This document shows, piece by piece, positions 1 through 64,000 of a DNA stretch of 64,000 nt. Below the pieces are notes generated by a model that saw only the letters and a program-made list of their open reading frames with translations, searched no databases and was not told where the DNA came from. The DNA is from Propionibacteriaceae bacterium (GTDB lineage Bacteria; Actinomycetota; Actinomycetes; Propionibacteriales; Propionibacteriaceae), in contig JAOPXN010000070.1 in assembly GCA_025965155.1 (NCBI GenBank), positions 62,001 to 126,000 of the forward strand, read 5' to 3'. Positions within the stretch are counted from its first letter, which is position 1, and each line of letters begins with the position of its first letter. The position numbers were made by a program, and so were the translations under genes.

Positions 1-222
<222 letters not shown>

Positions 223-273
223 GCACCGCACCCGGGCGCCTTTCGTCCACCACCCGACAAGGATGTAGCTGAC

Positions 274-1326
274 ATGGACCCCGCCGTCATCGACCTGCGC
301 TCGGACACCGTCACCCGGCCGACGCCCGCGATGCGTGCAGCCATGCTGGACGCACCTGTCGGCGACGACGTGTACGGGGAGGACCCGACGGTGGTTGAGC
401 TGGAGCGGCGGGTCGCTGCCGCCCTCGGACACCAGGCGGGCCTGTTCTGTGCCACCGGCTCGCTCGCCAACGTGATCGGGGTCCGGCTGCTGGTCGAGCC
501 CGGCCAGGAGGTGTTGTGCGACGTCTCGGCGCACATCGCCCGGGCCGAGATGGGTGCGCATGCCGCGCTGCACGGCCTGACCATGCGGACGTTCGGGTCC
601 GAGCGCGGTCTGCTGGACGTCGACCAGGTGTCGAAGATCATCGCGCCGGACGCGGGGCCGTACCTGGTGTCGACGGCGGCGGTTGCGGTGGAGAACACCC
701 ACAACTTCGGCGGTGGCACGGTGCAGCCGTTCGATCAGCTGGCCGCGGTCGGTCGGCTGTGCCGCGAGTCGGGGGTGGGCTACCACCTGGACGGCGCTCG
801 GCTGTGGAACGCCTCGGTCGCTTCGGGGGTGTCGATCGGTGACTACGGCCGTCTGTTCGACACGGTCAGCGTCTGCTTCTCCAAGGGCCTGGGAGCGCCG
901 GTCGGCTCCGTCCTGGTGGGCAGCGCCGACAACATCGCCAGGGCACGGGTGCTGCGTAAGCGTCTCGGCGCCGGGTGGCGGCAGGCGGGGATGCTGGCCG
1001 CGGCGGCGCTGCACGCTTTCGACCATCACGTCGGGCGGCTGTCCGACGACCACGCGGCGGCGCGGCTGTTCGCCGAGGCCGTTGCGGCGGGAGTGCCGGG
1101 TGCTGTGGACCTGGACACGGTGCAGACCAACATCGTGGTGGTGAACACCGGCGCGCAGCCGGCGGCCGAGGTGGCGCAGACGGTCGCGACGCGCGGCGTC
1201 TGGATGTCAGCCGTCGGCCCGCGACTGCTGCGGGCGGTGACCCACCTGGACGTGACAGCGGAGCAGTGCGCCGATGCCGGAGCGATCGTGGCGGACGTGC
1301 TGGCTCCCTCTCTCGCCCGGTCATGA
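274..1326 (+). CDS. ltaE: low-specificity L-threonine aldolase
   Basis: 350-residue fold-type I PLP enzyme, the usual length for the family. It cleaves L-threonine or allo-threonine to glycine and acetaldehyde in the cytoplasm. Visible signatures are IDLRSDTVTRPT at 6-17, GDDVYGEDPTV at 30-40, the HLDGARLWNA block at 171-180 and the PLP-lysine K204 in CFSKGLGAPVG. The ATG at 274 begins right before the conserved IDLRSDT motif; a loose AAGGA lies about 11 nt upstream. The gene overlaps the next one by four bases (ATGA), so the two are probably cotranslated. Confidence 0.93.
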   Translation: MDPAVIDLRSDTVTRPTPAMRAAMLDAPVGDDVYGEDPTVVELERRVAAALGHQAGLFCATGSLANVIGVRLLVEPGQEVLCDVSAHIARAEMGAHAALHGLTMRTFGSERGLLDVDQVSKIIAPDAGPYLVSTAAVAVENTHNFGGGTVQPFDQLAAVGRLCRESGVGYHLDGARLWNASVASGVSIGDYGRLFDTVSVCFSKGLGAPVGSVLVGSADNIARARVLRKRLGAGWRQAGMLAAAALHAFDHHVGRLSDDHAAARLFAEAVAAGVPGAVDLDTVQTNIVVVNTGAQPAAEVAQTVATRGVWMSAVGPRLLRAVTHLDVTAEQCADAGAIVADVLAPSLARS

Positions 1327-1673
1327 CCGAGGCCGCGGACCGGCCGGTGCACCGGCAGTTCCTCGACGTTGCCGACGTCGGGACCTGGTCCGATCTACAG
1401 GTCGTGATGAGCGAGCTCGGTACCGCGGCGCCGTACTGGCGGGTGCAGAGCACGCAGGGTCAGCCGGTCGCCGCCGAGGACTGGGTGCTGGACTGGGACC
1501 GCACGTTCCGGCTGACCGAGTACAAGTACATCGAGTGGTGCGAGCTGCTGCCGCGGCCGGACGGGACCGGCCTTCCCCTGCCCGATCTGCTCGCCGTGTG
1601 TCAGGCCATCGGCTTTCAGCTGGAGGAGCTGCCAGACCGCGTTCGGGTGCTCGGGTACCGGCTGCTGAGCTGA
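1323..1673 (+). CDS. hypothetical small protein coupled to ltaE
   Basis: 116-residue acidic soluble protein whose ATG at 1323 overlaps the ltaE stop (ATGA), which fixes the start by translational coupling. It has no signal peptide or membrane segment. The central YKYIEWCEL stretch and the C-terminal RVRVLGYRLL remind me of DUF6678-type small proteins, in which an IEW motif and a closing GY strand recur, but I cannot confirm this by search. No catalytic motif is evident, and a role linked to threonine aldolase is only suggested by the coupling. Confidence 0.75.
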   Translation: MTEAADRPVHRQFLDVADVGTWSDLQVVMSELGTAAPYWRVQSTQGQPVAAEDWVLDWDRTFRLTEYKYIEWCELLPRPDGTGLPLPDLLAVCQAIGFQLEELPDRVRVLGYRLLS

Positions 1674-1721
1674 GCGCACCGATCCTGTCGGGGAGCCCCA
1701 CAGCGGCGCCGGGCGGTGTCG

Positions 1722-1727
1722 TACGGT
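1722..1727 (+). promoter_or_regulatory. -10 box, leaderless start of MBL gene
   Basis: TACGGT is followed by 6 nt and then the ATG at 1734. This TANNNT-N6-ATG spacing puts the transcription start at or next to the start codon. No clear -35 is visible. Confidence 0.5.
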
Positions 1728-1733
1728 GAGGGC

Positions 1734-2387
1734 ATGCGCATCACTCACTTGGGGCACGCGACCGTGTTGGTCGAGGCCGGCGACGTACGGATCCTGATTG
1801 ATCCGGGCAACCTGACCGGGGCTTGGCACACGCTGACCGGCCTCGACGCGGTGCTGGTCACCCACATCCACCCTGATCACCTCGACCCCGGGCCCCTGCA
1901 GGCGCTGCTGGCCGCCAATCCCGAGGCCGCCTTCTACGGCGAACCGACCATCCCGGACGCCGTCGCTGAGGAGCTGCCTGACATCACGTCGCGCAACGCC
2001 CTGCCTGCCGGCGACACGGTGACCGTCGGCCCGGTGAGCATTGAGGCGGTCGGTGGGCAGCACGCCGAGATCCATCGCGACATACCCCTGATCGGCAACA
2101 TCGGGCTGGTGTTGCGCGCGGAGGGTGAGCCGACGCTGTTCCACCCCGGGGATTCGCTGGCCACCGTGCCCAGCGGCGTCGACATCCTGGCGGTGCCGGC
2201 GTACGGGCCGTGGGCGGCGTTGAAGGAGACCATCGACTTCACCCGCGCGGTCGGCGCCTCGCACGGGTTCCCGATCCATGACGAGCTGCTCAACGACCGC
2301 GGCCGCGCGCTGATCTTCGGGCGGTTGGAGGCGATGACCGGCACCGGAATGGTCGATCTTCGCGGCGGGACGCCGCACCAGTTCTAG
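1734..2387 (+). CDS. MBL-fold metal-dependent hydrolase (UlaG-like)
   Basis: 217 residues of the metallo-beta-lactamase fold in the compact UlaG/YtkL-like form. The N-terminus MRITHLGHAT is typical of the group. The metal-binding motif is THIHPDHLD (H44, H46, D48, H49), with further candidate ligands H110 and the HPGD at 137-140. Members hydrolyse phosphodiester or lactone bonds; the substrate here cannot be read from sequence. ATG 1734 is preferred over GTG 1716 because it begins exactly at the fold and follows a -10 box by 6 nt. Probably its own transcription unit. Confidence 0.85.
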   Translation: MRITHLGHATVLVEAGDVRILIDPGNLTGAWHTLTGLDAVLVTHIHPDHLDPGPLQALLAANPEAAFYGEPTIPDAVAEELPDITSRNALPAGDTVTVGPVSIEAVGGQHAEIHRDIPLIGNIGLVLRAEGEPTLFHPGDSLATVPSGVDILAVPAYGPWAALKETIDFTRAVGASHGFPIHDELLNDRGRALIFGRLEAMTGTGMVDLRGGTPHQF

Positions 2388-2430
2388 GGCATTTTCGTTC
2401 TGAAGGCGTCGCATTGGAGGAGGACTTGTC

Positions 2431-3081
2431 ATGCGGGTAGCTATTGCCGGAGGGCACGGGAAGATCGCGCTCCAGCTGGAACGGCTGCTGTCGGAGGCGG
2501 GGCACGAGGCGGTCGGCATCATCCGCAACCCCGACCAGGCAGCCGACCTGCTGGTAGTGGGTGGGATCCCGTTGGTGATCGACCTGGAGCGCACCGATGT
2601 GGAGACGGTGGCCACCGACCTGGTCGGCGTCGACGCGGTGGTGTTCGCCGCCGGCGCCGGGCCAGGCAGTGGAGCGGAGCGGAAGTGGAGCGTCGACCGG
2701 GACGCGGCCATCCTGATGGCCGACGCCGCCGAACATGCTGGAGTTCGTCGTTACGTGCTGATCTCCGCTCGCCGGGCCGACGACTACGATCCAAACTCCG
2801 ACGAGGTGTTCCAGATCTATCTTCGGGCCAAGAGCGAGGCGGACGCGGACCTGCGTGAGCGCGACCTCGACTGGACCATCGTCCGGCCGGGCGGGCTGAC
2901 CGACGATCCGCCGACCGGCAAGGTGACGGTCGCCGACGACACCGGCGACGGCACCATCCCGCGTGCCGACGTGGCGGCCTTGGTGGTCGAGACGCTGGTC
3001 GAGCGGCTCGCGATCCGTCGCCAGTTCGAGGTCATCTCGGGCGATCAGCCAATCGCCGAGGCCCTGCGCCAGCTCGGCTGA
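2431..3081 (+). CDS. NAD(P)-binding atypical SDR family protein
   Basis: 216-residue Rossmann protein of the NmrA/YwnB-like atypical short-chain dehydrogenase group. The nucleotide-binding glycine motif AGGHGKIA is at residues 6-13, followed by VIRNPDQ, which often holds the cofactor-selecting charge. VVFAAGAGPGSG and RYVLISARRA are the later core strands. The family includes NAD(P)H-binding reductases and redox sensors; no substrate can be named. A strong Shine-Dalgarno (GGAGGAGGA, 2416-2424) precedes ATG 2431. It converges with the EamA gene downstream. Confidence 0.85.
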   Translation: MRVAIAGGHGKIALQLERLLSEAGHEAVGIIRNPDQAADLLVVGGIPLVIDLERTDVETVATDLVGVDAVVFAAGAGPGSGAERKWSVDRDAAILMADAAEHAGVRRYVLISARRADDYDPNSDEVFQIYLRAKSEADADLRERDLDWTIVRPGGLTDDPPTGKVTVADDTGDGTIPRADVAALVVETLVERLAIRRQFEVISGDQPIAEALRQLG

Positions 3082-3135
3082 GCGGACCCGAAGCTCCCGC
3101 ATTCCGGGCTGGACGGCAGCACCTTCGCCGACGCG

Positions 3136-4047
3136 TCAGTTCCGCTGCGACACGCCGCTGGATGCGGGGAGGACGGGGCTAGTGGGCGGGTCTTTGCGGG
3201 GGGCTAGTTCGACCAGGTACATCGCAGCCAGGATCGACAGGCCGCCGAGCACCATCCGTGCCGTGGCCGACTCCCCGCCGAGGGCGACGGCCAAAGCGGC
3301 CGCCCAGACCGGCTCCATCGACATCACCACCGCAGCCCGGGTCGGGTCGATGTGGGCCTGCGCCCAGGTCTGCAGGAACATGGTCAGCGCTCCGGCGATC
3401 ACCGCCAGGTACAGCAGCACCAGCCAGTCGCCGCCCGAGGCCGGCAGCTGGATCCCGTTCGGCAGCGCCGCCACAGTGCAGACCGCGGTAATGACGAGCA
3501 TCTGTACCAGGGTCAGGCTCATCGCCGTGCCGGGGCCACTCAGCCGACCCATCGCGATGATGTGCCCCGCGTACGCCACCGCCGATATCGCCGTCAGCAG
3601 TTCCCCGTACCCGACCGACAACCCGTGCAGGGACAGCACGCCCAGACCAACCGTCGCCAGTCCCACCGCGAGCCAGGTAGTGGCACTGACCCGGGTTCGC
3701 AGGATCAGCGCGCCGAGCAGCCGGGTGGCGACCACGTACAGTCCGGAGATGAAGCCTGAGACGCTGGACGCGGTGTGGGCCAGCCCGACCGTCTGCAGGA
3801 GCTGACCGACGCCGTAGAGCAGCCCGAGCAGGACGCCCGCCCGCAGGGTCTGCGCCGACATCCGCAGGTGCTTGCCGGCGATCACCAGCAACACCACGGA
3901 CGCGATCGCGAACCGTACGGCCAGCATGTCGGTGACCGGCAACCGGGTCAGCAGGTCCTTGATCATGAAGAAGGTCGAACCCCACGCGGCCGTCATGGCC
4001 AGCAGTGCCACCAAGGCCAGCGGGTGGGTACGGGGAGCGTTGGCCAT
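3136..4047 (-). CDS. EamA/DMT-family membrane transporter
   Basis: 303-residue integral membrane protein with about ten hydrophobic segments arranged as two EamA repeats of five (roughly 10-140 and 150-285), as in drug/metabolite exporters of the RhaT/YdcZ type. The N-terminal AMTAAWGSTFFMIKDLL and the repeat-closing SMEPVWAAALA blocks are characteristic. It probably exports a small metabolite or amino acid across the cytoplasmic membrane; the substrate is unknown. The start ATG (4047) sits 6 nt after a TAGGCT -10 box on the minus strand, so the mRNA is probably leaderless. Confidence 0.88.
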   Translation of the reverse strand: MANAPRTHPLALVALLAMTAAWGSTFFMIKDLLTRLPVTDMLAVRFAIASVVLLVIAGKHLRMSAQTLRAGVLLGLLYGVGQLLQTVGLAHTASSVSGFISGLYVVATRLLGALILRTRVSATTWLAVGLATVGLGVLSLHGLSVGYGELLTAISAVAYAGHIIAMGRLSGPGTAMSLTLVQMLVITAVCTVAALPNGIQLPASGGDWLVLLYLAVIAGALTMFLQTWAQAHIDPTRAAVVMSMEPVWAAALAVALGGESATARMVLGGLSILAAMYLVELAPRKDPPTSPVLPASSGVSQRN

Positions 4048-4053
4048 GGCCTC

Positions 4054-4059
4054 AGCCTA
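4054..4059 (-). promoter_or_regulatory. -10 box, leaderless start of EamA gene
   Basis: Reads TAGGCT on the minus strand, then 6 nt, then ATG at 4047. TANNNT-N6-ATG geometry. Confidence 0.5.
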
Positions 4060-4131
4060 GGGAAAGGTAACCGCTGAGGCCGGTCGCGTTCGGCTACTGA
4101 AACTGTTGCGCGGTCCCGGCGCGGGCGCCGG

Positions 4132-6213
4132 TCAGACCAGATACAAGGTGATGGTGGACCCCTTCGGCGCCTTCGAACGGGCAGCCGGGTCGGTGTATGC
4201 GACGTAGCCCACGCCGAGATAGTTCTGGCTGACCTTGGCCGTCCGTACCTTGAAGCCGGCCTTCCGCATGACGTCGGTGGCAGCCTGCACGCCCATGGCG
4301 CGCACCATCGGTACCTTCACCATCACCGGGCCCAGCGACTCGGTCAGCGCGACGCTGTCCTTGGCCACCCCGGTGCCACTGTCCGGAGTCTGGCTGATCA
4401 CCCGTCCGGCCGGCACCGAGCTGGAGTGTTCGCTGGTCCTGGTGACCTTGAACCCAGCCCTCTGCAGCGCCTTCCTTGCCTCGGCCGCGGACTTGCCGGA
4501 CCAGTCGCGGATCGGGATCGGCTTCGGCCCGCGGGACAGCACCAGGTCGATCCCTGTCTGGCTCTTCAGCGGGCTACCGGAGCGTTCGGACGCGAACAGC
4601 ACCGTCCCCGGTGCGGCTGACTCGTGGTACCGGCCGGTCACCGTACCGACGCGCAGGTTGGCCTTGGTCAGGGCGGCCTCGGCGGCGGCTTCGGTCTGAC
4701 CGAGAACGGCCGGCATCAGGTACCGCTCGGGGCCTTTGGACACCACGGCCGAGATCTCGCCGCCGTCCACGATCTTTGCGCCCGGCCCGGGACTGGTCGA
4801 GATGACCATCCCCTTGGACACCGACTCGCTGTAGGCCGAGTCGAAGGCGATCCGCAGACCGGCGCTGTCCGCTGCGTGGGCGGCGTCGCTCTGGCTCAGT
4901 GACGTGAGCGCCGGTGCGCTGGTGAACCGGCCGTCGACGAGGTACCAGCCGGTCAGCGCAGCGACGGTGGTGAGCAGCAGTACCAGCAGCAGGGCCAGCC
5001 AGCCGCGACGCCGGTTCCGGGTCAGGCGGCGACGATCCTGCTCCAGCCGCTGGGCCGAGATCGGCGAGGAGGGCAGCGGAAGCGACGACTCTCGTCCGTG
5101 CGGCGCGACGTTGTGGTTTCGCGGGACCGCCGGTGGTGGCGCGTCGACCATGTGCGGGGGCGCGTATCGGATTGGCTCGGGCCTCGCCCGGGGCCGGATT
5201 GGCTCGGGCCTCGCCCGGGGCAGGTCGTTGCCAAAGACCAGCTGGGTGGCTTCGTAGTCGGCAGCGTCCCGCGATGCGTCTCCGCGGCCGGCGCCGAGCG
5301 GCCGGAGCGTCACGGTGAGGTCCTGGGTCAGGTCCGGGTCGTCGGTCAGGCCCTCCCGAAGAGCCGCCCGGACCCGGCGTACCTGGGTCAACATCACCTT
5401 GGCGTCGGGCGGCCGCAGGTCGCTCTCCCGGGCGGTGGCCCGGGCTATCAGCGCGTCGAGGTACGGCGGAACCGGACCGGCGGTCGGCAGGCTGGAGGGC
5501 GGCGGGACATCCTTGTGGACGTGGGCGTACGCGACCTGGATCGGCGTGTCGCCGGTGTGTGGCTTTCGGCCGGTCAGCATCTCGAACAGCACCACTCCGG
5601 TGCTGTAGACGTCGGAGCGGGCGTCGGACCTGCCGGACACCACGAGCTCGGGCGGCAGATAGGAGACGGTGCCGATCAGCAGCCCCTGGGTCGCGGTCGA
5701 CGTCTGCGCACTGATCGCCTTCGCCAGCCCGAAGTCGGCCACCTTGATCTGGCCGCGTTCGGAGATCAGCACGTTCTCAGGCTTGACGTCGCGGTGCACC
5801 AGACCTGCGTCATGGGCTGCGCTCAGTGCACTCAGAACCGGTTCGATGATCTCCAGCGCTCGCAGCGGGGTGAGCGGCGCCTCCCGGGTGATCAGGTCTC
5901 GCAGCGTCCGACCCTGGACGAACTCCATCACAATGTAGGGTCGGCCGTTGTCGTGCCCCTGGTCGAACACGGACACCACGTTGGGGTGGGACAGCCGGGC
6001 AGCGGCGCGGGCCTCCCGGTCGAACTTGCGGGCGAACTCGGCGTCGTCACCCAGCCCGATGTGCATCACCTTCACCGCGACGACCCTGGTCAGCCGGTTG
6101 TCGACGGCCTGGTAGACGGTCGCCATGCCGCCGCGAGCGAGCCGAGCGGTGACCTGGTAGCGGCCGTCGAGCAGATGACCCACCAGAGGGTCGCCGGTGC
6201 TCGTCATGGTCAC
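4132..6213 (-). CDS. pknL: PASTA-domain serine/threonine protein kinase
   Basis: About 693 residues. An N-terminal Hanks kinase (about 18-285) has LARGGMATVYQA, the lysine in AVKVM (about K48), HRDVKPENVL (D142), DFG (D160) and a Thr/Ser-rich activation loop. Then come a basic Pro/Arg linker, one membrane span (about 404-425) and four extracellular PASTA repeats to the C-terminus. It should sense muropeptides or lipid II outside and phosphorylate division, wall or regulatory proteins inside. Position near aroG, idsA and metF matches mycobacterial pknL. GTG 6213 is preferred for its GGAG with a 5-nt gap; GTG 6228 and ATG 6207 are alternatives. Confidence 0.93.
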   Translation of the reverse strand: MTMTSTGDPLVGHLLDGRYQVTARLARGGMATVYQAVDNRLTRVVAVKVMHIGLGDDAEFARKFDREARAAARLSHPNVVSVFDQGHDNGRPYIVMEFVQGRTLRDLITREAPLTPLRALEIIEPVLSALSAAHDAGLVHRDVKPENVLISERGQIKVADFGLAKAISAQTSTATQGLLIGTVSYLPPELVVSGRSDARSDVYSTGVVLFEMLTGRKPHTGDTPIQVAYAHVHKDVPPPSSLPTAGPVPPYLDALIARATARESDLRPPDAKVMLTQVRRVRAALREGLTDDPDLTQDLTVTLRPLGAGRGDASRDAADYEATQLVFGNDLPRARPEPIRPRARPEPIRYAPPHMVDAPPPAVPRNHNVAPHGRESSLPLPSSPISAQRLEQDRRRLTRNRRRGWLALLLVLLLTTVAALTGWYLVDGRFTSAPALTSLSQSDAAHAADSAGLRIAFDSAYSESVSKGMVISTSPGPGAKIVDGGEISAVVSKGPERYLMPAVLGQTEAAAEAALTKANLRVGTVTGRYHESAAPGTVLFASERSGSPLKSQTGIDLVLSRGPKPIPIRDWSGKSAAEARKALQRAGFKVTRTSEHSSSVPAGRVISQTPDSGTGVAKDSVALTESLGPVMVKVPMVRAMGVQAATDVMRKAGFKVRTAKVSQNYLGVGYVAYTDPAARSKAPKGSTITLYLV
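5168..5220 (-). repeat. 27-bp tandem duplication in kinase linker
   Basis: Two copies of a 27-bp unit, identical over 26 bp (5168-5193 and 5195-5220). They encode consecutive PRARPEPIR nonapeptides in the cytoplasmic juxtamembrane linker of the PASTA kinase. Confidence 0.85.
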
Positions 6214-6262
6214 GCTTGCTCCAGACACGGGGTGGGGAAGAGGCCGTGCGGGCCTTGTTGAG

Positions 6263-6268
6263 AGTTTA
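6263..6268 (-). promoter_or_regulatory. possible -10 box for the PASTA kinase gene
   Basis: Reads TAAACT on the minus strand about 50 nt before the kinase start, leaving room for a short leader that carries the GGAG Shine-Dalgarno. No convincing -35. Confidence 0.3.
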
Positions 6269-6350
6269 GGAGCGGCCCGCAGGTTCCGGGCGGCGGCGCG
6301 CCGTGGCCGGCCGAGTCCGGGCCAGCCGTCGGTTCGGTCCGAGGGGACGG

Positions 6351-7352
<1,002 letters not shown>

Positions 7353-7356
<4 letters not shown>

Positions 7357-8519
7357 GCTCGCTCCCTTGTCAGCTCGGCCGCGCCTGGCAACCCGGCGAA
7401 CCGGTCCAGGGTGAACCCCGTCGCCACCTCCGGCAGCGATCCGTGCTCGATCAGCTGCGTGATGGCGGTTGCGGTGACCGGCGTCAGCAGAACCCCGTTG
7501 CGGTAATGCCCGGTAGCCAGCACCAGTCCGGTCAGCTCACACGGCCCCAAGATGGGGGCGTTGTCGGGGGTGCCCGGACGGTACCCGACCGAGGTTTCGC
7601 TGAGTGCGTACTCCGCTGTCACCGGCAGCACCTGGCGGGCGTCCCGGAGCAGCTCATACACCCCGCCGGCGGTGACTCTGGGGTCGAAGCCGAGCTCCTC
7701 CACGGTGGCTCCGACCACCACTTCACGGCCCGACTCCCGTGGCACCAGATACACCTCGTGGCCGGAGGTGAACGCGCGGATGGTCAGGCTGGGTGCCGGG
7801 AGCCGGACCGGGTCCAGCCGCAGGATCTGTCCCTTGACCGGCCGGACCGGAATCGGCGGCGTCCCGCTCAGCTGGGCGGCCCACGCGCCGTTGGCCAGCA
7901 CCACCTGGCTGGTCGCCAGCTGCGTACCGTCGCCCAGCACGACACCGTCGACCTGGCCCTTGCCGGAGCTAATCTGGTGCGCGAATCCGGGGACCTCGAC
8001 CACTCCGGTCCGGCGGCAGGCCTCGATCAACGCCGCCCAGAGCAGCCGGTTGTCACAGCTCCAGTCGCCGGCCACCAGGAGCCCGCTGCGGATGGTCGGG
8101 GACAGCAAAGGCTCGTACCGGCGGCACTCCCGGCTGGTCAGTCGCACCGACTCCAGCCCGAGCCGCTCCAGGTAGCCGGCCAGGGCAGCCAGCTGGGCTG
8201 CATCATCGGCGTTTCCGGCCACGGACAGGGTGGGAACCCGGCGCAGCCCTGCCGGCTGCCCGGCGCAGTCCTCCAGCTCGGCGACAAAGGTGCCGTACTG
8301 GGCCATCGAGGCCTGGTTGAGCCCGAGCAGCGGACCTTCGGTGTACGTAGTCTCGGTGACCGGCGCCAGCATGCCCGCGGCCACCCTCGACGCGGCAGCC
8401 GAGCGCTCGCCGGTGACGACGGCGACGCTGCGTCCGGTCAGCCGCAGCCGCCAGGCGATAGCGGTGCCGATGAGTCCGCCGCCGACGACGACGACGTCGG
8501 CTGTCTGCGGAGCGGTCAT
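7353..8519 (-). CDS. thiO: glycine oxidase ThiO
   Basis: 388-residue FAD-dependent amine oxidase of the DAO family. The ADP-binding motif VVVVGGGLIGTAIA is at 9-22, a GYRPGTPDNAPILGP segment near the C-terminus holds the substrate/FAD contacts, and GHYRNGVLLTPVTA closes the FAD site. It oxidises glycine to the imine used by ThiG, yielding peroxide. First gene of thiO-thiS-thiG, divergent from thiE with only 47 bp between. The ATG follows TAGGAT by 6 nt. No TPP riboswitch fits in that gap. Confidence 0.94.
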
Positions 8520-8525
8520 GGGACC

Positions 8526-8531
8526 ATCCTA
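8526..8531 (-). promoter_or_regulatory. -10 box, leaderless start of thiO
   Basis: Minus-strand TAGGAT, 6 nt, ATG at 8519. Shares a 47-bp divergent control region with the thiE -10 box. Confidence 0.55.
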
Positions 8532-8554
8532 GGCACCGGCCTGCGCGCTCCTAC

Positions 8555-8560
8555 TAGTGT
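8555..8560 (+). promoter_or_regulatory. -10 box, leaderless start of thiE
   Basis: TAGTGT, 6 nt, GTG at 8567. Its expected -35 region overlaps the thiO -10 box, so the two promoters should occlude one another. Confidence 0.55.
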
Positions 8561-8566
8561 GGGCGG

Positions 8567-9307
8567 GTGACTGCACTGCTGGGCCTCGACGCCAGGATGC
8601 GGCTGGCGCGCCTCTATCTCTGCACCGATGCGCGCCAGGAGCAGGGTGACCTGGCCGACTTCTTGGCGGAGGCATTCGCCGGTGGAGTGGACATCGTCCA
8701 AATCCGGCAGAAGGGGATGGATCCGGACGCGGAGCTGGAGGCCCTGGAGGTGGCCCGCTCGGTGGCGCTGCGGTACCAGGGCCTGGTCTGTGTCAACGAC
8801 TCACCCGAGCTGGCCGCGCGCTTTCATGCTGATGTGCTGCATCTGGGCCAGACCGACGGCTCGTCGGCCCAGGCCCGCCGCTACCTGCACCGATGGGCGC
8901 AGCTCGGCCGGTCCACTCATACCCCGGCGCAGTCCGACGCCGCCGTGGCCGACCCGCTGACCGACTACTTCTGCGTTGGGCCGGTGTACGCGACGGCGAC
9001 CAAGCCGGACTATCACCCGGTCGGACTGGACCTGGTTCGTTACGCCGCCCGGCTCGCCCCGCCGGCGGACCTGGCCTCGAAGCCGTGGTTCGCCATCGGC
9101 GGCATCAATCTCGATAACCTCGACGCGGTACTGGCCGCTGGGGCACGGCGGATCTGCGTGGTCAGGCCCATCACCCAGGCGACCGACCCGCGAGCCGCCG
9201 CCGCAGCCCTGAAGCGGCGGTTGGCCGCCGCGTGGCGCGCGGACCCCGGGATGGAGGCGTACACGCTGGCGGCAGCCGCCGGACAGGCAATGGCGCGCGG
9301 TCAATGA
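8567..9307 (+). CDS. thiE: thiamine-phosphate synthase ThiE
   Basis: 246-residue TIM-barrel enzyme joining HMP-pyrophosphate and thiazole phosphate to thiamine monophosphate. Family marks: LYLCTDAR at the first strand, VDIVQIRQKGMD, VCVNDSPELAARFHADVLHLGQTD (the Mg/pyrophosphate site), GPVYATATKP and PWFAIGGI. GTG 8567 follows a -10 box by 6 nt. It opens a small operon: its stop overlaps the ATG of the exported RNase gene (ATGA). Confidence 0.94.
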   Translation: MTALLGLDARMRLARLYLCTDARQEQGDLADFLAEAFAGGVDIVQIRQKGMDPDAELEALEVARSVALRYQGLVCVNDSPELAARFHADVLHLGQTDGSSAQARRYLHRWAQLGRSTHTPAQSDAAVADPLTDYFCVGPVYATATKPDYHPVGLDLVRYAARLAPPADLASKPWFAIGGINLDNLDAVLAAGARRICVVRPITQATDPRAAAAALKRRLAAAWRADPGMEAYTLAAAAGQAMARGQ

Positions 9308-9783
9308 CATCCCGCACCGGTGCTGGCCCGCGACCAGCCGGCCGCGGCAGCGCCGGGACCGCACTGGGTGTGCTGCTGCTGGTGGTCGTTCTGGCGCTCG
9401 GCGGATGGTTCGGGCTCGACACCATCACCGCCGACCCAAGCTCTCCCACGTCCCCGCGGGCACCCAGCAGCGCCGCACGCGCGTCAACCGACCCGGAGAC
9501 GGCGCTGTTGTGGGTGGCGGTGTCCGAGCTGCCGGCCGAGGCGCGCCGAACGCTGACTCTGATCGACTCGGGCGGGCCGTTTCCGTATAGCAGGGACGGT
9601 GCCACCTTCGGCAACTTCGAACGCCTCCTCCCGACCAGGCCGGGTGGGTTCTACCACGAGTACACAGTGCCGACGCCGGGAACCGCGAGCCGGGGCGCGC
9701 GCCGGATCGTCACCGGGGAACAGGAGCGACTGTTCTTCTACACGGCGGACCACTACGCCTCGTTCAAGCGGATCAAGAGGTGA
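9304..9783 (+). CDS. exported barnase/RNase Sa-type ribonuclease
   Basis: 159 residues. A basic N-terminus and one hydrophobic segment (about 20-38) act as a signal peptide or membrane anchor, followed by a Pro/Ser/Ala linker and an N1/T1-type guanyl RNase domain (about 65-159). The three catalytic positions of the microbial RNase fold are all present: Glu119 in FYHEYTV, Arg133/134 in GARRIVTG and His150 in ADHYASF. It should cleave RNA after guanosine outside the membrane. ATG 9304 overlaps the thiE stop, and its own stop overlaps the GTG of the barstar-like gene, forming a toxin-inhibitor pair. Confidence 0.9.
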   Translation: MTSRTGAGPRPAGRGSAGTALGVLLLVVVLALGGWFGLDTITADPSSPTSPRAPSSAARASTDPETALLWVAVSELPAEARRTLTLIDSGGPFPYSRDGATFGNFERLLPTRPGGFYHEYTVPTPGTASRGARRIVTGEQERLFFYTADHYASFKRIKR

Positions 9784-10151
9784 ACAGGCTGCAGGCCGCC
9801 GGCCTCTTCGATGGGTCGATGCGGCCGGGGGTCTACCGCCTGGTGGCCCCGCTGCCTCAGATCACCGAGGCCCTCCAGGCGGCTGGCTGGTCCTGGATTG
9901 CGCTGGACCCGGTGAGCGACCGCGCCGGGTTCTACCGCGAGTTCGCCGAGCGGATGGGGGTCGGCGACTTCTTCGGGGCCAACCTGGATGCGCTCTGGGA
10001 CTGCCTGACCGACCTGGAGCAGCCGACCGCACTGGTGCTCAGCGAGTGGACTCGGTTCGCCGGCCAGCAACCCGAGCAGTGGGCCCGGATCTTCGAGGTC
10101 CTCACCGAGCGCATCGGGGTCGCGCCACCGTTCGCGCTGGTCCTGGCCTAG
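9780..10151 (+). CDS. barstar-family ribonuclease inhibitor
   Basis: 123 residues with the barstar fold. DFFGANLDALWDCLTD (about 61-76) is the family hallmark: the helix that plugs the RNase active site. TALVLSEWTRF and FALVLA are the flanking core strands. It has no signal peptide, so it should stay in the cytoplasm and neutralise RNase that has not been exported. The GTG at 9780 overlaps the RNase stop (GTGA), so RNase and inhibitor are made in a coupled way. This is the immunity half of the cassette attached to thiE. Confidence 0.92.
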   Translation: MNRLQAAGLFDGSMRPGVYRLVAPLPQITEALQAAGWSWIALDPVSDRAGFYREFAERMGVGDFFGANLDALWDCLTDLEQPTALVLSEWTRFAGQQPEQWARIFEVLTERIGVAPPFALVLA

Positions 10152-10173
10152 TGGGCTGTCCCAGCGGTCGTTC

Positions 10174-10656
10174 TCACTTCTTTCGGCAGGTGGGGGCCGG
10201 TCGGTCCTCGCGGAGCTCGGACAGGTCTGTGATCGACGCCGGATACAGCTGGGTAATCCGCAAGACTGCAGGTACTTTCCCGACGTTGCGTACGAAGTGG
10301 GGCGCTACTTCGGTGAAGGCGTCGCCGGCTTTGAATGTCTCAGACTTGCACCCGACCTTGCGTTGAACGGTGCCCGACTCCACCACGGCGATCACTATTC
10401 CCGGGTGTTGGTGCCAGCCCGAGAAGCTACCGACGGGATAAGTCAGCTTGACGCTCCGGACGGCCGTGTCCCGGCGAACCTTGAGCTTGATACCGTCCGC
10501 GCGGGCCCGTGCCGGGCCCTCAAGTACGCCGACGACGCTCTCACTTGCAGCGGGCGCGGGAGAGCTCGGTGGGGTGGCTGATGCACCCGATGCGGCCATG
10601 GAAGCGCCCAAAATCATCGCCATTCCCGACCCAACTGCAAGCATCTTTCTGTTCAT
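10174..10656 (-). CDS. secreted cupin-domain protein
   Basis: 160 residues. N-terminal signal peptide (MNRKMLAVGSGMAMILGA..., Ala-rich, likely cleaved near residues 28-32), then one cupin barrel. Cupin motif 1 is GWHQHPG; a later TEVAPHFVRN supplies the second histidine. Metal-binding cupins of this sort are diverse, and no substrate can be inferred. The start is placed at ATG 10656 because GGGAGGAAG precedes it by about 8 nt; an upstream in-frame ATG at 10683 would add nine residues before the signal. Convergent with the barstar gene. Confidence 0.82.
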   Translation of the reverse strand: MNRKMLAVGSGMAMILGASMAASGASATPPSSPAPAASESVVGVLEGPARARADGIKLKVRRDTAVRSVKLTYPVGSFSGWHQHPGIVIAVVESGTVQRKVGCKSETFKAGDAFTEVAPHFVRNVGKVPAVLRITQLYPASITDLSELREDRPAPTCRKK

Positions 10657-10812
10657 CGTTAATGCTTCCTCCCGCTCGGTCATTGGCCCCACTTTGGCCA
10701 TGCTGGGCTTTATCCATACTGGAGCCATTCCGATGGACGTCGCAAGAGATCGCAGGCATTAATGAGGCGATGTGGATGCCTACTACTGCACAGTCCCCGA
10801 CGGCGTGCGGAC

Positions 10813-11967
10813 TCAGAAGCTACGGCGTACGGCCGCCGTCGCGAGCTCGGTCAGCGCCGTCCTCCCAGGATCGGTGAGATCGGCGCCCTCCAGGGCACTC
10901 AGGGCCTGCTGGTAGCCGTCCTCAATCATGGATTCCACCGCATCGCGGGCACCCGAGGAGATGATCACCTCGTGCAGCAACGTGATCCCGTCCTCGTCCA
11001 GAGCGGGGTCGCCGAGCAGCCGGACCAGCAGCTCCTGTCCCACCGGGGTGGAGGCCGCGTACGCATGCGCGATCAGCACCGTCCGCTTGCCCTCCCGTAG
11101 GTCGTCCCCGGTCGGCTTGCCGGTCACCAGCGGGTCTCCGAACACTCCGAGCAGGTCGTCGCGGAACTGGAATGCCCGCCCCAGCGGTGACCCGTACGCG
11201 GCCAGGGCCGCCTGCACCCGCTCGTCGGCACCGCCTAGCGCGGCCCCGAACTGGCAGGGACGCTGGACCGTGTAGCGAGCGGACTTGTACTCCACCACCC
11301 GGTTGGCGTCGGCCAGCGCGGCGGCCGCTTGGCCGCCGAGGATTTCGGCCGCGGAGGAGCGCAGTGGGTGCACCTGGGCCAGCACGTCCAGATACTGCCC
11401 GCAGGTCACCTCGGTCCGCATCGCCTGGGCCAGCGGCAGGGCCGACCTCAGCGCAGCATCGGGCAGACCGGCTCGCTGCAGCATCTCCACCGACCACATC
11501 ACCAACAGGTCGCCGAGCAGGATGGCGCCGGCCCGGCCGAACGTCTCGGGGTCACCGAGCCAGCCGGCGCTGGTGTGCAGCGCCTCGAACTGACGGTGCG
11601 CGGCCGGTCGCCCGCGACGAAGGTCGGAGGCGTCCATCACATCGTCGTGTACCAGCGCGCTGACGTGCAGCAGATCCAGACTGGCCGCCGCACTCAGTAG
11701 TGGGCCGGGAGTGTCGGGGCAGCCTGCCGCGGCCACGTAACCCCAGTAGCAGAACGCCGGCCGGAGGCGTTTTCCCCCGGTCAGCAGCTCGCGGGCCATC
11801 CGCTGCACGCCGAGCAGTTCGGCTCCCATCGGCTCGAGCACCGCCGCCTGCTCGTCGAGGAAGATCTCCAGCCGCTCGGAGACCGCGTCCCGAAACACCT
11901 GGGACACCGGAGCCGCTGCGTCCAGGCCGGTGCTCAGATCAGGGCCGTCCTGCTGCGCGTTGATCAC
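10813..11967 (-). CDS. idsA: polyprenyl diphosphate synthase
   Basis: 384-residue trans-isoprenyl diphosphate synthase. The first Asp-rich motif DDVMD is at 108-112, with the GGKRLRP basic block before it (64-70), and the second Asp-rich region RDDLLGVFGD is at 269-278, followed by KPTGDDLREGKRT. It elongates allylic diphosphates with IPP, most likely to geranylgeranyl or farnesyl chain length. Product length is not certain from sequence. A homologue (idsA2/grcC) sits at the same place, next to metF, in mycobacteria. GTG 11967 lies 6 nt after a TAGGCT -10 box. Confidence 0.92.
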   Translation of the reverse strand: MINAQQDGPDLSTGLDAAAPVSQVFRDAVSERLEIFLDEQAAVLEPMGAELLGVQRMARELLTGGKRLRPAFCYWGYVAAAGCPDTPGPLLSAAASLDLLHVSALVHDDVMDASDLRRGRPAAHRQFEALHTSAGWLGDPETFGRAGAILLGDLLVMWSVEMLQRAGLPDAALRSALPLAQAMRTEVTCGQYLDVLAQVHPLRSSAAEILGGQAAAALADANRVVEYKSARYTVQRPCQFGAALGGADERVQAALAAYGSPLGRAFQFRDDLLGVFGDPLVTGKPTGDDLREGKRTVLIAHAYAASTPVGQELLVRLLGDPALDEDGITLLHEVIISSGARDAVESMIEDGYQQALSALEGADLTDPGRTALTELATAAVRRSF

Positions 11968-11973
11968 ATGCTG

Positions 11974-11979
11974 AGCCTA
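11974..11979 (-). promoter_or_regulatory. -10 box, leaderless start of idsA
   Basis: Minus-strand TAGGCT, 6 nt, GTG at 11967; back-to-back with the metF promoter 26 bp away. Confidence 0.55.
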
Positions 11980-12004
11980 CGGAGGCAGCCTTGGGGGTTG
12001 TCCC

Positions 12005-12010
12005 TAGGGT
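12005..12010 (+). promoter_or_regulatory. -10 box, leaderless start of metF
   Basis: TAGGGT, 7 nt, ATG at 12018. Divergent from and overlapping the idsA promoter region. Confidence 0.55.
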
Positions 12011-12017
12011 TGTGCGC

Positions 12018-12962
12018 ATGTCGGTTCGTGCAGGCGTCTCAGCCTCGGCTCGGGGTGCCGCCCCGGGCCGCTCCCGCACGCCGACGATCGTCGACCTGCT
12101 GCAAACCAGTGAGCGACCGCTGGTCTCCTTCGAGCTGTTCCCGGCCAAGGACGAGACGCAGCAAAAGCAGCTGTGGCAGACGATTCGGGAGCTGGAGTCC
12201 CTCGGCCCTGACTTCGTCTCGGTCACCTACGGAGCCAGCGGCTCGACCCGCGACCGGACCATCACAGCCACCGAGGCGATCGCGCAGCACACCACGCTCC
12301 GTTCGATGGCTCACCTGACCTGCGCCAGCCAGTCCAAGGAGCAGATCCGGCGGGTGATCGGCTCCTACGCCGCTGCCGGCGTCCGGCACGTGCTGGCCAT
12401 CCGTGGTGACATGCCGGGCGGCCCAACAGTGCCGTGGGAGAAGCACCCCGAGGGACTGGAGAACGCGACCGAACTGGTGGCGATGGTCCGTGAGCTCGGC
12501 GACTTCTGCGTCGGCGTAGCCGCCTTCCCGGACCTCCATCCGGAGCGGCACGACGCCGACCTCGATGCCCGGGTGCTGGTTGCCAAGGCCGAGGCCGGGG
12601 CCGGCTTCGCCATCACCCAGCTCTTCTTCACCGCGCAGAACTACTTCGACCTGGTTGCCCGGGTGCGCGCACTGGGCTGCGATCTGCCAATCATTCCGGG
12701 CATCATGCCGGTCACCCGCATCTCCCAGATCACCCGGTTCGCCGAGCTCTCCGGCGCCGCGCTGCCGAAGCGGGTGACCGACCGGCTGCATGCCGCGAGC
12801 GACGACGAGCAGGTACGCAGGGTCGGCGTCGACCTCGCGACCGAGCTCTCGGAGGAGCTGCTGGCTGGGGGAGCCCCCGGTCTGCACTTCATCACGATGA
12901 ACCGCTCGCGGGCTACCCGAGAGATTTACGCCAGATTGCACCAGGCGCTGCGTCGAGCGTGA
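12018..12962 (+). CDS. metF: methylenetetrahydrofolate reductase
   Basis: 314 residues, a single TIM-barrel flavoprotein domain. It reduces 5,10-methylene-THF to 5-methyl-THF for methionine synthesis. Motifs: FELFPAKDE (catalytic Glu region), SVTYGASGSTRDRT (folate/FAD contacts), HLTCASQSKEQI, VLAIRGDMPGG, ITQLFFTAQNYFD and the PIIPGIMPVTRISQI closing strand. ATG 12018 fits the -10 spacing; the upstream GTGs add unstructured residues only. Its last 50 bp overlap the 3' end of the opposite-strand helicase gene. Confidence 0.94.
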   Translation: MSVRAGVSASARGAAPGRSRTPTIVDLLQTSERPLVSFELFPAKDETQQKQLWQTIRELESLGPDFVSVTYGASGSTRDRTITATEAIAQHTTLRSMAHLTCASQSKEQIRRVIGSYAAAGVRHVLAIRGDMPGGPTVPWEKHPEGLENATELVAMVRELGDFCVGVAAFPDLHPERHDADLDARVLVAKAEAGAGFAITQLFFTAQNYFDLVARVRALGCDLPIIPGIMPVTRISQITRFAELSGAALPKRVTDRLHAASDDEQVRRVGVDLATELSEELLAGGAPGLHFITMNRSRATREIYARLHQALRRA

Positions 12963-15150
12963 CCAGCCGTTGGGTCGGTCGGGTCAGCGCCACGTAGAGC
13001 ACCCTGACGCCACCGGGCGACTCCTCCACGATCTCGTCCGGACTGACCACCAGCACGCCGTCGTACTCGAGTCCCTTCGACTCAAGCGGCGTGACGACCG
13101 CAATCCGGTCGGAGAGCTGGGCGACGGCGTCGGACAGCTGCCCGAGCCGGGACGGCGGAGATATCACTCCGACCGTGCCCTCGACCTGGGTCAGCAGCGT
13201 CTGGACCGCGTCGGTGGTGGCGCGGACCAGGTCGCCGTCCCCGGCGACCAGCAGCGCAGGCTCGATGCCGGTGGACCGGACAGCGGTCGGCAGGTCCGCG
13301 TCGGGGTACGCCTCCACTACCACCCGTGCCGCCAGGTCGAAGACCTCAGCAGGGCTGCGGTAGTTGGTGCTCATCCGGAACCGGCGCAGCGGTGCCCGCC
13401 CGATCATGTCGTTGACGGCGCGGGCCGCCTCCTGGGTGTCGGGCCAGGAGCTCTGTGCCGGATCACCCACCACGGTCCAGCTGGCCTGCGGACCGCGGCG
13501 GCGCAGCATGCGCCACTGCATCGGGGTGATGTCCTGCGCCTCGTCAACCAGGATGTGCGCGAAGGTCTCGTACGGCAACGCGAACGGGTCAATCTCCTTG
13601 GCCGGGATCATCCGGTCCATCGTGGTGACGACCTCCGGCAGCTCCTCGTCGGAGTCGATGAACAGCGAGATCTCGGCCTCCTGCTCCGGCACCGGGCCGA
13701 GCAGGTTCACCAGCTCGTCCAGCAGTGCGCCGTCCGCCGCGGTCCACTCCCCGCCCTCCTGCAGGGCCGGGTCGCGGTAGCTGGCGCTCAGTGCCTGCTG
13801 TTCGGCCCGGGACAGGACCGAGGCGGCGGCCCTCGCCATCAGCTGTGGGTCGGCCAGCCGCAGCAGCGCGGCGGGCGCACTCAGCGGCGGCCACCAGGCG
13901 TGGCAGAACATCCGGTAGGCGGCGGTGTCGCTGACCAGGTCGTCGAACTCTTCCCGCTCCAGGTCCAGCTCGCGCGGCCTGGAGCGCCACAGGGCGTTCA
14001 GCAGGGCGGTTTCGGCCGCCTCGCGTCCGGTATTGAGCTTGTGTCGGGCCAGTACGTCGGTCCGGATCCGGGCGAGCACCTCGGCGTTGAGCGCCAGGAC
14101 CTCGCCCCGCACGGTCAGCCGCAGCTCCAGCGGCATGGCCTGCGGCGGCTCTGCGACCAGGCGCTTGAGGACCTGCACCATCCGCAGGCTGCCCTTGATC
14201 GCCAGCACGTCGGCGGAGTCGATCCGGTCACCGCGCATTCTCACCACGTCGGAGGCAACGGACCCGATGGAACGCAGGGTGACCGCGTCCTCACCCAGGG
14301 ACGGCAGCACCCGCTCGATGTAGTTCATGAACACCCGGCTGGGGCCGACCACGAGCACCCCGCCCGACTCGAACCGCCGACGGTTGGAGTACAGCAGGTA
14401 CGCCGCCCGGTGCAGCGCCACGACCGTCTTGCCGGTGCCAGGTCCGCCGGAGATCATCGTCACGCCCTGGTACGGGGCCCGGATGGCCTCGTCCTGCTCG
14501 GCCTGGATGGTGGCGACGATGTCCTTCATCTGGTGTCCGCGGGCCCGGGACAGGGCGGCCATCAGTGCCCCTTCGCCGATCACCACCAGCTCGGTGTCGT
14601 CCGCGTTCCCGTCGAGCAGGTCGTCCTCGATGCCGATCACCCGAATTCCGGCGCAGCGCAGCACCCGGCGGCGGGTCACCTGCATCGGGTTGCTCGGAGT
14701 GGCGCGATAGAACGGTTCCGCGGCCGGAGCGCGCCAGTCGATCACCAGCGGCTCGTACTCGGCATCGCGGACACCGATCCGGCCCACGTAGCGAATCTCG
14801 CCGTCGGTCCGGTCCAGCCGGCCGAACACCAGCCCCTCGTGCTCCGCGTCCAGCACCGCCAACCTCTTGGCCGACTGGAAGGCGAACACGTCGCGTTCGT
14901 AAAGGCCGGTGCCGTCCTCCTCACGGACGAAGTTGGCCCGGTCCGACTGGTACAGCGCCTTGCCCTCGGCCGCCACCTGCTTGGCGGACCGGGTCGCCTC
15001 TGTCAGCCGGGCATAGACCAGGTCGACGTGGGCTTGTTCGACCGCCAGTTCGCGCTCGAAGGTGCTGGTTGACGGCTCGGCGCGGACGGGGCCGCTCTGC
15101 TGAGCCTTCGGTCCTGCATGGCCGGCGGAGTTCGAATGCGCGTTAGTCAA
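12913..15150 (-). CDS. helD: HelD-like UvrD/Rep-family helicase (RNA polymerase recycling)
   Basis: About 745 residues, superfamily 1. N-terminal coiled coil (about 30-70, FERELAVEQAHVDLVYARL) followed by the class-specific VIDWRAPAAEPFY block, Walker A GGPGTGKT (about 235-242), an ILVDEAQDITPMQW motif II, RMSTNYRSP and the C-terminal LYVALTRPTQRL motif VI. This arrangement is that of actinobacterial HelD/HelR, which removes stalled RNA polymerase and can confer rifampicin tolerance. No ATG or GTG fits; TTG 15150 is the best start, and the longer open frame upstream lies antisense to the FAD oxidoreductase gene. Its 3' end overlaps metF tail-to-tail by 50 bp. Confidence 0.87.
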   Translation of the reverse strand: MTNAHSNSAGHAGPKAQQSGPVRAEPSTSTFERELAVEQAHVDLVYARLTEATRSAKQVAAEGKALYQSDRANFVREEDGTGLYERDVFAFQSAKRLAVLDAEHEGLVFGRLDRTDGEIRYVGRIGVRDAEYEPLVIDWRAPAAEPFYRATPSNPMQVTRRRVLRCAGIRVIGIEDDLLDGNADDTELVVIGEGALMAALSRARGHQMKDIVATIQAEQDEAIRAPYQGVTMISGGPGTGKTVVALHRAAYLLYSNRRRFESGGVLVVGPSRVFMNYIERVLPSLGEDAVTLRSIGSVASDVVRMRGDRIDSADVLAIKGSLRMVQVLKRLVAEPPQAMPLELRLTVRGEVLALNAEVLARIRTDVLARHKLNTGREAAETALLNALWRSRPRELDLEREEFDDLVSDTAAYRMFCHAWWPPLSAPAALLRLADPQLMARAAASVLSRAEQQALSASYRDPALQEGGEWTAADGALLDELVNLLGPVPEQEAEISLFIDSDEELPEVVTTMDRMIPAKEIDPFALPYETFAHILVDEAQDITPMQWRMLRRRGPQASWTVVGDPAQSSWPDTQEAARAVNDMIGRAPLRRFRMSTNYRSPAEVFDLAARVVVEAYPDADLPTAVRSTGIEPALLVAGDGDLVRATTDAVQTLLTQVEGTVGVISPPSRLGQLSDAVAQLSDRIAVVTPLESKGLEYDGVLVVSPDEIVEESPGGVRVLYVALTRPTQRLVTLDAAPGAIWRKSLG

Positions 15151-15191
15151 GAGGAGAACATTCCTTACCCCAGAAAATGTGAGGACCAACT

Positions 15192-16523
15192 CTACAGTCG
15201 CAACGCTTGGTTCAGGTAGTCGTGAGCTCCGTAGGAGGCCAGTGCGCCGGACAGCACCGTCTGGGACGGCTGGCTGCCACCGCGGGAAAAGGGTCCCGCG
15301 ACGAACACGCCGGTGACCTCGCTGCTGATCGGAGGTCGGCGCAGCCAGCTGGCGAATCCGTCCCAGGCCGCGCCGGCGCTGGCAGTCGGTGTCGCCGCAG
15401 CGTAGTCGTGGCTGCTCAGCAGGGTGCCGGCTCCGTACGGGCGGGCGTACTCCACGCGCGGTCCGCCGGCGCCACGTCCGGGGAACCGATGGTGGACCGT
15501 CTCGGTGACCTCGGCGCACTGCTGTGGAAGCACGCGGTGACTGACCCGCGGCGCTAGGGCCGGGTGCAGCCGGTGGACGGCTCGCCGCTCGGCCCGGGCC
15601 GTGGTCGGGGGCAGCAGAGCGTCGTAGAGCTGCCACGGGTCGACCGTGCAGACCACTGCCGCCGCGTCGATCCGCTCCGAACCGACCAGCACCCCGGTGG
15701 CTCGGCCGTCCTCCACCACCACGCCGTTGACCCGCGCTCCCAGCCTGACCCGTACCCGGCGCTGTGCCAACCGGCCGGCGAGCGCATCGACCAGCACGGA
15801 GCTGCGACCGACGTCGGGGCCGTTGATCGTCCAGCGGCCGAACGTACGCGCGACCGATAGCTCGACGGCGCACCAGGCGGGGGTCCGCCGCGGGGTGGAG
15901 CCGAGCCGGTAGGCCACCGAGCGGATGATCGCGGCCAGGTGCGGATGATCAACCTCCCGGGCCAGCTGCTCGATGCTGCGCCGCGGCTGCAGGGTCCGCC
16001 GGACCCGGCTGTCGAGCTGGGACCTGCCGCGCAGCTCAGCCTCCAGACCGAGCGGCCGGACCGTCTGCCAGACGTTGTCCAGCCGGTCGACGAGCGACCG
16101 CCACCGTTCGGCCACCCCAACGCCGTAGCTCTGCCTCAGCACCGCGTACTGCTCGCCACGGTCGGTAGGCAGCAGCAGCGTGGCTCCGTCCGGAAACACG
16201 TGCCTGGCCGGGGACGCCGGGACGAGGGAGTACCCGAGGCGCTGCAGCTCGGCGTCGAAGGGTCGACCGCTCTTCCGGAACAGGTCTCGGAACGGGGCCG
16301 GGAAGCCGAGGATGCTCGGGGCGTCGTCCGCCAGCGCCCCCGACGGTGGGAGCTCGAACCGTTCCCGCTGGTACGGATCCAGCGGGTACGGGGCCCAGCA
16401 ACCCCCGAGCCGGTCCGCCGCCTCCACCAGCTCAACCGAATGCCCCGCCTTGGCCAGCCGAGCGGCCGCGGCCATCCCGGCCAGACCACCCCCGACCACC
16501 ACCACCGGGCCTGCGAACTTCAT
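15192..16523 (-). CDS. FAD-dependent oxidoreductase, phytoene-desaturase-like
   Basis: 443 residues. N-terminal Rossmann FAD motif VVVVGGGLAGMAAAARLA (7-24) with the acidic ribose-binding end VELVEAADRLGG, and a C-terminal FAD-closing segment GVFVAGPFSRGGSQPSQTV. The plan is that of the NAD(P)-binding-like/CrtI-squalene desaturase-amine oxidase superfamily. The substrate cannot be told; the neighbouring isoprenoid synthase makes a prenyl or carotenoid-like compound conceivable but no more than that. ATG 16523 follows TAGCCT by 7 nt. Upstream of helD on the same strand with a 41-nt gap, so they may share a transcript. Confidence 0.82.
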   Translation of the reverse strand: MKFAGPVVVVGGGLAGMAAAARLAKAGHSVELVEAADRLGGCWAPYPLDPYQRERFELPPSGALADDAPSILGFPAPFRDLFRKSGRPFDAELQRLGYSLVPASPARHVFPDGATLLLPTDRGEQYAVLRQSYGVGVAERWRSLVDRLDNVWQTVRPLGLEAELRGRSQLDSRVRRTLQPRRSIEQLAREVDHPHLAAIIRSVAYRLGSTPRRTPAWCAVELSVARTFGRWTINGPDVGRSSVLVDALAGRLAQRRVRVRLGARVNGVVVEDGRATGVLVGSERIDAAAVVCTVDPWQLYDALLPPTTARAERRAVHRLHPALAPRVSHRVLPQQCAEVTETVHHRFPGRGAGGPRVEYARPYGAGTLLSSHDYAAATPTASAGAAWDGFASWLRRPPISSEVTGVFVAGPFSRGGSQPSQTVLSGALASYGAHDYLNQALRL

Positions 16524-16530
16524 AGCAGGC

Positions 16531-16536
16531 AGGCTA
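16531..16536 (-). promoter_or_regulatory. -10 box, leaderless start of FAD oxidoreductase gene
   Basis: Minus-strand TAGCCT, 7 nt, ATG at 16523. Confidence 0.5.
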
Positions 16537-16593
16537 AGGGATGGCCGTACGGGCGGAAGTGGGCAGCACCGAAGGGGGCTGTGCCGGTGCCGC

Positions 16594-16599
16594 TAGGCT
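16594..16599 (+). promoter_or_regulatory. -10 box, leaderless start of adenosine kinase gene
   Basis: TAGGCT, 7 nt, GTG at 16607. Supports GTG 16607 over the longer upstream frame. Confidence 0.55.
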
Positions 16600-16606
16600 C
16601 ACTGCC

Positions 16607-17590
16607 GTGCAAATTGCCGTGACCGGATCCATCGCGATGGACCACCTGATGACGTTTCCCGGGCGATTTGCCGAGTCCATCGTGGTCGAGCAGCTGAACA
16701 ACATCTCGCTATCGTTCCTGGTCGACGACCTGCAGATTAAGCGCGGCGGGATTGCGCCCAACATCTCGTTCGGACTCGCGGCGTTGGGCCTGAACCCGCT
16801 GCTGGTCGGCTCCGTCGGTGAGGACTTCGCCGAGTACCGCGCCTGGCTGGACCGGCACGGGGTGCTGACCTGGCCGGTTCGGGTCTCCGAGACCAAGCAC
16901 ACGGCCCGCTTCGTCTGCACCACCGACGCGGACAACGCCCAGATCGGCTCCTTCTACACCGGCGCGATGGCCGAAGCTCGGGAGATCGAGCTCAAGCCGA
17001 TCGCCGACAAGGCCGGCGGGCTGGACCTGGTGATCATCTCCCCGAACGACCCGGAGGCGATGCAGCGGCACACCGATGAATGCCGGTCCCGCGGCTATGA
17101 CTTCGTCGCCGACCCCTCGCAGCAGCTGGCCTGGATGGACGGGCCGGGGATCAAGCGGCTGATCGACGGCGCCACGTACCTGTTCTCCAACGACTACGAG
17201 GACTCCCTGATCAGCCAAAAGACCGGTTGGTCGCACGAGGAGATCCTGTCCAGGGTCGGTACCCGGGTGATCACCCGCGGCAAGGACGGCGCAAGTATCG
17301 AGATCGCCGGCCAACCCCGGATCGACGTAGCGATCGCGCCCGAGACAGCACGGGTGGACCCGACCGGGGTCGGTGACGCCTTCCGGGCGGGCTTCGTCGC
17401 GGGCCTGGCCTGGGGTGTGTCGCTGGAACGCTGTGCCCAGATCGGGTCGTTGCTCTCCAGCTATGTGGTGGCCATCGTCGGCACCCAGGAGTACCGGCTA
17501 CAGGGCAGCTTCCTGCCCCGGTTCGAGGCCAGCTACGGGGCCGCGGCAGCCGCAGAGATCGCGCCGTACGTGAGATACGCCCGGCTCTGA
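16607..17590 (+). CDS. adoK: PfkB-family adenosine kinase
   Basis: 327 residues. Closely follows the mycobacterial adenosine kinase pattern: IAVTGSIAMDHLMTFPGRF at the N-terminus, SLSFLVDDL, RGGIAPNISFGLAALG (first PfkB signature), SFYTGAMAEAREIEL, ADPSQQLAWMDG and the catalytic DPTGVGDAFRAGF (second signature, with the Asp base). It phosphorylates adenosine to AMP in purine salvage, in the cytoplasm. This family is more similar to ribokinase than to eukaryotic adenosine kinase. GTG 16607 matches the conserved N-terminus. Confidence 0.94.
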   Translation: MQIAVTGSIAMDHLMTFPGRFAESIVVEQLNNISLSFLVDDLQIKRGGIAPNISFGLAALGLNPLLVGSVGEDFAEYRAWLDRHGVLTWPVRVSETKHTARFVCTTDADNAQIGSFYTGAMAEAREIELKPIADKAGGLDLVIISPNDPEAMQRHTDECRSRGYDFVADPSQQLAWMDGPGIKRLIDGATYLFSNDYEDSLISQKTGWSHEEILSRVGTRVITRGKDGASIEIAGQPRIDVAIAPETARVDPTGVGDAFRAGFVAGLAWGVSLERCAQIGSLLSSYVVAIVGTQEYRLQGSFLPRFEASYGAAAAAEIAPYVRYARL

Positions 17591-17613
17591 CCGGGAGGTC
17601 GGCGGCGCTCTTC

Positions 17614-17619
17614 TACGCT
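17614..17619 (+). promoter_or_regulatory. -10 box, leaderless start of PIG-L gene
   Basis: TACGCT, 6 nt, ATG at 17626. Confidence 0.5.
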
Positions 17620-17625
17620 GCAGGC

Positions 17626-18360
17626 ATGCCTGAACTAATGCCGGTGGACGAGTCCTGGGGCCGGGCGCTGTGCGTCGTGGCCCATCCCGACGACCTGGAG
17701 TTTGGTACCTCAGCGGCGATCGCCCGCTGGACCGACCAGGGGAGGACCGTTGTGTACGCAATGGTGACCAGCGGGGAGGCGGGCATCGACGCGCTGGCGC
17801 CGGACGAGTGCAAGCCGGTCCGCGAAGCTGAGCAGATTGAATCGGCCCGCATCGTCGGAGTGGAAGTCGTGGAGTTTCTCGGTGAACCCGACGGCGTCCT
17901 GGAGTACGGCGTGAGCCTCCGCCGGGTGATCTGCGCGGCGGTCCGCCGGCACCGCCCAGACATTGTCATCACCAACAACTTCCGGGATACCTGGGGCGGG
18001 CAGTCGCTGAACCAGGCCGACCATATCGCCACTGGTCGGGCCACCTTGGACGCGGTCCGGGACGCAGGAAACCGCTGGGTCTTCCCCGAGCAGCTGGACC
18101 AGGGACTTCAGCCGTGGGGCGGGGTCAGGTCGGTCTGGGCGGCCGGCTCGCCGGATGGGCGGCACGCCGTCGACATCACCGCCACCTTCGACCGCGGCGT
18201 CGCGTCGCTGGCCGCGCACCGTGCCTACATCGACGGACTGGGCTGGGAGCACTTCGACCCGGAGGAGTACCTCGAGGCCGGTGCGCGCTCCACCGGAACC
18301 CGGTTGGGAGTGCCGCGGGCCGCCGGTTTCGAGGTCCTGTCGATGGGCTGGGGCGACTGA
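17626..18360 (+). CDS. PIG-L family LmbE-like deacetylase
   Basis: 244 residues. The zinc-binding, catalytic AHPDD motif is at 19-23, followed by EFGTSAAIARW; a later NQADHIATGRATLDA provides the third metal histidine. Family members remove acetyl groups from N-acetylglucosaminyl compounds; in actinobacteria the known roles are mycothiol synthesis (MshB), mycothiol conjugate amidase (Mca) and antibiotic tailoring. This protein is shorter than typical MshB/Mca, and I cannot assign the substrate. The gene stands alone, and a 717-bp non-coding stretch follows. Confidence 0.88.
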   Translation: MPELMPVDESWGRALCVVAHPDDLEFGTSAAIARWTDQGRTVVYAMVTSGEAGIDALAPDECKPVREAEQIESARIVGVEVVEFLGEPDGVLEYGVSLRRVICAAVRRHRPDIVITNNFRDTWGGQSLNQADHIATGRATLDAVRDAGNRWVFPEQLDQGLQPWGGVRSVWAAGSPDGRHAVDITATFDRGVASLAAHRAYIDGLGWEHFDPEEYLEAGARSTGTRLGVPRAAGFEVLSMGWGD

Positions 18361-18604
18361 CGAGACATCACGCGTCAAGGCCCCTCCGCTGACTGGTCCC
18401 ATCCTCCGCGGTCTGGCGGCGTGTCGCAGCACAGGCGACGCGTCGGCGAGAGGCGGCGAGGGGGTGGAGCGGGTGAGGTCCAGTAATGCGACCCTCATGG
18501 TGGCGGGCAGGCCCGTTGCGCGGCGTGTCGCTGTCGAGGCGGCGACGACCGGCCGGTTTCTGGAATCGGCCCAACAGACTCGCCGGCGGGCCGGGTCCCG
18601 ACCG

Positions 18605-18778
18605 CTCCGCGACTGACGCCGGAGGCTGTCAGCTGGCCCACCTCGCGGGCTCCGCGACTGACGCCGGACGTGGGCCCACCTCGCCCGTCCGCGACTGAGG
18701 CCGGACGCCTCCTAGCTGCGCCCAACTCGCCCGTTCGCGACTGACGCCCGGACGGCTGGCAACCGCGCCACCTCGCCC
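18605..18778 (+). repeat. four imperfect tandem repeats, 37-46 bp
   Basis: Four units (18605-18649, 18650-18686, 18687-18732, 18733-18778) each start with a TCCGCGACTGACGCCGGA-like core and end in CACCTCGCCC-like sequence; unit 2 has a shorter middle. They lie inside the 717-bp gap between the PIG-L and DUF6504 genes. The translated frames across them are low-complexity and unlike proteins, so the repeat is read as non-coding. The rest of 18361-18847 shows nothing recognisable. Confidence 0.7.
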
Positions 18779-18847
18779 GCTTCGCCAGTAGTCGGTGCCG
18801 CCGCGACACACCGACCGGGGGGCGGCGGAGGTGACTAGTGGGCAGTC

Positions 18848-18878
18848 TTGACGGACTGTCAGTGGGGCGGTGTAGATT
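18848..18878 (+). promoter_or_regulatory. promoter of the SOS operon
   Basis: TTGACG (18848-18853) and TAGATT (18873-18878) with a 19-nt spacer, longer than ideal. The predicted transcription start (about 18884-18887) falls at the left edge of the LexA palindrome, so bound LexA would block initiation. Confidence 0.55.
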
Positions 18879-18887
18879 AGTCAGTGT

Positions 18888-18903
18888 TCGAACAGCTGTT
18901 CGA
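18888..18903 (+). promoter_or_regulatory. LexA operator (SOS box)
   Basis: TCGAACAGCTGTTCGA is a perfect 16-bp palindrome of the form TCGAAC-N4-GTTCGA, the actinobacterial LexA consensus (itself close to the Bacillus GAAC-N4-GTTC box). It lies 9 nt after the -10 hexamer. The downstream operon ends in dinB, a classical damage-response gene, which supports the call. Confidence 0.88.
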
Positions 18904-18904
18904 T

Positions 18905-19043
18905 ATCGGCGCTTGGGGAAGAGCCGATCTTGTCGATCAGCTCTCGGATGCCGGCGCTGTGTTCGCGGCACGCGCCTCGGGCACGCTCGCGGTGCGGATG
19001 GAACTCGACCCCCATCCGCACCCGAGCTGCCGTTCGGGTCGAG
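18905..19043 (+). other. structured leader of the DUF6504-dinB operon
   Basis: Sequence between the SOS box and the first gene. (a) ATCGGC 18905-18910 can pair with GCCGAT 18923-18928, with an inner CTT/AAG. (b) AGAGC 18920-18924 can pair with GCTCT 18940-18944 around an inner GATC/GATC; (a) and (b) exclude each other. (c) An 11-bp stem, 18991-19001 with 19012-19022, has a loop whose CTCGACCC (19004-19011) is complementary to GGGTCGAG (19036-19043), the layout of an H-type pseudoknot. Found by eye; no folding energy calculated. A GTG at 18884 also opens a reading frame through here. Confidence 0.4.
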
Positions 19044-19077
19044 CCCAACTCCGACACAACGACCGAGGGAAAACCAC

Positions 19078-19329
19078 ATGCCCGTCCATGACGAACCAAT
19101 CGAAGTCCAGTACGAGCCCAGCTCAGATCTCGAAGCTCCCGCCCGCTTCCTGTGGCGTGACCGGCTGTGGGTGGTTCGGGACATCCTGGCGCGACGGGTG
19201 CAGGCCGACGTCGGAGTCTGGCAGGTGGTCGCGGCCAACGGGGCCGCGGGACCACAGGGCATCTACGAGCTGGCCGAGCCGGCAAACGGTGGACCGTGGC
19301 GGTTGAGCTCCACAGGGCTCGAACGGTGA
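19078..19329 (+). CDS. DUF6504 family protein
   Basis: 83 residues, all DUF6504-like: PARFLWRDRLWVVRDILARR in the middle, then WQVVAANG and GIYELAEPANGGPWRL at the end. The function is not established; small proteins of this family are found beside Y-family polymerase genes in actinobacteria (from memory), which fits this operon. Soluble, no catalytic motif. ATG 19078 has GAGGGA 7 nt upstream. First gene of the SOS-boxed operon; its stop overlaps the next start (GTGA). Confidence 0.82.
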   Translation: MPVHDEPIEVQYEPSSDLEAPARFLWRDRLWVVRDILARRVQADVGVWQVVAANGAAGPQGIYELAEPANGGPWRLSSTGLER

Positions 19330-19775
19330 CCGCCGTGGTTGAGCCGCCTACCGTCGAGTCGACTGTGCACAAAGACCTCGGCCGGATCCGCTCCGCCCTG
19401 CTCGAAGCCGAGCTCGCCGGGCGGCCGGCGGACCGCTATCTCGCGGCCTATCTGGCCGCACTCCGGACCGCGGCACTGGTGCTGGCGATCCGGGCCCGGC
19501 CCGCCCAGACGGCGGGACGGCCGAGGAACGCCTGGCAGGTGCTGGCCGAGGTGGCGCCGGAGCTCGGCGAGTGGGCAGGCTTCTTTGCCTCGATCGAGGG
19601 TAAGCGGGAGGCGGTCAGGGCCGGTGCCACCACGATCGTGTCTGCCCGGCAGGCCGACGACCTGGTACGGGACGCGGAGGCGTTTCTGGCCGTGGTGGAA
19701 CGCGCGATCGGGCGCCGCAGTGCCGGTGCTGCGGACCGAACCTGGGCAGCGGGAGCGGGCGTGAACCGATCATGA
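19326..19775 (+). CDS. SAV_6107-type HEPN domain protein
   Basis: 149 residues, almost entirely alpha-helical, matching the SAV_6107 HEPN pattern: KDLGRIRSALLEAELAGRP, AAYLAALRTAALVLAIRARP, then AWQVLAEVAPELGEWAGFF. Many HEPN proteins are RNases with an R-x4-6-H motif; no such motif is visible here (the only histidine is near the N-terminus), so catalysis is doubtful and a binding or adaptor role is more likely. The GTG start at 19326 overlaps the DUF6504 stop and its stop overlaps the methyltransferase ATG. Same LexA-controlled transcript as dinB. Confidence 0.8.
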   Translation: MTAVVEPPTVESTVHKDLGRIRSALLEAELAGRPADRYLAAYLAALRTAALVLAIRARPAQTAGRPRNAWQVLAEVAPELGEWAGFFASIEGKREAVRAGATTIVSARQADDLVRDAEAFLAVVERAIGRRSAGAADRTWAAGAGVNRS

Positions 19776-20596
19776 CGCGAGCGGCCCAGGTCCAGGCACT
19801 AGGCTTCGATGCAGCACGGCTGCTGCCGCAGCAGCCGATCAGGATCCAGCCCGAGGAGGAGTGGATGTCCGAGCCGCGTCGGCGACGTTCGGTCTCCCAG
19901 GCTCACCTGCTCAACCTGCTCTCCGGACAGCTCGGCGAGCACGACTTCCCAACCGCGGCGGACGTGGTGGATATCGGCGGCGGGACCGGGGGAGTCGCCA
20001 CCTCGTTGGCCGCTCTCGGCCACCAGGTCACCGTGATCGACCCCAGCCCGGACGCACTGGCGTCGCTGGAGCGGCGAACCGCCGAGGCGGGCCTGGCCGG
20101 CCACATCCACGCGGTCCAGGGCGACGCGAACGACCTGCTCGACATCGTCGGGCCCGCGGGCGCCGATGTGGTCATCTGCCACCGGGTGCTCGAGGTGGTG
20201 GACTCGCCGAGTGAGGCGCTGTCCGCAATGGCCGCGGTGCTGCGTCCCGGCGGTGTGCTCAGCTTGCTGGTGTCCCAGCGGCACTCGCTGGTGCTGTCCC
20301 AGGCCTTGAACGGACACATCGCGCTGGCCCGCCGTACGTTCGCCGACCCGGAGCGGTTTGAGCACGACCAGGTTATCGACCTGGTCCGCGACGCTGGTTT
20401 CGACGTCGTTGCCAGCCACGGGATCGGGGCAGTGTCCGACCACGTACCGGAGGCCCTGGTCGAGTCCGAGGCGGGCGCGTACGCGGAGCTGTACCAACTG
20501 GAGTCGGAGATCAGCCAGGATCCCACCTTCCGGGCCCTCGCACCCCTGGTGCACGTCTTCGCGCGTTCCGGCCAGAAGAGTCCAGCGACCGGCTGA
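19772..20596 (+). CDS. class I SAM-dependent methyltransferase
   Basis: 274 residues. SAM-binding motif I VVDIGGGTGGVATSLAALG, the acidic motif II VTVIDPSPDAL, DADV-like motif GADVVICHRVLEVV (motif IV) and VLRPGGVLSLLVS (motif VI). The substrate is unknown; the fold is that of small-molecule or tRNA-modifying enzymes such as SmtA/CmoM. A 60-residue N-terminal extension precedes the fold. Its ATG overlaps the HEPN stop (ATGA) and 11 nt separate it from dinB, so it belongs to the SOS-regulated unit, an unusual companion for a polymerase. Confidence 0.85.
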   Translation: MTRAAQVQALGFDAARLLPQQPIRIQPEEEWMSEPRRRRSVSQAHLLNLLSGQLGEHDFPTAADVVDIGGGTGGVATSLAALGHQVTVIDPSPDALASLERRTAEAGLAGHIHAVQGDANDLLDIVGPAGADVVICHRVLEVVDSPSEALSAMAAVLRPGGVLSLLVSQRHSLVLSQALNGHIALARRTFADPERFEHDQVIDLVRDAGFDVVASHGIGAVSDHVPEALVESEAGAYAELYQLESEISQDPTFRALAPLVHVFARSGQKSPATG

Positions 20597-20607
20597 GCAG
20601 GCGTGAC

Positions 20608-21789
20608 GTGAGCATCATCATGCACGTCGACATGGACGCCTTCTACGCCTCGGTCGAGCTGAGGTCACGCCCTGAGCTGCGGGGCACTCCGGTCATTGTC
20701 GGCGGCAGCCATCGTGGCGTGGTGCTGTCGGCGACCTATGAGGCTCGGGCGGCCGGAGTCCGGTCTGGGATGCCGTCGAGTCGCGCGCGCCGGCTCTGTC
20801 CCGCCGCGACCTTCATATCGCCGAACTTCGACGAGTACACCGAGGTGTCGCGGGCGATCGTGTCGGTCTTCGAGTCGGTCACCGCGGTGGTCGAGTCCGC
20901 CTCTATCGACGAGGCGTACCTGGACGTCACCGGATCGCTGCGCCGGCTGGGGTCGCCGGCGTCCATCGCGGAGTACATCCGAGCCGTGGTAGCCGACGAG
21001 CAGCAGATCACCTGCTCCGTCGGCATCGGGCCGACCAAGTTCATCGCGAAGGTGGCTTCGCGGGCCGCCAAGCCGGACGGGGTGTGCGAGGTGCCTCCGG
21101 ACCGGGTCGTCGCATTCCTGCATCCGCTGCCGGTGGAGTCCATGTGGGGGATCGGGCAGTCGACCGCCGACAAGCTGCACCGGATGGGTCTGTTTAGGGT
21201 GGGTGACCTCGCAGCGACGCCGCGGGACACGTTGCAGCATGCCTTCGGACCTCATGCCGGCATCATGTTGGCCGAGCTCGCCTGGGGCCGGGACGCCCGT
21301 CGGGTGACACCGTCGGAACGGGAGCGAAGCGTCGGCTCCCAGGAGACCTTCGGGGCGGATACCGACGATCCCGAGGTGGTGAAGCGGGAGCTGCTGAGGA
21401 TGGCGGCCCGAACGGCCAGCCGGCTGCGCAAGGCACGGATGCTCGGTCGCACCGTCGCCATTTCCATCCGGTTTGCCAACTTCGCCACGGTGACCCGATC
21501 GGCCACCATGTCCAGCCCAACCGACGTTACCGATGAGATCTACGGCCAGGCTGTGGCTCTGTACGACCGGCTCGGGGCCTCGCGGACTCGGGTTCGGAGG
21601 GTCGGCGTCCGGGTGGAGAACCTGGTCCCGGCCGAGCGCGCCTACCGCCAGCCCGAGCTGACGGCGCCGGAGCGCGGATGGCGTGAGGCGGAGCAGGCCA
21701 TCGACCTGGCTGTCGGCAGGTTTGGCCCTGCGGCGGTGCAACGCGCCGCTCTCACCCGACACCGTGACGGCCGGCGCGATGTCGGGTAA
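20608..21789 (+). CDS. dinB: DNA polymerase IV (Y family)
   Basis: 393 residues. The N-terminal palm motif MHVDMDAFYASVEL carries the first catalytic Asp pair; ASIDEAYLDVTG has the second Asp-Glu; CSVGIGPTKFIAKVAS and SMWGIGQSTADKL (helix-hairpin-helix) follow; the little-finger domain runs from about 245, starting at the RSVGSQETFG segment. It performs error-prone translesion synthesis. No clear C-terminal beta-clamp peptide (QLxLF) is visible, as in some actinobacterial DinB paralogues. GTG 20608 begins directly at the family N-terminus. Last gene of the operon. Confidence 0.95.
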   Translation: MSIIMHVDMDAFYASVELRSRPELRGTPVIVGGSHRGVVLSATYEARAAGVRSGMPSSRARRLCPAATFISPNFDEYTEVSRAIVSVFESVTAVVESASIDEAYLDVTGSLRRLGSPASIAEYIRAVVADEQQITCSVGIGPTKFIAKVASRAAKPDGVCEVPPDRVVAFLHPLPVESMWGIGQSTADKLHRMGLFRVGDLAATPRDTLQHAFGPHAGIMLAELAWGRDARRVTPSERERSVGSQETFGADTDDPEVVKRELLRMAARTASRLRKARMLGRTVAISIRFANFATVTRSATMSSPTDVTDEIYGQAVALYDRLGASRTRVRRVGVRVENLVPAERAYRQPELTAPERGWREAEQAIDLAVGRFGPAAVQRAALTRHRDGRRDVG

Positions 21790-21936
21790 GCGCTCCTCAA
21801 GGAGCCGATCTCGTCACAAGACGGGACCGATTGCATGATTGGGTTTCGCTGAGCGGAATCCACGCCTAAACTGAACTGGAATTCACCCATCAGGGTGGGC
21901 ACCACAGCGCAGTAACTAGACAGTGGGAGGTGGCCA

Positions 21937-22335
21937 GTGGCCCTCTCAGAAGAAGAGCAGCGGCTTCTCGACCAGATGGAGGCTGCTCTAGCGGCCGAGG
22001 ACCCGAAGTTGGTGAATGCTCTTCGGGGAACCGGCATGCGGCGAGTTCATCGACGACGAGCCGCGCTCGCAGGTGTCGGGTTCTTTGCTGGCCTGGCACT
22101 GCTGGTCGTCGGGATGTCTACCGAACTGTTCTTGAGTGTGCTCGGTTTCGTCTTGATGGTGACCGCCGCGGTGACCGCGATCTACTCCTGGCAGCACGTC
22201 GGCGCCGGTCCGGACAACGGTCGCAATGCTGACCGCCCCAAGGCGCCCCAACCTTCCGGTAGCGACGACAACCAAGGCTTCATGGACAAGATGGAGGAGC
22301 GCTGGCGTCGTCGTCGCGACGAGTCCGGCTTCTAA
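21937..22335 (+). CDS. DUF3040 membrane protein
   Basis: 132 residues. Starts with MALSEEEQRLLDQMEAALAA, the signature of DUF3040, then a basic stretch (RRVHRRRA), two adjacent membrane helices (about 43-61 and 65-83), and a charged C-terminal tail ending in an RWRRRRDESGF segment. The function is unknown; homologues lie close to the dcw cluster in many actinobacteria. GTG 21937 has a GGGAGGTGG Shine-Dalgarno. It is followed by a strong intrinsic terminator and appears monocistronic. Confidence 0.88.
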   Translation: MALSEEEQRLLDQMEAALAAEDPKLVNALRGTGMRRVHRRRAALAGVGFFAGLALLVVGMSTELFLSVLGFVLMVTAAVTAIYSWQHVGAGPDNGRNADRPKAPQPSGSDDNQGFMDKMEERWRRRRDESGF

Positions 22336-22356
22336 CTGAACAACTGAGGTCTTCCG

Positions 22357-22389
22357 AGCGCGCCCCGGTTTTCACGCGGGCGCGCTTTT
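22357..22389 (+). terminator. intrinsic terminator after DUF3040 gene
   Basis: AGCGCGCCC (22357-22365) pairs perfectly with GGGCGCGCT (22378-22386), followed by TTTT. Confidence 0.85.
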
Positions 22390-22513
22390 GCATGCGCCTG
22401 ACTCCCGGCCACCGTCCAGGCCGCCGACGCAGCCGGGTTCGCGTTCCCCTGGCTGCGTCGGCTCCCCGCTGGTGATCGGCTGCGCGCGGCGGTGTGGAAC
22501 CGCCGCGCATTAG

Positions 22514-23305
22514 TCAGATCCGGTCGTCGGTCACTCCGGGGCGCGGATCCACCACCACGACCTCCTCGACGACTGCCGGGCGCGGATCCGTCAGCGCCTC
22601 ATCGGCGCCCACGGCCGCGGACGACTCGTACTCGACCTGGGACGCCGGCGCCTCATCCGTACTGCCCGGCTGTACCGTGGCGTCGCCGCCTTCCTTGTCC
22701 TTGCCCGCGGCGGCGGCAACGGCTGCGATCCCGGCTGCTGCGGCGAGTCCGGCCGCTCCTGCAGCCACGGCTTTACCGGAGACGCCGGCCTTGCCGTCGT
22801 CTCCGCGTGATGCCTCAGCATGCTCCACACCCGGCGTGCCGACATGTCCGGCTGCGTCGACCGAGCCCCGCCACGCTCCAGTGGCATAGCCCTCGGACTC
22901 GATGAATGCCTTGAACCTGTCCAGGTCACCGGCGGCCTGGTTCTCCACCACGTTCAGCTTGTCGCCGACCTTCTCCACCAGCCCCTCGGGCTCATACTCC
23001 AGGAAGAGACGCACCGACGTCTGGCCGCCGCCGACATCCTCGAAGGTCACTGAGCCGGCGTTGGTGGCCCCCTCCGTGGCGGCCCAGGCGACCTTCTGGT
23101 CGGGGACCTGCTCCAAGATCCGGGCCTCCCACTGGCGCCGCACGCCGGCGATTTCGGCCACCCATTCCAGCCGGTCGTCACTGAGCTGGGTCACGCTCTT
23201 GACGCCGCCCATGAACTGAGGAAAATCCTCGAACTGGGTCCACTGGTTGTAGGCAACGCTGATCGGCACGTTCACCAGGACTGATTTCTCCACCTTTGTG
23301 GTCAC
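22514..23305 (-). CDS. SRPBCC family protein with Ala/Gly-rich C-terminal extension
   Basis: 263 residues. Residues 1-145 form a START/polyketide-cyclase-like (SRPBCC) domain: KVEKSVLVNVPISVAYNQWT, FEDFPQFMGGVKSV and VAWAATEGATNAGSVTFEDV, the pattern of the small cyclase/dehydrase group. The tail holds a hydrophobic Ala/Gly segment (AAGAAGLAAAAGIAAV...) and an acidic end, which could be a membrane hairpin or a flexible tether. The ligand is unknown. GTG 23305 has AAGGAG 5 nt upstream, so the longer upstream frame is not used. A GTTT-N15-GGGTAC promoter suggests stress control. Confidence 0.82.
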   Translation of the reverse strand: MTTKVEKSVLVNVPISVAYNQWTQFEDFPQFMGGVKSVTQLSDDRLEWVAEIAGVRRQWEARILEQVPDQKVAWAATEGATNAGSVTFEDVGGGQTSVRLFLEYEPEGLVEKVGDKLNVVENQAAGDLDRFKAFIESEGYATGAWRGSVDAAGHVGTPGVEHAEASRGDDGKAGVSGKAVAAGAAGLAAAAGIAAVAAAAGKDKEGGDATVQPGSTDEAPASQVEYESSAAVGADEALTDPRPAVVEEVVVVDPRPGVTDDRI

Positions 23306-23356
23306 GACAACTCCTTTTGATGCGGGCCTCGCTGGGCTTTTAGGTACGTCCGACAC

Positions 23357-23381
23357 GTACCCAGCCCGACGGGGGCAAAAC
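23357..23381 (-). promoter_or_regulatory. sigma-B/sigma-F-like promoter of SRPBCC gene
   Basis: On the minus strand GTTT (23378-23381), 15-nt spacer, GGGTAC (23357-23362). This matches the GTTT-N14-16-GGGTAT type used by stress sigma factors of the SigB/SigF/SigH group in actinobacteria. Confidence 0.6.
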
Positions 23382-23428
23382 TCACCCCCGTCCGGCACCG
23401 CCGGCGACGACCGCTCAGCAGACGCAAA

Positions 23429-23460
23429 CGCCGCCGCCCGGCCAAAGCCGGACGGCGGCG
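23429..23460 (-). terminator. intrinsic terminator after csbD-like gene
   Basis: 14-bp stem with one mismatch (23429-23442 against 23447-23460) and a TTTG loop on the minus strand; the following sequence has only a short GTTTG run, so termination may be partial. Confidence 0.6.
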
Positions 23461-23529
23461 CTGGATGCCGCGACTGAGGTCCGCGGTGCTGTCCGCGGCC
23501 TCGGTCAGAGCCGAGTCGTACGGTCGGAG

Positions 23530-23727
23530 TCAGCTGCCCTTGAAGGCGTCCCGGACATCCCCGGCCGCATCTTTGACGTGCTCGCCGGCCTGCTTGGCGT
23601 TGGCTTCGGACTGGTCCGCCTGGCCCTCGGCCTGCAGGTCACGGTTGTCGGTGGCGTCGCCGGTGGACTCCTTCACCTTGCCGGCGACCTCTTCTGCCTT
23701 GTTCTTCGCCTTGTCTGCCAAACCCAT
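23530..23727 (-). CDS. CsbD-family stress protein
   Basis: 65 residues, highly charged and without aromatic residues. GLADKAKNKAEEVAGKVKES followed by QAEGQADQSEANAKQAGEHV is the CsbD/YjbJ pattern. In Bacillus and Gammaproteobacteria such proteins are general-stress, hydrophilin-like products of unknown mechanism. ATG 23727 has GGAGC 6 nt upstream. A TTGACT-N16-TATCGT promoter lies about 65 bp upstream, and a GC-rich stem-loop closes the unit before the SRPBCC gene. Confidence 0.9.
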   Translation of the reverse strand: MGLADKAKNKAEEVAGKVKESTGDATDNRDLQAEGQADQSEANAKQAGEHVKDAAGDVRDAFKGS

Positions 23728-23789
23728 GACTGCTCCGTTCTGGCGATGCGGACGATGCCGCCTCACCGGGTAGAGGATTTCTGCACCCC

Positions 23790-23817
23790 ACGATAGGAGG
23801 CGCGGACCGGCAGTCAA
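23790..23817 (-). promoter_or_regulatory. promoter of the csbD-like gene
   Basis: Minus-strand TTGACT (23812-23817), 16-nt spacer, TATCGT (23790-23795). Housekeeping-type, lying just past the end of the transglutaminase gene. Confidence 0.55.
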
Positions 23818-23826
23818 CTCCTGGGG

Positions 23827-26049
23827 TCACGGCTTCGGAGGACGTCGGAACAGTGAGCGTGGCAGCAGGATGGCTGACGCCCTCCGCCAGAAGCTGCGTG
23901 GCTCGGCCAGACCGCGGCGAATCTCCTCCGTCATCTCCGGCAGCTCTGCCAGCAGGTCGGTGTCGGTGAAGGTCCGGGCGTAGCGGGACCGCTCCACAAT
24001 GGTGGCGACCTGCGTCATGGTGTCCGACTGCTCCGACTCCAGCCGGCCACCGATCTCATGCCCGATGCTGCGCGGCGACCCCAGCGGCCAGGCCCCGCCG
24101 TAGTCCAGAACCGAGTCACGGATCTCCGCCCAGGCCGACTCGACCCGCTCCTCCGCGGGCGCGTCGTCCGACAGTCGGGAGGTCCGCCGTCGAATCCTGA
24201 TAGTGGCGGGGGCGGCGAGCACCAGCAGTGCCAGCAGCCCGGCCCCGGTACCCACCAGGGTGCGGCCCCAGGGGAACGCGGTGCTGCCGTCGGTGCTGGT
24301 CGGCGCCTCGGTCGGCGCGGTAGGCGCGGACGGCTCCAGGCTCGGCGCCGCGTCCGTCTCGGCGCTGCTGGGGTCAGCTGTCGGGTCGTCGCTGCTGTCG
24401 CCTTGGTTCTCAACGGTCCAGGCGGGCGGTGCTCCGGTGACCGAGGCGGGAGTGGGCTCGAACCGTACCCAGCCGTACCCCGAGAAGTACAGCTCGGGCC
24501 AGGCGTGCATGTCGCGGATGGAGACCTGCCAGGTGTCGCCGTCCCGCTCCCCGGGCAGGAAGCCGACCGCCACCCGGGAGGGGATGTTCACGGCGCGGGC
24601 CATCGTGGCCATTGCTGCGGCGAACTGCTCGCAGTAGCCCTCCCGATCGCGGAGCAGGAAGTTCTCCAGCGCCTGGTAGCCAGAGCCCGGCTGCGGGTCG
24701 GTGCTGTAGGTGAACCGAGGGCTGCGCAGGTACGCCTGGATGGCGGCCGCCTTCAGAGCCGGGGTATCGGCGTCGGCCGTCACCTCCAATGCCAGCGCCA
24801 CCAGGGAGTCGGGCAGGTCGGACGGGATGGCGCCGGTGACCGCAGCGTCCGCCGGAGTGCCGGCCAGCGCGGTCGACAGGTCGGCACCGTCCGGCGCGAT
24901 GTCCACGCTCTGCACCGTGTACTGGAGGTCGCGGATGGAGTCGATCCGGTTGCCCCGGCCGTTGGCCACCACGACCAGTGAGTTGGCGTCCGAGGCCCAC
25001 TCCCCGCTAGCCGTGAAGCTGCGCGGCGCGTACGGCAGCGGCAGGTACTCCGCGCCGAAGTCCCCGACCGAGATATTGGTGGTACGGCGTTCAGTGGGTT
25101 CGGAGCTGATGCCTGGGATCTGCCCAAGCTGGCTACCGCGGTCAAGGCTCATCTGCACGTTGCCGAAGCCGGCCGAGCTCAGCCGCGGAAGTGACGCGAG
25201 CCGCAGGTAGACACCGCCGGGCCGGTTGGTGCTGTACGTGATCACCGTCCGGTCCACCGGCTGGTTGAGGTTCCGCCGCAGGTCAAGGGTGGGGTCGCTG
25301 AGCTGCAGCGGCCCGCGCCCGCCCGGTCCGTTGCCGAAGCCGAACCCGGGCAGGCTCAGGGTGGGCACCGCTGCCCCCAGGATGGCGGTCAGCACGAGCG
25401 CTGGCACGCCGATGTAGGTGGCGGCGCGCCAGACCACCGGTGTCGCAGTCCCGAAGCCCTCGGCCGAGTCCGACGACAGCCCCCGGGTCCACCGCGCGGT
25501 GCTGTTCAGCCCCTCGGCAACCAGGATGGCCAGATAGCCCAGGGCGATGCACAGAAAGCTGACGACGCCGGTGTCGGTGCCCAGTCCGATGGCCGGGACC
25601 AGGAACAGGGTGGCCGGCGGGCCTATCGCCCAGACCGCCCGCCCGACTCCGGAGACCACCAGGTCGGTGACCACCATCACCACACCGATGACGGTGACGA
25701 AGATGAGCTTGACCCCGTCGTTCGGGGCCATCGGCGCCGCCTGGCTCTGCATGTGCTCCGCCCCGTCAGCCCAGACGGAGATGATGTGGGCGTACCAGGA
25801 CTCGCCCTCGCCCGACATGCCGCCTGCCACCGTTGCTACAAACCCGGCGAGCAGGACGAGCTGGGTGCCGAACACCGCCCCCGCCCCGAGCCGAGCCCTG
25901 CGGAGGGCCATCGTGACGATCCCGATCAGCAGGACCAGCACCCAGCTGACGCCGAGGAAGCTCAGGTCTCTGGTCAGCGGCCGGGCGGTGAAGCTGGCAA
26001 GGATCACCGAGACCATGACGGCCAGTCCGCTGCGGTCGGTGCTGCGCAT
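23827..26049 (-). CDS. TgpA-like transglutaminase membrane protein
   Basis: 740 residues. About six membrane helices in the first 220 residues (DUF3488-type), an extracytoplasmic transglutaminase-like domain whose Cys-His core is seen in REGYCEQFAAAMATMARAV and RDMHAWPELYFSGYGW, a Pro/Thr/Ser-rich stalk, one further membrane span and a cytoplasmic C-terminal helical region (DUF4129-like). The enzyme may cross-link or hydrolyse surface protein or peptide bonds; the activity in actinobacteria is not established. ATG 26049 overlaps the stop of the DUF58 gene, in the classical moxR-DUF58-transglutaminase order. Confidence 0.9.
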   Translation of the reverse strand: MRSTDRSGLAVMVSVILASFTARPLTRDLSFLGVSWVLVLLIGIVTMALRRARLGAGAVFGTQLVLLAGFVATVAGGMSGEGESWYAHIISVWADGAEHMQSQAAPMAPNDGVKLIFVTVIGVVMVVTDLVVSGVGRAVWAIGPPATLFLVPAIGLGTDTGVVSFLCIALGYLAILVAEGLNSTARWTRGLSSDSAEGFGTATPVVWRAATYIGVPALVLTAILGAAVPTLSLPGFGFGNGPGGRGPLQLSDPTLDLRRNLNQPVDRTVITYSTNRPGGVYLRLASLPRLSSAGFGNVQMSLDRGSQLGQIPGISSEPTERRTTNISVGDFGAEYLPLPYAPRSFTASGEWASDANSLVVVANGRGNRIDSIRDLQYTVQSVDIAPDGADLSTALAGTPADAAVTGAIPSDLPDSLVALALEVTADADTPALKAAAIQAYLRSPRFTYSTDPQPGSGYQALENFLLRDREGYCEQFAAAMATMARAVNIPSRVAVGFLPGERDGDTWQVSIRDMHAWPELYFSGYGWVRFEPTPASVTGAPPAWTVENQGDSSDDPTADPSSAETDAAPSLEPSAPTAPTEAPTSTDGSTAFPWGRTLVGTGAGLLALLVLAAPATIRIRRRTSRLSDDAPAEERVESAWAEIRDSVLDYGGAWPLGSPRSIGHEIGGRLESEQSDTMTQVATIVERSRYARTFTDTDLLAELPEMTEEIRRGLAEPRSFWRRASAILLPRSLFRRPPKP

Positions 26050-27311
26050 CAGACCACCCGGCCCAGCTGGTCCACGGCGGACCAGGCCTGCGCGACACTC
26101 ATCCCGCGCGGCACGGTGACCACCCGCCACTGGTTGTCGCGCAGAATCTGAGCGGCGAGCTCGGACTGGTTCTGGATCCGATCGCTGGCCGGTCCGTCGG
26201 CGAAGCTGTCGATTTCGAGCAGCAGGGCGATTCCCTGTGCGCGGTTGCGTCGGAGCCGCAGCAGGGCCTGGGCGTCCTCCACCCCCATCCGGCCGAGAAT
26301 GGCGATCACCAGCTGGCCCGGTCGGTCGACCGACGCCGCCTCGATGGCGTAGTGCAGAGTCGCGGTCTGTCGCGCCTTCAGGTCGGTCAAGCGGTTGATG
26401 ACCACCTCCTGGCTGGCGGAGCTGTGCTGTCCCATGGTGCCAGCGATGTGCATCGGTCCCTCGGCCTCGTAGATCTCGATCCCGAATCCGTCGTCGAGGA
26501 AGTGGATGGCGATCGAGGCCGCCGCGGAGATCGCCCACTCCATCGAGTTGTTGATGCCGCGGCCGGCATGCGCGGTGCTGCGTGAGTCCAGCAGGATGCT
26601 GGCGCTCGGGTCCAGCGCCTGTTCCTCCCGACGTACCATCAGGTCGCCCCAGCGGGCTGTGGAGCGCCAGTGGATCCGCCGCACATCGTCGCCTTGGCGG
26701 TACTCCCGAACTAGTGCGTCGTCCTGGCCGACGACTCCGATCCGGTGCGGTCGGGCCTCCCCGGTGCTTCCCGCGCCGCCGGCGGTACGCATGACCGGGA
26801 GCGGGACGATTTCGGGCGTGACCAGGACCTCGGAGGTGGCAACGAACTGACGGTCCAGCCGGACCAGCCCGAAGGGGTCGGTGGTACGGACCATCAGCGG
26901 GCCGGTGCGGAAGCGACCCCGGACCCGACCCAGCAGCGGGTACTGGACCTCGCGGCGCCAGCTGAGATCGGCCTTGTCCACCAGGAAGCGGGGCCGGTTG
27001 CCCAGCTCGGCCGGCACCGAGTCCTCCAGCATCAAGATCCCGGCGGGAAGCCGGCCGTCCTGGCCGAGGATGATCCTGCCGTGCATCGGCGACCCAAGCG
27101 GTACCTGGGCCGGCTCCACCGATCGCTCACACGACATCCGCAGCCGCGCCCTGGACACGAGTACGGCGGCGATCAGCGGCAGCACCAGCAGAAGCAGTCC
27201 GAGACGCATCACGTCACGCTGGCTGGCCATCATCGACACGACAACCACCGCTGACCCGAGAACCACCAGAGCCCGCCCCCGCGCGGTCAGCAGCCGCCAC
27301 GGCCTCCGCAT
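26049..27311 (-). CDS. DUF58 domain protein of the MoxR operon
   Basis: 420 residues. Two N-terminal membrane helices (about 12-30 and 32-50), then a soluble part with the DUF58 signature VREYRQGDDVRRIHWRSTAR and a von Willebrand-A-like C-terminal fold (SILLDSRSTAHAG). In MoxR operons such proteins are thought to act as substrates or partners of the AAA ATPase in assembling envelope complexes. A 4-nt gap separates it from moxR upstream, and its stop overlaps the transglutaminase start. Confidence 0.9.
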   Translation of the reverse strand: MRRPWRLLTARGRALVVLGSAVVVVSMMASQRDVMRLGLLLLVLPLIAAVLVSRARLRMSCERSVEPAQVPLGSPMHGRIILGQDGRLPAGILMLEDSVPAELGNRPRFLVDKADLSWRREVQYPLLGRVRGRFRTGPLMVRTTDPFGLVRLDRQFVATSEVLVTPEIVPLPVMRTAGGAGSTGEARPHRIGVVGQDDALVREYRQGDDVRRIHWRSTARWGDLMVRREEQALDPSASILLDSRSTAHAGRGINNSMEWAISAAASIAIHFLDDGFGIEIYEAEGPMHIAGTMGQHSSASQEVVINRLTDLKARQTATLHYAIEAASVDRPGQLVIAILGRMGVEDAQALLRLRRNRAQGIALLLEIDSFADGPASDRIQNQSELAAQILRDNQWRVVTVPRGMSVAQAWSAVDQLGRVV

Positions 27312-27315
27312 CTGG

Positions 27316-28302
27316 TTACCGCCGGTCGGGGACGTTCACCGAGTGAACGGCCGAGGAGATGATGTCGCTGACCGTACGTCGAGCCAGCTGGGCGTCGGTG
27401 GACGGCAGCACCCGGTGTGCCAGTACGGGTACCGCCAGCGCCGACACGTCGTCCGGGCTGACGTAGTCCCGACCGGACAGGGCCGCGAAGGCGCGGCTGG
27501 CCCGGAGGAGCTGCAAGGTGGCCCGCGGGGAGGCGCCCAGCCGCAGGTCGCGAGAGTTCCGGGTCGCGTTGACGATCTGGACGATGTAGTGCTTGACGGC
27601 CGGGGAGAGGTAGACCGTCTTGACCGCGTCGATCATGCCGCGGACCGCTGCCGCGTCGGTCACCGGCTGCAGCGCGGCCAGCGGGTCGGTGGACCCGTGG
27701 GAGTCGAGCATGTCGAGCTCTGAGTTGGGGGTCGGATAGCCCATCTCGATCCGGATCATGAAGCGGTCACGTTGCGCCTCGGGCAGGGGATAGGTTCCCT
27801 CCATCTCGATCGGGTTCTGGGTGGCCACCACCATGAAGGGCGTCTCCAGCAGGTACGTGGTGCCGTCCACGCTGACCTGTCGTTCCTCCATCGACTCCAG
27901 CAGCGCCGACTGGGTCTTCGGGGAGGCACGGTTGATCTCATCCCCGACCACGATGTTGGCGAAGATGCCGCCCGGCTTGAACTCGAAGTCGCGTGTCTCC
28001 TGGTTGAAGATCGAGACACCGGTGATGTCGGAGGGCAGCAGGTCGGGGGTGAACTGGACGCGCCGGACCGTGCAGGCGATCGAACGGCCGAGGGCCTTGG
28101 CCAGCATCGTCTTGCCGACTCCTGGCACATCCTCGACGAGCAGGTGTCCCTCCGCCAGCAAGGTGACAAGAGCCAGGTCGATCGGCATCCGCTTGCCTTC
28201 GATCACCCCTTCGATGGCCTGTCGGACCTTACCGATGACCTGGACGACATCTCCGAGGGAGTACGTCCCGACATCCGTCGGCTTGTCATAGCTCAGACTC
28301 AC
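27316..28302 (-). CDS. MoxR-family AAA ATPase
   Basis: 328 residues. Walker [10 protein letters not shown] (57-65), the MoxR-typical [16 protein letters not shown] pore region, Walker [20 protein letters not shown] and the sensor/arginine segment [20 protein letters not shown]. Cytoplasmic chaperone ATPase presumed to mature or remodel complexes with the DUF58 and transglutaminase proteins. GTG 28302 has a GGAGG Shine-Dalgarno 5 nt upstream; a longer frame reaching 28812 runs through the divergent intergenic region and is not supported. First gene of the operon. Confidence 0.92.
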
Positions 28303-28550
28303 TGGCCCTCCGTGCCCCGTTGCGTCGTCACCCCGGAGCGCAACACGACCAAATAACGGTCGGAGACGTCGTCGTGACCTGGCTTGCGTGTGTGCGCTGG
28401 CGCACGCCACACATCGTATGCCGCGGCTCCGCCCAGCGGGACGCGTCGGTCTAACCCTACGTGGCAGTTCGGCAGAACCAAGGCTCGAGCGCCGGCTCGG
28501 ACCGTTTGCGAACACGCCGGGGCCTGTAGCGGGGTGCCAAGAGGTGCTCT
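28303..28550. other. divergent moxR/mraZ intergenic region
   Basis: No gene. It holds a GTGCGC-TG-GCGCAC inverted repeat (28392-28405) within a larger GTGT/ACAC-flanked dyad, and a weak minus-strand TTATTT (28350-28355) that could be a moxR -10 box. No confident mraZ promoter could be picked by eye. Confidence 0.35.
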
Positions 28551-28607
28551 GTGGGGCGAAGTGGAGTACAGTGGCGCAAAGTGGAGCAGATCGGACCGAT
28601 TGTGGAG
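28551..28607 (+). promoter_or_regulatory. MraZ operator: 10-bp-periodic GTGG repeats
   Basis: GTGG begins at 28551, 28561, 28571 and 28581, exactly one helical turn apart (GTGGGG, GTGGAG, GTGGCG, GTGGAG), with a fifth GTGGAG at 28602. Direct repeats with this core and spacing upstream of mraZ are the known binding pattern of the MraZ autoregulator, which would control the division/wall operon from here. Confidence 0.8.
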
Positions 28608-28624
28608 CAAGGAGGTGCGTACCG

Positions 28625-29053
28625 GTGTTTCTCGGTACACATACTCCGAAGCTCGACGAGAAGGGACGGCTGATCCTGCCGGCGAAGTTTCGAGACGGGC
28701 TGGCTGACGGACTGGTCATCACTCGGGGCCAGGACCGATGCCTGGCGATCTGGCCGATCGCAGCCTTCATCGAGCAGACCCAGACTCTGGCCAACGCACC
28801 ATCCAGCAACAAGCAAGTCCGCGACTACCAGCGAATGCTCGCCTCGGGAGCCTCGGACGAGATACCGGACAAGCAGGGCCGCATCACGATCCCTCCGCAC
28901 CTGCGGACGTACGCGGCACTCGACAAGGACTGTGTCGTGGTTGGTGCGATCAACCGGGTGGAGGTCTGGGACTCCGAAGCCTGGCAGGAGTACTCCACGC
29001 GGCAGGAGTCGGCTTTTGCCGACATGAACGACGAGGTGTTCCCGGGGTTGTGA
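28625..29053 (+). CDS. mraZ: transcriptional regulator MraZ
   Basis: 142 residues, two AbrB-like SpoVT/MraZ repeats: [20 protein letters not shown] with its DxxGR-LxxP core (2-21) and the second [13 protein letters not shown] (about 80-92). The ring-forming DNA-binding protein represses the dcw operon, including itself, through GTGG repeats, five of which lie just upstream. GTG 28625 is preceded by AAGGAGG 9 nt upstream. An upstream in-frame extension to 28388 overlaps the operator and is rejected. First gene of the dcw cluster. Confidence 0.95.
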
Positions 29054-29113
29054 GTCCGCGACTCGCCCACTTCGAGAACTCCTGAGAACTGAACAGCTGA
29101 GGGTGGGGCCGCG

Positions 29114-29220
29114 ACTCGTGTCGTGAGGCTTCAGCCCGTAGGTCTGGCTCCCTGGCACACCTTCCCCGGTGCCAGGTGGCACTTCCCGCAGACCTCGGGC
29201 TGAAACCTCTGGACACGAGT
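29114..29220 (+). ncRNA. mraW RNA motif (leader of rsmH)
   Basis: Long hairpin between mraZ and rsmH. Outer stem ACTCGTGTC/GACACGAGT (29114-29122 with 29212-29220), partly paired middle, then 29132-29146 with 29189-29202 (one bulged base), an asymmetric internal loop containing CACTTCCCG, and a terminal stem CCTGGCAC/GTGCCAGG (29151-29158 with 29169-29176) capped by a loop with CTTCCCC. The repeated CUUCCC-type loops and the location match, from memory, the described actinobacterial mraW motif. Its function is unknown, presumably cis-regulation of the downstream cell-wall genes. Confidence 0.75.
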
Positions 29221-29301
29221 CCTCCCAGTTTCAGTTGAGAAACGCCTGCTTCGTCGGGCACCGGATGGGGAACTGCGCCGAGAGGCGATGAAGGGGTCGA
29301 G

Positions 29302-29475
29302 ATGTCCTTGCTGGAGTCGAAGACGGGCCGGTTGCACCGGCCGTCCACGACGAACCCCAGCGAACGCCGGATCAGACACCAGGCGTTGGAGAACCTCACG
29401 GCCGCCGGCCTCTCGCTCGGCGCCTCCATCGGCGCTACCGCCCTCATCTGGGCGGTCCTGAGGTGGCTGGCATGA
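29302..29475 (+). CDS. 57-residue membrane microprotein upstream of rsmH
   Basis: Small open frame not described in the standard dcw cluster. ATG 29302 has GAAGGGG 6 nt upstream, and its TGA overlaps the rsmH start (ATGA), the same coupling as the other genes here. The first 30 residues are basic and Ser/Arg-rich, the rest a single hydrophobic helix ([20 protein letters not shown]) ending in LRWLA. By topology a bitopic membrane protein. I do not recognise a family. Codon positions show the high third-base GC of the neighbours, which supports real coding. Confidence 0.65.
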
Positions 29476-30446
29476 GCAGCGCCGCAGAACAGCACACCCC
29501 CGTGATGCTGGCCGAGATCGTCAGCCTGCTGAGCCCGGCGCTGGACGCCGAGGCGGCCGGTGACGCGCCGATCCTGGTGGACTGCACCCTTGGCATGGGT
29601 GGCCATGCCGAGGCGCTGCTGTCAGCCTGCCCGCGGGCTCAGCTGGTGGGCCTGGACCGGGATGCCGATGCACTGGCGCTGGCGGGGGAGCGACTCCGGC
29701 CGTTCGGCGACCGCGTCACCCTGGTCCAGGCGGTCTACGACGAGCTGCCGCAGGTGCTGGAACGGCTGGGTCACCGCTCGGTCCAGGGCGTGCTGCTGGA
29801 CCTCGGTCTGTCCTCCCTGCAGATCGACCGGCCGGAGCGAGGTTTCGCCTACGCCGTGGACGCCCCGCTGGACATGCGGATGGACCCTCGGCAGGAGCTC
29901 ACCGCGGCGGGCATCTTGAACACGTACTCGGCCCGCGAGCTGTCCCGGATCCTGCGCCGCTACGGCGAGGAGCGGTTCGCCGACCGGATCGCCCGCCGGA
30001 TCGTGGCGGCTCGCGAGGAGGAGCCGTTCAGCACCTCGGCCCGCCTGGTCGCCCTGCTGTACGACGCCATCCCGATGGCCGCTCGGAAGACCGGCGGCCA
30101 TCCCGCGAAGCGCACCTTCCAGGCGCTGCGGATCGAGGTCAACAACGAGCTCGAGGTGCTTGAGTCGGTGCTGCCCAGCGCTATCGCGGCGCTAGCCGTG
30201 GGGGGCCGGATCGCGGTCCTGGCGTACCACTCCCTGGAGGACCGCCTGGTGAAGCAGATCCTCGCGATCAAGTCGACCGATCGGGCACCACGGAACCTTC
30301 CGGTGGTGCCGGCCGGCTACGGCGCCGAGCTGAAGCTGCTGACCCGCGGTGCCCAACGACCTACCAGCGACGAGGCTGAGCACAACCGGAGAGCGGCCTC
30401 GGCACGCCTGAGAGCAGCGATGAGGATAGAGGAGGCGGCCGCATGA
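29472..30446 (+). CDS. rsmH: 16S rRNA (cytosine1402-N4)-methyltransferase RsmH (MraW)
   Basis: 324 residues. [13 protein letters not shown] at the N-terminus, the SAM motif [40 protein letters not shown] and the characteristic [17 protein letters not shown] and [14 protein letters not shown] blocks. It methylates C1402 in the ribosomal P site. ATG 29472 is preferred over GTG 29463 because GAGGTGG lies just upstream and it overlaps the stop of the microprotein. Its own stop overlaps ftsL. Confidence 0.95.
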
Positions 30447-31087
30447 GTGCGCTATGGGCACCGGTGACCGGGTGGAAAGAGTCGACCAGGCAGCCGGCGC
30501 CGACCTCGGCCCGGCTGAGCGCTGTGCCGGCCCGACGCGCCCGGATGGCACGGATACCGTTCCTGATCATCCTGGTCGCTGTCTTCGGCATGGGCATGGC
30601 AGGGCTGCTGCTGCTGAACACCACGCTGCAGAACCAGGCGTTCCAGTCCCGGGCGCTGAACCGGCAGGCGACCGAGCTCGCGTACGCCCAAGGTGAGCTG
30701 GAGAGCCGGATCGACCAGCGCGCCGCACCGCAGGAGCTGGCTCGCCGGGCGTCGTCGCTGGGTATGCGGCCCAACCCGGAGCCAGCTTTCCTGGTCGCTC
30801 CCACCGGCAAGGTGCTCGGCGACGCCAAGCCCGTCACCGGCTCCGAAGTACCCAGCCTGATCGTGAAGTCTCCGCAGGAGATTGCGGCGGACAAGGCTGC
30901 AGCCAGGGCGCGGGCCGAGCTGAAGGCAGCACAGAAGGCCGCGGCAGCCAAGGCCAAGGCTGAGGCGGCCAAGCGGAAGGCGGAGCAGCAGGCGGTCGAG
31001 ACTAAGAACAAGGCCGAGCAGAAAAAGCAGCAGGCGACAACCCAGCAGAAGAAGTCGAACTCGGGCAACCCGGAAGGACGCGGCTGA
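30443..31087 (+). CDS. ftsL: FtsL-like division protein with long charged tail
   Basis: 214 residues, bitopic. Cytoplasmic basic N-terminus, one membrane helix ([20 protein letters not shown], about 38-57), a short periplasm-side coiled coil (about 60-105) ending with the [17 protein letters not shown] motif typical of actinobacterial FtsL, then an unusual 75-residue Ala/Lys/Glu/Gln-rich tail (about 140-214) resembling a TolA-type helix. It should join FtsB/DivIC and FtsQ in the divisome. Start overlaps the rsmH stop (ATGA); its stop shares one base with the ftsI ATG. Confidence 0.85.
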
Positions 31088-33102
31088 TGGCAGCTGCCCG
31101 ACGGCCCCACCCGTCCCGTACCAGCGCGACGCGGCGACCGGCCAACCAGGCTGGCCAGCCGGCCTCGCGGCAGGTCCGGTCGGCTGCCCCGCCCACCCGG
31201 ACGGCTAGATCCCACACATCCACCGGTGCGGGTGGATCGCACGCACCCCGCTCCGCGGGCGCGGGCCGATCGCGGGCAGGCGCCACGAGGCCCAGAGCCG
31301 GAGCGGCCGGGGCCGGCACCACGCCGACGGCCAGGAAGGCCTACAAGCCTCCGGTGCGGATGCCGCTGGGATCCGGACCCCGCAGACTCCGGATCGTCAT
31401 AGTCGGCATGGCTATCGCCCTGTCGCTGTGCGGCGGGCGGCTGCTGCAGCTTCAGGGCTTCGACTCCTCCGCGTACGCGGCTACCTCGGCGGAGCAGTTG
31501 ACCCGGACCCTGCCGTTGCTGCCCTCCAGAGGCGACATCACCGACCGCAACGGTCTGGTGATGGCCTCCACCGAGGCTGCGGTGGCAATCACTGCGGACC
31601 CTCAGCTGACCGGGCCCAAGGCGGCGGAGATCGCGGAGGTGCTGAGCAGCTACCTGCCCGTTGACTCGGCGACGATGATCAGCCTGCTGACCAGGCCGAA
31701 CACCCGGTTCGTCTACCTGGTGAAGAAGGTGCCGGCGGCCACGTACAGCAAGATCGCGGCGGACCTGGCCGAGCGCGACATCTACGGTGTCTTCCGCGAG
31801 AGTGACCCGATCCGTACCTACCCGGGCGGAGCCGTGGGCGCCGGTGTGGTGGGCTTCGTCGGCGCCGACGGCAAGGGCCAGGCCGGCCTGGAGCAGACCC
31901 TGAACACCGAGCTGGCCGGCATCGAGGGCCAGGAGAAGTACGAGAGCGCCCCCAACGGCAGCAAGATCCCGCTGGGTGCCAGCGTCACCACCCCTGCCAC
32001 CAACGGCACCAACTACCGGCTCACCATCGACTCCGAGCTGCAGTGGATGGCAGAACGACGGCTGGCGGCGCAGGTCCGCAGTTCCAAGGCCGACTACGGC
32101 TTCGCTATCACGATCAACATCAAGAACGGCGAGATCCTGGCCATGGCCAACGCGCCGACGGTGGACAGCTCCGACCCGGGCGCCAGCGACCCCGACGACC
32201 GCGGCAACCGTGCGATCACGCAGGTGTACGAGCCGGGCAGCGTGCAGAAGATCCTGACGGCGGCAGCCCTGATTGACGCCACCAAGGATAACGGCTCAAC
32301 CAGGATCACGCCGCACACCCGCGTCACGGTACCGCCGCTGCTGGCGTCAGGCGGTGGCCGCATCAAGGACTACTTCAGCCACGGCACCCTGAGGCTGCTG
32401 ATGCGTGGTGTGATCGCCAACTCCTCCAACATCGGCACCGCGCTCCTGGCCCGCCAGGTGGAGGCCGGCACGATCCGGGAGTACCTGCAGGCTTTCGGGC
32501 TGGGCGCGAAGACCGGCATCGAGGGTCCCGGTGAGGCCACCGGGCAGCTCCCGCCGGCCGACATGGCCAACTACACCCGGGACCAGATTGCCTTCGGGCA
32601 GGGCCTGTCGGTGACCGGTGTGCAGGAGGCGGCGGCTCTGGCCGGAATCCTCAATGGTGGCCTGTACAATCCGCCGACCGTGCTCAAGGGTGCGACCGAC
32701 GCAGCGGGACATGCTGTCGACCTGGCCCGGAGACCTACCCGCCAGATCGTCTCACCGACTACGTCGGCGCAGGTGCGCGACTTGATGCAGGCTGTGGTGG
32801 AGATGGAGGGCCGAGACCACCTCCGGCTCGACAACTACAGCAGCGGCGGCAAGACCGGCACGGCTGAACGCTACGAGGCCAAGTGCGGCTGTTACCAGGG
32901 CTACGTCACCTCTTATGTAGGTTACGCACCGGTGGCTGATCCGGAGCTCCTCACCTATGTCGTGGTCAACAACCCTCGGGTTGGTGACACCGGCGGCGGC
33001 GTTGCCGCGCCTGTCTACCGGGACATCATGGAGTTCGCGCTGCCCCGGTACGGGGTGGAGCCCACGGCCCAGCGGACCAAGTCCAAGGCCATCGAATGGT
33101 GA
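31087..33102 (+). CDS. ftsI: class B penicillin-binding protein FtsI/PbpB
   Basis: 671 residues. A 90-residue Ala/Arg/Gly-rich cytoplasmic head, one membrane helix (about 101-118), the pedestal motif RGDITDRNG (148-156), and the transpeptidase with S385VQK388 (acyl-serine motif), SSN (446-448) and KTGT (589-592). It is the septal D,D-transpeptidase, the beta-lactam target partnered with FtsW. No PASTA domain is present. The long basic head is larger than in most homologues, as in other actinobacteria. A 111-nt gap with a new promoter follows before murE. Confidence 0.95.
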   Translation: MAAARRPHPSRTSATRRPANQAGQPASRQVRSAAPPTRTARSHTSTGAGGSHAPRSAGAGRSRAGATRPRAGAAGAGTTPTARKAYKPPVRMPLGSGPRRLRIVIVGMAIALSLCGGRLLQLQGFDSSAYAATSAEQLTRTLPLLPSRGDITDRNGLVMASTEAAVAITADPQLTGPKAAEIAEVLSSYLPVDSATMISLLTRPNTRFVYLVKKVPAATYSKIAADLAERDIYGVFRESDPIRTYPGGAVGAGVVGFVGADGKGQAGLEQTLNTELAGIEGQEKYESAPNGSKIPLGASVTTPATNGTNYRLTIDSELQWMAERRLAAQVRSSKADYGFAITINIKNGEILAMANAPTVDSSDPGASDPDDRGNRAITQVYEPGSVQKILTAAALIDATKDNGSTRITPHTRVTVPPLLASGGGRIKDYFSHGTLRLLMRGVIANSSNIGTALLARQVEAGTIREYLQAFGLGAKTGIEGPGEATGQLPPADMANYTRDQIAFGQGLSVTGVQEAAALAGILNGGLYNPPTVLKGATDAAGHAVDLARRPTRQIVSPTTSAQVRDLMQAVVEMEGRDHLRLDNYSSGGKTGTAERYEAKCGCYQGYVTSYVGYAPVADPELLTYVVVNNPRVGDTGGGVAAPVYRDIMEFALPRYGVEPTAQRTKSKAIEW

Positions 33103-33200
33103 TGCACGCGTCATTGGGTGCTGGTCGCAGGCAAGCCGCCACCAACTCACGAGCGAATGGGGATCGCGACACCGGGCGGGCGCATGCCTTCCCGACTCGG

Positions 33201-33206
33201 TAGCGT
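33201..33206 (+). promoter_or_regulatory. -10 box, leaderless start of murE
   Basis: TAGCGT, 7 nt, GTG at 33214, in the only sizeable gap (33103-33213) of the central wall-synthesis genes. Suggests a second entry point into the operon. Confidence 0.5.
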
Positions 33207-33213
33207 CATAGCC

Positions 33214-34770
33214 GTGTCCTCGGTTCATTCTCCGGCGGCTGCCCGCCCCCGGAACAACGGCGGGCTGCGGCTGTCGGTCCTGTTCGGGGTGTCGGCCGAC
33301 CGTGACCGGGCGGTCAGCGGTATCACGTTGGACTCCCGGCTGGTCCGTCCTGGTGACGTGTACGTGGCACTCCCGGGCCACAGCCACCACGGAGCCGTCT
33401 TCGCCGCCGACGCAGTCCGGGCTGGGGCGGTCGCGGTCCTGACCGACGCCGAGGGTGGCGCCATCGCTGCCGCGCTTCACGAGCCGGTGGTCGTGGTGCC
33501 CGATCCGCGGTCGGCGATGGCGCCGGTGGCGGCCCGGATCTACGGCAACCCGAGCGAGCGGCTGACCATGTTCGGCGTCACCGGGACCAACGGCAAGACC
33601 ACCACCACGTACCTGCTGGACGCGGCGCTGCGCGCGGCCGGCCGGCACGTCGGCGTGATCGGCACCATCGGATTCCTGCTGGACGGGCAGCCGCTGGAGG
33701 TGGCCCGGACAACTGTGACCACGCCCGAGTCGCCGGAGCTGCAGGCGCTGCTGGCGGTGATGGCCGAAGGAGGTGCCGACAGCTGCGTCATGGAGGTGTC
33801 GTCGCACGCCATGGTGTTGCGTCGCGCCGACTCGGTCGCATTCGACGTGACGGCCTTCACCAACTTCGGCCGCGACCATCTGGACTTCCACGGCGATGAG
33901 GAGTCCTACTTCGCAGCAAAGGCCAGCCTGTTCACGCCGGCCCACACCCGGCACGCGGTGGTGAACATCGACGACGCGCACGGCCGCCGGCTGGTGGAAC
34001 AGATTGCGGCGGCGGGGGCGATCGAGTGCTCCACGATCAGTCTGTCCGAGGGAGCCGACTACTCGGCTACGACGATGGAGCCACGGCCCGATGGCACTAC
34101 CCGGGTCCGGGTCGCGTGCCCGGGCCGCACCGTTGAGTTCAACCTGAGCCTGCCCGGCGACTTCAACGTACGCAACGCCATCACCGCGCTGGCCATGCTG
34201 GACGTGGTTGGCATCGACCTGGACGCGGCCGCCGTCGGACTGGGCAGGGCGCAGGTGCCCGGCAGGATGCAGCGGGTCGACCTCGGCGTGAGCGCGCCCA
34301 CGGTCTTCGTCGACTTCGCGCACACCCCGCAGGCGGTGACCGCTGCCCTCGGTGCGGTCGCCCAGTCGCGGTGCGTGGCCGTCCTGGGCTGCGGTGGGGA
34401 CCGCGACCCGGACAAGCGGGGACCCATGGGTGCCGCGGCTGCCGAGGCTGCGGCTGTGGTGGTGGTGACCGATGACAACCCGCGCACCGAGGACCCGGCG
34501 GCAATCCGCCGGCTGGTGCTCGAGGGTGCACAGAGGGCGACCCGGGAGCACGGGCTGGCGACACAGCTGATCGACGGCGGTGACCGCCGGTCGGCGATCC
34601 GTACCGCCTTGCAGCATGCGGCCCCGGGGGACGTCGTTGCCATTCTGGGCAAGGGGCACGAGTCAGGCCAGGAGATCGACGGACGGATCCATCCTTTCAG
34701 TGACATCGAGGTGGTCCGGCAGGAGTGGGCGGCGCTGGGGACAGGACGGGACACGGGAGAACCGCGATGA
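33214..34770 (+). CDS. murE: UDP-MurNAc-tripeptide synthetase MurE
   Basis: 518 residues. N-terminal ITLDSRLVRPGDVYVALPG, ATP loop [16 protein letters not shown], the SSHAMVLRRAD substrate region, FTNFGRDHLDFHG, and the diamino-acid-selecting motif DDNPRTEDP, which marks addition of diaminopimelate (meso or LL) rather than lysine. Cytoplasmic muropeptide ligase. Start chosen at GTG 33214 from the -10 spacing; upstream in-frame starts (ATG 33184, GTG 33118) lack convincing Shine-Dalgarno sites. Its TGA overlaps the murF ATG. Confidence 0.94.
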   Translation: MSSVHSPAAARPRNNGGLRLSVLFGVSADRDRAVSGITLDSRLVRPGDVYVALPGHSHHGAVFAADAVRAGAVAVLTDAEGGAIAAALHEPVVVVPDPRSAMAPVAARIYGNPSERLTMFGVTGTNGKTTTTYLLDAALRAAGRHVGVIGTIGFLLDGQPLEVARTTVTTPESPELQALLAVMAEGGADSCVMEVSSHAMVLRRADSVAFDVTAFTNFGRDHLDFHGDEESYFAAKASLFTPAHTRHAVVNIDDAHGRRLVEQIAAAGAIECSTISLSEGADYSATTMEPRPDGTTRVRVACPGRTVEFNLSLPGDFNVRNAITALAMLDVVGIDLDAAAVGLGRAQVPGRMQRVDLGVSAPTVFVDFAHTPQAVTAALGAVAQSRCVAVLGCGGDRDPDKRGPMGAAAAEAAAVVVVTDDNPRTEDPAAIRRLVLEGAQRATREHGLATQLIDGGDRRSAIRTALQHAAPGDVVAILGKGHESGQEIDGRIHPFSDIEVVRQEWAALGTGRDTGEPR

Positions 34771-36266
34771 TCGACCTGACGGTGGCCGAGGCGGCCAAGG
34801 TGCTGCAGGCCGAGCTGCTCGGTACCGGTGACCAGGGAGCACTGCTGACTGACCTGACGATCGACTCCCGGAATGTCCCGGCCAACGCACTGTTCGTGGC
34901 GCTGCCGGGCGAACGGGTGAACGGACATGACTACGTCGAGGCTGCCTGGAGCGCCGGCGCCGCGGCCGCGGTGACCGACCGGCCGGTGACGACTGCGGCC
35001 GAACCGGGCCTGACCCTTGTCGTGCCCGACCCGCTGGCAGCGATGGGAACGCTGACTCGGCATCTGGTGGACCGCGCCACCGGGCGGGGGATGCGCGTGG
35101 TCGGGATCACCGGCTCGCAGGGCAAGACTTCGACCAAGGACCTGCTGGCCCAGCTCCTCGAGCGGTCAGCCCCGACGGTGGCACCGCGCGGCAACCTCAA
35201 CAACGAGATCGGTGTCCCGCTCACCGTCAGCCGAATCGAGCCGGACACCCGGTTTCTGGTCGCCGAGATGGGCGCCCGGGGGATCGGGCACATCGCCTAT
35301 CTGTGCCGGCTGACCCCGCCGGAGGTCGGCGTGGTGCTGAACATCGGGCACGCCCACCTGGGCGAGTTCGGCAGCCAGGCCGCCATTGCGCAGACCAAGG
35401 GCGAGCTGGTCGAAGCGCTCCCCACCGACGGGATCGCGGTGCTGAACGCCGACGACCCACTGGTCTGGGCGATGCGCAGCCGGACGGCGGCGGCGACTCT
35501 TGGGTTCTCGATCCTTGACCGGCCCGCCGCCGACCGTGCGGTCTGGGCGTCGGACCTCCAGAGCCGGCCGGACGGCTGCTACCAGTTCGTGTTGCGGGCC
35601 GAGCTGCCCCACCGGCCCGCCGTGCAGCTCCCGATCCGGCTGCAGCTGGCCGGCCGGCACCAGGTGGCCAACGCTGTGGCCGCGGCAGCCGCCGCCCTAG
35701 CGCTGGGCCTGGACGCCGCCGAAGTGGCCGCCGGGCTCAACGAGGCCGAGCTCCGGTCACGCTGGCGGATGGAGACCCACCTACGCAACGACCAGCTGCT
35801 GGTGGTCAATGACGCCTACAACGCCAACCCGGACTCGATGAAGGCCGCGCTGGAGACTGCTGCCGAGCTCGGCCGTGCCCGCCGGGTCCGCCATCCGCAC
35901 ACTCGGACCTGGGCTGTGCTGGGCGACATGCTGGAGCTGGGGGAGTCCTCCGCCACCGAGCATGCTGCGATCGGCAGCCAGGTAGCCGCCCTCGGCTTCG
36001 ACCGACTGGTCGCGGTGGGTCAGTTCGCCGACGAGATGGCTGCGGGTGCCTGCGCTGCGGGTCTCGATCCTGCGGCGGTGCACGCCTACAAGGACAAGAC
36101 GGGCGTGTCTGACGTCGTCCGGGAGGAAGCGCAGGCGACGGACACGATTCTGGTCAAGGCGTCTCGTGGCTTAGCCTTGGAAACCGTGGCCGAGGAGATC
36201 CTCCGAGATTCCGACCGCTCAGACCTGAACCGACAGCCGACCGACGACAGTGAGGACAGCGCGTGA
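34767..36266 (+). CDS. murF: UDP-MurNAc-pentapeptide synthetase MurF
   Basis: 499 residues. [20 protein letters not shown] near the N-terminus, ATP loop [27 protein letters not shown], and [17 protein letters not shown], the MurF hallmark in the central/C-terminal domain. Adds D-Ala-D-Ala to UDP-MurNAc-tripeptide. ATG 34767 overlaps the murE stop; its stop overlaps the GTG of mraY, so it is coupled on both sides. Confidence 0.95.
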
Positions 36267-37333
36267 AGACGATCGTTTTCGCGGGCTGCCTGGCCCTGCT
36301 CGGTACCTTGCTGGGCACCCGGCTGGCGATCAAGTTCCTGGTGAAGAAGGGGTACGGCCAGCTCATCCGCGACGACGGTCCCACCTCGCACCACACCAAG
36401 CGCGGTACTCCCACCATGGGCGGGTTGGTGATCATCGCCGCTGTGCTGCTGGCCTACGTCGGCAGCCACCTGCTGACCATGACGCCGCCGTCCGCGTCGG
36501 CGCTGCTGGTGCTCTTCCTGTTCACCGGCCTCGGCGCTGTCGGGTTCCTGGACGACTTCATCAAGATCCGCAAGCAGCGGTCCCTCGGCCTGCGGAGTAA
36601 GGCGAAGATCGCCGGGCAGTCGATCATCGCGATCGCGTTCGCCCTGCTGTCGCTGCAGTTCCCCGACGAACGCGGAGTCACCCCTGCCTCGCACGCCATC
36701 TCGTTCCTCCGGGACATTGAGTTCCTCCAGCTGAACGTGGTCCTGGTGATCATCTGGGTGATGTTCCTGATCGCCGCGGCCAGCAACGGGGTCAACCTGA
36801 CCGACGGCCTGGACGGGCTCGCCTCCGGTGCCTGCGTGATGATCTTCGGTGCCTACACCCTGGTGAACATCTGGCAGTACAACCAGTCCTGCGCCTACAC
36901 CGCCTCGGCCGGCCCGAAGTGTTACGAGGTACGCGATCCGTACGACCTCGCGGTGGTGGCCATCGCGCTCGCCGGCGCCTGTTTCGGGTTCTTGTGGTGG
37001 AACGCCGAACCGGCCAAGATCTTCATGGGTGACACGGGTTCGTTGTCCCTGGGCGGTGCGCTGGCTGGACTGGCCATCTTCACCCGGACCGAGCTGTTGC
37101 TGGTCATCCTTGGTGGACTGCTGGTGATCGAGGTGATGTCGGTGATCATGCAGGTCGGCTTCTTCAAGCTGACGAAGGGAAAGCGGATCTTCAAGATGTC
37201 GCCGCTGCATCACCACTTCGAGCTGCTGGGGTGGGCCCAGGTGACCATCGTGATGCGCTTCTGGATCATTGCCGGACTCTTCGTTGCGGCCGGACTGGGG
37301 ATCTTCTACACCGAATGGGTGGCAGGAACATGA
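36263..37333 (+). CDS. mraY: phospho-MurNAc-pentapeptide translocase MraY
   Basis: 356 residues, ten membrane helices. Signature loops: [27 protein letters not shown] (the catalytic/Mg Asp pair), [24 protein letters not shown] and [12 protein letters not shown]. Transfers phospho-MurNAc-pentapeptide to undecaprenyl phosphate to make lipid I at the inner membrane face. GTG 36263 and a stop overlapping murD by 4 nt keep it inside the coupled chain. Confidence 0.96.
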
Positions 37334-38817
37334 GCAGGCCGGACTGGTTGCCGACCGCCGATGGGGCGTCGCCGTGGCCGCAGGCGCATGTGGTCGTGGC
37401 CGGCATCGGCGTCTCCGGGTTCGCCGCGGCGGACGGCCTGCTGGAGTTCGGCGCCCGGGTCACGGTGCTAGACGACGTGCACAGCGACGTCAACTCCGAC
37501 AAGGCGGCTCTGCTGGAGGTGCTCGGTGGCACCGTACGGCTGGGGCCCGGCGCGACCGCGGAGCTACCGGACGACGCCGACCTGGTGATCACCACCGGGT
37601 GGAGCCCGACCACACCGCTGCTGATGCGTGCCGCTGCCCGCGGGGTTCCGATCTGGAGCGAGGTCGAGCTGGCCTGGCGGCTGAGCCGGCCGAACAAGAT
37701 CATCCCGTGGATCGGTATCACCGGTACCAACGGCAAGACCACCACGACGCAGATGCTGGAGGCGATGCTGCGGTCGGCGGGGCTGCGCACCGCTGCGGTC
37801 GGCAACATCGGCCGCCCCCTGATGGAGATCGTGCTCGACCCCGAGCCGTACGACGTGCTCGCGGTCGAGCTGTCCAGCCATCAGCTGCACTGGTCCAACT
37901 CGCTCTCCCTGCACTCGGCCGCGGTGCTGAATGTGCAGCCCGACCACCTGGAGTGGCACGGGTCGGAGCAGGCGTACCACGACGCGAAGGCGAAGATCTA
38001 CCGGCACGTGCAGGCCAGCTGCGTCTACAACGTCGCCGACCCGACGACCGAGCAGATGGTCGAGCAGGCGGACGTGGTCGAGGGTGCCCGGGCGATCGGG
38101 TTCACCCTCGGCATCCCGGGCCTGTCGATGGTCGGGGTGGTGGACGACCTGATCGTCGACCGCGCCTTCGTCGAGCAGCGCCGCGACTCCGCGCTGGAGC
38201 TGGCCAAAGTCTCCGACGTCGTCCCAGCCGCGCCGCACAACGTCGCCAACGCGCTGGCAGCCGCCGCGCTGGCGCGGTCCTACGGCGTGCCGGCGACCGC
38301 GGTCCGGGACGGTCTGCGGACTGTCCAGGTCGGGTCGCACAAGATCCAGACCGTGGCCCACCGGTCCGGTGTCCGCTGGGTCGACGACTCCAAGGCCACC
38401 AACCCGCACGCCGCCGACGCGGCACTGCGATCGTTCGACAAGGTGGTCTGGATCGCTGGTGGACAAGCGAAGGGCACCACCTTCGACGACCTGGTCCGTG
38501 ACCACGCCGAGCAGCTGCGCGGGGTGGTTCTGCTCGGTGTGGACCGCGAGGTGATTGGCCAAGCCCTGGCCCGACACGCCCCCGAAGTCCCCGTGATTCG
38601 GATCGACGCCACGGACACTAGTGCCATGGCGCAGGCCGTTGCTGCAGCCGCCTCTCTGGCCGTTCCCGGGGATGTGGTGCTGCTAGCCCCGGGCTGTGCC
38701 AGCAGGGATATGTACACCGACTACGCCGCCCGCGGTAACGCTTTTGCCCGAGCGGTGAACGACCTCGACCCTCGGTCCTACGGGACCGGTGACGAGGCCG
38801 GCGAAGCGAAGGAGTGA
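37330..38817 (+). CDS. murD: UDP-MurNAc-L-Ala:D-Glu ligase MurD
   Basis: 495 residues. N-terminal Rossmann-like domain ([17 protein letters not shown]), ATP loop [37 protein letters not shown], and C-terminal [19 protein letters not shown], a MurD-specific string. Adds D-glutamate to UDP-MurNAc-L-alanine. Starts on the mraY stop (ATGA), with a 6-nt gap to ftsW. Confidence 0.95.
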
Positions 38818-38823
38818 GGCCGC

Positions 38824-40116
38824 GTGGCAACACTGACCCCCAACCGTTCGGGCAGTCGCAGCCAGCGCACCTCCTCCGGTACGCGCGGGCCCCAGGCGAC
38901 GGAGTCGGGCCTGCTTGGCACCCTGCAGAACGTTCTTGACCGTCCGCTGGCCAGCTATCACCTGCTCCTGGGCTCGGCTGCCCTGCTGGTGGCGCTCGGC
39001 GTGATGATGGTGTTGTCCGCGTCCAGCGTGAACGCTTACCTCAACTACGAAGACTCGTACTACTTCGTGAAGCGGCAGGCCGTCTTCTTGACGGTCGGGC
39101 TGATCGGCGCGGTGGTGATCATGAAGATCCCGCACGAGAAGCTACGCGTGCTGAGTTGGTTCGCGGTCGGGCTGGCAGCCATCTTGCTGATCTTGACCTA
39201 CACGCCGCTCGGTGTCACCGTCGGTGGGAACCGGAACTGGCTCTACCTGGGGTCGTCGTTGTTCTTGATCCAGCCGGCCGAGTTCGCCAAGCTCGCGATG
39301 ATCGTCTGGGGCGCCGACATCTTGGCCCGCAAGCAGCGGCTGCTGGACCAGCCACTGCACCTGCTGGTCCCGTACCTTCCCGGAGCCGGTCTGCTCGTGC
39401 TGCTGGTCGTGTTCCAGGGGGACGCCGGCACCGCAGTCGTGATGGCCGGCATTGTCGCCGGTGTGCTGTGGATCGTGGGGGCGCCGATGCGGATCTTCGG
39501 CAGCTTTACCCTGCTCGGCGTCGCCGGGATCGTGGCACTGTTCGTCACCAGCCCCAACCGGATGCGCCGACTGGCGGCGTTCCTCGACCCCAGCGCGGAC
39601 CTGAACGGCGCCAACGACCAGGCCAACGCGGGCATGTACGCGATCGCCGCCGGCGGCTGGTGGGGTGTCGGACTTGGCGCTAGCCGGCAGAAGTGGGGCA
39701 GCCTGCCGGAGGCCCACACCGACTTCATCTTCGCTGTCATCGGCGAGGAGTTCGGCCTCTTCGGCAGCCTGATCGTGCTGGCACTGTTCCTGGTGCTCGG
39801 TTACGCCGGCTTCCGGGTGGCCATGAGGTCGGACGAGGCCTTCTCCCGGTACGCCGCGGGCGGAGTCACCATCTGGTTCATGCTGCAGGCGCTGATCAAC
39901 CTGGCGGTGGTGCTGCGGATGCTGCCGATCGCAGGCGTGCCGCTGCCGTTGGTGTCCTACGGCGGCTCCGCCCTGATCGCCAACCTGCTGGCCGTCGGCG
40001 TGCTGCTGTCCTGCGCTCGACGCGAGCCCGCAGCCCGCAAGCTGCTGGCGAAGAAGGCGCGGGCGGCCAAACCACGGATGACGGCGATCGTGGGATCGGG
40101 CCGAGGTCGCGGATGA
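38824..40116 (+). CDS. ftsW: septal peptidoglycan glycosyltransferase FtsW
   Basis: 430 residues, SEDS family, ten membrane helices after a 45-residue Ser/Arg-rich cytoplasmic leader. Conserved stretches: VMMVLSASSVNAY, GGNRNWLYLGSSLFLIQPAE, GDAGTAVVMA, LPEAHTDFIFAVIGEEFGL and the closing PLPLVSYGGSALIANL. Polymerises lipid II in complex with FtsI at the septum. GTG 38824 follows murD after 6 nt; the stop overlaps murG. Confidence 0.95.
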   Translation: MATLTPNRSGSRSQRTSSGTRGPQATESGLLGTLQNVLDRPLASYHLLLGSAALLVALGVMMVLSASSVNAYLNYEDSYYFVKRQAVFLTVGLIGAVVIMKIPHEKLRVLSWFAVGLAAILLILTYTPLGVTVGGNRNWLYLGSSLFLIQPAEFAKLAMIVWGADILARKQRLLDQPLHLLVPYLPGAGLLVLLVVFQGDAGTAVVMAGIVAGVLWIVGAPMRIFGSFTLLGVAGIVALFVTSPNRMRRLAAFLDPSADLNGANDQANAGMYAIAAGGWWGVGLGASRQKWGSLPEAHTDFIFAVIGEEFGLFGSLIVLALFLVLGYAGFRVAMRSDEAFSRYAAGGVTIWFMLQALINLAVVLRMLPIAGVPLPLVSYGGSALIANLLAVGVLLSCARREPAARKLLAKKARAAKPRMTAIVGSGRGRG

Positions 40117-41210
40117 GTCCCCGACACCTGATCCTGGCCGGTGGGGGCACCGCCGGGCACACCTCGCCGCTGATTGCCACCGCTCACGAGCTGAAACGGA
40201 TCGACCCCGACGTGGAGCTGAGCGCCGTCGGAACCGCTCGCGGGCTGGAGGTGTCCGTGGTGCCGGCGGCCGGGCTTCGACTGGAGCTGATCCCACCGGT
40301 GCCGATGCCGCGCAAGCCGGGACTGGAGCTGGCCAAGGTGCCGGTCCGGCTCTGGCGTTCGGTGGCGGAGGCGGCCGACATCCTGAGACGTACCGACGCT
40401 TCCGCGGTGCTGGGCTTCGGTGGGTACGTGTCCACGCCCGTGTACCTGGCAGCCCGCCGGCTCGGGGTGCCGATCGTCATCCATGAGCAGAACGCGCTGC
40501 CAGGGCTGGCCAACAAGGTGGCGGCCCGCTTCACCGAGCACGTCTTTACCTCCTTCCCCGACACTCCGCTGCCGCACGCGCACTGCATCGGCCTGCCGCT
40601 GCGGCGAGCGATCACCGGTCTCGACCGGCCGGCGCGACGGGCGGCGGCCCGGGAGTCCTTCGGACTGCGGGCCGACCTTCCCACCCTCCTGGTCAGCGGC
40701 GGGTCGCAGGGGGCGCTGAGGATCAACACTGCCGTACTCGGCGCCCGGGACGCACTGCTGGCGAAGGGAATCCAGATCCTGCACGTCCTGGGTCCGAAGA
40801 ACCTCACCGATAGCACTGTCCGGGCGGTTGATGCCACCACCGGCGCGGTCTACCAGCCGCTGGCCTACGTGGAGGCGATGGACGAGGCGTACGCGGCGGC
40901 GGACCTGATGCTCGGTCGCTGCGGGGCGTCCACCGTGCTGGAGACCGCTGCGGTGGGCCTTCCCGCCGTCTACGTGCCGTATCCTCACGGAAACGGCGAA
41001 CAGGGCCGCAACGCCGCGATCGTGGTCGCGGCCGGTGGTGGCGAGCTGCTGGCCGACGCCGACTGCACCAGTGACTGGGTCCAGCGCCGGATCCCCGAAC
41101 TGGTCCTCGACCCCGACCGGCTCACCGGAATGTCGGAAGCCAGCCGTGGCGTTGGCATCACCGACGCTGCGACCACGCTGGCGCGCAAGACATTGGAGGT
41201 TTCCCGCTGA
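40113..41210 (+). CDS. murG: UDP-GlcNAc:lipid I GlcNAc transferase MurG
   Basis: 365 residues, GT-B fold. N-terminal LAGGGTAGHTSPLIATA, FGGYVSTPVYLAARRLG, HEQNALPGLANK, the VSGGSQGALRIN UDP-binding loop and GRCGASTVLETAAVGLPAVYVP. Makes lipid II from lipid I on the cytoplasmic membrane face. ATG 40113 overlaps the ftsW stop; its TGA shares one base with the murC ATG. Confidence 0.95.
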   Translation: MSPRHLILAGGGTAGHTSPLIATAHELKRIDPDVELSAVGTARGLEVSVVPAAGLRLELIPPVPMPRKPGLELAKVPVRLWRSVAEAADILRRTDASAVLGFGGYVSTPVYLAARRLGVPIVIHEQNALPGLANKVAARFTEHVFTSFPDTPLPHAHCIGLPLRRAITGLDRPARRAAARESFGLRADLPTLLVSGGSQGALRINTAVLGARDALLAKGIQILHVLGPKNLTDSTVRAVDATTGAVYQPLAYVEAMDEAYAAADLMLGRCGASTVLETAAVGLPAVYVPYPHGNGEQGRNAAIVVAAGGGELLADADCTSDWVQRRIPELVLDPDRLTGMSEASRGVGITDAATTLARKTLEVSR

Positions 41211-42652
41211 TGGGACTGATCGAACCGATCGAGCTGCCCGACCCCCGCACCCTCGGGCCGGTGCACTTCATCGCCATCGGCGGGTCCGGGATGAACGGGA
41301 TCGCCTCCGCCCTGGTGCAGATGGGCATCGAGGTGAGCGGCAGCGACCGGCAGGACTCGGAGTACCTGCGCGCGCTGGAGAAGCTAGGTGCCCGGGTCCA
41401 CGTCGGGCACCGCGCCGAGCAGCTGGGCCAGGCGCGGACAGTGGTGGCCTCGTCGGCGATCAGGGAGGACAACCCAGAGCTGGCCGAGGCTCGCCGCCGC
41501 GGGCTGCGGGTGCTGCATCGAAGCGCCGCGCTCGGCTCATTGATGCTGGGACGCCGCGGCGTGGCTGTAGCCGGTACCCACGGCAAGACCACCACGACCG
41601 CGATGATCTCCCAGGTGCTCACCGGCTGCGACCTGGATCCGTCCTTCGTCATTGGTGGTGCGCTGACCGGCTCCAAAACCGGTGGCCACCTCGGCACCGG
41701 CGACCTGCTCGTGGTCGAGGCCGACGAGAGCGATGGCTCGTTCCTGCAGTATCCGGCGGAGGTCGCCGTGGTGACCAACGTCGACCCCGACCACCTGGTG
41801 AACTGGGGAACCCCTGAGAACTACGCCGACGGCTTCCTCCGCTTCGCAACCGGCGACACCCTCAAGCTGCTGGTGCTAAGTGCCGACGACCCGGGCGCCG
41901 TCGCGCTGACGCAGCGGGTCCGGGCAGCCTCAGCCCAGCGGCCCGGCGGCCCGGAGATTCTGACCTTCGGTGAGAGCTCCGACGCGGACATCCGGATCGC
42001 CGACACGGCCTTCGAGGGGACCGGCTCTGCGTTCACCCTGCGGAGCGCCGCCGATGGCAGCGGTGGTCAGACAACGCTGTCGGTTCCCGGGCACTACAAC
42101 GTGCTGAACGCGGCGGCCGCGTACGCGGTGGCCACCTGGCTGGGTGTCCCCGAACGGCGGGTACGCGCGGAGCTGTCGCGATTCGTTGGCACCTACCGGC
42201 GGTTCCAGCTGGTGGGGACAGCCGCCGACGTCCGGGTCTTCGACGACTACGCCCACCACCCGACCGAGGTGGCCAACACCCTCCAGGCGGCTCGTACGGG
42301 GGTCGGTGACGGACGGGTCGTGGTCTGTTTCCAGCCGCACCTCTACACCCGTACCCGGGACTTCTGGCGGGAGTTGGCGCAGGCTCTGGAGCTAGCCGAC
42401 GAGGCAGTCGTGATGGACGTCTGCGGCGACCGGGAGGACCCGATCGAGGGCATCGACGGCGCGCTGGTCAGCGACGCCATCCGACCCGGCACGGCGAATG
42501 TCACCTACGAACCGGTGTGGGACGCGGCGGCCGCGACCGTCGCGGCGATCGCACGGCCAGGCGACCTGGTGATCACGGTCGGCTGCGGCGACGTCACGAA
42601 GATTGCGCCACAGATCGTGGACGAGCTTCGTCGGGTGGGCGCGCAGCGATGA
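41210..42652 (+). CDS. murC: UDP-MurNAc:L-Ala ligase MurC
   Basis: 480 residues. N-terminal HFIAIGGSGMNGIASALVQ, ATP loop AGTHGKTTTTAMIS, EADESDGSFLQYP, NVDPDHLVNWG, RRFQLVGTAADVRVFDDYAH and HPTEVANTLQAAR. Adds the first L-alanine of the stem peptide. One-base overlap with murG upstream and four-base overlap with ftsQ downstream. Confidence 0.95.
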   Translation: MGLIEPIELPDPRTLGPVHFIAIGGSGMNGIASALVQMGIEVSGSDRQDSEYLRALEKLGARVHVGHRAEQLGQARTVVASSAIREDNPELAEARRRGLRVLHRSAALGSLMLGRRGVAVAGTHGKTTTTAMISQVLTGCDLDPSFVIGGALTGSKTGGHLGTGDLLVVEADESDGSFLQYPAEVAVVTNVDPDHLVNWGTPENYADGFLRFATGDTLKLLVLSADDPGAVALTQRVRAASAQRPGGPEILTFGESSDADIRIADTAFEGTGSAFTLRSAADGSGGQTTLSVPGHYNVLNAAAAYAVATWLGVPERRVRAELSRFVGTYRRFQLVGTAADVRVFDDYAHHPTEVANTLQAARTGVGDGRVVVCFQPHLYTRTRDFWRELAQALELADEAVVMDVCGDREDPIEGIDGALVSDAIRPGTANVTYEPVWDAAAATVAAIARPGDLVITVGCGDVTKIAPQIVDELRRVGAQR

Positions 42653-43392
42653 GCCCGCAGGCGACGGCGTCCCGACCGCGCCCGGTCACCGACGCGACCG
42701 TGCAGCTGGAGCTGCGTCGGCGTCGTACCCGGCGGATGCTGCGGACCCGCGTCGCCGTGGCTGCCGGGGTTGTCGGACTGCTCGCCGCCGCTGGATGGTT
42801 GCTCACGTTCTCCGGTGTGTTTGCGGCGCAGCGGGTGGTCGTCTCCGGCACCGAGACTCTCAGCTCTAATGACGTCTCCGCTGCGGCCGGGGTGGCGATC
42901 GGTGACCCGCTGGCACGCCAGGATGTCGACGCGATGGCTGAGCGGGTGGCCGCGCTACGCGGGGTCGAGTCGGTTCAGGTGACCCGCGACTGGCCGCACG
43001 CCGTCCGGATCGCCGTCGTAGAACGCAGGCCCGTCCTAGCCGTCAGGGAGTCCGGCGGCTTCAACCTGATCGACCGTTTCGGCGTTGCCTACCGCTCGGT
43101 CGGCTCGGTGCCCGGCGGCGTCGCCGTCGCGGAGGTGAACTCAGCGGACCGGCCGCTGCTGATGCAGGTCAGCAACGTCATCCAGACGCTGCCGGACTTC
43201 CTCGACGGGAAGGTCGCCACCGTACAGGCCGGGTCGGCCGACTCCATTGTGCTGGTGCTGACCAACGCCGACCAGATCATCTGGGGCAGTGCTGAGCAGT
43301 CCGATCTGAAGGCCAAGGCGATCGTGCCGTTGATGAAGCACAAGGCATCCGTGTACGACGTCTCCGCCCCGGCGAACCCCGCGCTCCGTTAG
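42649..43392 (+). CDS. ftsQ: cell division protein FtsQ
   Basis: 247 residues, bitopic. Short basic cytoplasmic part, membrane helix (about 30-50), POTRA domain (FAAQRVVVSGTETLSSNDV... to about 125, including VTRDWPHAVRIAVVERRP) and an FtsQ/DivIB C-terminal domain (FNLIDRFGVAYRSV). Scaffold for FtsL/FtsB in the divisome. Last member of the tightly coupled chain; a 247-bp regulatory gap separates it from ftsZ. Confidence 0.93.
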   Translation: MSPQATASRPRPVTDATVQLELRRRRTRRMLRTRVAVAAGVVGLLAAAGWLLTFSGVFAAQRVVVSGTETLSSNDVSAAAGVAIGDPLARQDVDAMAERVAALRGVESVQVTRDWPHAVRIAVVERRPVLAVRESGGFNLIDRFGVAYRSVGSVPGGVAVAEVNSADRPLLMQVSNVIQTLPDFLDGKVATVQAGSADSIVLVLTNADQIIWGSAEQSDLKAKAIVPLMKHKASVYDVSAPANPALR

Positions 43393-43501
43393 GCCGCCAT
43401 ACAGCGCAAACGGCTCGGGCGCAAACCCAGGCTGGACGTCAACTTCAGGTGGAGGAATCGGGCCGTTTTGCAAGGTAAGTGGCGTGTCAGATGCGCTCAT
43501 G

Positions 43502-43531
43502 TGGACACGCGCTGGCGGCCTCTCATAGCCT
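43502..43531 (+). promoter_or_regulatory. candidate ftsZ promoter
   Basis: TGGACA (43502-43507), 18-nt spacer, TAGCCT (43526-43531), leaving about a 100-nt leader before ftsZ. It lies in the 247-bp ftsQ-ftsZ gap, where actinobacteria usually carry several ftsZ promoters. Confidence 0.45.
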
Positions 43532-43639
43532 GTCGAGGACGCCCCGTCTGCAGATCTGACTCCCTTCCCCGTTGAGTAGAGGTTAAGACTCCGGCGCCAG
43601 TCCATCGCAGGCAGACATGAAAGAAAGAGGCGGGAACCA

Positions 43640-44890
43640 GTGGTCTCTGCATCACAGAATTACTTGGCCATCATCAAGGTCGTCGGAGTCGGCGGAGGCG
43701 GGGTCAACGCCGTCAACCGGATGATCGAGGCCGGACTCCGTGGGGTCGAGTTCATCGCCGTCAACACCGACGCTCAGGCGCTGCTGATGAGCGACGCCGA
43801 CGTCAAACTGGATATCGGACGGGAGCTGACCCGGGGGCTGGGTGCCGGCGCGGATCCTGACAAGGGCCGGCAGGCGGCCGAAGACCACGCGCAAGACATC
43901 GAGGACGCGCTGAAGGGCGCTGACATGGTGTTCGTCACAGCAGGTGAGGGTGGTGGCACCGGTACCGGTGGCGCCCCGGTCGTTGCCCGGATCGCCCGCG
44001 CGCTCGGCGCCCTGACCATCGGTGTAGTCACCCGACCGTTCTCCTTCGAAGGCAAGCGTCGTTCGACCCAGGCGGAGACGGGCATCGCGAGCCTCCGTGA
44101 CGAGGTCGACACCCTGATCGTCATCCCCAACGACAAGCTGCTGCAGATGGTGGACCACCAGATCGCCATCCTGGACGCGTTCAAGCAGGCAGACCAGGTG
44201 CTGATGCAGGGTGTCTCCGGCATCACCGACCTGATCACCACCCCCGGTCTGATCAACCTGGACTTCGCCGACGTCAAGTCGATCATGTCCAACGCAGGTT
44301 CGGCCCTGATGGGCATCGGGTCGGCCCGCGGTGAGGAGCGCGCTCGCGCCGCAGCCGAGATGGCAGTCTCCTCGCCGCTGCTGGAGGCCAGCATCGAGGG
44401 CGCCCACGGCGTGCTGCTGTCCATCGCCGGCGGTTCGGACCTCGGCCTGTTCGAGGTATCGGCGGCGGCGAACCTGATCCAGAGTGCAGCGCACGAGGAC
44501 GCCAACATCATTTTCGGTACTGTCATCGACGACGCCCTCGGCGACGAGGTCCGGGTCACGGTTATCGCGGCCGGTTTCGAAGGTGGCCAGCCGCCCCGCC
44601 GGCAGCCGGGTGTCACCCGTGCGCCCGACATCCGCACCGGTCAGTCCCGCTCGGGCGCTCCGGCGTCGGGCTACAGCCAGCCCAGCCAGGCGCAGCCGGC
44701 CCCCAGCCAGACCGCTCCGGCCCAGCCGGCACCGGCTCCGGCTACCGGTGGCAGCCAGGGTCAGGGTGCCGGCGGGCAGTCGCCGTTCCAGCAGCCCCCG
44801 GCACCGCAGCAGCCGGCACAGCCCGCGCAGCGTCCCGCGGCGCAGCCCATCGACGACGACGACCTGGACATCCCTGACTTCCTCAAGTAG
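43640..44890 (+). CDS. ftsZ: cell division GTPase FtsZ
   Basis: 416 residues. GTPase core with [17 protein letters not shown], tubulin motif [22 protein letters not shown] and the T7-loop region [16 protein letters not shown] 75-residue Pro/Gln/Ala linker (about 325-400) is followed by the conserved C-terminal peptide [12 protein letters not shown], the docking site for SepF and others. Forms the Z-ring. GTG 43640 has GAGG 9 nt upstream. Expected to be transcribed both from its own promoter and from the upstream wall genes. Confidence 0.97.
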
Positions 44891-44899
44891 GGACCGTCG

Positions 44900-44931
44900 A
44901 CCCGGTCCGCGTGTCGGCGGGCCGGGTTCTT
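44900..44931 (+). terminator. stem-loop after ftsZ
   Basis: 11-bp stem with one T-G wobble, 44900-44910 against 44917-44927, then TTCTT. Weak U tract, probably a partial terminator. Confidence 0.55.
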
Positions 44932-44952
44932 AGGAACCGTTCCGCTGACGGG

Positions 44953-44992
44953 TAATGTCGGCGACGTGACGTCTCGTTGCGGGTTCGACTGA
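44953..44992 (+). other. possible leaderless 8-codon upstream ORF before sepF
   Basis: TAATGT (44953-44958), 7 nt, then GTG 44966 opening an 8-codon frame VTSRCGFD ending TGA 44990-44992. The layout is that of the leaderless starts elsewhere in the window, about 100 nt before sepF. Such a short frame can arise by chance. If the -10 is real, it at least marks a sepF promoter. Confidence 0.3.
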
Positions 44993-45090
44993 GGCGTCCG
45001 GCGCGGCGGTCGTAGTCGACGACGTGACTTCGACAAAGGTAGGGACCTGGCAGATGACTGGCAGGCAATGAGACGGCGAGGATTTCTCAG

Positions 45091-45615
45091 ATGGCGGAAA
45101 GATTGAAGCGCGCAGCGGCATGGCTGGGCCTGGTCACCGACGATCGGTACGCCGATTACGACGACCGCGACCCCAATTCCGAGCTGACCGAGGGCGTCAG
45201 CCGCGACGAGCTCGTCGGAGCCGCACACCCGCAGCCGTCCGGCAACCACGGCGCCAACGTCACCCCGCTGGAAACCCGGCGTCCGCCCGCGGCTGTGACC
45301 ACACCGGAACCCACTCCTTCGACGCAACGGGCGGCCTACTTGTCCCGCATCATCACGGTCCACCCGCGGACCTACAACGAAGCACGGACGATCGGTGAGC
45401 ACTTCCGGGACGGGGTGCCCGTCATCATGAACCTGTCCGAGATGGAAGACGTGGACGCGAAGCGTCTCGTCGACTTCGCGGCTGGGCTCATTTTTGGGCT
45501 GCGTGGCACTATCGAGCGTGTAACGAGCAAGGTGTTCCTGCTCTCGCCGCAGAACGTGAACGTCACGGCGGAGGACAAGGAACGCATCGTCGGCGGGTTC
45601 TTCAACCAAAGTTGA
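45091..45615 (+). CDS. sepF: cell division protein SepF
   Basis: 174 residues. Amphipathic N-terminal membrane-targeting helix ([15 protein letters not shown]), an acidic/Pro-rich linker (about 20-85) and a C-terminal SepF core ([52 protein letters not shown]). Anchors FtsZ to the membrane; in actinobacteria, which lack FtsA, it is the main tether. It directly follows ftsZ: the pgeF and yggS genes usual between them are absent. The ATG lies about 20 nt after the stop of a short upstream frame. Confidence 0.95.
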
Positions 45616-45711
45616 AGTTCGGCCGGCGACCCACCTCGTACGCCTAAACGGTGCGGCACGACCGGTGACGCATGACGACATGACCAGGAAAGACCAAGGG
45701 CCAGACGAATC

Positions 45712-46005
45712 ATGACCATTGTTGGCACCATCATCAACGGCGTGCTGTGGATTTTCCTGCTCGTCCTCTTCGCCCGGATGATTTTGTCCTGGGTTCCGGT
45801 CCTCGTACGTGACTGGGAACCGCGAGGACCGCTGCTGGTAGTCGCCGAGGTCATCTACTCCATCACCGACCCGCCGCTGCGGGCTCTCCGTAAGGTGCTG
45901 CACCCGGTGCGGATCGGCAACATGATGCTCGACCTCGCCTTCCTGGCTCTGTTCATCCTGGTGAGCCTGCTGATGCGGATCGTCACCGCAGTCTTCATCT
46001 ACTAG
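45712..46005 (+). CDS. YggT family membrane protein
   Basis: 97 residues, two membrane helices (about 4-26 and 70-93) with the YggT hallmark VIYSITDPPLRALRKVLHPV between them. The function is not settled; homologues near ftsZ/sepF have been linked to cell shape and to osmotic or potassium homeostasis. Placement between sepF and divIVA is conserved in Gram-positives. Start ATG 45712 begins right at the first helix. Confidence 0.9.
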   Translation: MTIVGTIINGVLWIFLLVLFARMILSWVPVLVRDWEPRGPLLVVAEVIYSITDPPLRALRKVLHPVRIGNMMLDLAFLALFILVSLLMRIVTAVFIY

Positions 46006-46107
46006 ACCGGACGGCTGTTTGTCGGGTGGGTCACACCGGGTCGGCTGGAAGCCGTATACCCGATCCGCTGGATGCCGGGGCAAGGTGTTTTCGCCTCGCA
46101 AATTAGG

Positions 46108-46113
46108 TACGGT
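46108..46113 (+). promoter_or_regulatory. possible -10 box for divIVA
   Basis: TACGGT about 60 nt before the divIVA start, with no good -35. In the 166-bp yggT-divIVA gap. Confidence 0.3.
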
Positions 46114-46171
46114 GTCCCGGTCGGGCAACCGCCCAACCCACGAGCTACGACCAATCTCATTGAGGTGAACG

Positions 46172-47020
46172 ATGACGCTGTCGCTGGACGATGTCCGCAA
46201 CAAGCGGTTCCGCATGGCCCGCAAATCCGGCTACGAGGTCCTGGAGGTGGACGAGTTCGTCGACGAGGTCGAAGAGGCATTCGCGCAGCTGACCGAGGAG
46301 AACCAGAACCTCAAGAAGCAGATCGCCTCCCTCAAGTCGACCGGGTCCGCGGCTCCCACCAGCCAGCCTGCCGACGCACCGAAGTCTGAGTCGGCCGAGC
46401 AGGGGATCCACCGGATCGTGGTCACCACCGGCAAGGAAGCCAGTACCGCGGTTGTCCGGCTGGTCGAGATGTCCACCGAGCAGGCCGAACGTCTGGTCGA
46501 GGAGGCCACCGCCGATGCAGCCCGCATCCGCGAGGAGGCTGACCGGTCGGCGCAGCAGATGACCACCGATGCCCGTACCCAGGCAGAGCAGCTGGAGTCT
46601 GCGGCCAAGGCGAGTGCTGAGAAGCTGGAGGCGGGCGCGTTGAGCCGGTCTGAGCAGCTGAACCGGGAGATCGAAGCCCGTCGGAACGAGATGTTCGGCG
46701 AGCTGGACAGGCAGCGGGACGAGCTCAGCACCGCCGTTGAGGACCTGCGCCGCTTCGAGTCAACGTACCGGACCAACATGGCCAACCACCTGCGCAGCCA
46801 GATCGAGGTAGTCGAGGCCGGCCATGCCGAGCCGGCAGACGGTCCGCCCATCCTGCGGGAGGGTAACGCCCAGACCGCGCCCCAGCAGGCTGCTGCTGGG
46901 CAGGACGAGGCAGACTCGGCGAATCAGCCCGATACCAGCGGCGACGAGGCCGCGACCAACGGCGACACCCAGCCCAGCGACACCCCGCGGCTGGACGCCT
47001 TGCTCGGGGACCAGCGCTGA
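46172..47020 (+). CDS. divIVA: DivIVA/Wag31-type polarity protein
   Basis: 282 residues. The lipid-binding N-terminal domain starts LSLDDVRNKRFRMARKSGY with EVLEVDEFVDEVEEAF, then a short coiled coil, a variable Pro/Ser linker (about 55-75), a long coiled coil (about 95-215, rich in Ala/Glu/Arg heptads) and an acidic Asp/Glu/Gln tail. Assembles at negatively curved membrane (poles, septum) and guides wall growth. GAGGTG lies 4-5 nt before ATG 46172. A strong terminator closes the dcw region right after it. Confidence 0.94.
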   Translation: MTLSLDDVRNKRFRMARKSGYEVLEVDEFVDEVEEAFAQLTEENQNLKKQIASLKSTGSAAPTSQPADAPKSESAEQGIHRIVVTTGKEASTAVVRLVEMSTEQAERLVEEATADAARIREEADRSAQQMTTDARTQAEQLESAAKASAEKLEAGALSRSEQLNREIEARRNEMFGELDRQRDELSTAVEDLRRFESTYRTNMANHLRSQIEVVEAGHAEPADGPPILREGNAQTAPQQAAAGQDEADSANQPDTSGDEAATNGDTQPSDTPRLDALLGDQR

Positions 47021-47064
47021 ACTAGCCACCAGCCGAGCCGCTGCGTCGGCCGGGCGCACCTGGA

Positions 47065-47095
47065 CCCCCGCCAACCGCGGGGGTTTTCGGGTTTT
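47065..47095 (+). terminator. intrinsic terminator after divIVA
   Basis: CCCCCGC (47065-47071) pairs with GCGGGGG (47077-47083), 5-nt loop, followed by TTTTCGGGTTTT. Marks the end of the dcw operon. Confidence 0.9.
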
Positions 47096-47140
47096 CTGGT
47101 GACGATTTGGCACTCAACTGAAGAAATAGAGTCTGTTTCG

Positions 47141-47169
47141 TTGTGAATTCAGCGATTCGGTCCTAATGT
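47141..47169 (+). promoter_or_regulatory. promoter of the dksA/traR-like gene
   Basis: TTGTGA (47141-47146), 17-nt spacer, TAATGT (47164-47169): near-consensus housekeeping promoter. It overlaps an upstream in-frame ATG at 47166, which therefore cannot be the start. Confidence 0.75.
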
Positions 47170-47204
47170 CTCTGCGTTACAACGAACCCATAGGGGGACA
47201 CCGC

Positions 47205-47750
47205 ATGACCACCGCCAAGGCGAGCCCTGCTGATAAGTCCATTGCCACCGAGTCTGCGGCCTCCAACGGAGGACAGACAGGGCAGCCTTCCGCCCCGGAG
47301 CTGAGGGCACACGATGTGACCCACGCCGTGGCGGACAAGGGCAAGCCGGTCAACGTCAAGAGCCTCCCGGTACGTGAGGGAGAAGAGCCTTGGACCAAGG
47401 CTGAGCTCGACGAGGTCAGGACCACCCTGGAGGAGGACATCGTCCGCTTCCAGAGTCAGATCGAGATCTCCACCGCCGAGCTGGTGGGTCTGCTCCGCGA
47501 CGGCAGCGAGGGCGCTGGCCGGGATCCGGCGGATGTGGGCTCGGCCAACTTCGAGCGTGACGCCGAGATGTCGCTAGCCAACAATGCCCGGGAGATGCTG
47601 GACCAGTCCAAGCTGGCGCTGCGCCACATCGAGCTCGGCAGTTTCGGCCACTGCGACAACTGCGGCCAGCCGATCGGCAAGGGTCGGCTGCAGGCTTTCC
47701 CGCGTGCCACACTGTGTGTGACATGCAAGCAGCGCGAGGAACGCCGATAG
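47205..47750 (+). CDS. DksA/TraR-type C4 zinc-finger protein
   Basis: 181 residues. Disordered Ala/Ser-rich N-terminus (about 1-60), helical hairpin (WTKAELDEVRTTLEEDIVRF, about 63-130) and a C-terminal four-cysteine zinc finger, CDNCGQPIGKGR...CVTC. The plan resembles RNA polymerase secondary-channel proteins; in actinobacteria homologues sit next to lspA. Whether it binds polymerase here is inference. ATG 47205 is chosen because GGGGGA lies 6 nt upstream and the promoter overlaps the earlier ATG 47166. The lspA start lies inside its 3' end. Confidence 0.87.
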   Translation: MTTAKASPADKSIATESAASNGGQTGQPSAPELRAHDVTHAVADKGKPVNVKSLPVREGEEPWTKAELDEVRTTLEEDIVRFQSQIEISTAELVGLLRDGSEGAGRDPADVGSANFERDAEMSLANNAREMLDQSKLALRHIELGSFGHCDNCGQPIGKGRLQAFPRATLCVTCKQREERR

Positions 47751-48397
47751 CTACTGCGGGCCAGGGCGGACTGGAGCGGCCAGCGCGCTGGTGGTGGCTG
47801 TTCGCGGCCGTAGCCGCCGGCGGAGTGCTGCTCGACGTCCTGACCAAGGTAGCGGTGGTCCGCTTTCTCGACCCGGCGGAGCCGGTCCGTCTGCTCGGTG
47901 GGTTGCTGACTCTTCGGCTGATCCGCAACCCCGGAGCCGCCTTCAGCCTCGGCGAGGGGTTCACCCCCGTGTTCGGCCTGTTGTCGGCGGCGGTGCTGCT
48001 GTTCGTGGTGATCAGGCTCGCCCCGCGCATTGGTCACATCGGCTGGGCCGTTGCGCTCGGCCTGCTGTGCGCCGGGGTGGGCGGCAACCTGGTGGACCGG
48101 CTGTTCCGGCAGCCCGGCATCTTGCACGGCCATGTCGTGGACTTTCTCCAGCTCCCGTACTGGCCGATCTTCAACGTGGCCGACATGTGCATCACCTCGG
48201 CTGCCGTACTCATCATGGTGCTGTCAGTGGTGAAGAACGTCGGAATCAACGGTGAGCGGTACGTGAAGCCGCCCTCCAGTGGCGAGCGAGGGCCCCATGG
48301 CGACCTAGGGTCCAATGGCGAGCGCGGGGTCAACCGTGACCGAGGGGGATCCGGCGAGGCGGGGACCGGCGACGCAGCCAGGGCGTCGGCGGAGTGA
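47723..48397 (+). CDS. lspA: signal peptidase II (lipoprotein)
   Basis: 224 residues from ATG 47723 (GTG 47714 is possible). Four membrane helices; catalytic Asp pair in GGNLVDRLF and FNVADMCIT, with RNPGAAFS and HVVDFLQL between. Cleaves diacylglyceryl prolipoprotein signal peptides; the window holds likely substrates (the Liv binding protein and the 58-kb lipoprotein). The last 45 residues are an added hydrophilic tail of five Gly-rich hexapeptides. Overlaps the zinc-finger gene by 28 nt and the rluD start by 4. Confidence 0.93.
48278..48367 (+). repeat. five 18-bp repeats encoding the LspA tail
   Basis: Five consecutive 18-bp units give [24 protein letters not shown] and SGEAGT, consensus [SN]-G-[ED]-x-G-x. 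DNA units share the GGCGAGCGnGGG core and have diverged moderately. Confidence 0.75.
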
Positions 48398-49320
48398 CCG
48401 AGTCGCGGGTGCTGCTCATCCCCGACGGGCTGGAGGGTGAGCGGGTCGACGCCGCGGTCGCTCGGATGCTGGGGCTGTCGCGGTCCAGAGTGACCGACCT
48501 GATCGGCAGCGGTCATGTGCTGGTCGACGGCGCCGCCGTGGCCAAGTCGGACAGAGTTAACGCCGGCGCGATGCTCGAGGTGACGCTCGAGGACGAGCCG
48601 GCGGGCATCGACATAGTCCCCCAGCAGGTGGAGGGCGTCGAGATCGTCTTTGACGACGACGACATCGTCGTGATCGAGAAGCCGGTCGGCGTGGCCGCGC
48701 ACCCGTCGGTCGGCTGGTCCGGACCCTCGGTACTCGGCCACCTGGCCGGCGCAGGCTTCCGGATCTCCACCTCAGGGGTGCCGGAGCGCAAGGGGATCGT
48801 GCAGCGGCTCGATGTCGGCACGTCCGGACTGATGGTGGTGGCCAAGAGCGAGCAGGCGTACACCGTCTTGAAGCGGGCATTCAAGGCACGCACGGTGGAC
48901 AAGACCTACCACACGCTGGTGCAGGGCCACCCGGATCCGTTCAGCGGCACTATCGAAGCGCCGATCGGTCGGCACCCGGGCGCCGACTACAAGATGGCAG
49001 TCATCGCGGGTGGCCGGCACAGTGTCACCCACTACGAGACCCTCGAGGCGTTTGTTGGCACCACCTTGCTGGAGGTGAAGCTGGAGACGGGCCGGACCCA
49101 TCAGATCAGAGTTCACATGGCTGCCACCAAGCACCCGTGCGTCGGGGACCTTACCTACGGTGCGGACCCAGTGCTGGCTGAGCGGTTGCAGCTCACCCGC
49201 CAGTGGCTGCATGCGGTCCGGCTGGGCTTCATCCACCCGCGGACCCAGGAGTACATCGAGTTCACCTCGGAGTACCCGCCGGACCTCCGGGGTGCGCTGG
49301 ATGCGGTCGGCAGACACTGA
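48394..49320 (+). CDS. rluD: ribosomal large subunit pseudouridine synthase, RluD type
   Basis: 308 residues. N-terminal S4 RNA-binding domain ([21 protein letters not shown], about 10-70), then the RluA-family catalytic core with [17 protein letters not shown] (catalytic Asp), [21 protein letters not shown] and [10 protein letters not shown]. Likely modifies uridines of 23S rRNA helix 69, although paralogues with other sites exist. GTG 48394 overlaps the lspA stop (GTGA); the lspA-rluD pairing is common. Confidence 0.92.
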
Positions 49321-49352
49321 GCCGCAGGGGGGGCGATCTCAGCTGAGCCGTA

Positions 49353-49370
49353 GGCGGGAATCGTCCCGCC
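49353..49370 (+). terminator. possible terminator hairpin after rluD
   Basis: GGCGGGA/TCCCGCC perfect 7-bp stem with ATCG loop; no U tract, so termination is uncertain. Confidence 0.35.
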
Positions 49371-49428
49371 GAGCGCTGACTGAGCGGACCAGTGGCGGAG
49401 TGGTAGCGCGGGCGCCCGGACAGTTCGC

Positions 49429-49434
49429 TAGTGT
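49429..49434 (+). promoter_or_regulatory. -10 box, leaderless start of pyk
   Basis: TAGTGT, 6 nt, GTG at 49441. Confidence 0.55.
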
Positions 49435-49440
49435 CAGGAC

Positions 49441-50856
49441 GTGCGAAGAGCCAAAATTGTATGCACGTTGGGGCCCGCGTCCTCAGCGCCCGAACGCCTA
49501 AACGAGTTAGTCGCCGCCGGTATGGACGTGGCGCGACTCAACATGAGCCACGGCGACTACGCCGACCATTTGACTAATCTGCAGAATGTGCGGGCCGCCG
49601 CGAAGGCGGCCAACCGTCCAGTAGGTGTGCTCGCCGACCTGCAGGGTCCGAAGATCCGGCTGGGTCGGTTCGCCTCCGGTAAGGAGAATCTGGAGGTCGG
49701 AGCCGAGTTCACGATCACCATCGACGATATCCAGGGTGACGCCCAGCGTTGCTCAACCACCTACAAGGGTCTGCCAGGTGACGTCAGCCCCGGCGACATG
49801 ATCTTGATCGATGACGGTCGAATCAGTCTCGAGGCCACGTCGGTGACCGACACGGACGTAGTCACCAGGGTGGTCGTGGGCGGGGATGTCAGCAACAACA
49901 AGGGCCTTAACCTGCCCGGTGTTGCGGTGAGTGTGCCGGCCATGAGCGAGAAGGACACCGACGACCTGCGGTGGGCGCTGCGCAACGGCGTCGACATGGT
50001 GGCTCTCTCGTTCGTCCGGAGCGCCGCCGACATCGACATCGTCCATCAGGTGATGGACGAGGAAGGTCGCCGGGTGCCGGTGATCGCCAAGATCGAGAAG
50101 CCCCAGGCGGTCGACAACCTCGACGAGATCATTGATGCCTTCGACGCCTTCATGGTGGCTCGCGGTGATCTCGGCGTCGAGCTGCCGCTGGAGGAGGTGC
50201 CGCTGGTCCAGAAGAGAATCGTCACCGCGGCCCGTCGCTGGGCGAAGCCGGTCATCGTGGCCACCCAGATGCTGGAGTCGATGATCTCGTCGCCGCGGCC
50301 CACCCGCGCGGAGGCCTCCGACGTCGCCAATGCGGTACTCGACGGTGCCGATGCGGTGATGTTGTCGGGTGAGACCAGTGTTGGTCAGTATCCGGTCCTC
50401 GCGGTCGAAACGATGGCTCGGATCGTGAACAACACCGAGTCGCACGGACTGGAGCAGGTGCACGACATCGACTGGGACCCGCACACCACGAGCGGCGTGA
50501 TCACCAAGGCCGCCGCCGAGGTGGCCGGCCGGATCAACGCCAAGTTCCTGGTCGCCTTCACCCACTCCGGTGACGCCGCCCGCCGACTGGCACGGCTGCG
50601 TACCCGCATCCCGGTGCTGGCCTTCACCCCGATCGAGGACACTCGCTCCCACCTGACCCTCAGCTGGGGCGTCGAGTCCTTCCTGGTCCCCATGGTCGGC
50701 CACACCGACGACATGATCCGCCAGGTCGACAAGGCCCTGATCGAGTCCGGTCGGATTGAAACCGGTGACCGCGTGGTCATCGTCGCCGGCTCACCCCCCG
50801 GCGTAGCCGGCCACACCAACATGGTCCGCGTGCGCAGAATCGGCGCGCCCCTCTGA
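49441..50856 (+). CDS. pyk: pyruvate kinase
   Basis: 471 residues, TIM barrel plus B and C domains. AKIVCTLGPAS at the start, MDVARLNMSHGDY, LQGPKIRLG, the catalytic Lys in IAKIEKPQAVDNLDEI, Mg-binding VARGDLGVELPLEEVP, and ATQMLESMISSPRPTRAEAS. Converts PEP and ADP to pyruvate and ATP, the last step of glycolysis. GTG 49441 follows the -10 box by 6 nt and begins exactly at the fold. The pyk - regulator - liv - polA order is also seen in Streptomyces. Confidence 0.96.
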   Translation: MRRAKIVCTLGPASSAPERLNELVAAGMDVARLNMSHGDYADHLTNLQNVRAAAKAANRPVGVLADLQGPKIRLGRFASGKENLEVGAEFTITIDDIQGDAQRCSTTYKGLPGDVSPGDMILIDDGRISLEATSVTDTDVVTRVVVGGDVSNNKGLNLPGVAVSVPAMSEKDTDDLRWALRNGVDMVALSFVRSAADIDIVHQVMDEEGRRVPVIAKIEKPQAVDNLDEIIDAFDAFMVARGDLGVELPLEEVPLVQKRIVTAARRWAKPVIVATQMLESMISSPRPTRAEASDVANAVLDGADAVMLSGETSVGQYPVLAVETMARIVNNTESHGLEQVHDIDWDPHTTSGVITKAAAEVAGRINAKFLVAFTHSGDAARRLARLRTRIPVLAFTPIEDTRSHLTLSWGVESFLVPMVGHTDDMIRQVDKALIESGRIETGDRVVIVAGSPPGVAGHTNMVRVRRIGAPL

Positions 50857-50880
50857 CCCTGGTTTCGGGCTTGTTGGTTT

Positions 50881-50955
50881 CCCACGTGTACGTGGGATTC
50901 CAGCACTCCACCCACGACATAACGTGTGTGGAGTGCCAGGATCGTGGGTGGAGTG
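50881..50955. repeat. nested inverted repeats downstream of pyk
   Basis: A CCCACG-TGTA-CGTGGG dyad (50881-50896) is followed by a 14-bp arm (50904-50917) whose perfect complement is 50942-50955; the same arm can alternatively pair over 9 bp with 50928-50936. No U tract on either strand. This may be a Rho-type or bidirectional terminator, or an element with competing structures. The rest of 50857-51329 shows no gene I can support. Confidence 0.55.
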
Positions 50956-51168
50956 GGGGCGTCAGGGTGAAGCGGGTCCTGCCGCAGTGCGGGGCCCGCA
51001 TGGCGTCCCCGCGCTGCAGCTCCGGCCGCGGGGTCCCGTACCGGTAGCACTGCGCCCGGGCTATCGACTCGCCCGGGCTCTGTGCGCCGCTGCCGGCCAT
51101 CCGCAGCGCGATGCGGGTGGTCCGCTATCCGGGAGATTCGCGAAACGGCCCGCCTTCGTCCGCGGCAT

Positions 51169-51247
51169 GCGCCGCCGAGCTGAGCAGGAAGAAGCCGACA
51201 CGGGCCGCCGGATCACGCGCCGCCGAACTGAGGAGGAAGGAGTGGAC
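51169..51247. repeat. 31-bp imperfect direct repeat
   Basis: 51169-51199 and 51217-51247 share GCGCCGCCGA-CTGAG-AGGAAG with a few substitutions, 48 bp apart, in the non-coding stretch before tRNA-Leu. Confidence 0.45.
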
Positions 51248-51329
51248 GCGCTTTTTCGTCCGCGAGTGACGACGAAGTCGGCGGGTTGGAGCGTGACCCG
51301 CGCAACGCGGAGCGTCGCATCCAACACGG

Positions 51330-51412
51330 TGCCGAGGAGGGGAGTCGAACCCCTATGTCCTTGCGAACAGACGGGTTTGAGCCGTCCGCGTATACCATTC
51401 CGCCACCCCGGC
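51330..51412 (-). tRNA. tRNA-Leu (CAA anticodon)
   Basis: Minus-strand cloverleaf of 83 nt. Acceptor stem GCCGGGG (51406-51412) pairs with CCTCGGC (51331-51337) with one G-T; the anticodon loop CTCAAAC gives anticodon CAA, reading UUG; there is a class II variable arm (TGTTCGCAAGGACA region), and the T-arm GGGGTTCGACTCCCC is perfect. The base after the stem is the discriminator A, then CCG, so CCA is not fully encoded. Confidence 0.95.
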
Positions 51413-51616
51413 TGGGGTTCTCGATGCCACTCTGCGCCGGGGTACGACACAACGAGGCCCGAGATATTGTGCCACACCACCGAGATCGCCGAGTCATCTG
51501 GCCGCTCCAGCTCGTTGCCTGCTCCGGGCCCCCCTCTCCGCGACCGCACCATCCGTCAAGCCCCCGATACATCAGCTTGCCCGCCCGAAAGCAAATTCCG
51601 CGTAACACAACCTCGC

Positions 51617-51622
51617 TAGAGT
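51617..51622 (+). promoter_or_regulatory. -10 box, leaderless start of response regulator
   Basis: TAGAGT, 6 nt, GTG at 51629. It selects GTG 51629 over the in-frame GTG at 51623. Confidence 0.55.
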
Positions 51623-51628
51623 GTGCTC

Positions 51629-52243
51629 GTGACGAAAGTAACCAATGAAACCCCCGTGCGATCCACCCGCGTCCTCGTTGCTGAGGACGAGGTCCTGATC
51701 CGTCTCGATCTAGTCGAGATGCTGACCGAGGAGGGGTATGAGGTCGTCGGCGAGGCCGGTGACGGTGAGCAGGCAGTCGAGCTGGCGACAGAGCTACGAC
51801 CGGATCTGGTCGTGATGGACGTGAAGATGCCCAAGTTGGACGGTATCAGCGCCGCCGAACGCATCGCGGCCGACCGGATCGCCCCGGTCGTCATGCTGAC
51901 CGCATTCAGCCAGCGCGACCTGGTCGACCGTGCTCGGCAGGCGGGCGCAATGGCGTACGTGGTTAAGCCTTTCGGGAAGGCCGACCTGATCCCCGCCATC
52001 GAGATTGCCGCGGCGCGGTACGCCGAGATCCAGGCCGTTGAGGCCGAGGTGACCGACCTGACCGAGCGGCTGGAGTCACGCAAGGCTGTGGACAAAGCCA
52101 AGGGGATGCTGCAGGCCGGTCTGGGGCTGACCGAGGCGGAGGCATTCCGTTGGATCCAGAAGACGGCGATGGATCTGCGCAAGTCGATGCGCGAGGTGGC
52201 CGAGGGCGTCATCGAGCACGGAGCGGCCGCCAAGAAGAAGTAG
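51629..52243 (+). CDS. pdtaR: ANTAR-domain response regulator (PdtaR type)
   Basis: 204 residues. Receiver domain with acidic pocket E19/D20, phosphoacceptor Asp64 in VVMDVKMP, Thr91 and Lys113 (VVKPFG), then an ANTAR RNA-binding domain (about 137-195; SRKAVDKAKGMLQAG, EAFRWIQKTAMD). Phosphorylated ANTAR proteins bind paired RNA hexaloops and prevent termination. Length and order match mycobacterial PdtaR. The cognate kinase (PdtaS type) is not in the window. It lies between pyk and the liv operon, whose stem-loops are conceivable but unproven targets. Confidence 0.92.
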   Translation: MTKVTNETPVRSTRVLVAEDEVLIRLDLVEMLTEEGYEVVGEAGDGEQAVELATELRPDLVVMDVKMPKLDGISAAERIAADRIAPVVMLTAFSQRDLVDRARQAGAMAYVVKPFGKADLIPAIEIAAARYAEIQAVEAEVTDLTERLESRKAVDKAKGMLQAGLGLTEAEAFRWIQKTAMDLRKSMREVAEGVIEHGAAAKKK

Positions 52244-52424
52244 CGTCAATGCCGAGTCGAACGCTTGTCATTCGTGTAACAAACTGACAACGCAGACAGA
52301 ACCTTGTCTCCAGCCGCGGTTTATCGACGTATGGTGCTCATGCTTGCGAGACAGCAGGCCCGGAGCCATGCACTCGTACCGCTCACACAGCATCTCAACA
52401 GGGACGTCAAACACAGGAGGAATA

Positions 52425-53633
52425 GTGCGAAAGCATAGGCTCGTCATTGCGGGGGCAACCCTGCTCGCGGCCACGATGGCCATGTCGGCATGCGGCACCC
52501 GCAGCGACCCGGCAACGTCCAGCAGCAACGACGTCAAGGTCGCGAAGATCGGTGTCATCGCACCGCTGTCGGGCGACCTGTCCGCACTGGGTCTCGGCAT
52601 CAGGAACTCCGTGGACCTGGCGATCAAGCAGGCCAACGAGAACAACACAGTCCCAGGCTGGAAGCTGGAGCTCGACGCTCAGGACGACCAGGCCACTCCG
52701 GACGTCGGCAAGAACGCCGCAACCAAGCTCGCCGGTGACACCTCCGTGGTCGGCGTGGTCGGCACCTTGAACTCCTCGGTGGCCCAGTCGGTGCAGCCGG
52801 TGCTCAGCGGCGCAGGGATCCCGCAGATCTCCCCGGCCAACACCAACCCGACCCTGACCAAGGGCGCGAACTACGCCAGCGCTCCGGCACGCGCGTACCC
52901 GACCTACTTCCGTACCTGCACCACCGATGATGTGCAGGGCCCGTTCGCGGCCAAGTACCTCTACGGTGAGGGCATCAAGAAGGTCGCCACCATCCATGAC
53001 AAGAAGGCGTACGGCCAGGGCCTGGTCGCCGCCTTCACCGAAGCCTTCAAGTCGGCCGGTGGCGAGATCGTGGATGCCCAGACCATCAACCCGGACGACA
53101 AGGACTTCTCCGCGGTCATCAGCAAGGTCAAGGGCTCCTCGCCGGATGCCGTCTACTACGGCGGTGAGTACCCGCAGGCCGGCCCGCTGAGTCAGCAGAT
53201 GAAGGCGGCCGGTCTTAATGTCGCGCTGATGGGCGGCGACGGCATCTTCGACCCGGCCTACATCGAGCTGGCGGGTAAGACCTCCAACGGTGACCTGGCT
53301 ACCTCGGTCGGCGCTCCGACCGACACCCTGGAGTCGGCCAAGACCTTCGTCTCCGACTACACCGCCGCGGGCTACAAGGAGCCGTTCGGTGCCTACGGCG
53401 CCTACAGCTACGACGCGGCGAACGCCATCATCAACGGTCTGAAGACCTCGCTCGCCAACGCCAGCGACGTCAAGTCGGCCCTGCCGGCCACCGTGGAGGC
53501 CATCGGCAAGGTCAGCTTCGACGGCGCCACCGGCCCGGTGAGCTTCGACCAGTACGGCGACACCACCACGAAGGTGCTGACGGTCTACAAGGTGACCGAC
53601 GGCAAGTGGGTTGCTGCCAAGACCGGTAGCTGA
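52425..53633 (+). CDS. livK: branched-chain amino acid ABC transporter binding lipoprotein
   Basis: 402 residues. Lipoprotein signal peptide with hydrophobic core (LVIAGATLLAATMA) and lipobox MSAC, then a type I periplasmic-binding fold: KIGVIAPLSGDLSALGLGI, TPDVGKNAATKLAGD, VVGVVGTLNSSVAQSV, and VYYGGEYPQAGPLSQQMKAAGL. Captures Leu/Ile/Val or related amides for LivHMGF. GTG 52425 with AGGAGG 4 nt upstream; the longer frame from 52344 lacks a signal peptide. A TTGTCA/TGACAA dyad (52265-52290) lies upstream. Two stem-loops separate it from livH, as expected when binding protein is needed in excess. Confidence 0.93.
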   Translation: MRKHRLVIAGATLLAATMAMSACGTRSDPATSSSNDVKVAKIGVIAPLSGDLSALGLGIRNSVDLAIKQANENNTVPGWKLELDAQDDQATPDVGKNAATKLAGDTSVVGVVGTLNSSVAQSVQPVLSGAGIPQISPANTNPTLTKGANYASAPARAYPTYFRTCTTDDVQGPFAAKYLYGEGIKKVATIHDKKAYGQGLVAAFTEAFKSAGGEIVDAQTINPDDKDFSAVISKVKGSSPDAVYYGGEYPQAGPLSQQMKAAGLNVALMGGDGIFDPAYIELAGKTSNGDLATSVGAPTDTLESAKTFVSDYTAAGYKEPFGAYGAYSYDAANAIINGLKTSLANASDVKSALPATVEAIGKVSFDGATGPVSFDQYGDTTTKVLTVYKVTDGKWVAAKTGS

Positions 53634-53638
53634 GTCTC

Positions 53639-53668
53639 AGCGGGAGTCGCCACACGGCGGCTCCCGCT
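53639..53668 (+). terminator. stem-loop after the liv binding-protein gene
   Basis: 13-bp stem with one T-G wobble (53639-53651 with 53656-53668), ACAC loop, then ACTTGCTT. Likely mRNA 3' end or stabiliser. Confidence 0.65.
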
Positions 53669-53701
53669 ACTTGCTTCGGCTCTAAGGTATTCGTCTTCTT
53701 T

Positions 53702-53737
53702 GTGGGGGCAGACGGATGAGTCTGTCCCCACTTTTCT
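53702..53737 (+). terminator. second terminator, just before livH
   Basis: 12-bp stem GTGGGGGCAGAC/GTCTGTCCCCAC (53702-53713 with 53720-53731, one G-T), GGATGA loop, then TTTTCT. A well-formed intrinsic terminator only 30 nt before livH, so it could work as an attenuator. Confidence 0.8.
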
Positions 53738-53766
53738 GCCCAGATTGTCCTACCAGGGAGGCATGC

Positions 53767-54702
53767 GTGGAGTTCCTCCAGCAGCTTGTGAACGGCCTGT
53801 CGCTCGGAGCTCTGTACGCGTTGATCGCCGTCGGGTACACCGTGGTCTATGGCATCGTCCAGCTGATCAACTTCGCCCATGGTGAGATCTTCATGATCGG
53901 TGGTTTCGGCGCACTGGCGGTCTGGCTCCTTGTCCCGGGTGAGTCGCTGTCGATCTGGATGCTGCCGATCATGCTGATCGGCGGGATGCTCGCCGCCGTT
54001 GGAGTCGCCCTGCTGACCGAACGGGTGGCATACCGGCCGCTCCGGAACGCGCCACGGCTCGCTCCGCTGATTACGGCCATCGGAGTGTCCATCTTCTTGC
54101 AGGAGTTCGTCCGCCTCTTCTTCGGCAGGATCCCCGGCTTTCCGGACTCAAAGCGGGCTATTCCCTTTCCGCAGATCGAGTACGTCACCGGTGAGGCGTT
54201 CAACATCGGCGGCGTGACTATCCAGCGAGCCGCGCTGTTCACCCTCGTCGCGCTGGCTATCTGCGCCGGCTTCCTCTACGTCTTCGTCAACAAAACCCGA
54301 CTCGGGCGCGCCATGCAGGCCACCTCGCAGGACCCCGACACGGCCCGCTTGATGGGCATCAACGTCGACAAGATCATCATGGTCGCCTTCGCCCTGGGCG
54401 CCGCACTGGCTGCAGTGGCGGGTCTGGCGCACGGGCTGCGCTATACCAACATCGACTTCAAGATGGGCTTCCTGGCCGGACTCAAGGCATTCACGGCCGC
54501 CGTCCTCGGCGGTATCGGCAACATCAACGGCGCGGTGGTCGGCGGCCTTGTGCTGGGCGTGGTTGAGAGCATGGCAACGTTCATCCCGGGTCAGTTCGGC
54601 GGTTCGGCCTGGAAGGATGTCTGGGCCTTCGTGCTGCTGATCCTGGTGCTGGTATTCAGACCGCAGGGTCTGTTGGGTGCAAGGGTGGTGGACCGAGCAT
54701 GA
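53767..54702 (+). CDS. livH: branched-chain amino acid ABC permease LivH
   Basis: 311 residues, about eight membrane helices. Opens with VEFLQQLVNGLSLGALYALI and contains YGIVQLINFAHGEIFMIGG and MQATSQDPDTARLMGIN (the EAA-like loop that contacts the ATPase). GTG 53767 has GGGAGG 5 nt upstream; the longer frame from 53716 reads through the terminator stem and is rejected. Starts the livHMGF unit; stop overlaps livM (ATGA). Confidence 0.94.
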   Translation: MEFLQQLVNGLSLGALYALIAVGYTVVYGIVQLINFAHGEIFMIGGFGALAVWLLVPGESLSIWMLPIMLIGGMLAAVGVALLTERVAYRPLRNAPRLAPLITAIGVSIFLQEFVRLFFGRIPGFPDSKRAIPFPQIEYVTGEAFNIGGVTIQRAALFTLVALAICAGFLYVFVNKTRLGRAMQATSQDPDTARLMGINVDKIIMVAFALGAALAAVAGLAHGLRYTNIDFKMGFLAGLKAFTAAVLGGIGNINGAVVGGLVLGVVESMATFIPGQFGGSAWKDVWAFVLLILVLVFRPQGLLGARVVDRA

Positions 54703-56417
54703 TCAACATTCGTCGTCTTGTTACCCCTGAGCTGCAGCAGCGCTACAACCGGCAGGGCCGGATCCTCGGCCTGGTAGGTGGCGTGCTGCTGATCATCGCC
54801 CCGTTCCTTCCCTGGGCCTACAGTTCCGACGCCCTGGACAACATGACAGTGCTGGGCTACCCGTCGCCGCTTCAGTTCTTCGGTCTGGCGCTCGGCGTCA
54901 TCATTAGTGCCTTCCTGGTTCTGCAGCAGGCGCTCACCCAGCGCCAGAAGAAGCGGGTCCGCGTCGGCTGGGTCCCGGGTGCCAAGGCGGCCGCCACCGG
55001 TGCACTGATCTACATTGCGCTGATCCTGCTCAGCATTGCCGCAGAGCTCGGCGGCCTCGTCAACATCGTCTACGGCGGTTGGATCGCGCTGGTCGGCGCG
55101 CTGCTCGCCTTCATCGGCACCAGGCTCATACCCGCCGGCCGCACACCCACCCTGGCCGCAGCGACAGCTCCAGCGCCGCTGGAGATCCTGGCCATCGCCG
55201 TCATGATGGCAGCAGCGCTCTTCGCTGCCGCCTTCGCCCTCAACCACGACGACGCAGGCTCGTTCGTCACGTTCATCGCGTTCGTCGGCGCCGTCGTCGC
55301 GGTGATGATCCGCAGCGGGGTGATGGGCTGGCTCTCGGCCGTCTCCCAGCGGTACCGGAAGGTGCTGATCTTCTCTGCCTTCGTGGTGGCCTTCATGTTC
55401 CCGTTCACCCAGGGCGGGTCCGACGCCAACATGTCGATCGCCACCCAGGTCATGATCTTCGCGGCGACGGCGATGGGACTGAACATCGTCGTCGGTCTGG
55501 CCGGCCTGCTGGACCTCGGCTATATCGCCTTCCTCGGCGCGGGAGCATTCGTCGCCGCCATCTTGTCCAGGTCCGCGTTCTCCACCGTCGGCTTCCACCC
55601 GCCCTTCATCGTGGTGGTGCTGATCAGCGGAACGGTCGCGGCCACCCTGGGCCTGATCATCGGGTCGCCGACGTTGCGGGTGTCCGGTGACTACCTGGCG
55701 ATCGTGACCCTCGCGTTCGGCGAGATCTTCCGGATCTCGATGAACAACCTCGACGGCACTGACGGCCCGCTGCTGACCCGGGGGTCAAACGGGATCCCGG
55801 CCATCCCGGACCTGGTCCTGTTCGGGTTCAACTTCGCCCAGCGGCATGAGCTGCTCGGCATCCCGCTGGGCCGCTTCTCCAACTACTACTTCCTGCTGCT
55901 GCTGGTCCTCGGGCTCATCATCTTGGTCTTCACGCGGCTCAACAACTCTCGGATCGGCCGCGGCTGGGTGGCCATCCGAGAGGATGAGAAGGCCGCTGAG
56001 GCGATGGGAGTGAACGTCTTCGGGCTGAAGCTGTTCGCGTTCGCCGGCGGCGCCTTCCTGGCCGGCGTGGCTGGATCGGTGAAGGCGCACCAGGACATCT
56101 CGGTGACCCCCGACCAGTACGTGTTCTTGGAGTCGGCCTTCCTGCTGGCTGCCATCGTGCTGGGCGGCATGGGGACTGTGCTCGGTGTGCTGGTCGGGGC
56201 CACCCTGCTGAAGCTGATGCCCGAGAAGCTCCGGTTTGTCAACGAGTACCGGCTGCTGATCTTCGGGCTGCTGCTGGTGCTGATGATGCGGTTCCGGCCC
56301 GAGGGGCTGATCCCCAACCAACGCCGCCAGCTGGAGTTCCATGAAGAGGACGAGGAGCTAGCCGAACGGATCTCCGAGGAGATAGCGGAGACCGGAACTG
56401 TGAAGGGGGCGACATGA
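54699..56417 (+). CDS. livM: branched-chain amino acid ABC permease LivM, extended
   Basis: 572 residues. The LivM core occupies the C-terminal part (from about 245: GLAGLLDLGYIAFLGAGAF, DYLAIVTLAFGEIFRI, NSRIGRGWVAIREDEKAAEAMG, LGGMGTVLGVLVGA). The first about 240 residues add five or six further membrane helices, making the protein much longer than the 300-420 usual for LivM; such N-terminal extensions occur in actinobacteria. Acidic C-terminal tail. Coupled to livH and livG by ATGA overlaps. Confidence 0.92.
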   Translation: MINIRRLVTPELQQRYNRQGRILGLVGGVLLIIAPFLPWAYSSDALDNMTVLGYPSPLQFFGLALGVIISAFLVLQQALTQRQKKRVRVGWVPGAKAAATGALIYIALILLSIAAELGGLVNIVYGGWIALVGALLAFIGTRLIPAGRTPTLAAATAPAPLEILAIAVMMAAALFAAAFALNHDDAGSFVTFIAFVGAVVAVMIRSGVMGWLSAVSQRYRKVLIFSAFVVAFMFPFTQGGSDANMSIATQVMIFAATAMGLNIVVGLAGLLDLGYIAFLGAGAFVAAILSRSAFSTVGFHPPFIVVVLISGTVAATLGLIIGSPTLRVSGDYLAIVTLAFGEIFRISMNNLDGTDGPLLTRGSNGIPAIPDLVLFGFNFAQRHELLGIPLGRFSNYYFLLLLVLGLIILVFTRLNNSRIGRGWVAIREDEKAAEAMGVNVFGLKLFAFAGGAFLAGVAGSVKAHQDISVTPDQYVFLESAFLLAAIVLGGMGTVLGVLVGATLLKLMPEKLRFVNEYRLLIFGLLLVLMMRFRPEGLIPNQRRQLEFHEEDEELAERISEEIAETGTVKGAT

Positions 56418-57268
56418 CGACGGTACAGGGAACCGGTACGGCGGCTCTAAGCGTCGACGGCCCGATCCTGGTGGCGGAGCACGTGACCATGAGGTTCGGC
56501 GGTCTGACGGCGGTGGACTCGGTCAGCTTCCGGGTGATGCCCGGTGAGATCGTCGGCCTGATCGGACCCAACGGCGCCGGTAAGACGACCTTCTTCAACT
56601 GCCTCACCGGGCTCTACCTGCCGACCAGCGGGCGGGTGGTGTTCAACGGGCAGGTACTGCCACCGAAACCGCGCAAGGTAGTGCAGGCAGGAATGGCCCG
56701 TACCTTCCAGAACATCAGGCTGTTCAGCAACATGACGGCACTGGAGAACGTGATGGTGGGCCGGTACTGCCGGACGTCCGCCGGGCCCTTCACCTCCATC
56801 ATCCGTGGGCCGAAGTTCCGCCGGGAGGAACGGGAGACCCGGGAGCGGGCCCAGCAGCTGCTGGACTTCGTCGGACTCGGCCACACCACCGACTCACTGG
56901 CACGCAACCTTCCGTACGGGGACCAGCGGCGGCTCGAGATCGCCCGCGCGCTGGCCACCGACCCCAAGCTGGTGCTCCTGGACGAGCCCACGGCGGGCAT
57001 GAACCCGCAGGAGACCCGGCAGGCCGAGGAGCTGATCTTCAAGATCCGTGACCAGGGCCTCGCGGTCGTGGTGATCGAGCACGACATGCGGTTCATCTTC
57101 AACCTCTGTGACCGGGTGCTCTGCCTGGTGCAGGGCAAGGCACTGATCGAAGGCACACCGGCGGAGGTGCAGTCCGACCCGCGCGTGATCGAGGCCTACA
57201 TCGGCACCGGTCCCGACGACGCCGCCGCGCTGGAGTCCGAGCTTGAGGAGGGACAGCCCGATGCTTGA
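56414..57268 (+). CDS. livG: branched-chain amino acid ABC ATPase LivG
   Basis: 284 residues. Walker A GPNGAGKT (51-58), Q-loop ARTFQNIRLF, signature LPYGDQRRLEIARAL, Walker B LVLLDEPTAGMNP, H-loop VVVIEHDMRFI, then the LivG-specific C-terminal segment (EAYIGTGPDD). One of two cytoplasmic ATPases of the importer. Overlaps livM (ATGA) and livF (8 nt). Confidence 0.94.
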   Translation: MTTVQGTGTAALSVDGPILVAEHVTMRFGGLTAVDSVSFRVMPGEIVGLIGPNGAGKTTFFNCLTGLYLPTSGRVVFNGQVLPPKPRKVVQAGMARTFQNIRLFSNMTALENVMVGRYCRTSAGPFTSIIRGPKFRREERETRERAQQLLDFVGLGHTTDSLARNLPYGDQRRLEIARALATDPKLVLLDEPTAGMNPQETRQAEELIFKIRDQGLAVVVIEHDMRFIFNLCDRVLCLVQGKALIEGTPAEVQSDPRVIEAYIGTGPDDAAALESELEEGQPDA

Positions 57269-57968
57269 GGTCAAGAACCTGCAGGTTGCCTATGGCCGCG
57301 TTCGCGCGGTGAAGGGCATCTCGTTCACCGTGGAGCAGGGGCAGGTGGTCACCTTGGTGGGAACCAACGGTGCCGGGAAGACGACAACCCTGAAGACCAT
57401 CTCCGGCCTGCTCCGTCCGGAGGCGGGCGAGATCTGGTTCGAGGGCAAGCGGATCGACTCCACTCCCGCACATGAGGTCGTCACCCGCGGGCTGGCGCAC
57501 TCCCCGGAAGGCCGGCGGATCTTCCCCCGGCTGACCGTCGAGGACAACCTCCGGCTCGGTGCGTTCGCCCGTAAGGACAAGGCAGGTGTCGCGAAGGACC
57601 TGCAACGGGTGTTCAACCTGTTCGAGATCCTGCAGGCGCGGCGGGACCAGCCTGCCGGCACGTTCTCCGGCGGCGAGCAGCAGATGCTTGCCATCGGCCG
57701 CGCCATGATGAGCCGGCCCAAGCTGCTGATGCTGGACGAGCCGTCGATGGGCCTGTCGCCGCTGATGATGCAGCGGATCATGTCGACCATCACCGAGCTG
57801 AAGTCCGAAGGGGTGACGATTCTACTGGTGGAGCAGAACGCCCAGGCAGCGCTGTCCCTGGCGGACTACGGATACGTGCTGGAAGTCGGCAAGATCGTTC
57901 TGCAGGACTCCGGCAAGAACCTGCTGGTGGACGAAGCTGTCCGGAAGGCCTATCTCGGCGAGGACTGA
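57261..57968 (+). CDS. livF: branched-chain amino acid ABC ATPase LivF
   Basis: 235 residues. Walker A GTNGAGKTT (34-42), Q-loop region with PEGRRIFPRLTVEDNL, signature FSGGEQQMLAIGRAM, Walker B LLMLDEPSMGLSP, H-loop region LLVEQNAQAA. Second ATPase of the importer. ATG 57261 has GAGGAGGGAC upstream and lies within the end of livG. Last gene of the operon; it converges with the lipoprotein gene. Confidence 0.94.
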   Translation: MLEVKNLQVAYGRVRAVKGISFTVEQGQVVTLVGTNGAGKTTTLKTISGLLRPEAGEIWFEGKRIDSTPAHEVVTRGLAHSPEGRRIFPRLTVEDNLRLGAFARKDKAGVAKDLQRVFNLFEILQARRDQPAGTFSGGEQQMLAIGRAMMSRPKLLMLDEPSMGLSPLMMQRIMSTITELKSEGVTILLVEQNAQAALSLADYGYVLEVGKIVLQDSGKNLLVDEAVRKAYLGED

Positions 57969-58000
57969 CCCGTTCTAGCTGCGCGGTGCGCGCGGGCGGC

Positions 58001-58735
58001 TTACTGCCCGAAGACCGAGGACGTCTTCGCCAGCTGCGTCGAGAGCAGTTTCTCGGTGGTGGTGAAGTCCTTGCCCTTCGGGTCAGCCTTCGTGGTCAGG
58101 AAGGCGTACTCGACCTCGCTGACCACCCGGCCCTGACGGGCAGCGAGGATCTGCCGGGCATAGGCCAGCAACTTGTGGTCGGCGTCGTAGTAGATCCGCT
58201 CCACCCGGGCGAAGGTCTCGTCCGCGCCTGATACCGAGGTAGGGCCCTCCGACGTGGTGACCACGTACAGCTTGGCGGCGTCCTGGTACTTGGTGCACGC
58301 CGCGGTGGCCCGCTCCCACGCCTTGCCGAAGGTCGATGCCGGCGGTTCGGGGTAGGTGCGGATGGTGAACACGCCGATGTTCGCTCCGGTCTGCTTGCCC
58401 TGCACAAGCCCCGCCCGGGACCCGGCCAGCGGCTTGAGGTGGCCGTCCACGTTCGGCTTGCCGGGACACAGCTCGCCCTTGCTGCCGGTGCTGTTCACTG
58501 ACTTGGGCTTGATCCATGGCTTGCCGAGGTCCTTTGCTGTCACCAGCGCCTTAGCGGCGAGTCGCTCGTCGTCTGCCTTGCGTGGCGCTGCCGACGGAGA
58601 TGCTGGGGAGGCAGTGCTCGGGGCAGCTGTTGTCTGCGCCGGAGGGGCGGACTCGGTTGCGGCGCCGGAGCAGCCTGTCGGAACAGCGAGCACAGCTGTC
58701 GCTAACGCCAACCGAAGCAGAGTCCTGCGAGTCAT
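58001..58735 (-). CDS. secreted lipoprotein of unknown function
   Basis: 244 residues. Twin-arginine-like/lipoprotein leader: MTRRTLLRLALATAVLAVPT followed by a GCSG lipobox (Cys about 22), then a Ser/Ala/Pro/Thr-rich linker (about 25-55) and a globular part with KALVTAKDLGKPW, an isolated Cys pair (LCPGKP, AACTKY) that could form a disulfide, and a beta-rich C-terminus. The LVTAKDLG opening reminds me of PknH-type sensor-domain lipoproteins, but I cannot confirm this. ATG 58735 is preceded by GGAGAG. Stands alone. Confidence 0.8.
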   Translation of the reverse strand: MTRRTLLRLALATAVLAVPTGCSGAATESAPPAQTTAAPSTASPASPSAAPRKADDERLAAKALVTAKDLGKPWIKPKSVNSTGSKGELCPGKPNVDGHLKPLAGSRAGLVQGKQTGANIGVFTIRTYPEPPASTFGKAWERATAACTKYQDAAKLYVVTTSEGPTSVSGADETFARVERIYYDADHKLLAYARQILAARQGRVVSEVEYAFLTTKADPKGKDFTTTEKLLSTQLAKTSSVFGQ

Positions 58736-58838
58736 CCGGCTCTCCATTCGAGGATCTTGATCGTCGCGCGGATTGAGCACACGCACAGCGTGATTGAGGC
58801 CTCATCATGGCGCGACGCCAGCCGGCGCAGGCGGTCAT

Positions 58839-59333
58839 TTATGACTTTGTTACAGATTTCGTCGGCGTTGCGAAGGTTTTGCTCAACCCGTCGGTGGTCG
58901 GTGTCTCGGCGTCGGCGCGCTGCGCGCGCGGGGCGGCGACGTGACAGGTCACCCTGGCGGTGCAGAGACGTTCGTCGCTTTCGTCGACGATCACTATCTC
59001 GTACATGGCGACGGTCCGGCCGAGACGGAGCGCGGTCGCAGTACCGGTGACCCAGCCGGTTGCGGCGGAGCGATGGTGGGTGGCGTTGATGTCCACGCCG
59101 AAGGCGACTCGATCGGGGTAGGCATGCGCAGCTGCGCCGATCGAGGCCAGGGTTTCGGCCAGCACGCAGGAGGCGCCGCCGTGCCACAGACCCATCGGCT
59201 GCGTGTTGCCCTCGACCGGCATCCGTCCGACCACCCGTTGGGGGGTCAGCTCCTGCACCTCAAGGCCCATCTTCACGTCCAGGGCGCTGTGCATTCGGGA
59301 GAACCATGCAGGTACCGCGGGCTGGTCGCTCAT
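58839..59333 (-). CDS. hotdog-fold thioesterase (PaaI/YdiI-like)
   Basis: 164 residues, single hotdog domain. MGLEVQELTPQRVVGRMPV, then the catalytic-region motif NTQPMGLWHGGASCVLAETLAS (an HGG with Glu downstream), and GVDINATHHRSA, as in 1,4-dihydroxy-2-naphthoyl-CoA and related acyl-CoA thioesterases. The actual acyl-CoA is unknown. The C-terminal 25 residues are a polar, Thr-rich tail. ATG 59333 is preceded by a TACAGT box 8 nt upstream. Divergent from polA, a pairing also found in other actinobacteria. Confidence 0.88.
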   Translation of the reverse strand: MSDQPAVPAWFSRMHSALDVKMGLEVQELTPQRVVGRMPVEGNTQPMGLWHGGASCVLAETLASIGAAAHAYPDRVAFGVDINATHHRSAATGWVTGTATALRLGRTVAMYEIVIVDESDERLCTARVTCHVAAPRAQRADAETPTTDGLSKTFATPTKSVTKS

Positions 59334-59341
59334 GGGCGTCA

Positions 59342-59347
59342 ACTGTA
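59342..59347 (-). promoter_or_regulatory. -10 box of the thioesterase gene
   Basis: Minus-strand TACAGT, 8 nt, ATG at 59333. Confidence 0.4.
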
Positions 59348-59406
59348 GTGCTCGAGCACCATCGCTGTGGGTACCCGTTGGCGGCTGGACTGTCAGCGAC
59401 CGCGGA

Positions 59407-59412
59407 TAGAGT
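59407..59412 (+). promoter_or_regulatory. -10 box, leaderless start of polA
   Basis: TAGAGT, 7 nt, GTG at 59420; rules out the longer upstream frame beginning at 59306, which overlaps the thioesterase gene. Confidence 0.55.
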
Positions 59413-59419
59413 TCGTAGC

Positions 59420-62158
59420 GTGCCGACCGCAAAGACGACCCCTGAGGCCAGTTCCGACCAAGGGACCGAGCGACCGAAGCTGCTGCTGATCGACGGCCAT
59501 TCCGTTGCCTACCGCGCCTTCTTCGCCCTGCCCGTGGAGAACTTCTCCACCCAGACTGGTCAGCACACCAACGCTGTGTTCGGCTTCACCTCGATGCTCA
59601 TCAACGTGCTGCGGGACGAGGCCCCGACCCATCTCGGCGTCGCCTTCGACGTCTCGCGCCAGACCTTCCGGTCCGAGGTCTACAGCGAGTACAAGGCGAA
59701 CCGTTCCACCTCTCCGAACGAGTTCAAGGGCCAGGTGGATCTGGTCAAGGAGGTCCTGGACGCACTCAATATCGTGCACGTCCAGAAGGAGGGCTTCGAG
59801 GCCGACGACATCATCGCCACTCTTACCACCCAGGCCGAGGCGGCCGGCTTCGACGTGCTGATCTGCTCCGGTGACCGGGACGCGTTCCAGCTGGTGTCGG
59901 ACCGGACCACCGTGCTCTACCCACGCAAGGGCGTCTCCGATCTTGCTCGGATGACACCGGCCACGGTGGAGGAGCGATATCTGGTGGCGCCAACCCGCTA
60001 TCCCGAGCTGGCGGCGCTGGTGGGGGAGAGCAGCGACAACCTTCCCGGCGTACCGGGGGTGGGGCCGAAGACCGCAGCCAAATGGTTGGACACCTACGAC
60101 GGCCTGGAGAACCTGCTGATCCACGCCGGCGAGCTCAAGGGCAAGGCGGCGGAGGCATTTCGGGAACGGATCGAGGACGTCCGGCGCAACCGCGCCGTCA
60201 ATGCTCTGATCCTCGATGTCGAGCTGCCGATCAAGGTCGAGGAGCTGGAACGGCGGGCGTGGAACCGGGAGGCCACCCACCAGCTATTCGACGGGCTGGA
60301 GTTCCGGGTGCTGCGGGACCGGCTGCTGGAGACGCTGCCCGCCGAGGACCTGACGCCCGAGGGTGGCTTCGAGGTGACCGGCACGATCCTGCAGCCGGGC
60401 GAGCTGGAGGCCTGGCTGAGCGAGCACGCCACCGGCGACCGGACCGGGGTGGATGCCATTGGGCACTGGGGTTCCGGACGGGGCGACCTGCTTGCGTTGG
60501 CACTCGCGGCGAGTGACGGCGCGGCCGCGTATCTGAACACCTCCGAGCTGCTACCGGCCGACGAGAACGCGTTGGCCGCCTGGCTGGCCGCACCGGAGCA
60601 CAAGAAGGCGATGCATGATGCCAAGGGCCCGCTGCTGGCTGTCTGGTCCCGTGGCTGGGATCTGGCCGGACTGGCATCGGACACCCAGCTGGCCGCCTAC
60701 CTGACCAGACCGGACCAACGCACCTTCGACCTGGCAGACCTGACAGTGCGGTACCTCAAACGCGAGCTCAAGGTCGAGACGGCCGCCGAGGCGGCCGAGT
60801 CCGACCAGCTCGCTCTGGACTTCGGCGACGACGACTCGGGCGCCGCGGTCGCCGCCGAAGCCGCGATGGTTCGGGCACGGGCGGTGATCGACCTGGCCGA
60901 CGCCCTGGACGCCGAGGTCGAGCAGCGCAAGGGGACTCCGCTGCTGAGCGGAGTCGAGCTTCCGCTGCTACGGACGCTGGCCCGGATGGAGCAGACCGGC
61001 ATCGCTGTGGACCTGGACCACCTGCATGCCTTGGAGTCGGAGTTTGGGGCCACCGTGACCCAGGCGGCCGACGAGGCGTACCGGGTCCTCGGCAAGCAGA
61101 TCAACCTCGGCTCACCCAAACAGCTGCAGGTCGTGCTGTTCGACGAGCTCGGCATGCCGAAGACACGCAGGACGCGGACGGGCTACACCACGGACGCCGA
61201 GGCCCTGCAGCAGCTGTACGTCCGGACCGAACATCCGTTCCTGGCGCAGATGCTGATCCACCGGGACGCGATCCGGCTGAAGCAGACAGTGGAAGGGCTG
61301 CTCAAGTCGGTGGCCGACGACGGCCGGATCCACACCACCTACGTGCAGACGATCGCGGCGACCGGCCGGTTGTCGAGCACCGACCCGAACCTGCAGAACA
61401 TCCCGATCCGCACCGACGCCGGGCGCCGGATCCGTGAGGCGTTCGTGGTCGGCCCGGGGTACGAGTCGCTGATGTCGGCCGACTACTCCCAGATCGAGAT
61501 GCGGATCATGGCCCACGCCAGCGGTGACGAGAGCCTGATCGAGGCGTTCACCTCGGGCATCGACTTCCACACCATGACGGCGGCCCGGGTCTTCGGGGTG
61601 GACCCGAGCGCCGTCAACCAGGCCGAGCGCGCCAAGATCAAGGCAATGAACTACGGGCTGGCGTACGGGCTGAGCGCGTACGGCCTGAGCCAGCAGCTCA
61701 CCATCGAGGTGTCCGAGGCGAAAGCGCTGATGGACGAGTACTTCGAGCGGTTCGGCGGGGTCCGGGACTACCTCCAGTCGCTGGTAGCCGATGCCCGCCG
61801 GACCGAGTTCACCGAGACCATGCTCGGTCGGCGCCGCTACCTGCCCGACCTGATGAGCGACAACCGGCAGCGCCGGGAGATGGCCGAACGGATGGCTTTG
61901 AACGCTCCCATCCAGGGCTCGGCTGCCGACATCATCAAAGTGGCCATGCTCGACGTAGAGCGCGCCCTCGACGCCGCGGGGATGCGCAGCCGGATGCTCC
62001 TTCAGGTGCACGACGAGCTGGTGTTCGAGATCGCGCCGGGGGAGCGGGAGGCACTGGAGGAGCTGGTGCGAGACAAGATGGGGCATGCGGTGGAGATGAG
62101 CGTCCCGCTCGACGTGTCCGTCGGTGTCGGCCGCTCCTGGCACGACGCTGCGCACTAA
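59420..62158 (+). CDS. polA: DNA polymerase I
   Basis: 912 residues. 5' nuclease domain (about 18-320: LLLIDGHSVAYRAFFAL, FEADDIIATL, SGDRDAFQL, ESSDNLPGVPGVGPKTA), a 3'-5' exonuclease-like domain (about 345-540) in which the DEDD acidic set is not recognisable, so proofreading is probably lost, and a family A polymerase (about 560-912: TGRLSSTDPNLQNIPI, SADYSQIEMRIMAHAS, the O-helix AKIKAMNYGLAYG and QVHDELVFE). Acts in Okazaki fragment maturation and repair. GTG 59420 is set by the -10 box and skips 38 residues of poor upstream frame. Confidence 0.95.
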   Translation: MPTAKTTPEASSDQGTERPKLLLIDGHSVAYRAFFALPVENFSTQTGQHTNAVFGFTSMLINVLRDEAPTHLGVAFDVSRQTFRSEVYSEYKANRSTSPNEFKGQVDLVKEVLDALNIVHVQKEGFEADDIIATLTTQAEAAGFDVLICSGDRDAFQLVSDRTTVLYPRKGVSDLARMTPATVEERYLVAPTRYPELAALVGESSDNLPGVPGVGPKTAAKWLDTYDGLENLLIHAGELKGKAAEAFRERIEDVRRNRAVNALILDVELPIKVEELERRAWNREATHQLFDGLEFRVLRDRLLETLPAEDLTPEGGFEVTGTILQPGELEAWLSEHATGDRTGVDAIGHWGSGRGDLLALALAASDGAAAYLNTSELLPADENALAAWLAAPEHKKAMHDAKGPLLAVWSRGWDLAGLASDTQLAAYLTRPDQRTFDLADLTVRYLKRELKVETAAEAAESDQLALDFGDDDSGAAVAAEAAMVRARAVIDLADALDAEVEQRKGTPLLSGVELPLLRTLARMEQTGIAVDLDHLHALESEFGATVTQAADEAYRVLGKQINLGSPKQLQVVLFDELGMPKTRRTRTGYTTDAEALQQLYVRTEHPFLAQMLIHRDAIRLKQTVEGLLKSVADDGRIHTTYVQTIAATGRLSSTDPNLQNIPIRTDAGRRIREAFVVGPGYESLMSADYSQIEMRIMAHASGDESLIEAFTSGIDFHTMTAARVFGVDPSAVNQAERAKIKAMNYGLAYGLSAYGLSQQLTIEVSEAKALMDEYFERFGGVRDYLQSLVADARRTEFTETMLGRRRYLPDLMSDNRQRREMAERMALNAPIQGSAADIIKVAMLDVERALDAAGMRSRMLLQVHDELVFEIAPGEREALEELVRDKMGHAVEMSVPLDVSVGVGRSWHDAAH

Positions 62159-62205
62159 CCACACCCGCCCCGGCCTCCACCCGCCCCGGACTCAGTCAGG
62201 ACCCC

Positions 62206-64000
62206 ATGTTCACTCCGGCTCCGCGCCTCACCACCCGACCGGACCTGCGCGGCACCTTCGGGATGTGCGCCACCACCCACTGGGTGGCCACCGGAACCGC
62301 CCAGTCGGTGCTGGAGCGGGGCGGCAACGCCTTCGACGCCGCCGTCGCGGCGGCCTTCGTGCTGCATCTGGTCGAGCCGCACCTCAACGGGCCGGGCGGT
62401 GACCTGACCGCGCTCGTAGCCACCGCCGGCAACCCCGCGCCGGTGGTGCTGGTCGGACAAGGCCCCGCCCCGCAGCGGGCCACCATTGCGCACTTCCTGG
62501 ACGAGGGTTTGGACTCCGTCCCGGGCGCCGGCGGGTTGGCGGCCACGGTACCGGGGGCCGTGGAAGCCTGGCTGCTGCTGCTGGCCGAGCACGGCACCTT
62601 CGAGCTGGCCGATGTCCTGAGCTATGCGCTCGACTACGCCGTCCATGGGTATCCGCTGGTCCCGCAGGTGGCCGGCACCGTGAACGCCGTCCGCCAGCTG
62701 TTCACCGACCACTGGCCCAGCTCGGCCGACTTCTGGCTGGTCGACGGCCAGCCACGCCCCACCGACGAGCTGATGACCAACCCCGCCTACGCCTCGGTGC
62801 TCCGACGTCTGATCGCCGCCGGAACCTCACAGGGCAGCAGGACGGACCGGATCGAGGCCGCGCGGACGGAGTGGAGCACCGGCTTTGTCCCTGAGGCCGC
62901 CACGGCGTTCCTGTCGGTTCCGCACCAGCACTCGTCGGGAACCCGGCACGCGGCCGTCATCGACCGCGAGGACTTCGCCCGGCACCGCGCCAGCTGGGAG
63001 CCGGCGCTGACGGCCAACTTCCGCGGCTACACCGTGGCCAAGATGGGCCCCTGGGGCCAGGGCCCGGTTCTTCTCCAGGCGCTGAAGATCTTGGAGGGCT
63101 ACGACGACGACCAGCTCGACCCGCAGACGGTGGCCGGTGCGCACCACATGCTGGAGGCGCTGAAGCTCGCCTTCGCCGACCGGGACGCCTACTACGGCGA
63201 CCCCGGACCCGACGAGCAGCCGGTTCCGATCGACACCCTGCTGTCCACCGAGTACGCCGAGCAGCGCCGTGCCCTGATCACGGACCGGGCCTCCACCGAG
63301 CCCAGCCCAGGCCGGGTCGAGGGCTACCAGCCCTTCATCCCGCCGCTGCTAGAGGAGGGGCCAGCGAAGGCTGCCGCCGGGACCGGCGAGCCGACCGTCG
63401 GCAAGACCGGGGACACCAGGGGCGACACGTGCCATATCGATGTCGTCGACCGGTGGGGCAACATGATCTCGGCGACCCCATCCGGCGGCTGGCTGCAGTC
63501 CTCGCCGCACATCCCTGGGCTCGGCTTCGCGCTAGGGTCGCGGTTGCAGATGACCTGGCTGGACCCGGCGTCGCCGTCAGCGGTGCGCCCCGGCCGGCGG
63601 CCCCGTACCACCCTGAGTCCGACCATCCTGCTCAAGGATGGCGTGCCGGTGTCGGCGCTGGGTACCCCGGGTGGCGACCAGCAGGACCAGTGGCAGCTGG
63701 TGTACCTGCTGCGCACCCTGGTCGGCGGGTACACGCCTCAGCAGGCGATCGACGCTCCGACGTTGCACACCACGGCGATGGCGGGCTCCTTCTGGCCGCG
63801 GACCTGGACCAGGGCCGGTACCGTGGTGGAGGACCGGCTCGGCGCCGAGGTGATTGCCGGCCTGATCGAGCGCGGCCACCGAGTGACCTTGGCGGGTGAC
63901 TGGAGCCTGGGGCGGCTGTCGGCGGTGACCCGCGACCCGCGGACGGGCGAGCTCGGCGCAGCGGCCAACCCGCGCGGGAACCAGGGATACGCGATGGGCC
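62206..64000 (+). CDS. gamma-glutamyltransferase family protein, 3'-truncated by window
   Basis: 598 codons are visible and the frame stays open at the window end. N-terminal GMCATTHWVATGTAQSVLERGGNAFDAAVAA is the large-subunit start; GPGGDLTAL and NPAYASVLRRL follow. The autoprocessing threonine appears in GDTCHIDVVDRWGNMISATPSGG, with LGTPGGDQQDQWQ later, the gamma-glutamyl-binding GGxxxG-like region. No signal peptide, so it is likely cytoplasmic, unlike classical Ggt. It could act on glutathione-like, gamma-Glu peptide or oxamate-type substrates. ATG 62206 begins 47 nt after polA with no clear Shine-Dalgarno. Confidence 0.88.
   Translation, partial: MFTPAPRLTTRPDLRGTFGMCATTHWVATGTAQSVLERGGNAFDAAVAAAFVLHLVEPHLNGPGGDLTALVATAGNPAPVVLVGQGPAPQRATIAHFLDEGLDSVPGAGGLAATVPGAVEAWLLLLAEHGTFELADVLSYALDYAVHGYPLVPQVAGTVNAVRQLFTDHWPSSADFWLVDGQPRPTDELMTNPAYASVLRRLIAAGTSQGSRTDRIEAARTEWSTGFVPEAATAFLSVPHQHSSGTRHAAVIDREDFARHRASWEPALTANFRGYTVAKMGPWGQGPVLLQALKILEGYDDDQLDPQTVAGAHHMLEALKLAFADRDAYYGDPGPDEQPVPIDTLLSTEYAEQRRALITDRASTEPSPGRVEGYQPFIPPLLEEGPAKAAAGTGEPTVGKTGDTRGDTCHIDVVDRWGNMISATPSGGWLQSSPHIPGLGFALGSRLQMTWLDPASPSAVRPGRRPRTTLSPTILLKDGVPVSALGTPGGDQQDQWQLVYLLRTLVGGYTPQQAIDAPTLHTTAMAGSFWPRTWTRAGTVVEDRLGAEVIAGLIERGHRVTLAGDWSLGRLSAVTRDPRTGELGAAANPRGNQGYAMG

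Follow-up and report, generated by a model that had tools for sequence, protein, structure and literature searches.

A LexA-boxed dinB operon in a Propionibacteriaceae bacterium, probably a dnaE2-less form of the actinobacterial mutasome cassette

We postulate that four packed genes of a Propionibacteriaceae bacterium, encoding a DUF6504 protein, a HEPN protein, a CmoM-like methyltransferase and DinB, form a LexA-repressed translesion-synthesis operon, which is probably the dnaE2-less form of the actinobacterial DnaE2/ImuB-C mutasome cassette. The parts of this reading supported by sequence are the LexA box, the operon packing, the intact DinB, the homology of DUF6504 to ImuB-C and the conserved company of the genes. 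An open question is how the replication fork passes to error-prone polymerases, on which induced mutation in actinobacteria, including antibiotic producers and industrial strains, depends.

Architecture and LexA control of the operon

The features are listed below by position in the window, which is the whole 64-kb stretch of DNA analyzed.

18848..18878, + strand: candidate promoter, weak, from sequence (TTGACG 18848-18853, TAGATT 18873-18878, spacer 19 nt)
18888..18903, no strand: LexA (SOS) box TCGAACAGCTGTTCGA, pattern TCGAAC-N4-GTTCGA
19078..19329, + strand: DUF6504 / standalone ImuB-C-like protein, 83 aa, without WW pair (PF20114, 7.2e-7)
19326..19775, + strand: 149-aa HEPN_SAV_6107 protein; HEPN fold, RNase motif lacking (PF18726, 1.2e-31)
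19772..20596, + strand: CmoM-like SAM methyltransferase, 274 aa (Methyltransf_11, 3e-18)
20608..21789, + strand: dinB, encoding a 393-aa DNA polymerase IV that keeps its acidic active-site residues (IMS, 4.8e-53)
21649..21660, + strand: QPEL, standing where DinB family members have a QLxL clamp-binding-like motif (78-DinB alignment)
21676..21753, + strand: putative RecA-NT-like DinB tail GWREAEQAIDLAVGRFGPAAVQRAAL (profile match to RecA N-termini)

An earlier note on this DNA had described a perfect LexA palindrome heading four packed genes, and this was borne out: the DUF6504 and HEPN genes share a GTGA overlap (19326-19329), the HEPN and methyltransferase genes share an ATGA overlap (19772-19775), and a gap of 11 nt (20597-20607) precedes dinB. 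The LexA box starts 10 nt past TAGATT. The spacer is 19 nt long, and because a strict consensus promoter scan found no promoter, we grade the putative promoter ahead of the four genes as plausible.

The box is the sole perfect LexA match within the window, where the pattern with up to two mismatches gave 8 matches against 2.26 expected. The 4.49-Mb genome has 11 perfect sites and no perfect site for a reversed control pattern; two of the other perfect sites lie ahead of lexA (TIGR00498) and ahead of imuA'-imuB. On sequence, LexA control of the operon is well supported, and we infer that the operon would be made only after damage. A complete imuA'-imuB-dnaE2 copy with its own LexA box lies elsewhere in the genome, and no dnaE2 was found between the HEPN and methyltransferase genes of the window.

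The cassette around HEPN_SAV_6107

We sampled 140 HEPN loci of the class, leaving out 14 of the 154 HEPN genomes; the first 80 regions were picked with their neighbor tables already seen, and the later 60 were the rest of the list apart from these 14. On the same strand near HEPN we found dinB at 77 loci, the methyltransferase at 71, dnaE2 at 57 and DUF6504 at 52. The view that HEPN and methyltransferase proteins are not standard partners of DinB is therefore wrong for actinobacteria, and the search for neighbors unconserved with dinB brought no refutation of the proposed module. The commonest multi-gene order was DUF6504-HEPN-dnaE2-methyltransferase-dinB (22/140), and the order missing only dnaE2 occurred at four of the 140 loci, the window among them, so that the window operon appears to be the actinobacterial cassette minus dnaE2. 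ImuA and/or ImuB lay inside the cassette at 14/140 loci, and 32/140 had no same-strand partner nearby, 2 of these 32 with less than 4 kb of contig downstream. DUF3040 lay within 9.5 kb of HEPN at 93 of 139 loci; the neighborhood is syntenic, and adjacency alone is therefore little proof.

Two further families bear on the company of dinB. In family f85, the methyltransferase adjoins dinB in all 18 genomes examined, and the CmoM-like methyltransferase as a likely partner of dinB is new here. A scan for perfect boxes found none adjoining these pairs in the 18 genomes; since f85 HEPN boxes mostly carry one mismatch, LexA control of the pairs may still apply. Family f93 has DUF6504 without HEPN in 17 genomes, 15 of them with dinB within 5 kb, so such a module can dispense with HEPN.

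The earlier note had proposed a search for upstream SOS boxes in actinobacterial genomes, and a LexA box with at most one mismatch stood upstream of HEPN at 117/139 loci of the class (98 perfect, 19 more with one mismatch), compared with 0/99 in a control upstream of the adjacent DUF3040 gene. At least one perfect box was found at HEPN loci in 57 of 72 genera, and both members of the window's genus keep it. A box with at most one mismatch was also kept at 31 of the 33 HEPN loci without downstream partners, a set that includes one locus (L237) with imuB-imuA-dnaE2 upstream. Among the poor-box loci, L057, L061, L268, L275 and the named locus L188 have perfect boxes 491 to 590 nt before the HEPN domain, L060 has one 1481 nt before it, and the named locus L164 has no box in its 597 nt upstream; the counts of 98 and 117 predate this re-inspection and were not raised afterwards. 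HEPN_SAV_6107 thus appears to be a core actinobacterial SOS gene, which is new here, and the presence of the box in most sampled genera, even where HEPN is partnerless, points to an unexamined SOS factor. By synteny, cg2381 of C. glutamicum ATCC 13032 is a probable HEPN orthologue; PMC5055667 places it in the LexA regulon and gives its induction by ciprofloxacin as an M of 3.86.

The idea of an uncharacterized mutasome held in part. HEPN and methyltransferase are unmentioned in the main texts of PMC3765255 and PMC12926913, but descriptions of standalone ImuB-C alongside DinB and LexA go back to 2013 (PMC3765255), and modules of ImuB-C, DnaE2B and an active PolY have been predicted (PMC12926913). 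The DnaE2B-[ImuB-C]-PolY-RecA module of the latter, with its Tessaracoccus example, shares with the window the standalone ImuB-C, the active PolY, in the window with a putative RecA-NT-like tail, and the actinobacterial host, whereas the window cassette lacks dnaE2 and adds HEPN and the methyltransferase. Operons of ImuB-C and DinB/PolY without DnaE2 (PMC3765255; Geobacter lexA-imuB-C-polY, PMC6511836) have the same protein pair and SOS context, but the examples given come from other phyla, and the main text of PMC6511836 likewise has no HEPN and no methyltransferase. The ImuA'-ImuB-DnaE2 mutasome has the ImuB-C domain and LexA control in common with the window operon, which is without ImuA, the inactive Y-polymerase and DnaE2. 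The dnaE2-dinP LexA targets of Streptomyces venezuelae (PMC9380542) are likewise LexA-controlled translesion genes of an actinomycete, and the main text has no occurrence of DUF6504, HEPN or methyltransferase. Among the main texts found in searches of an open-access library, none mentioned HEPN in this setting.

The four proteins and competing readings

On profile evidence, DUF6504 is the known ImuB-C domain. PF20114 matched the C terminus of Azospirillum ImuB (443-519 of 524) with 25.5 bits, over the cut-off of 24.2, and that of Rhizobium ImuB (427-500 of 503) with 17.6 bits, below it. The genome's own ImuB gave no PF20114 match, and hhalign of standalone DUF6504 against actinobacterial ImuB-C did no better than controls. 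An ImuB-C domain is expected to be an all-beta barrel with no close relative among solved structures; the predicted structure of the DUF6504 of locus L161 has six strands (pLDDT 86.9), and Foldseek with this model gave no match at E <= 0.001.

DinB scores over the cut-offs of NF003015 and NF002677, and D7, D100 and E101, which we take to be the catalytic residues, are conserved in the family and present in the window, so that the Y-family core appears intact. QPEL is predicted to bind the clamp. Against a profile of 30 actinobacterial RecA N-termini the tail scored 17.6 in the expected register, a score exceeded by 1 of 100 shuffled-column profiles; an HMM search with the tail did not find RecA.

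With 109.6 bits, the HEPN protein clears its cut-off of 27.2, and its AlphaFold model (pLDDT 88.7), with 2hsb and sacsin HEPN as best fold matches, predicts the HEPN helical bundle. A search for sequence relatives among solved structures returned two rows, with E values of 0.5 and 0.69, neither of them HEPN. As the earlier note had observed, the R-x4-6-H RNase motif is missing: the single His is H15, which makes the motif impossible. R94 is invariant in 56 sequences, and no His follows it in the window. HepT-type motifs sit late in the chain. An R-x4-H in the family (R in 97% and H in 88% of 80 sequences) was therefore dropped as an RNase motif, since it maps to helix 2 of the model; in the window the pair reads R37/Y42. 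A C-terminal Q-x-x-[LIMV] occurs in 85 of 140 sequences (shuffled mean 38.6, maximum 54, with relatedness inflating the count) and is absent in the window HEPN; given the inflation and this absence, we treat it as a lead.

We propose that DNA damage would lead to LexA cleavage and to the four proteins being made together. The clamp motif and the putative RecA-NT-like tail would keep DinB at the stalled fork; HEPN, not being a classical RNase, could serve the polymerase complex as a brake or as a small helical accessory subunit; and the CmoM-like enzyme may methylate a partner or RNA, at a carboxylate or a related group. Error-prone C-family synthesis would be left to the separate imuA'-imuB-dnaE2 operon, which would account for a cassette without dnaE2 and an ImuB-C without the WW pair, a pair that may contact DnaE2. 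A bolder suggestion, which we consider doubtful, is that HEPN_SAV_6107 is a dedicated "polymerase manager" for SOS mutagenesis in actinobacteria. On this view a noncatalytic HEPN bundle, functionally equivalent to UmuD or ImuA, would dock on the sliding clamp or RecA, its tail often bearing Q-x-x-L (absent in the window), and would choose among DinB, DnaE2 and ImuB complexes, with the DinB-linked CmoM-like enzyme switching the complex by methylation.

An alternative hypothesis is that the operon is a relic in which dnaE2 has gone and DinB alone matters, with DUF6504, HEPN and the methyltransferase decaying as passengers held by the conserved chromosomal synteny. The window's DUF6504 and methyltransferase do look diverged or degraded: the former is a weak 83-aa match without WW, with a still weaker DUF6504-like ORF, judged by eye, in the same-genus relative, and the Arg equivalent to CmoM R26 is missing from the methyltransferase in both genus members. 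However, every frame is open with 4-nt overlaps, HEPN scores far over its cut-off, the perfect LexA box is kept in both genus members, and HEPN loci without downstream partners retain their boxes (31/33); we therefore find decay unlikely. An accessory role beside DinB is also set against a coupling of damage to translation, with the methyltransferase as a CmoM-like tRNA wobble-uridine modifier and HEPN as a noncatalytic RNA-binding domain. CmoM is the best relative among NCBIfam models and solved structures (8joz/4htf), collinear over 246 profile positions, and a HEPN survey proposes that HEPN domains lacking the motif bind RNA (PMC3710099), but the CmoM equivalog model requires 366 bits and gives 94, the window has Ser at R26, the family consensus has Val at W124, and the gene company is dinB and dnaE2. 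CmoM function is thus unsupported and the coupling improbable. We reject, as most improbable of all, an SOS-induced HEPN RNase toxin with a modifying antitoxin: the fold and the AMPylated HEPN toxins 7ae6 and 8xdj among its matches would fit, but the RNase motif is missing, the survey table of PMC3710099 gives "No" for it in SAV_6107, and the four genes include no nucleotidyltransferase.

dnaE2, imuB and the WW pair

imuB was found in 2 of the 45 genomes whose cassette has dnaE2 without ImuA/B, and in 20 of the 23 with HEPN-methyltransferase-DinB and no cassette dnaE2. Because the imuB search was incomplete (no match in 4/14 genomes with ImuA/B in the cassette), the table was repeated with dnaE2 over the NF004225 cut-off in place of imuB, again giving 2/45 and 20/23. 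A cassette with dnaE2 and a second mutasome of the imuAB type thus tend not to share a genome, in counts that, like those for WW below, make no correction for relatedness. Six changes of dnaE2 state fall on a DinB tree of 68 loci, three of them forced by supported branches; no independent pair runs in the same direction, but the sign test gives p 0.25.

The WW pair of DUF6504 is present in 44/44 cassettes with dnaE2 and in 0/4 without, these four being all the dnaE2-less class-sample cassettes that keep DUF6504, window included. This apparent absence is new here, and together with the avoidance it offers the WW pair as a concrete residue candidate for DnaE2 binding. One exception is the named locus L166, a dnaE2-less cassette in which WW is kept.

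The LexA-headed operon and its genome

The perfect LexA palindrome and four packed genes described in the earlier note stand: the first gene starts 174 nt past the operator, and the junctions of the operon comprise two 4-nt overlaps and one 11-nt gap.

LexA-headed features of the window and of its source genome
18888-18903, LexA box, perfect 16-nt palindrome TCGAACAGCTGTTCGA, by sequence match
First gene, + strand, DUF6504, 83 aa
Second gene, + strand, HEPN_SAV_6107, 149 aa
Third gene, + strand, SAM methyltransferase, 274 aa
Fourth gene, + strand, DinB, 393 aa
Loci L001, L005, L006, L008, L009, L010, L011 (contigs C3, C37, C57, C89, C107, C108, C115 of the same genome), repeated ORFs with a perfect LexA box

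A motif scan of the window found this perfect site only, and a pattern scan of the whole genome found 11, of which seven stand before copies of a repeated ORF and the other four before the window operon, lexA, imuA'-imuB, and a 124-aa gene. Because such sites head lexA, imuA'-imuB, and the window operon, while a reversed control pattern had no match in the whole genome, the TCGAAC-N4-GTTCGA-type palindrome is, on sequence grounds, the LexA box of this organism. The near-identical repeated ORFs (MDSVGGSSGGVDATPVDHALDQL...) lie directly 3' of seven of the 11 boxes, several at contig ends and one copy cut by such an end. They resemble DUF222/13E12-type HNH repeats; a Pfam search with an 83-aa piece gave no match. 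The 124-aa protein (MTTPGYLPPGWPERV...), headed by a perfect box at L003:1501-1516, likewise had no Pfam match.

The cassette among relatives

The earlier note had regarded the HEPN protein and the methyltransferase as non-standard partners of DinB, a view that annotation of 140 of 154 HEPN loci (the window among them) reverses: the window genes are a trimmed state of a regular actinobacterial SOS cassette. Among 216 genomes of the class, HEPN_SAV_6107 is present in 154, DUF6504 in 98 (E <= 0.01), a methyltransferase relative in 129 (E <= 1e-10), a relative of the window DinB in 209 (E <= 1e-20), and ImuB in 88 (E <= 1e-40). The company of HEPN on the same strand is conserved, with DinB near 77 of the 140 loci, the methyltransferase near 71, DnaE2 near 57, DUF6504 near 52, and ImuA and ImuB near 13 each; DUF6504 occurs in none of the 14 cassettes holding ImuA or ImuB.

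Gene orders in 140 HEPN loci (MT, methyltransferase)
HEPN alone, 32
DUF6504-HEPN-DnaE2-MT-DinB, 22
HEPN-MT-DinB, 19
DUF6504-HEPN-DnaE2-DinB, 16
HEPN-MT, 16
DUF6504-HEPN-MT-DinB (window type), 4

The same orders recur in named loci (the best 80 of 293 matches) from Nocardioides, Frankiaceae, Geodermatophilaceae, Micromonosporaceae, Streptomycetaceae, and others. In other classes of the phylum, distant genomes (L029-L040) gave low-scoring PF18726 matches of 21.9-32.6 bits. Downstream of the window cassette, at 21937-22335 and beyond, lie DUF3040, an SCO2097-like morphological protein gene, and transglutaminase/DUF58/MoxR and mra/fts genes. DUF3040 is within 9.5 kb of HEPN in 93 of 139 loci, and three loci of one family (f5; L054-L056) have HEPN upstream of both DUF3040, at 0.6 kb, and mraW, at about 2 kb.

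The upstream SOS boxes for which the earlier note proposed a search were also found: within 450 nt upstream of the first cassette gene (n = 139 loci), the box is perfect in 98 and has one mismatch in 19, and at least one perfect box occurs in 57 of 72 genera and 30 of 35 families besides the window. Among the 33 HEPN loci lacking downstream partners, the box is perfect in 18, has one mismatch in 13, and has two in 2; L237, one of those with a perfect box, carries imuB-imuA-dnaE2 on its upstream side. The boxes of HEPN-MT loci, which are mostly Streptomyces-like, are diverged: 3/18 are perfect, and two of these three belong to loci preceded by imuB and dnaE2 (L107, L108). As controls, 2.9% of random 490-nt windows, true sites included, held a perfect box; boxes with 0 to 1 mismatch preceded DUF3040 in 0 of 99 cases, perfect boxes a CrtI-like gene in 2 of 68, and a one-mismatch box a transglutaminase gene in 1 of 69. 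In L061, from the same genus as the window, a perfect box lies 590 nt ahead of the HEPN domain. Corynebacterium glutamicum, which served as a search control, carries the HEPN_SAV_6107 family; its cg2381 is given in PMC5055667 as a ciprofloxacin-induced (M 3.86) LexA-regulon gene of unknown function. Standing three tags from mraZ (cg2378), cg2381 is, by synteny, probably the HEPN gene.

Identity of the proteins

DUF6504 is ImuB-C by sequence homology. Its Pfam model hits the very C-terminal end of two ImuB proteins, scoring above the cut-off in Azospirillum and below it in Rhizobium; the ImuB of the window's genome gave no match. Standalone ImuB-C is already known; it has been proposed as a damaged-DNA sensor (PMC3765255) and as the DnaE2-binding part (PMC6511836, PMC12926913). 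The HEPN protein lacks the RNase motif, as the earlier note observed, and its predicted structure is a HEPN bundle matching 2hsb, sacsin, and 1ufb. The methyltransferase is a CmoM homologue (134.9 bits across 246 positions); neither the cut-off nor the key residues mark it as CmoM proper. The window DinB retains intact acidic active-site residues and a Q-x-x-L site, and the resemblance of its tail to the RecA N-terminus is suggestive only. Cassette DnaE2 is presumably DnaE2B, since the one scored reached 662 bits versus 1431 for the imuAB-linked enzyme of the window's genome (cut-off, 939).

The proposal of an uncharacterised mutasome survives in part: the combination of polymerase and ImuB-C is already known as a kind, whereas we found no mention of HEPN_SAV_6107 or the methyltransferase as members in the open-access papers searched, including the main texts of the ImuB-C papers.

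Putative dnaE2 loss and the proposed mechanism

We read the window operon as a cassette after putative dnaE2 loss, in a genome that would be served by imuA'-imuB-dnaE2. The tryptophan pair (WW) of DUF6504, a proposed DnaE2 contact, is present in 44/44 cassettes with dnaE2 and 0/4 without (the window among the latter), a count that leaves out four contig-end loci, all carrying the pair. In named loci, with five left out, it is present in 34/34 with dnaE2 and also in the single dnaE2-less one (L166). Read by eye, the DUF6504-like ORF of L061 is weaker and lacks the pair.

Elsewhere in the genome, imuB accompanies 2 of 45 dnaE2-bearing cassettes free of ImuA/B versus 20 of 23 HEPN-MT-DinB cassettes without dnaE2 (Fisher 4e-12, kinship ignored). 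Since the imuB search missed 4 of the 14 genomes whose cassette contains ImuA/B, the table was redone with dnaE2 above the NF004225 cut-off, which detects 14/14, and again gave 2/45 and 20/23. A DinB tree covering 68 loci places at least 3 changes of cassette dnaE2 state on supported branches. In an average of 2.6 of 3 pairs imuB goes opposite to dnaE2, and in no pair does it go in the same direction; with only about 3 independent pairs significance is out of reach. The two exceptions, G446 and G406 (L062, L073), have a dnaE2 cassette without ImuA/B plus imuB-dnaE2 elsewhere; if their cassette enzymes are DnaE2B, they contradict the published rule that ImuA/ImuB are missing wherever a genome has DnaE2B.

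Under LexA control the four genes would be co-induced, DinB would be held by the clamp and RecA, the HEPN protein could act as an accessory subunit or a brake, and the methyltransferase might methylate a partner. An essential HEPN role is counted against by 17 genomes of one family (f93) that have DUF6504 and no HEPN, with dinB within 5 kb in 15; among the matches listed, a DnaE2 match adjoins DUF6504 in 10/10 genomes. For a putative SOS role of the methyltransferase-dinB pair by itself, another family (f85) gives no sign: the two genes are adjacent in all 18 genomes examined, none with a perfect LexA box beside the pair. The same family has short standalone DUF6504 copies (G326:C61, G355:C1, G393:C179, G467:C4) with a perfect LexA box 12-27 nt upstream of the match, another SOS context for ImuB-C.
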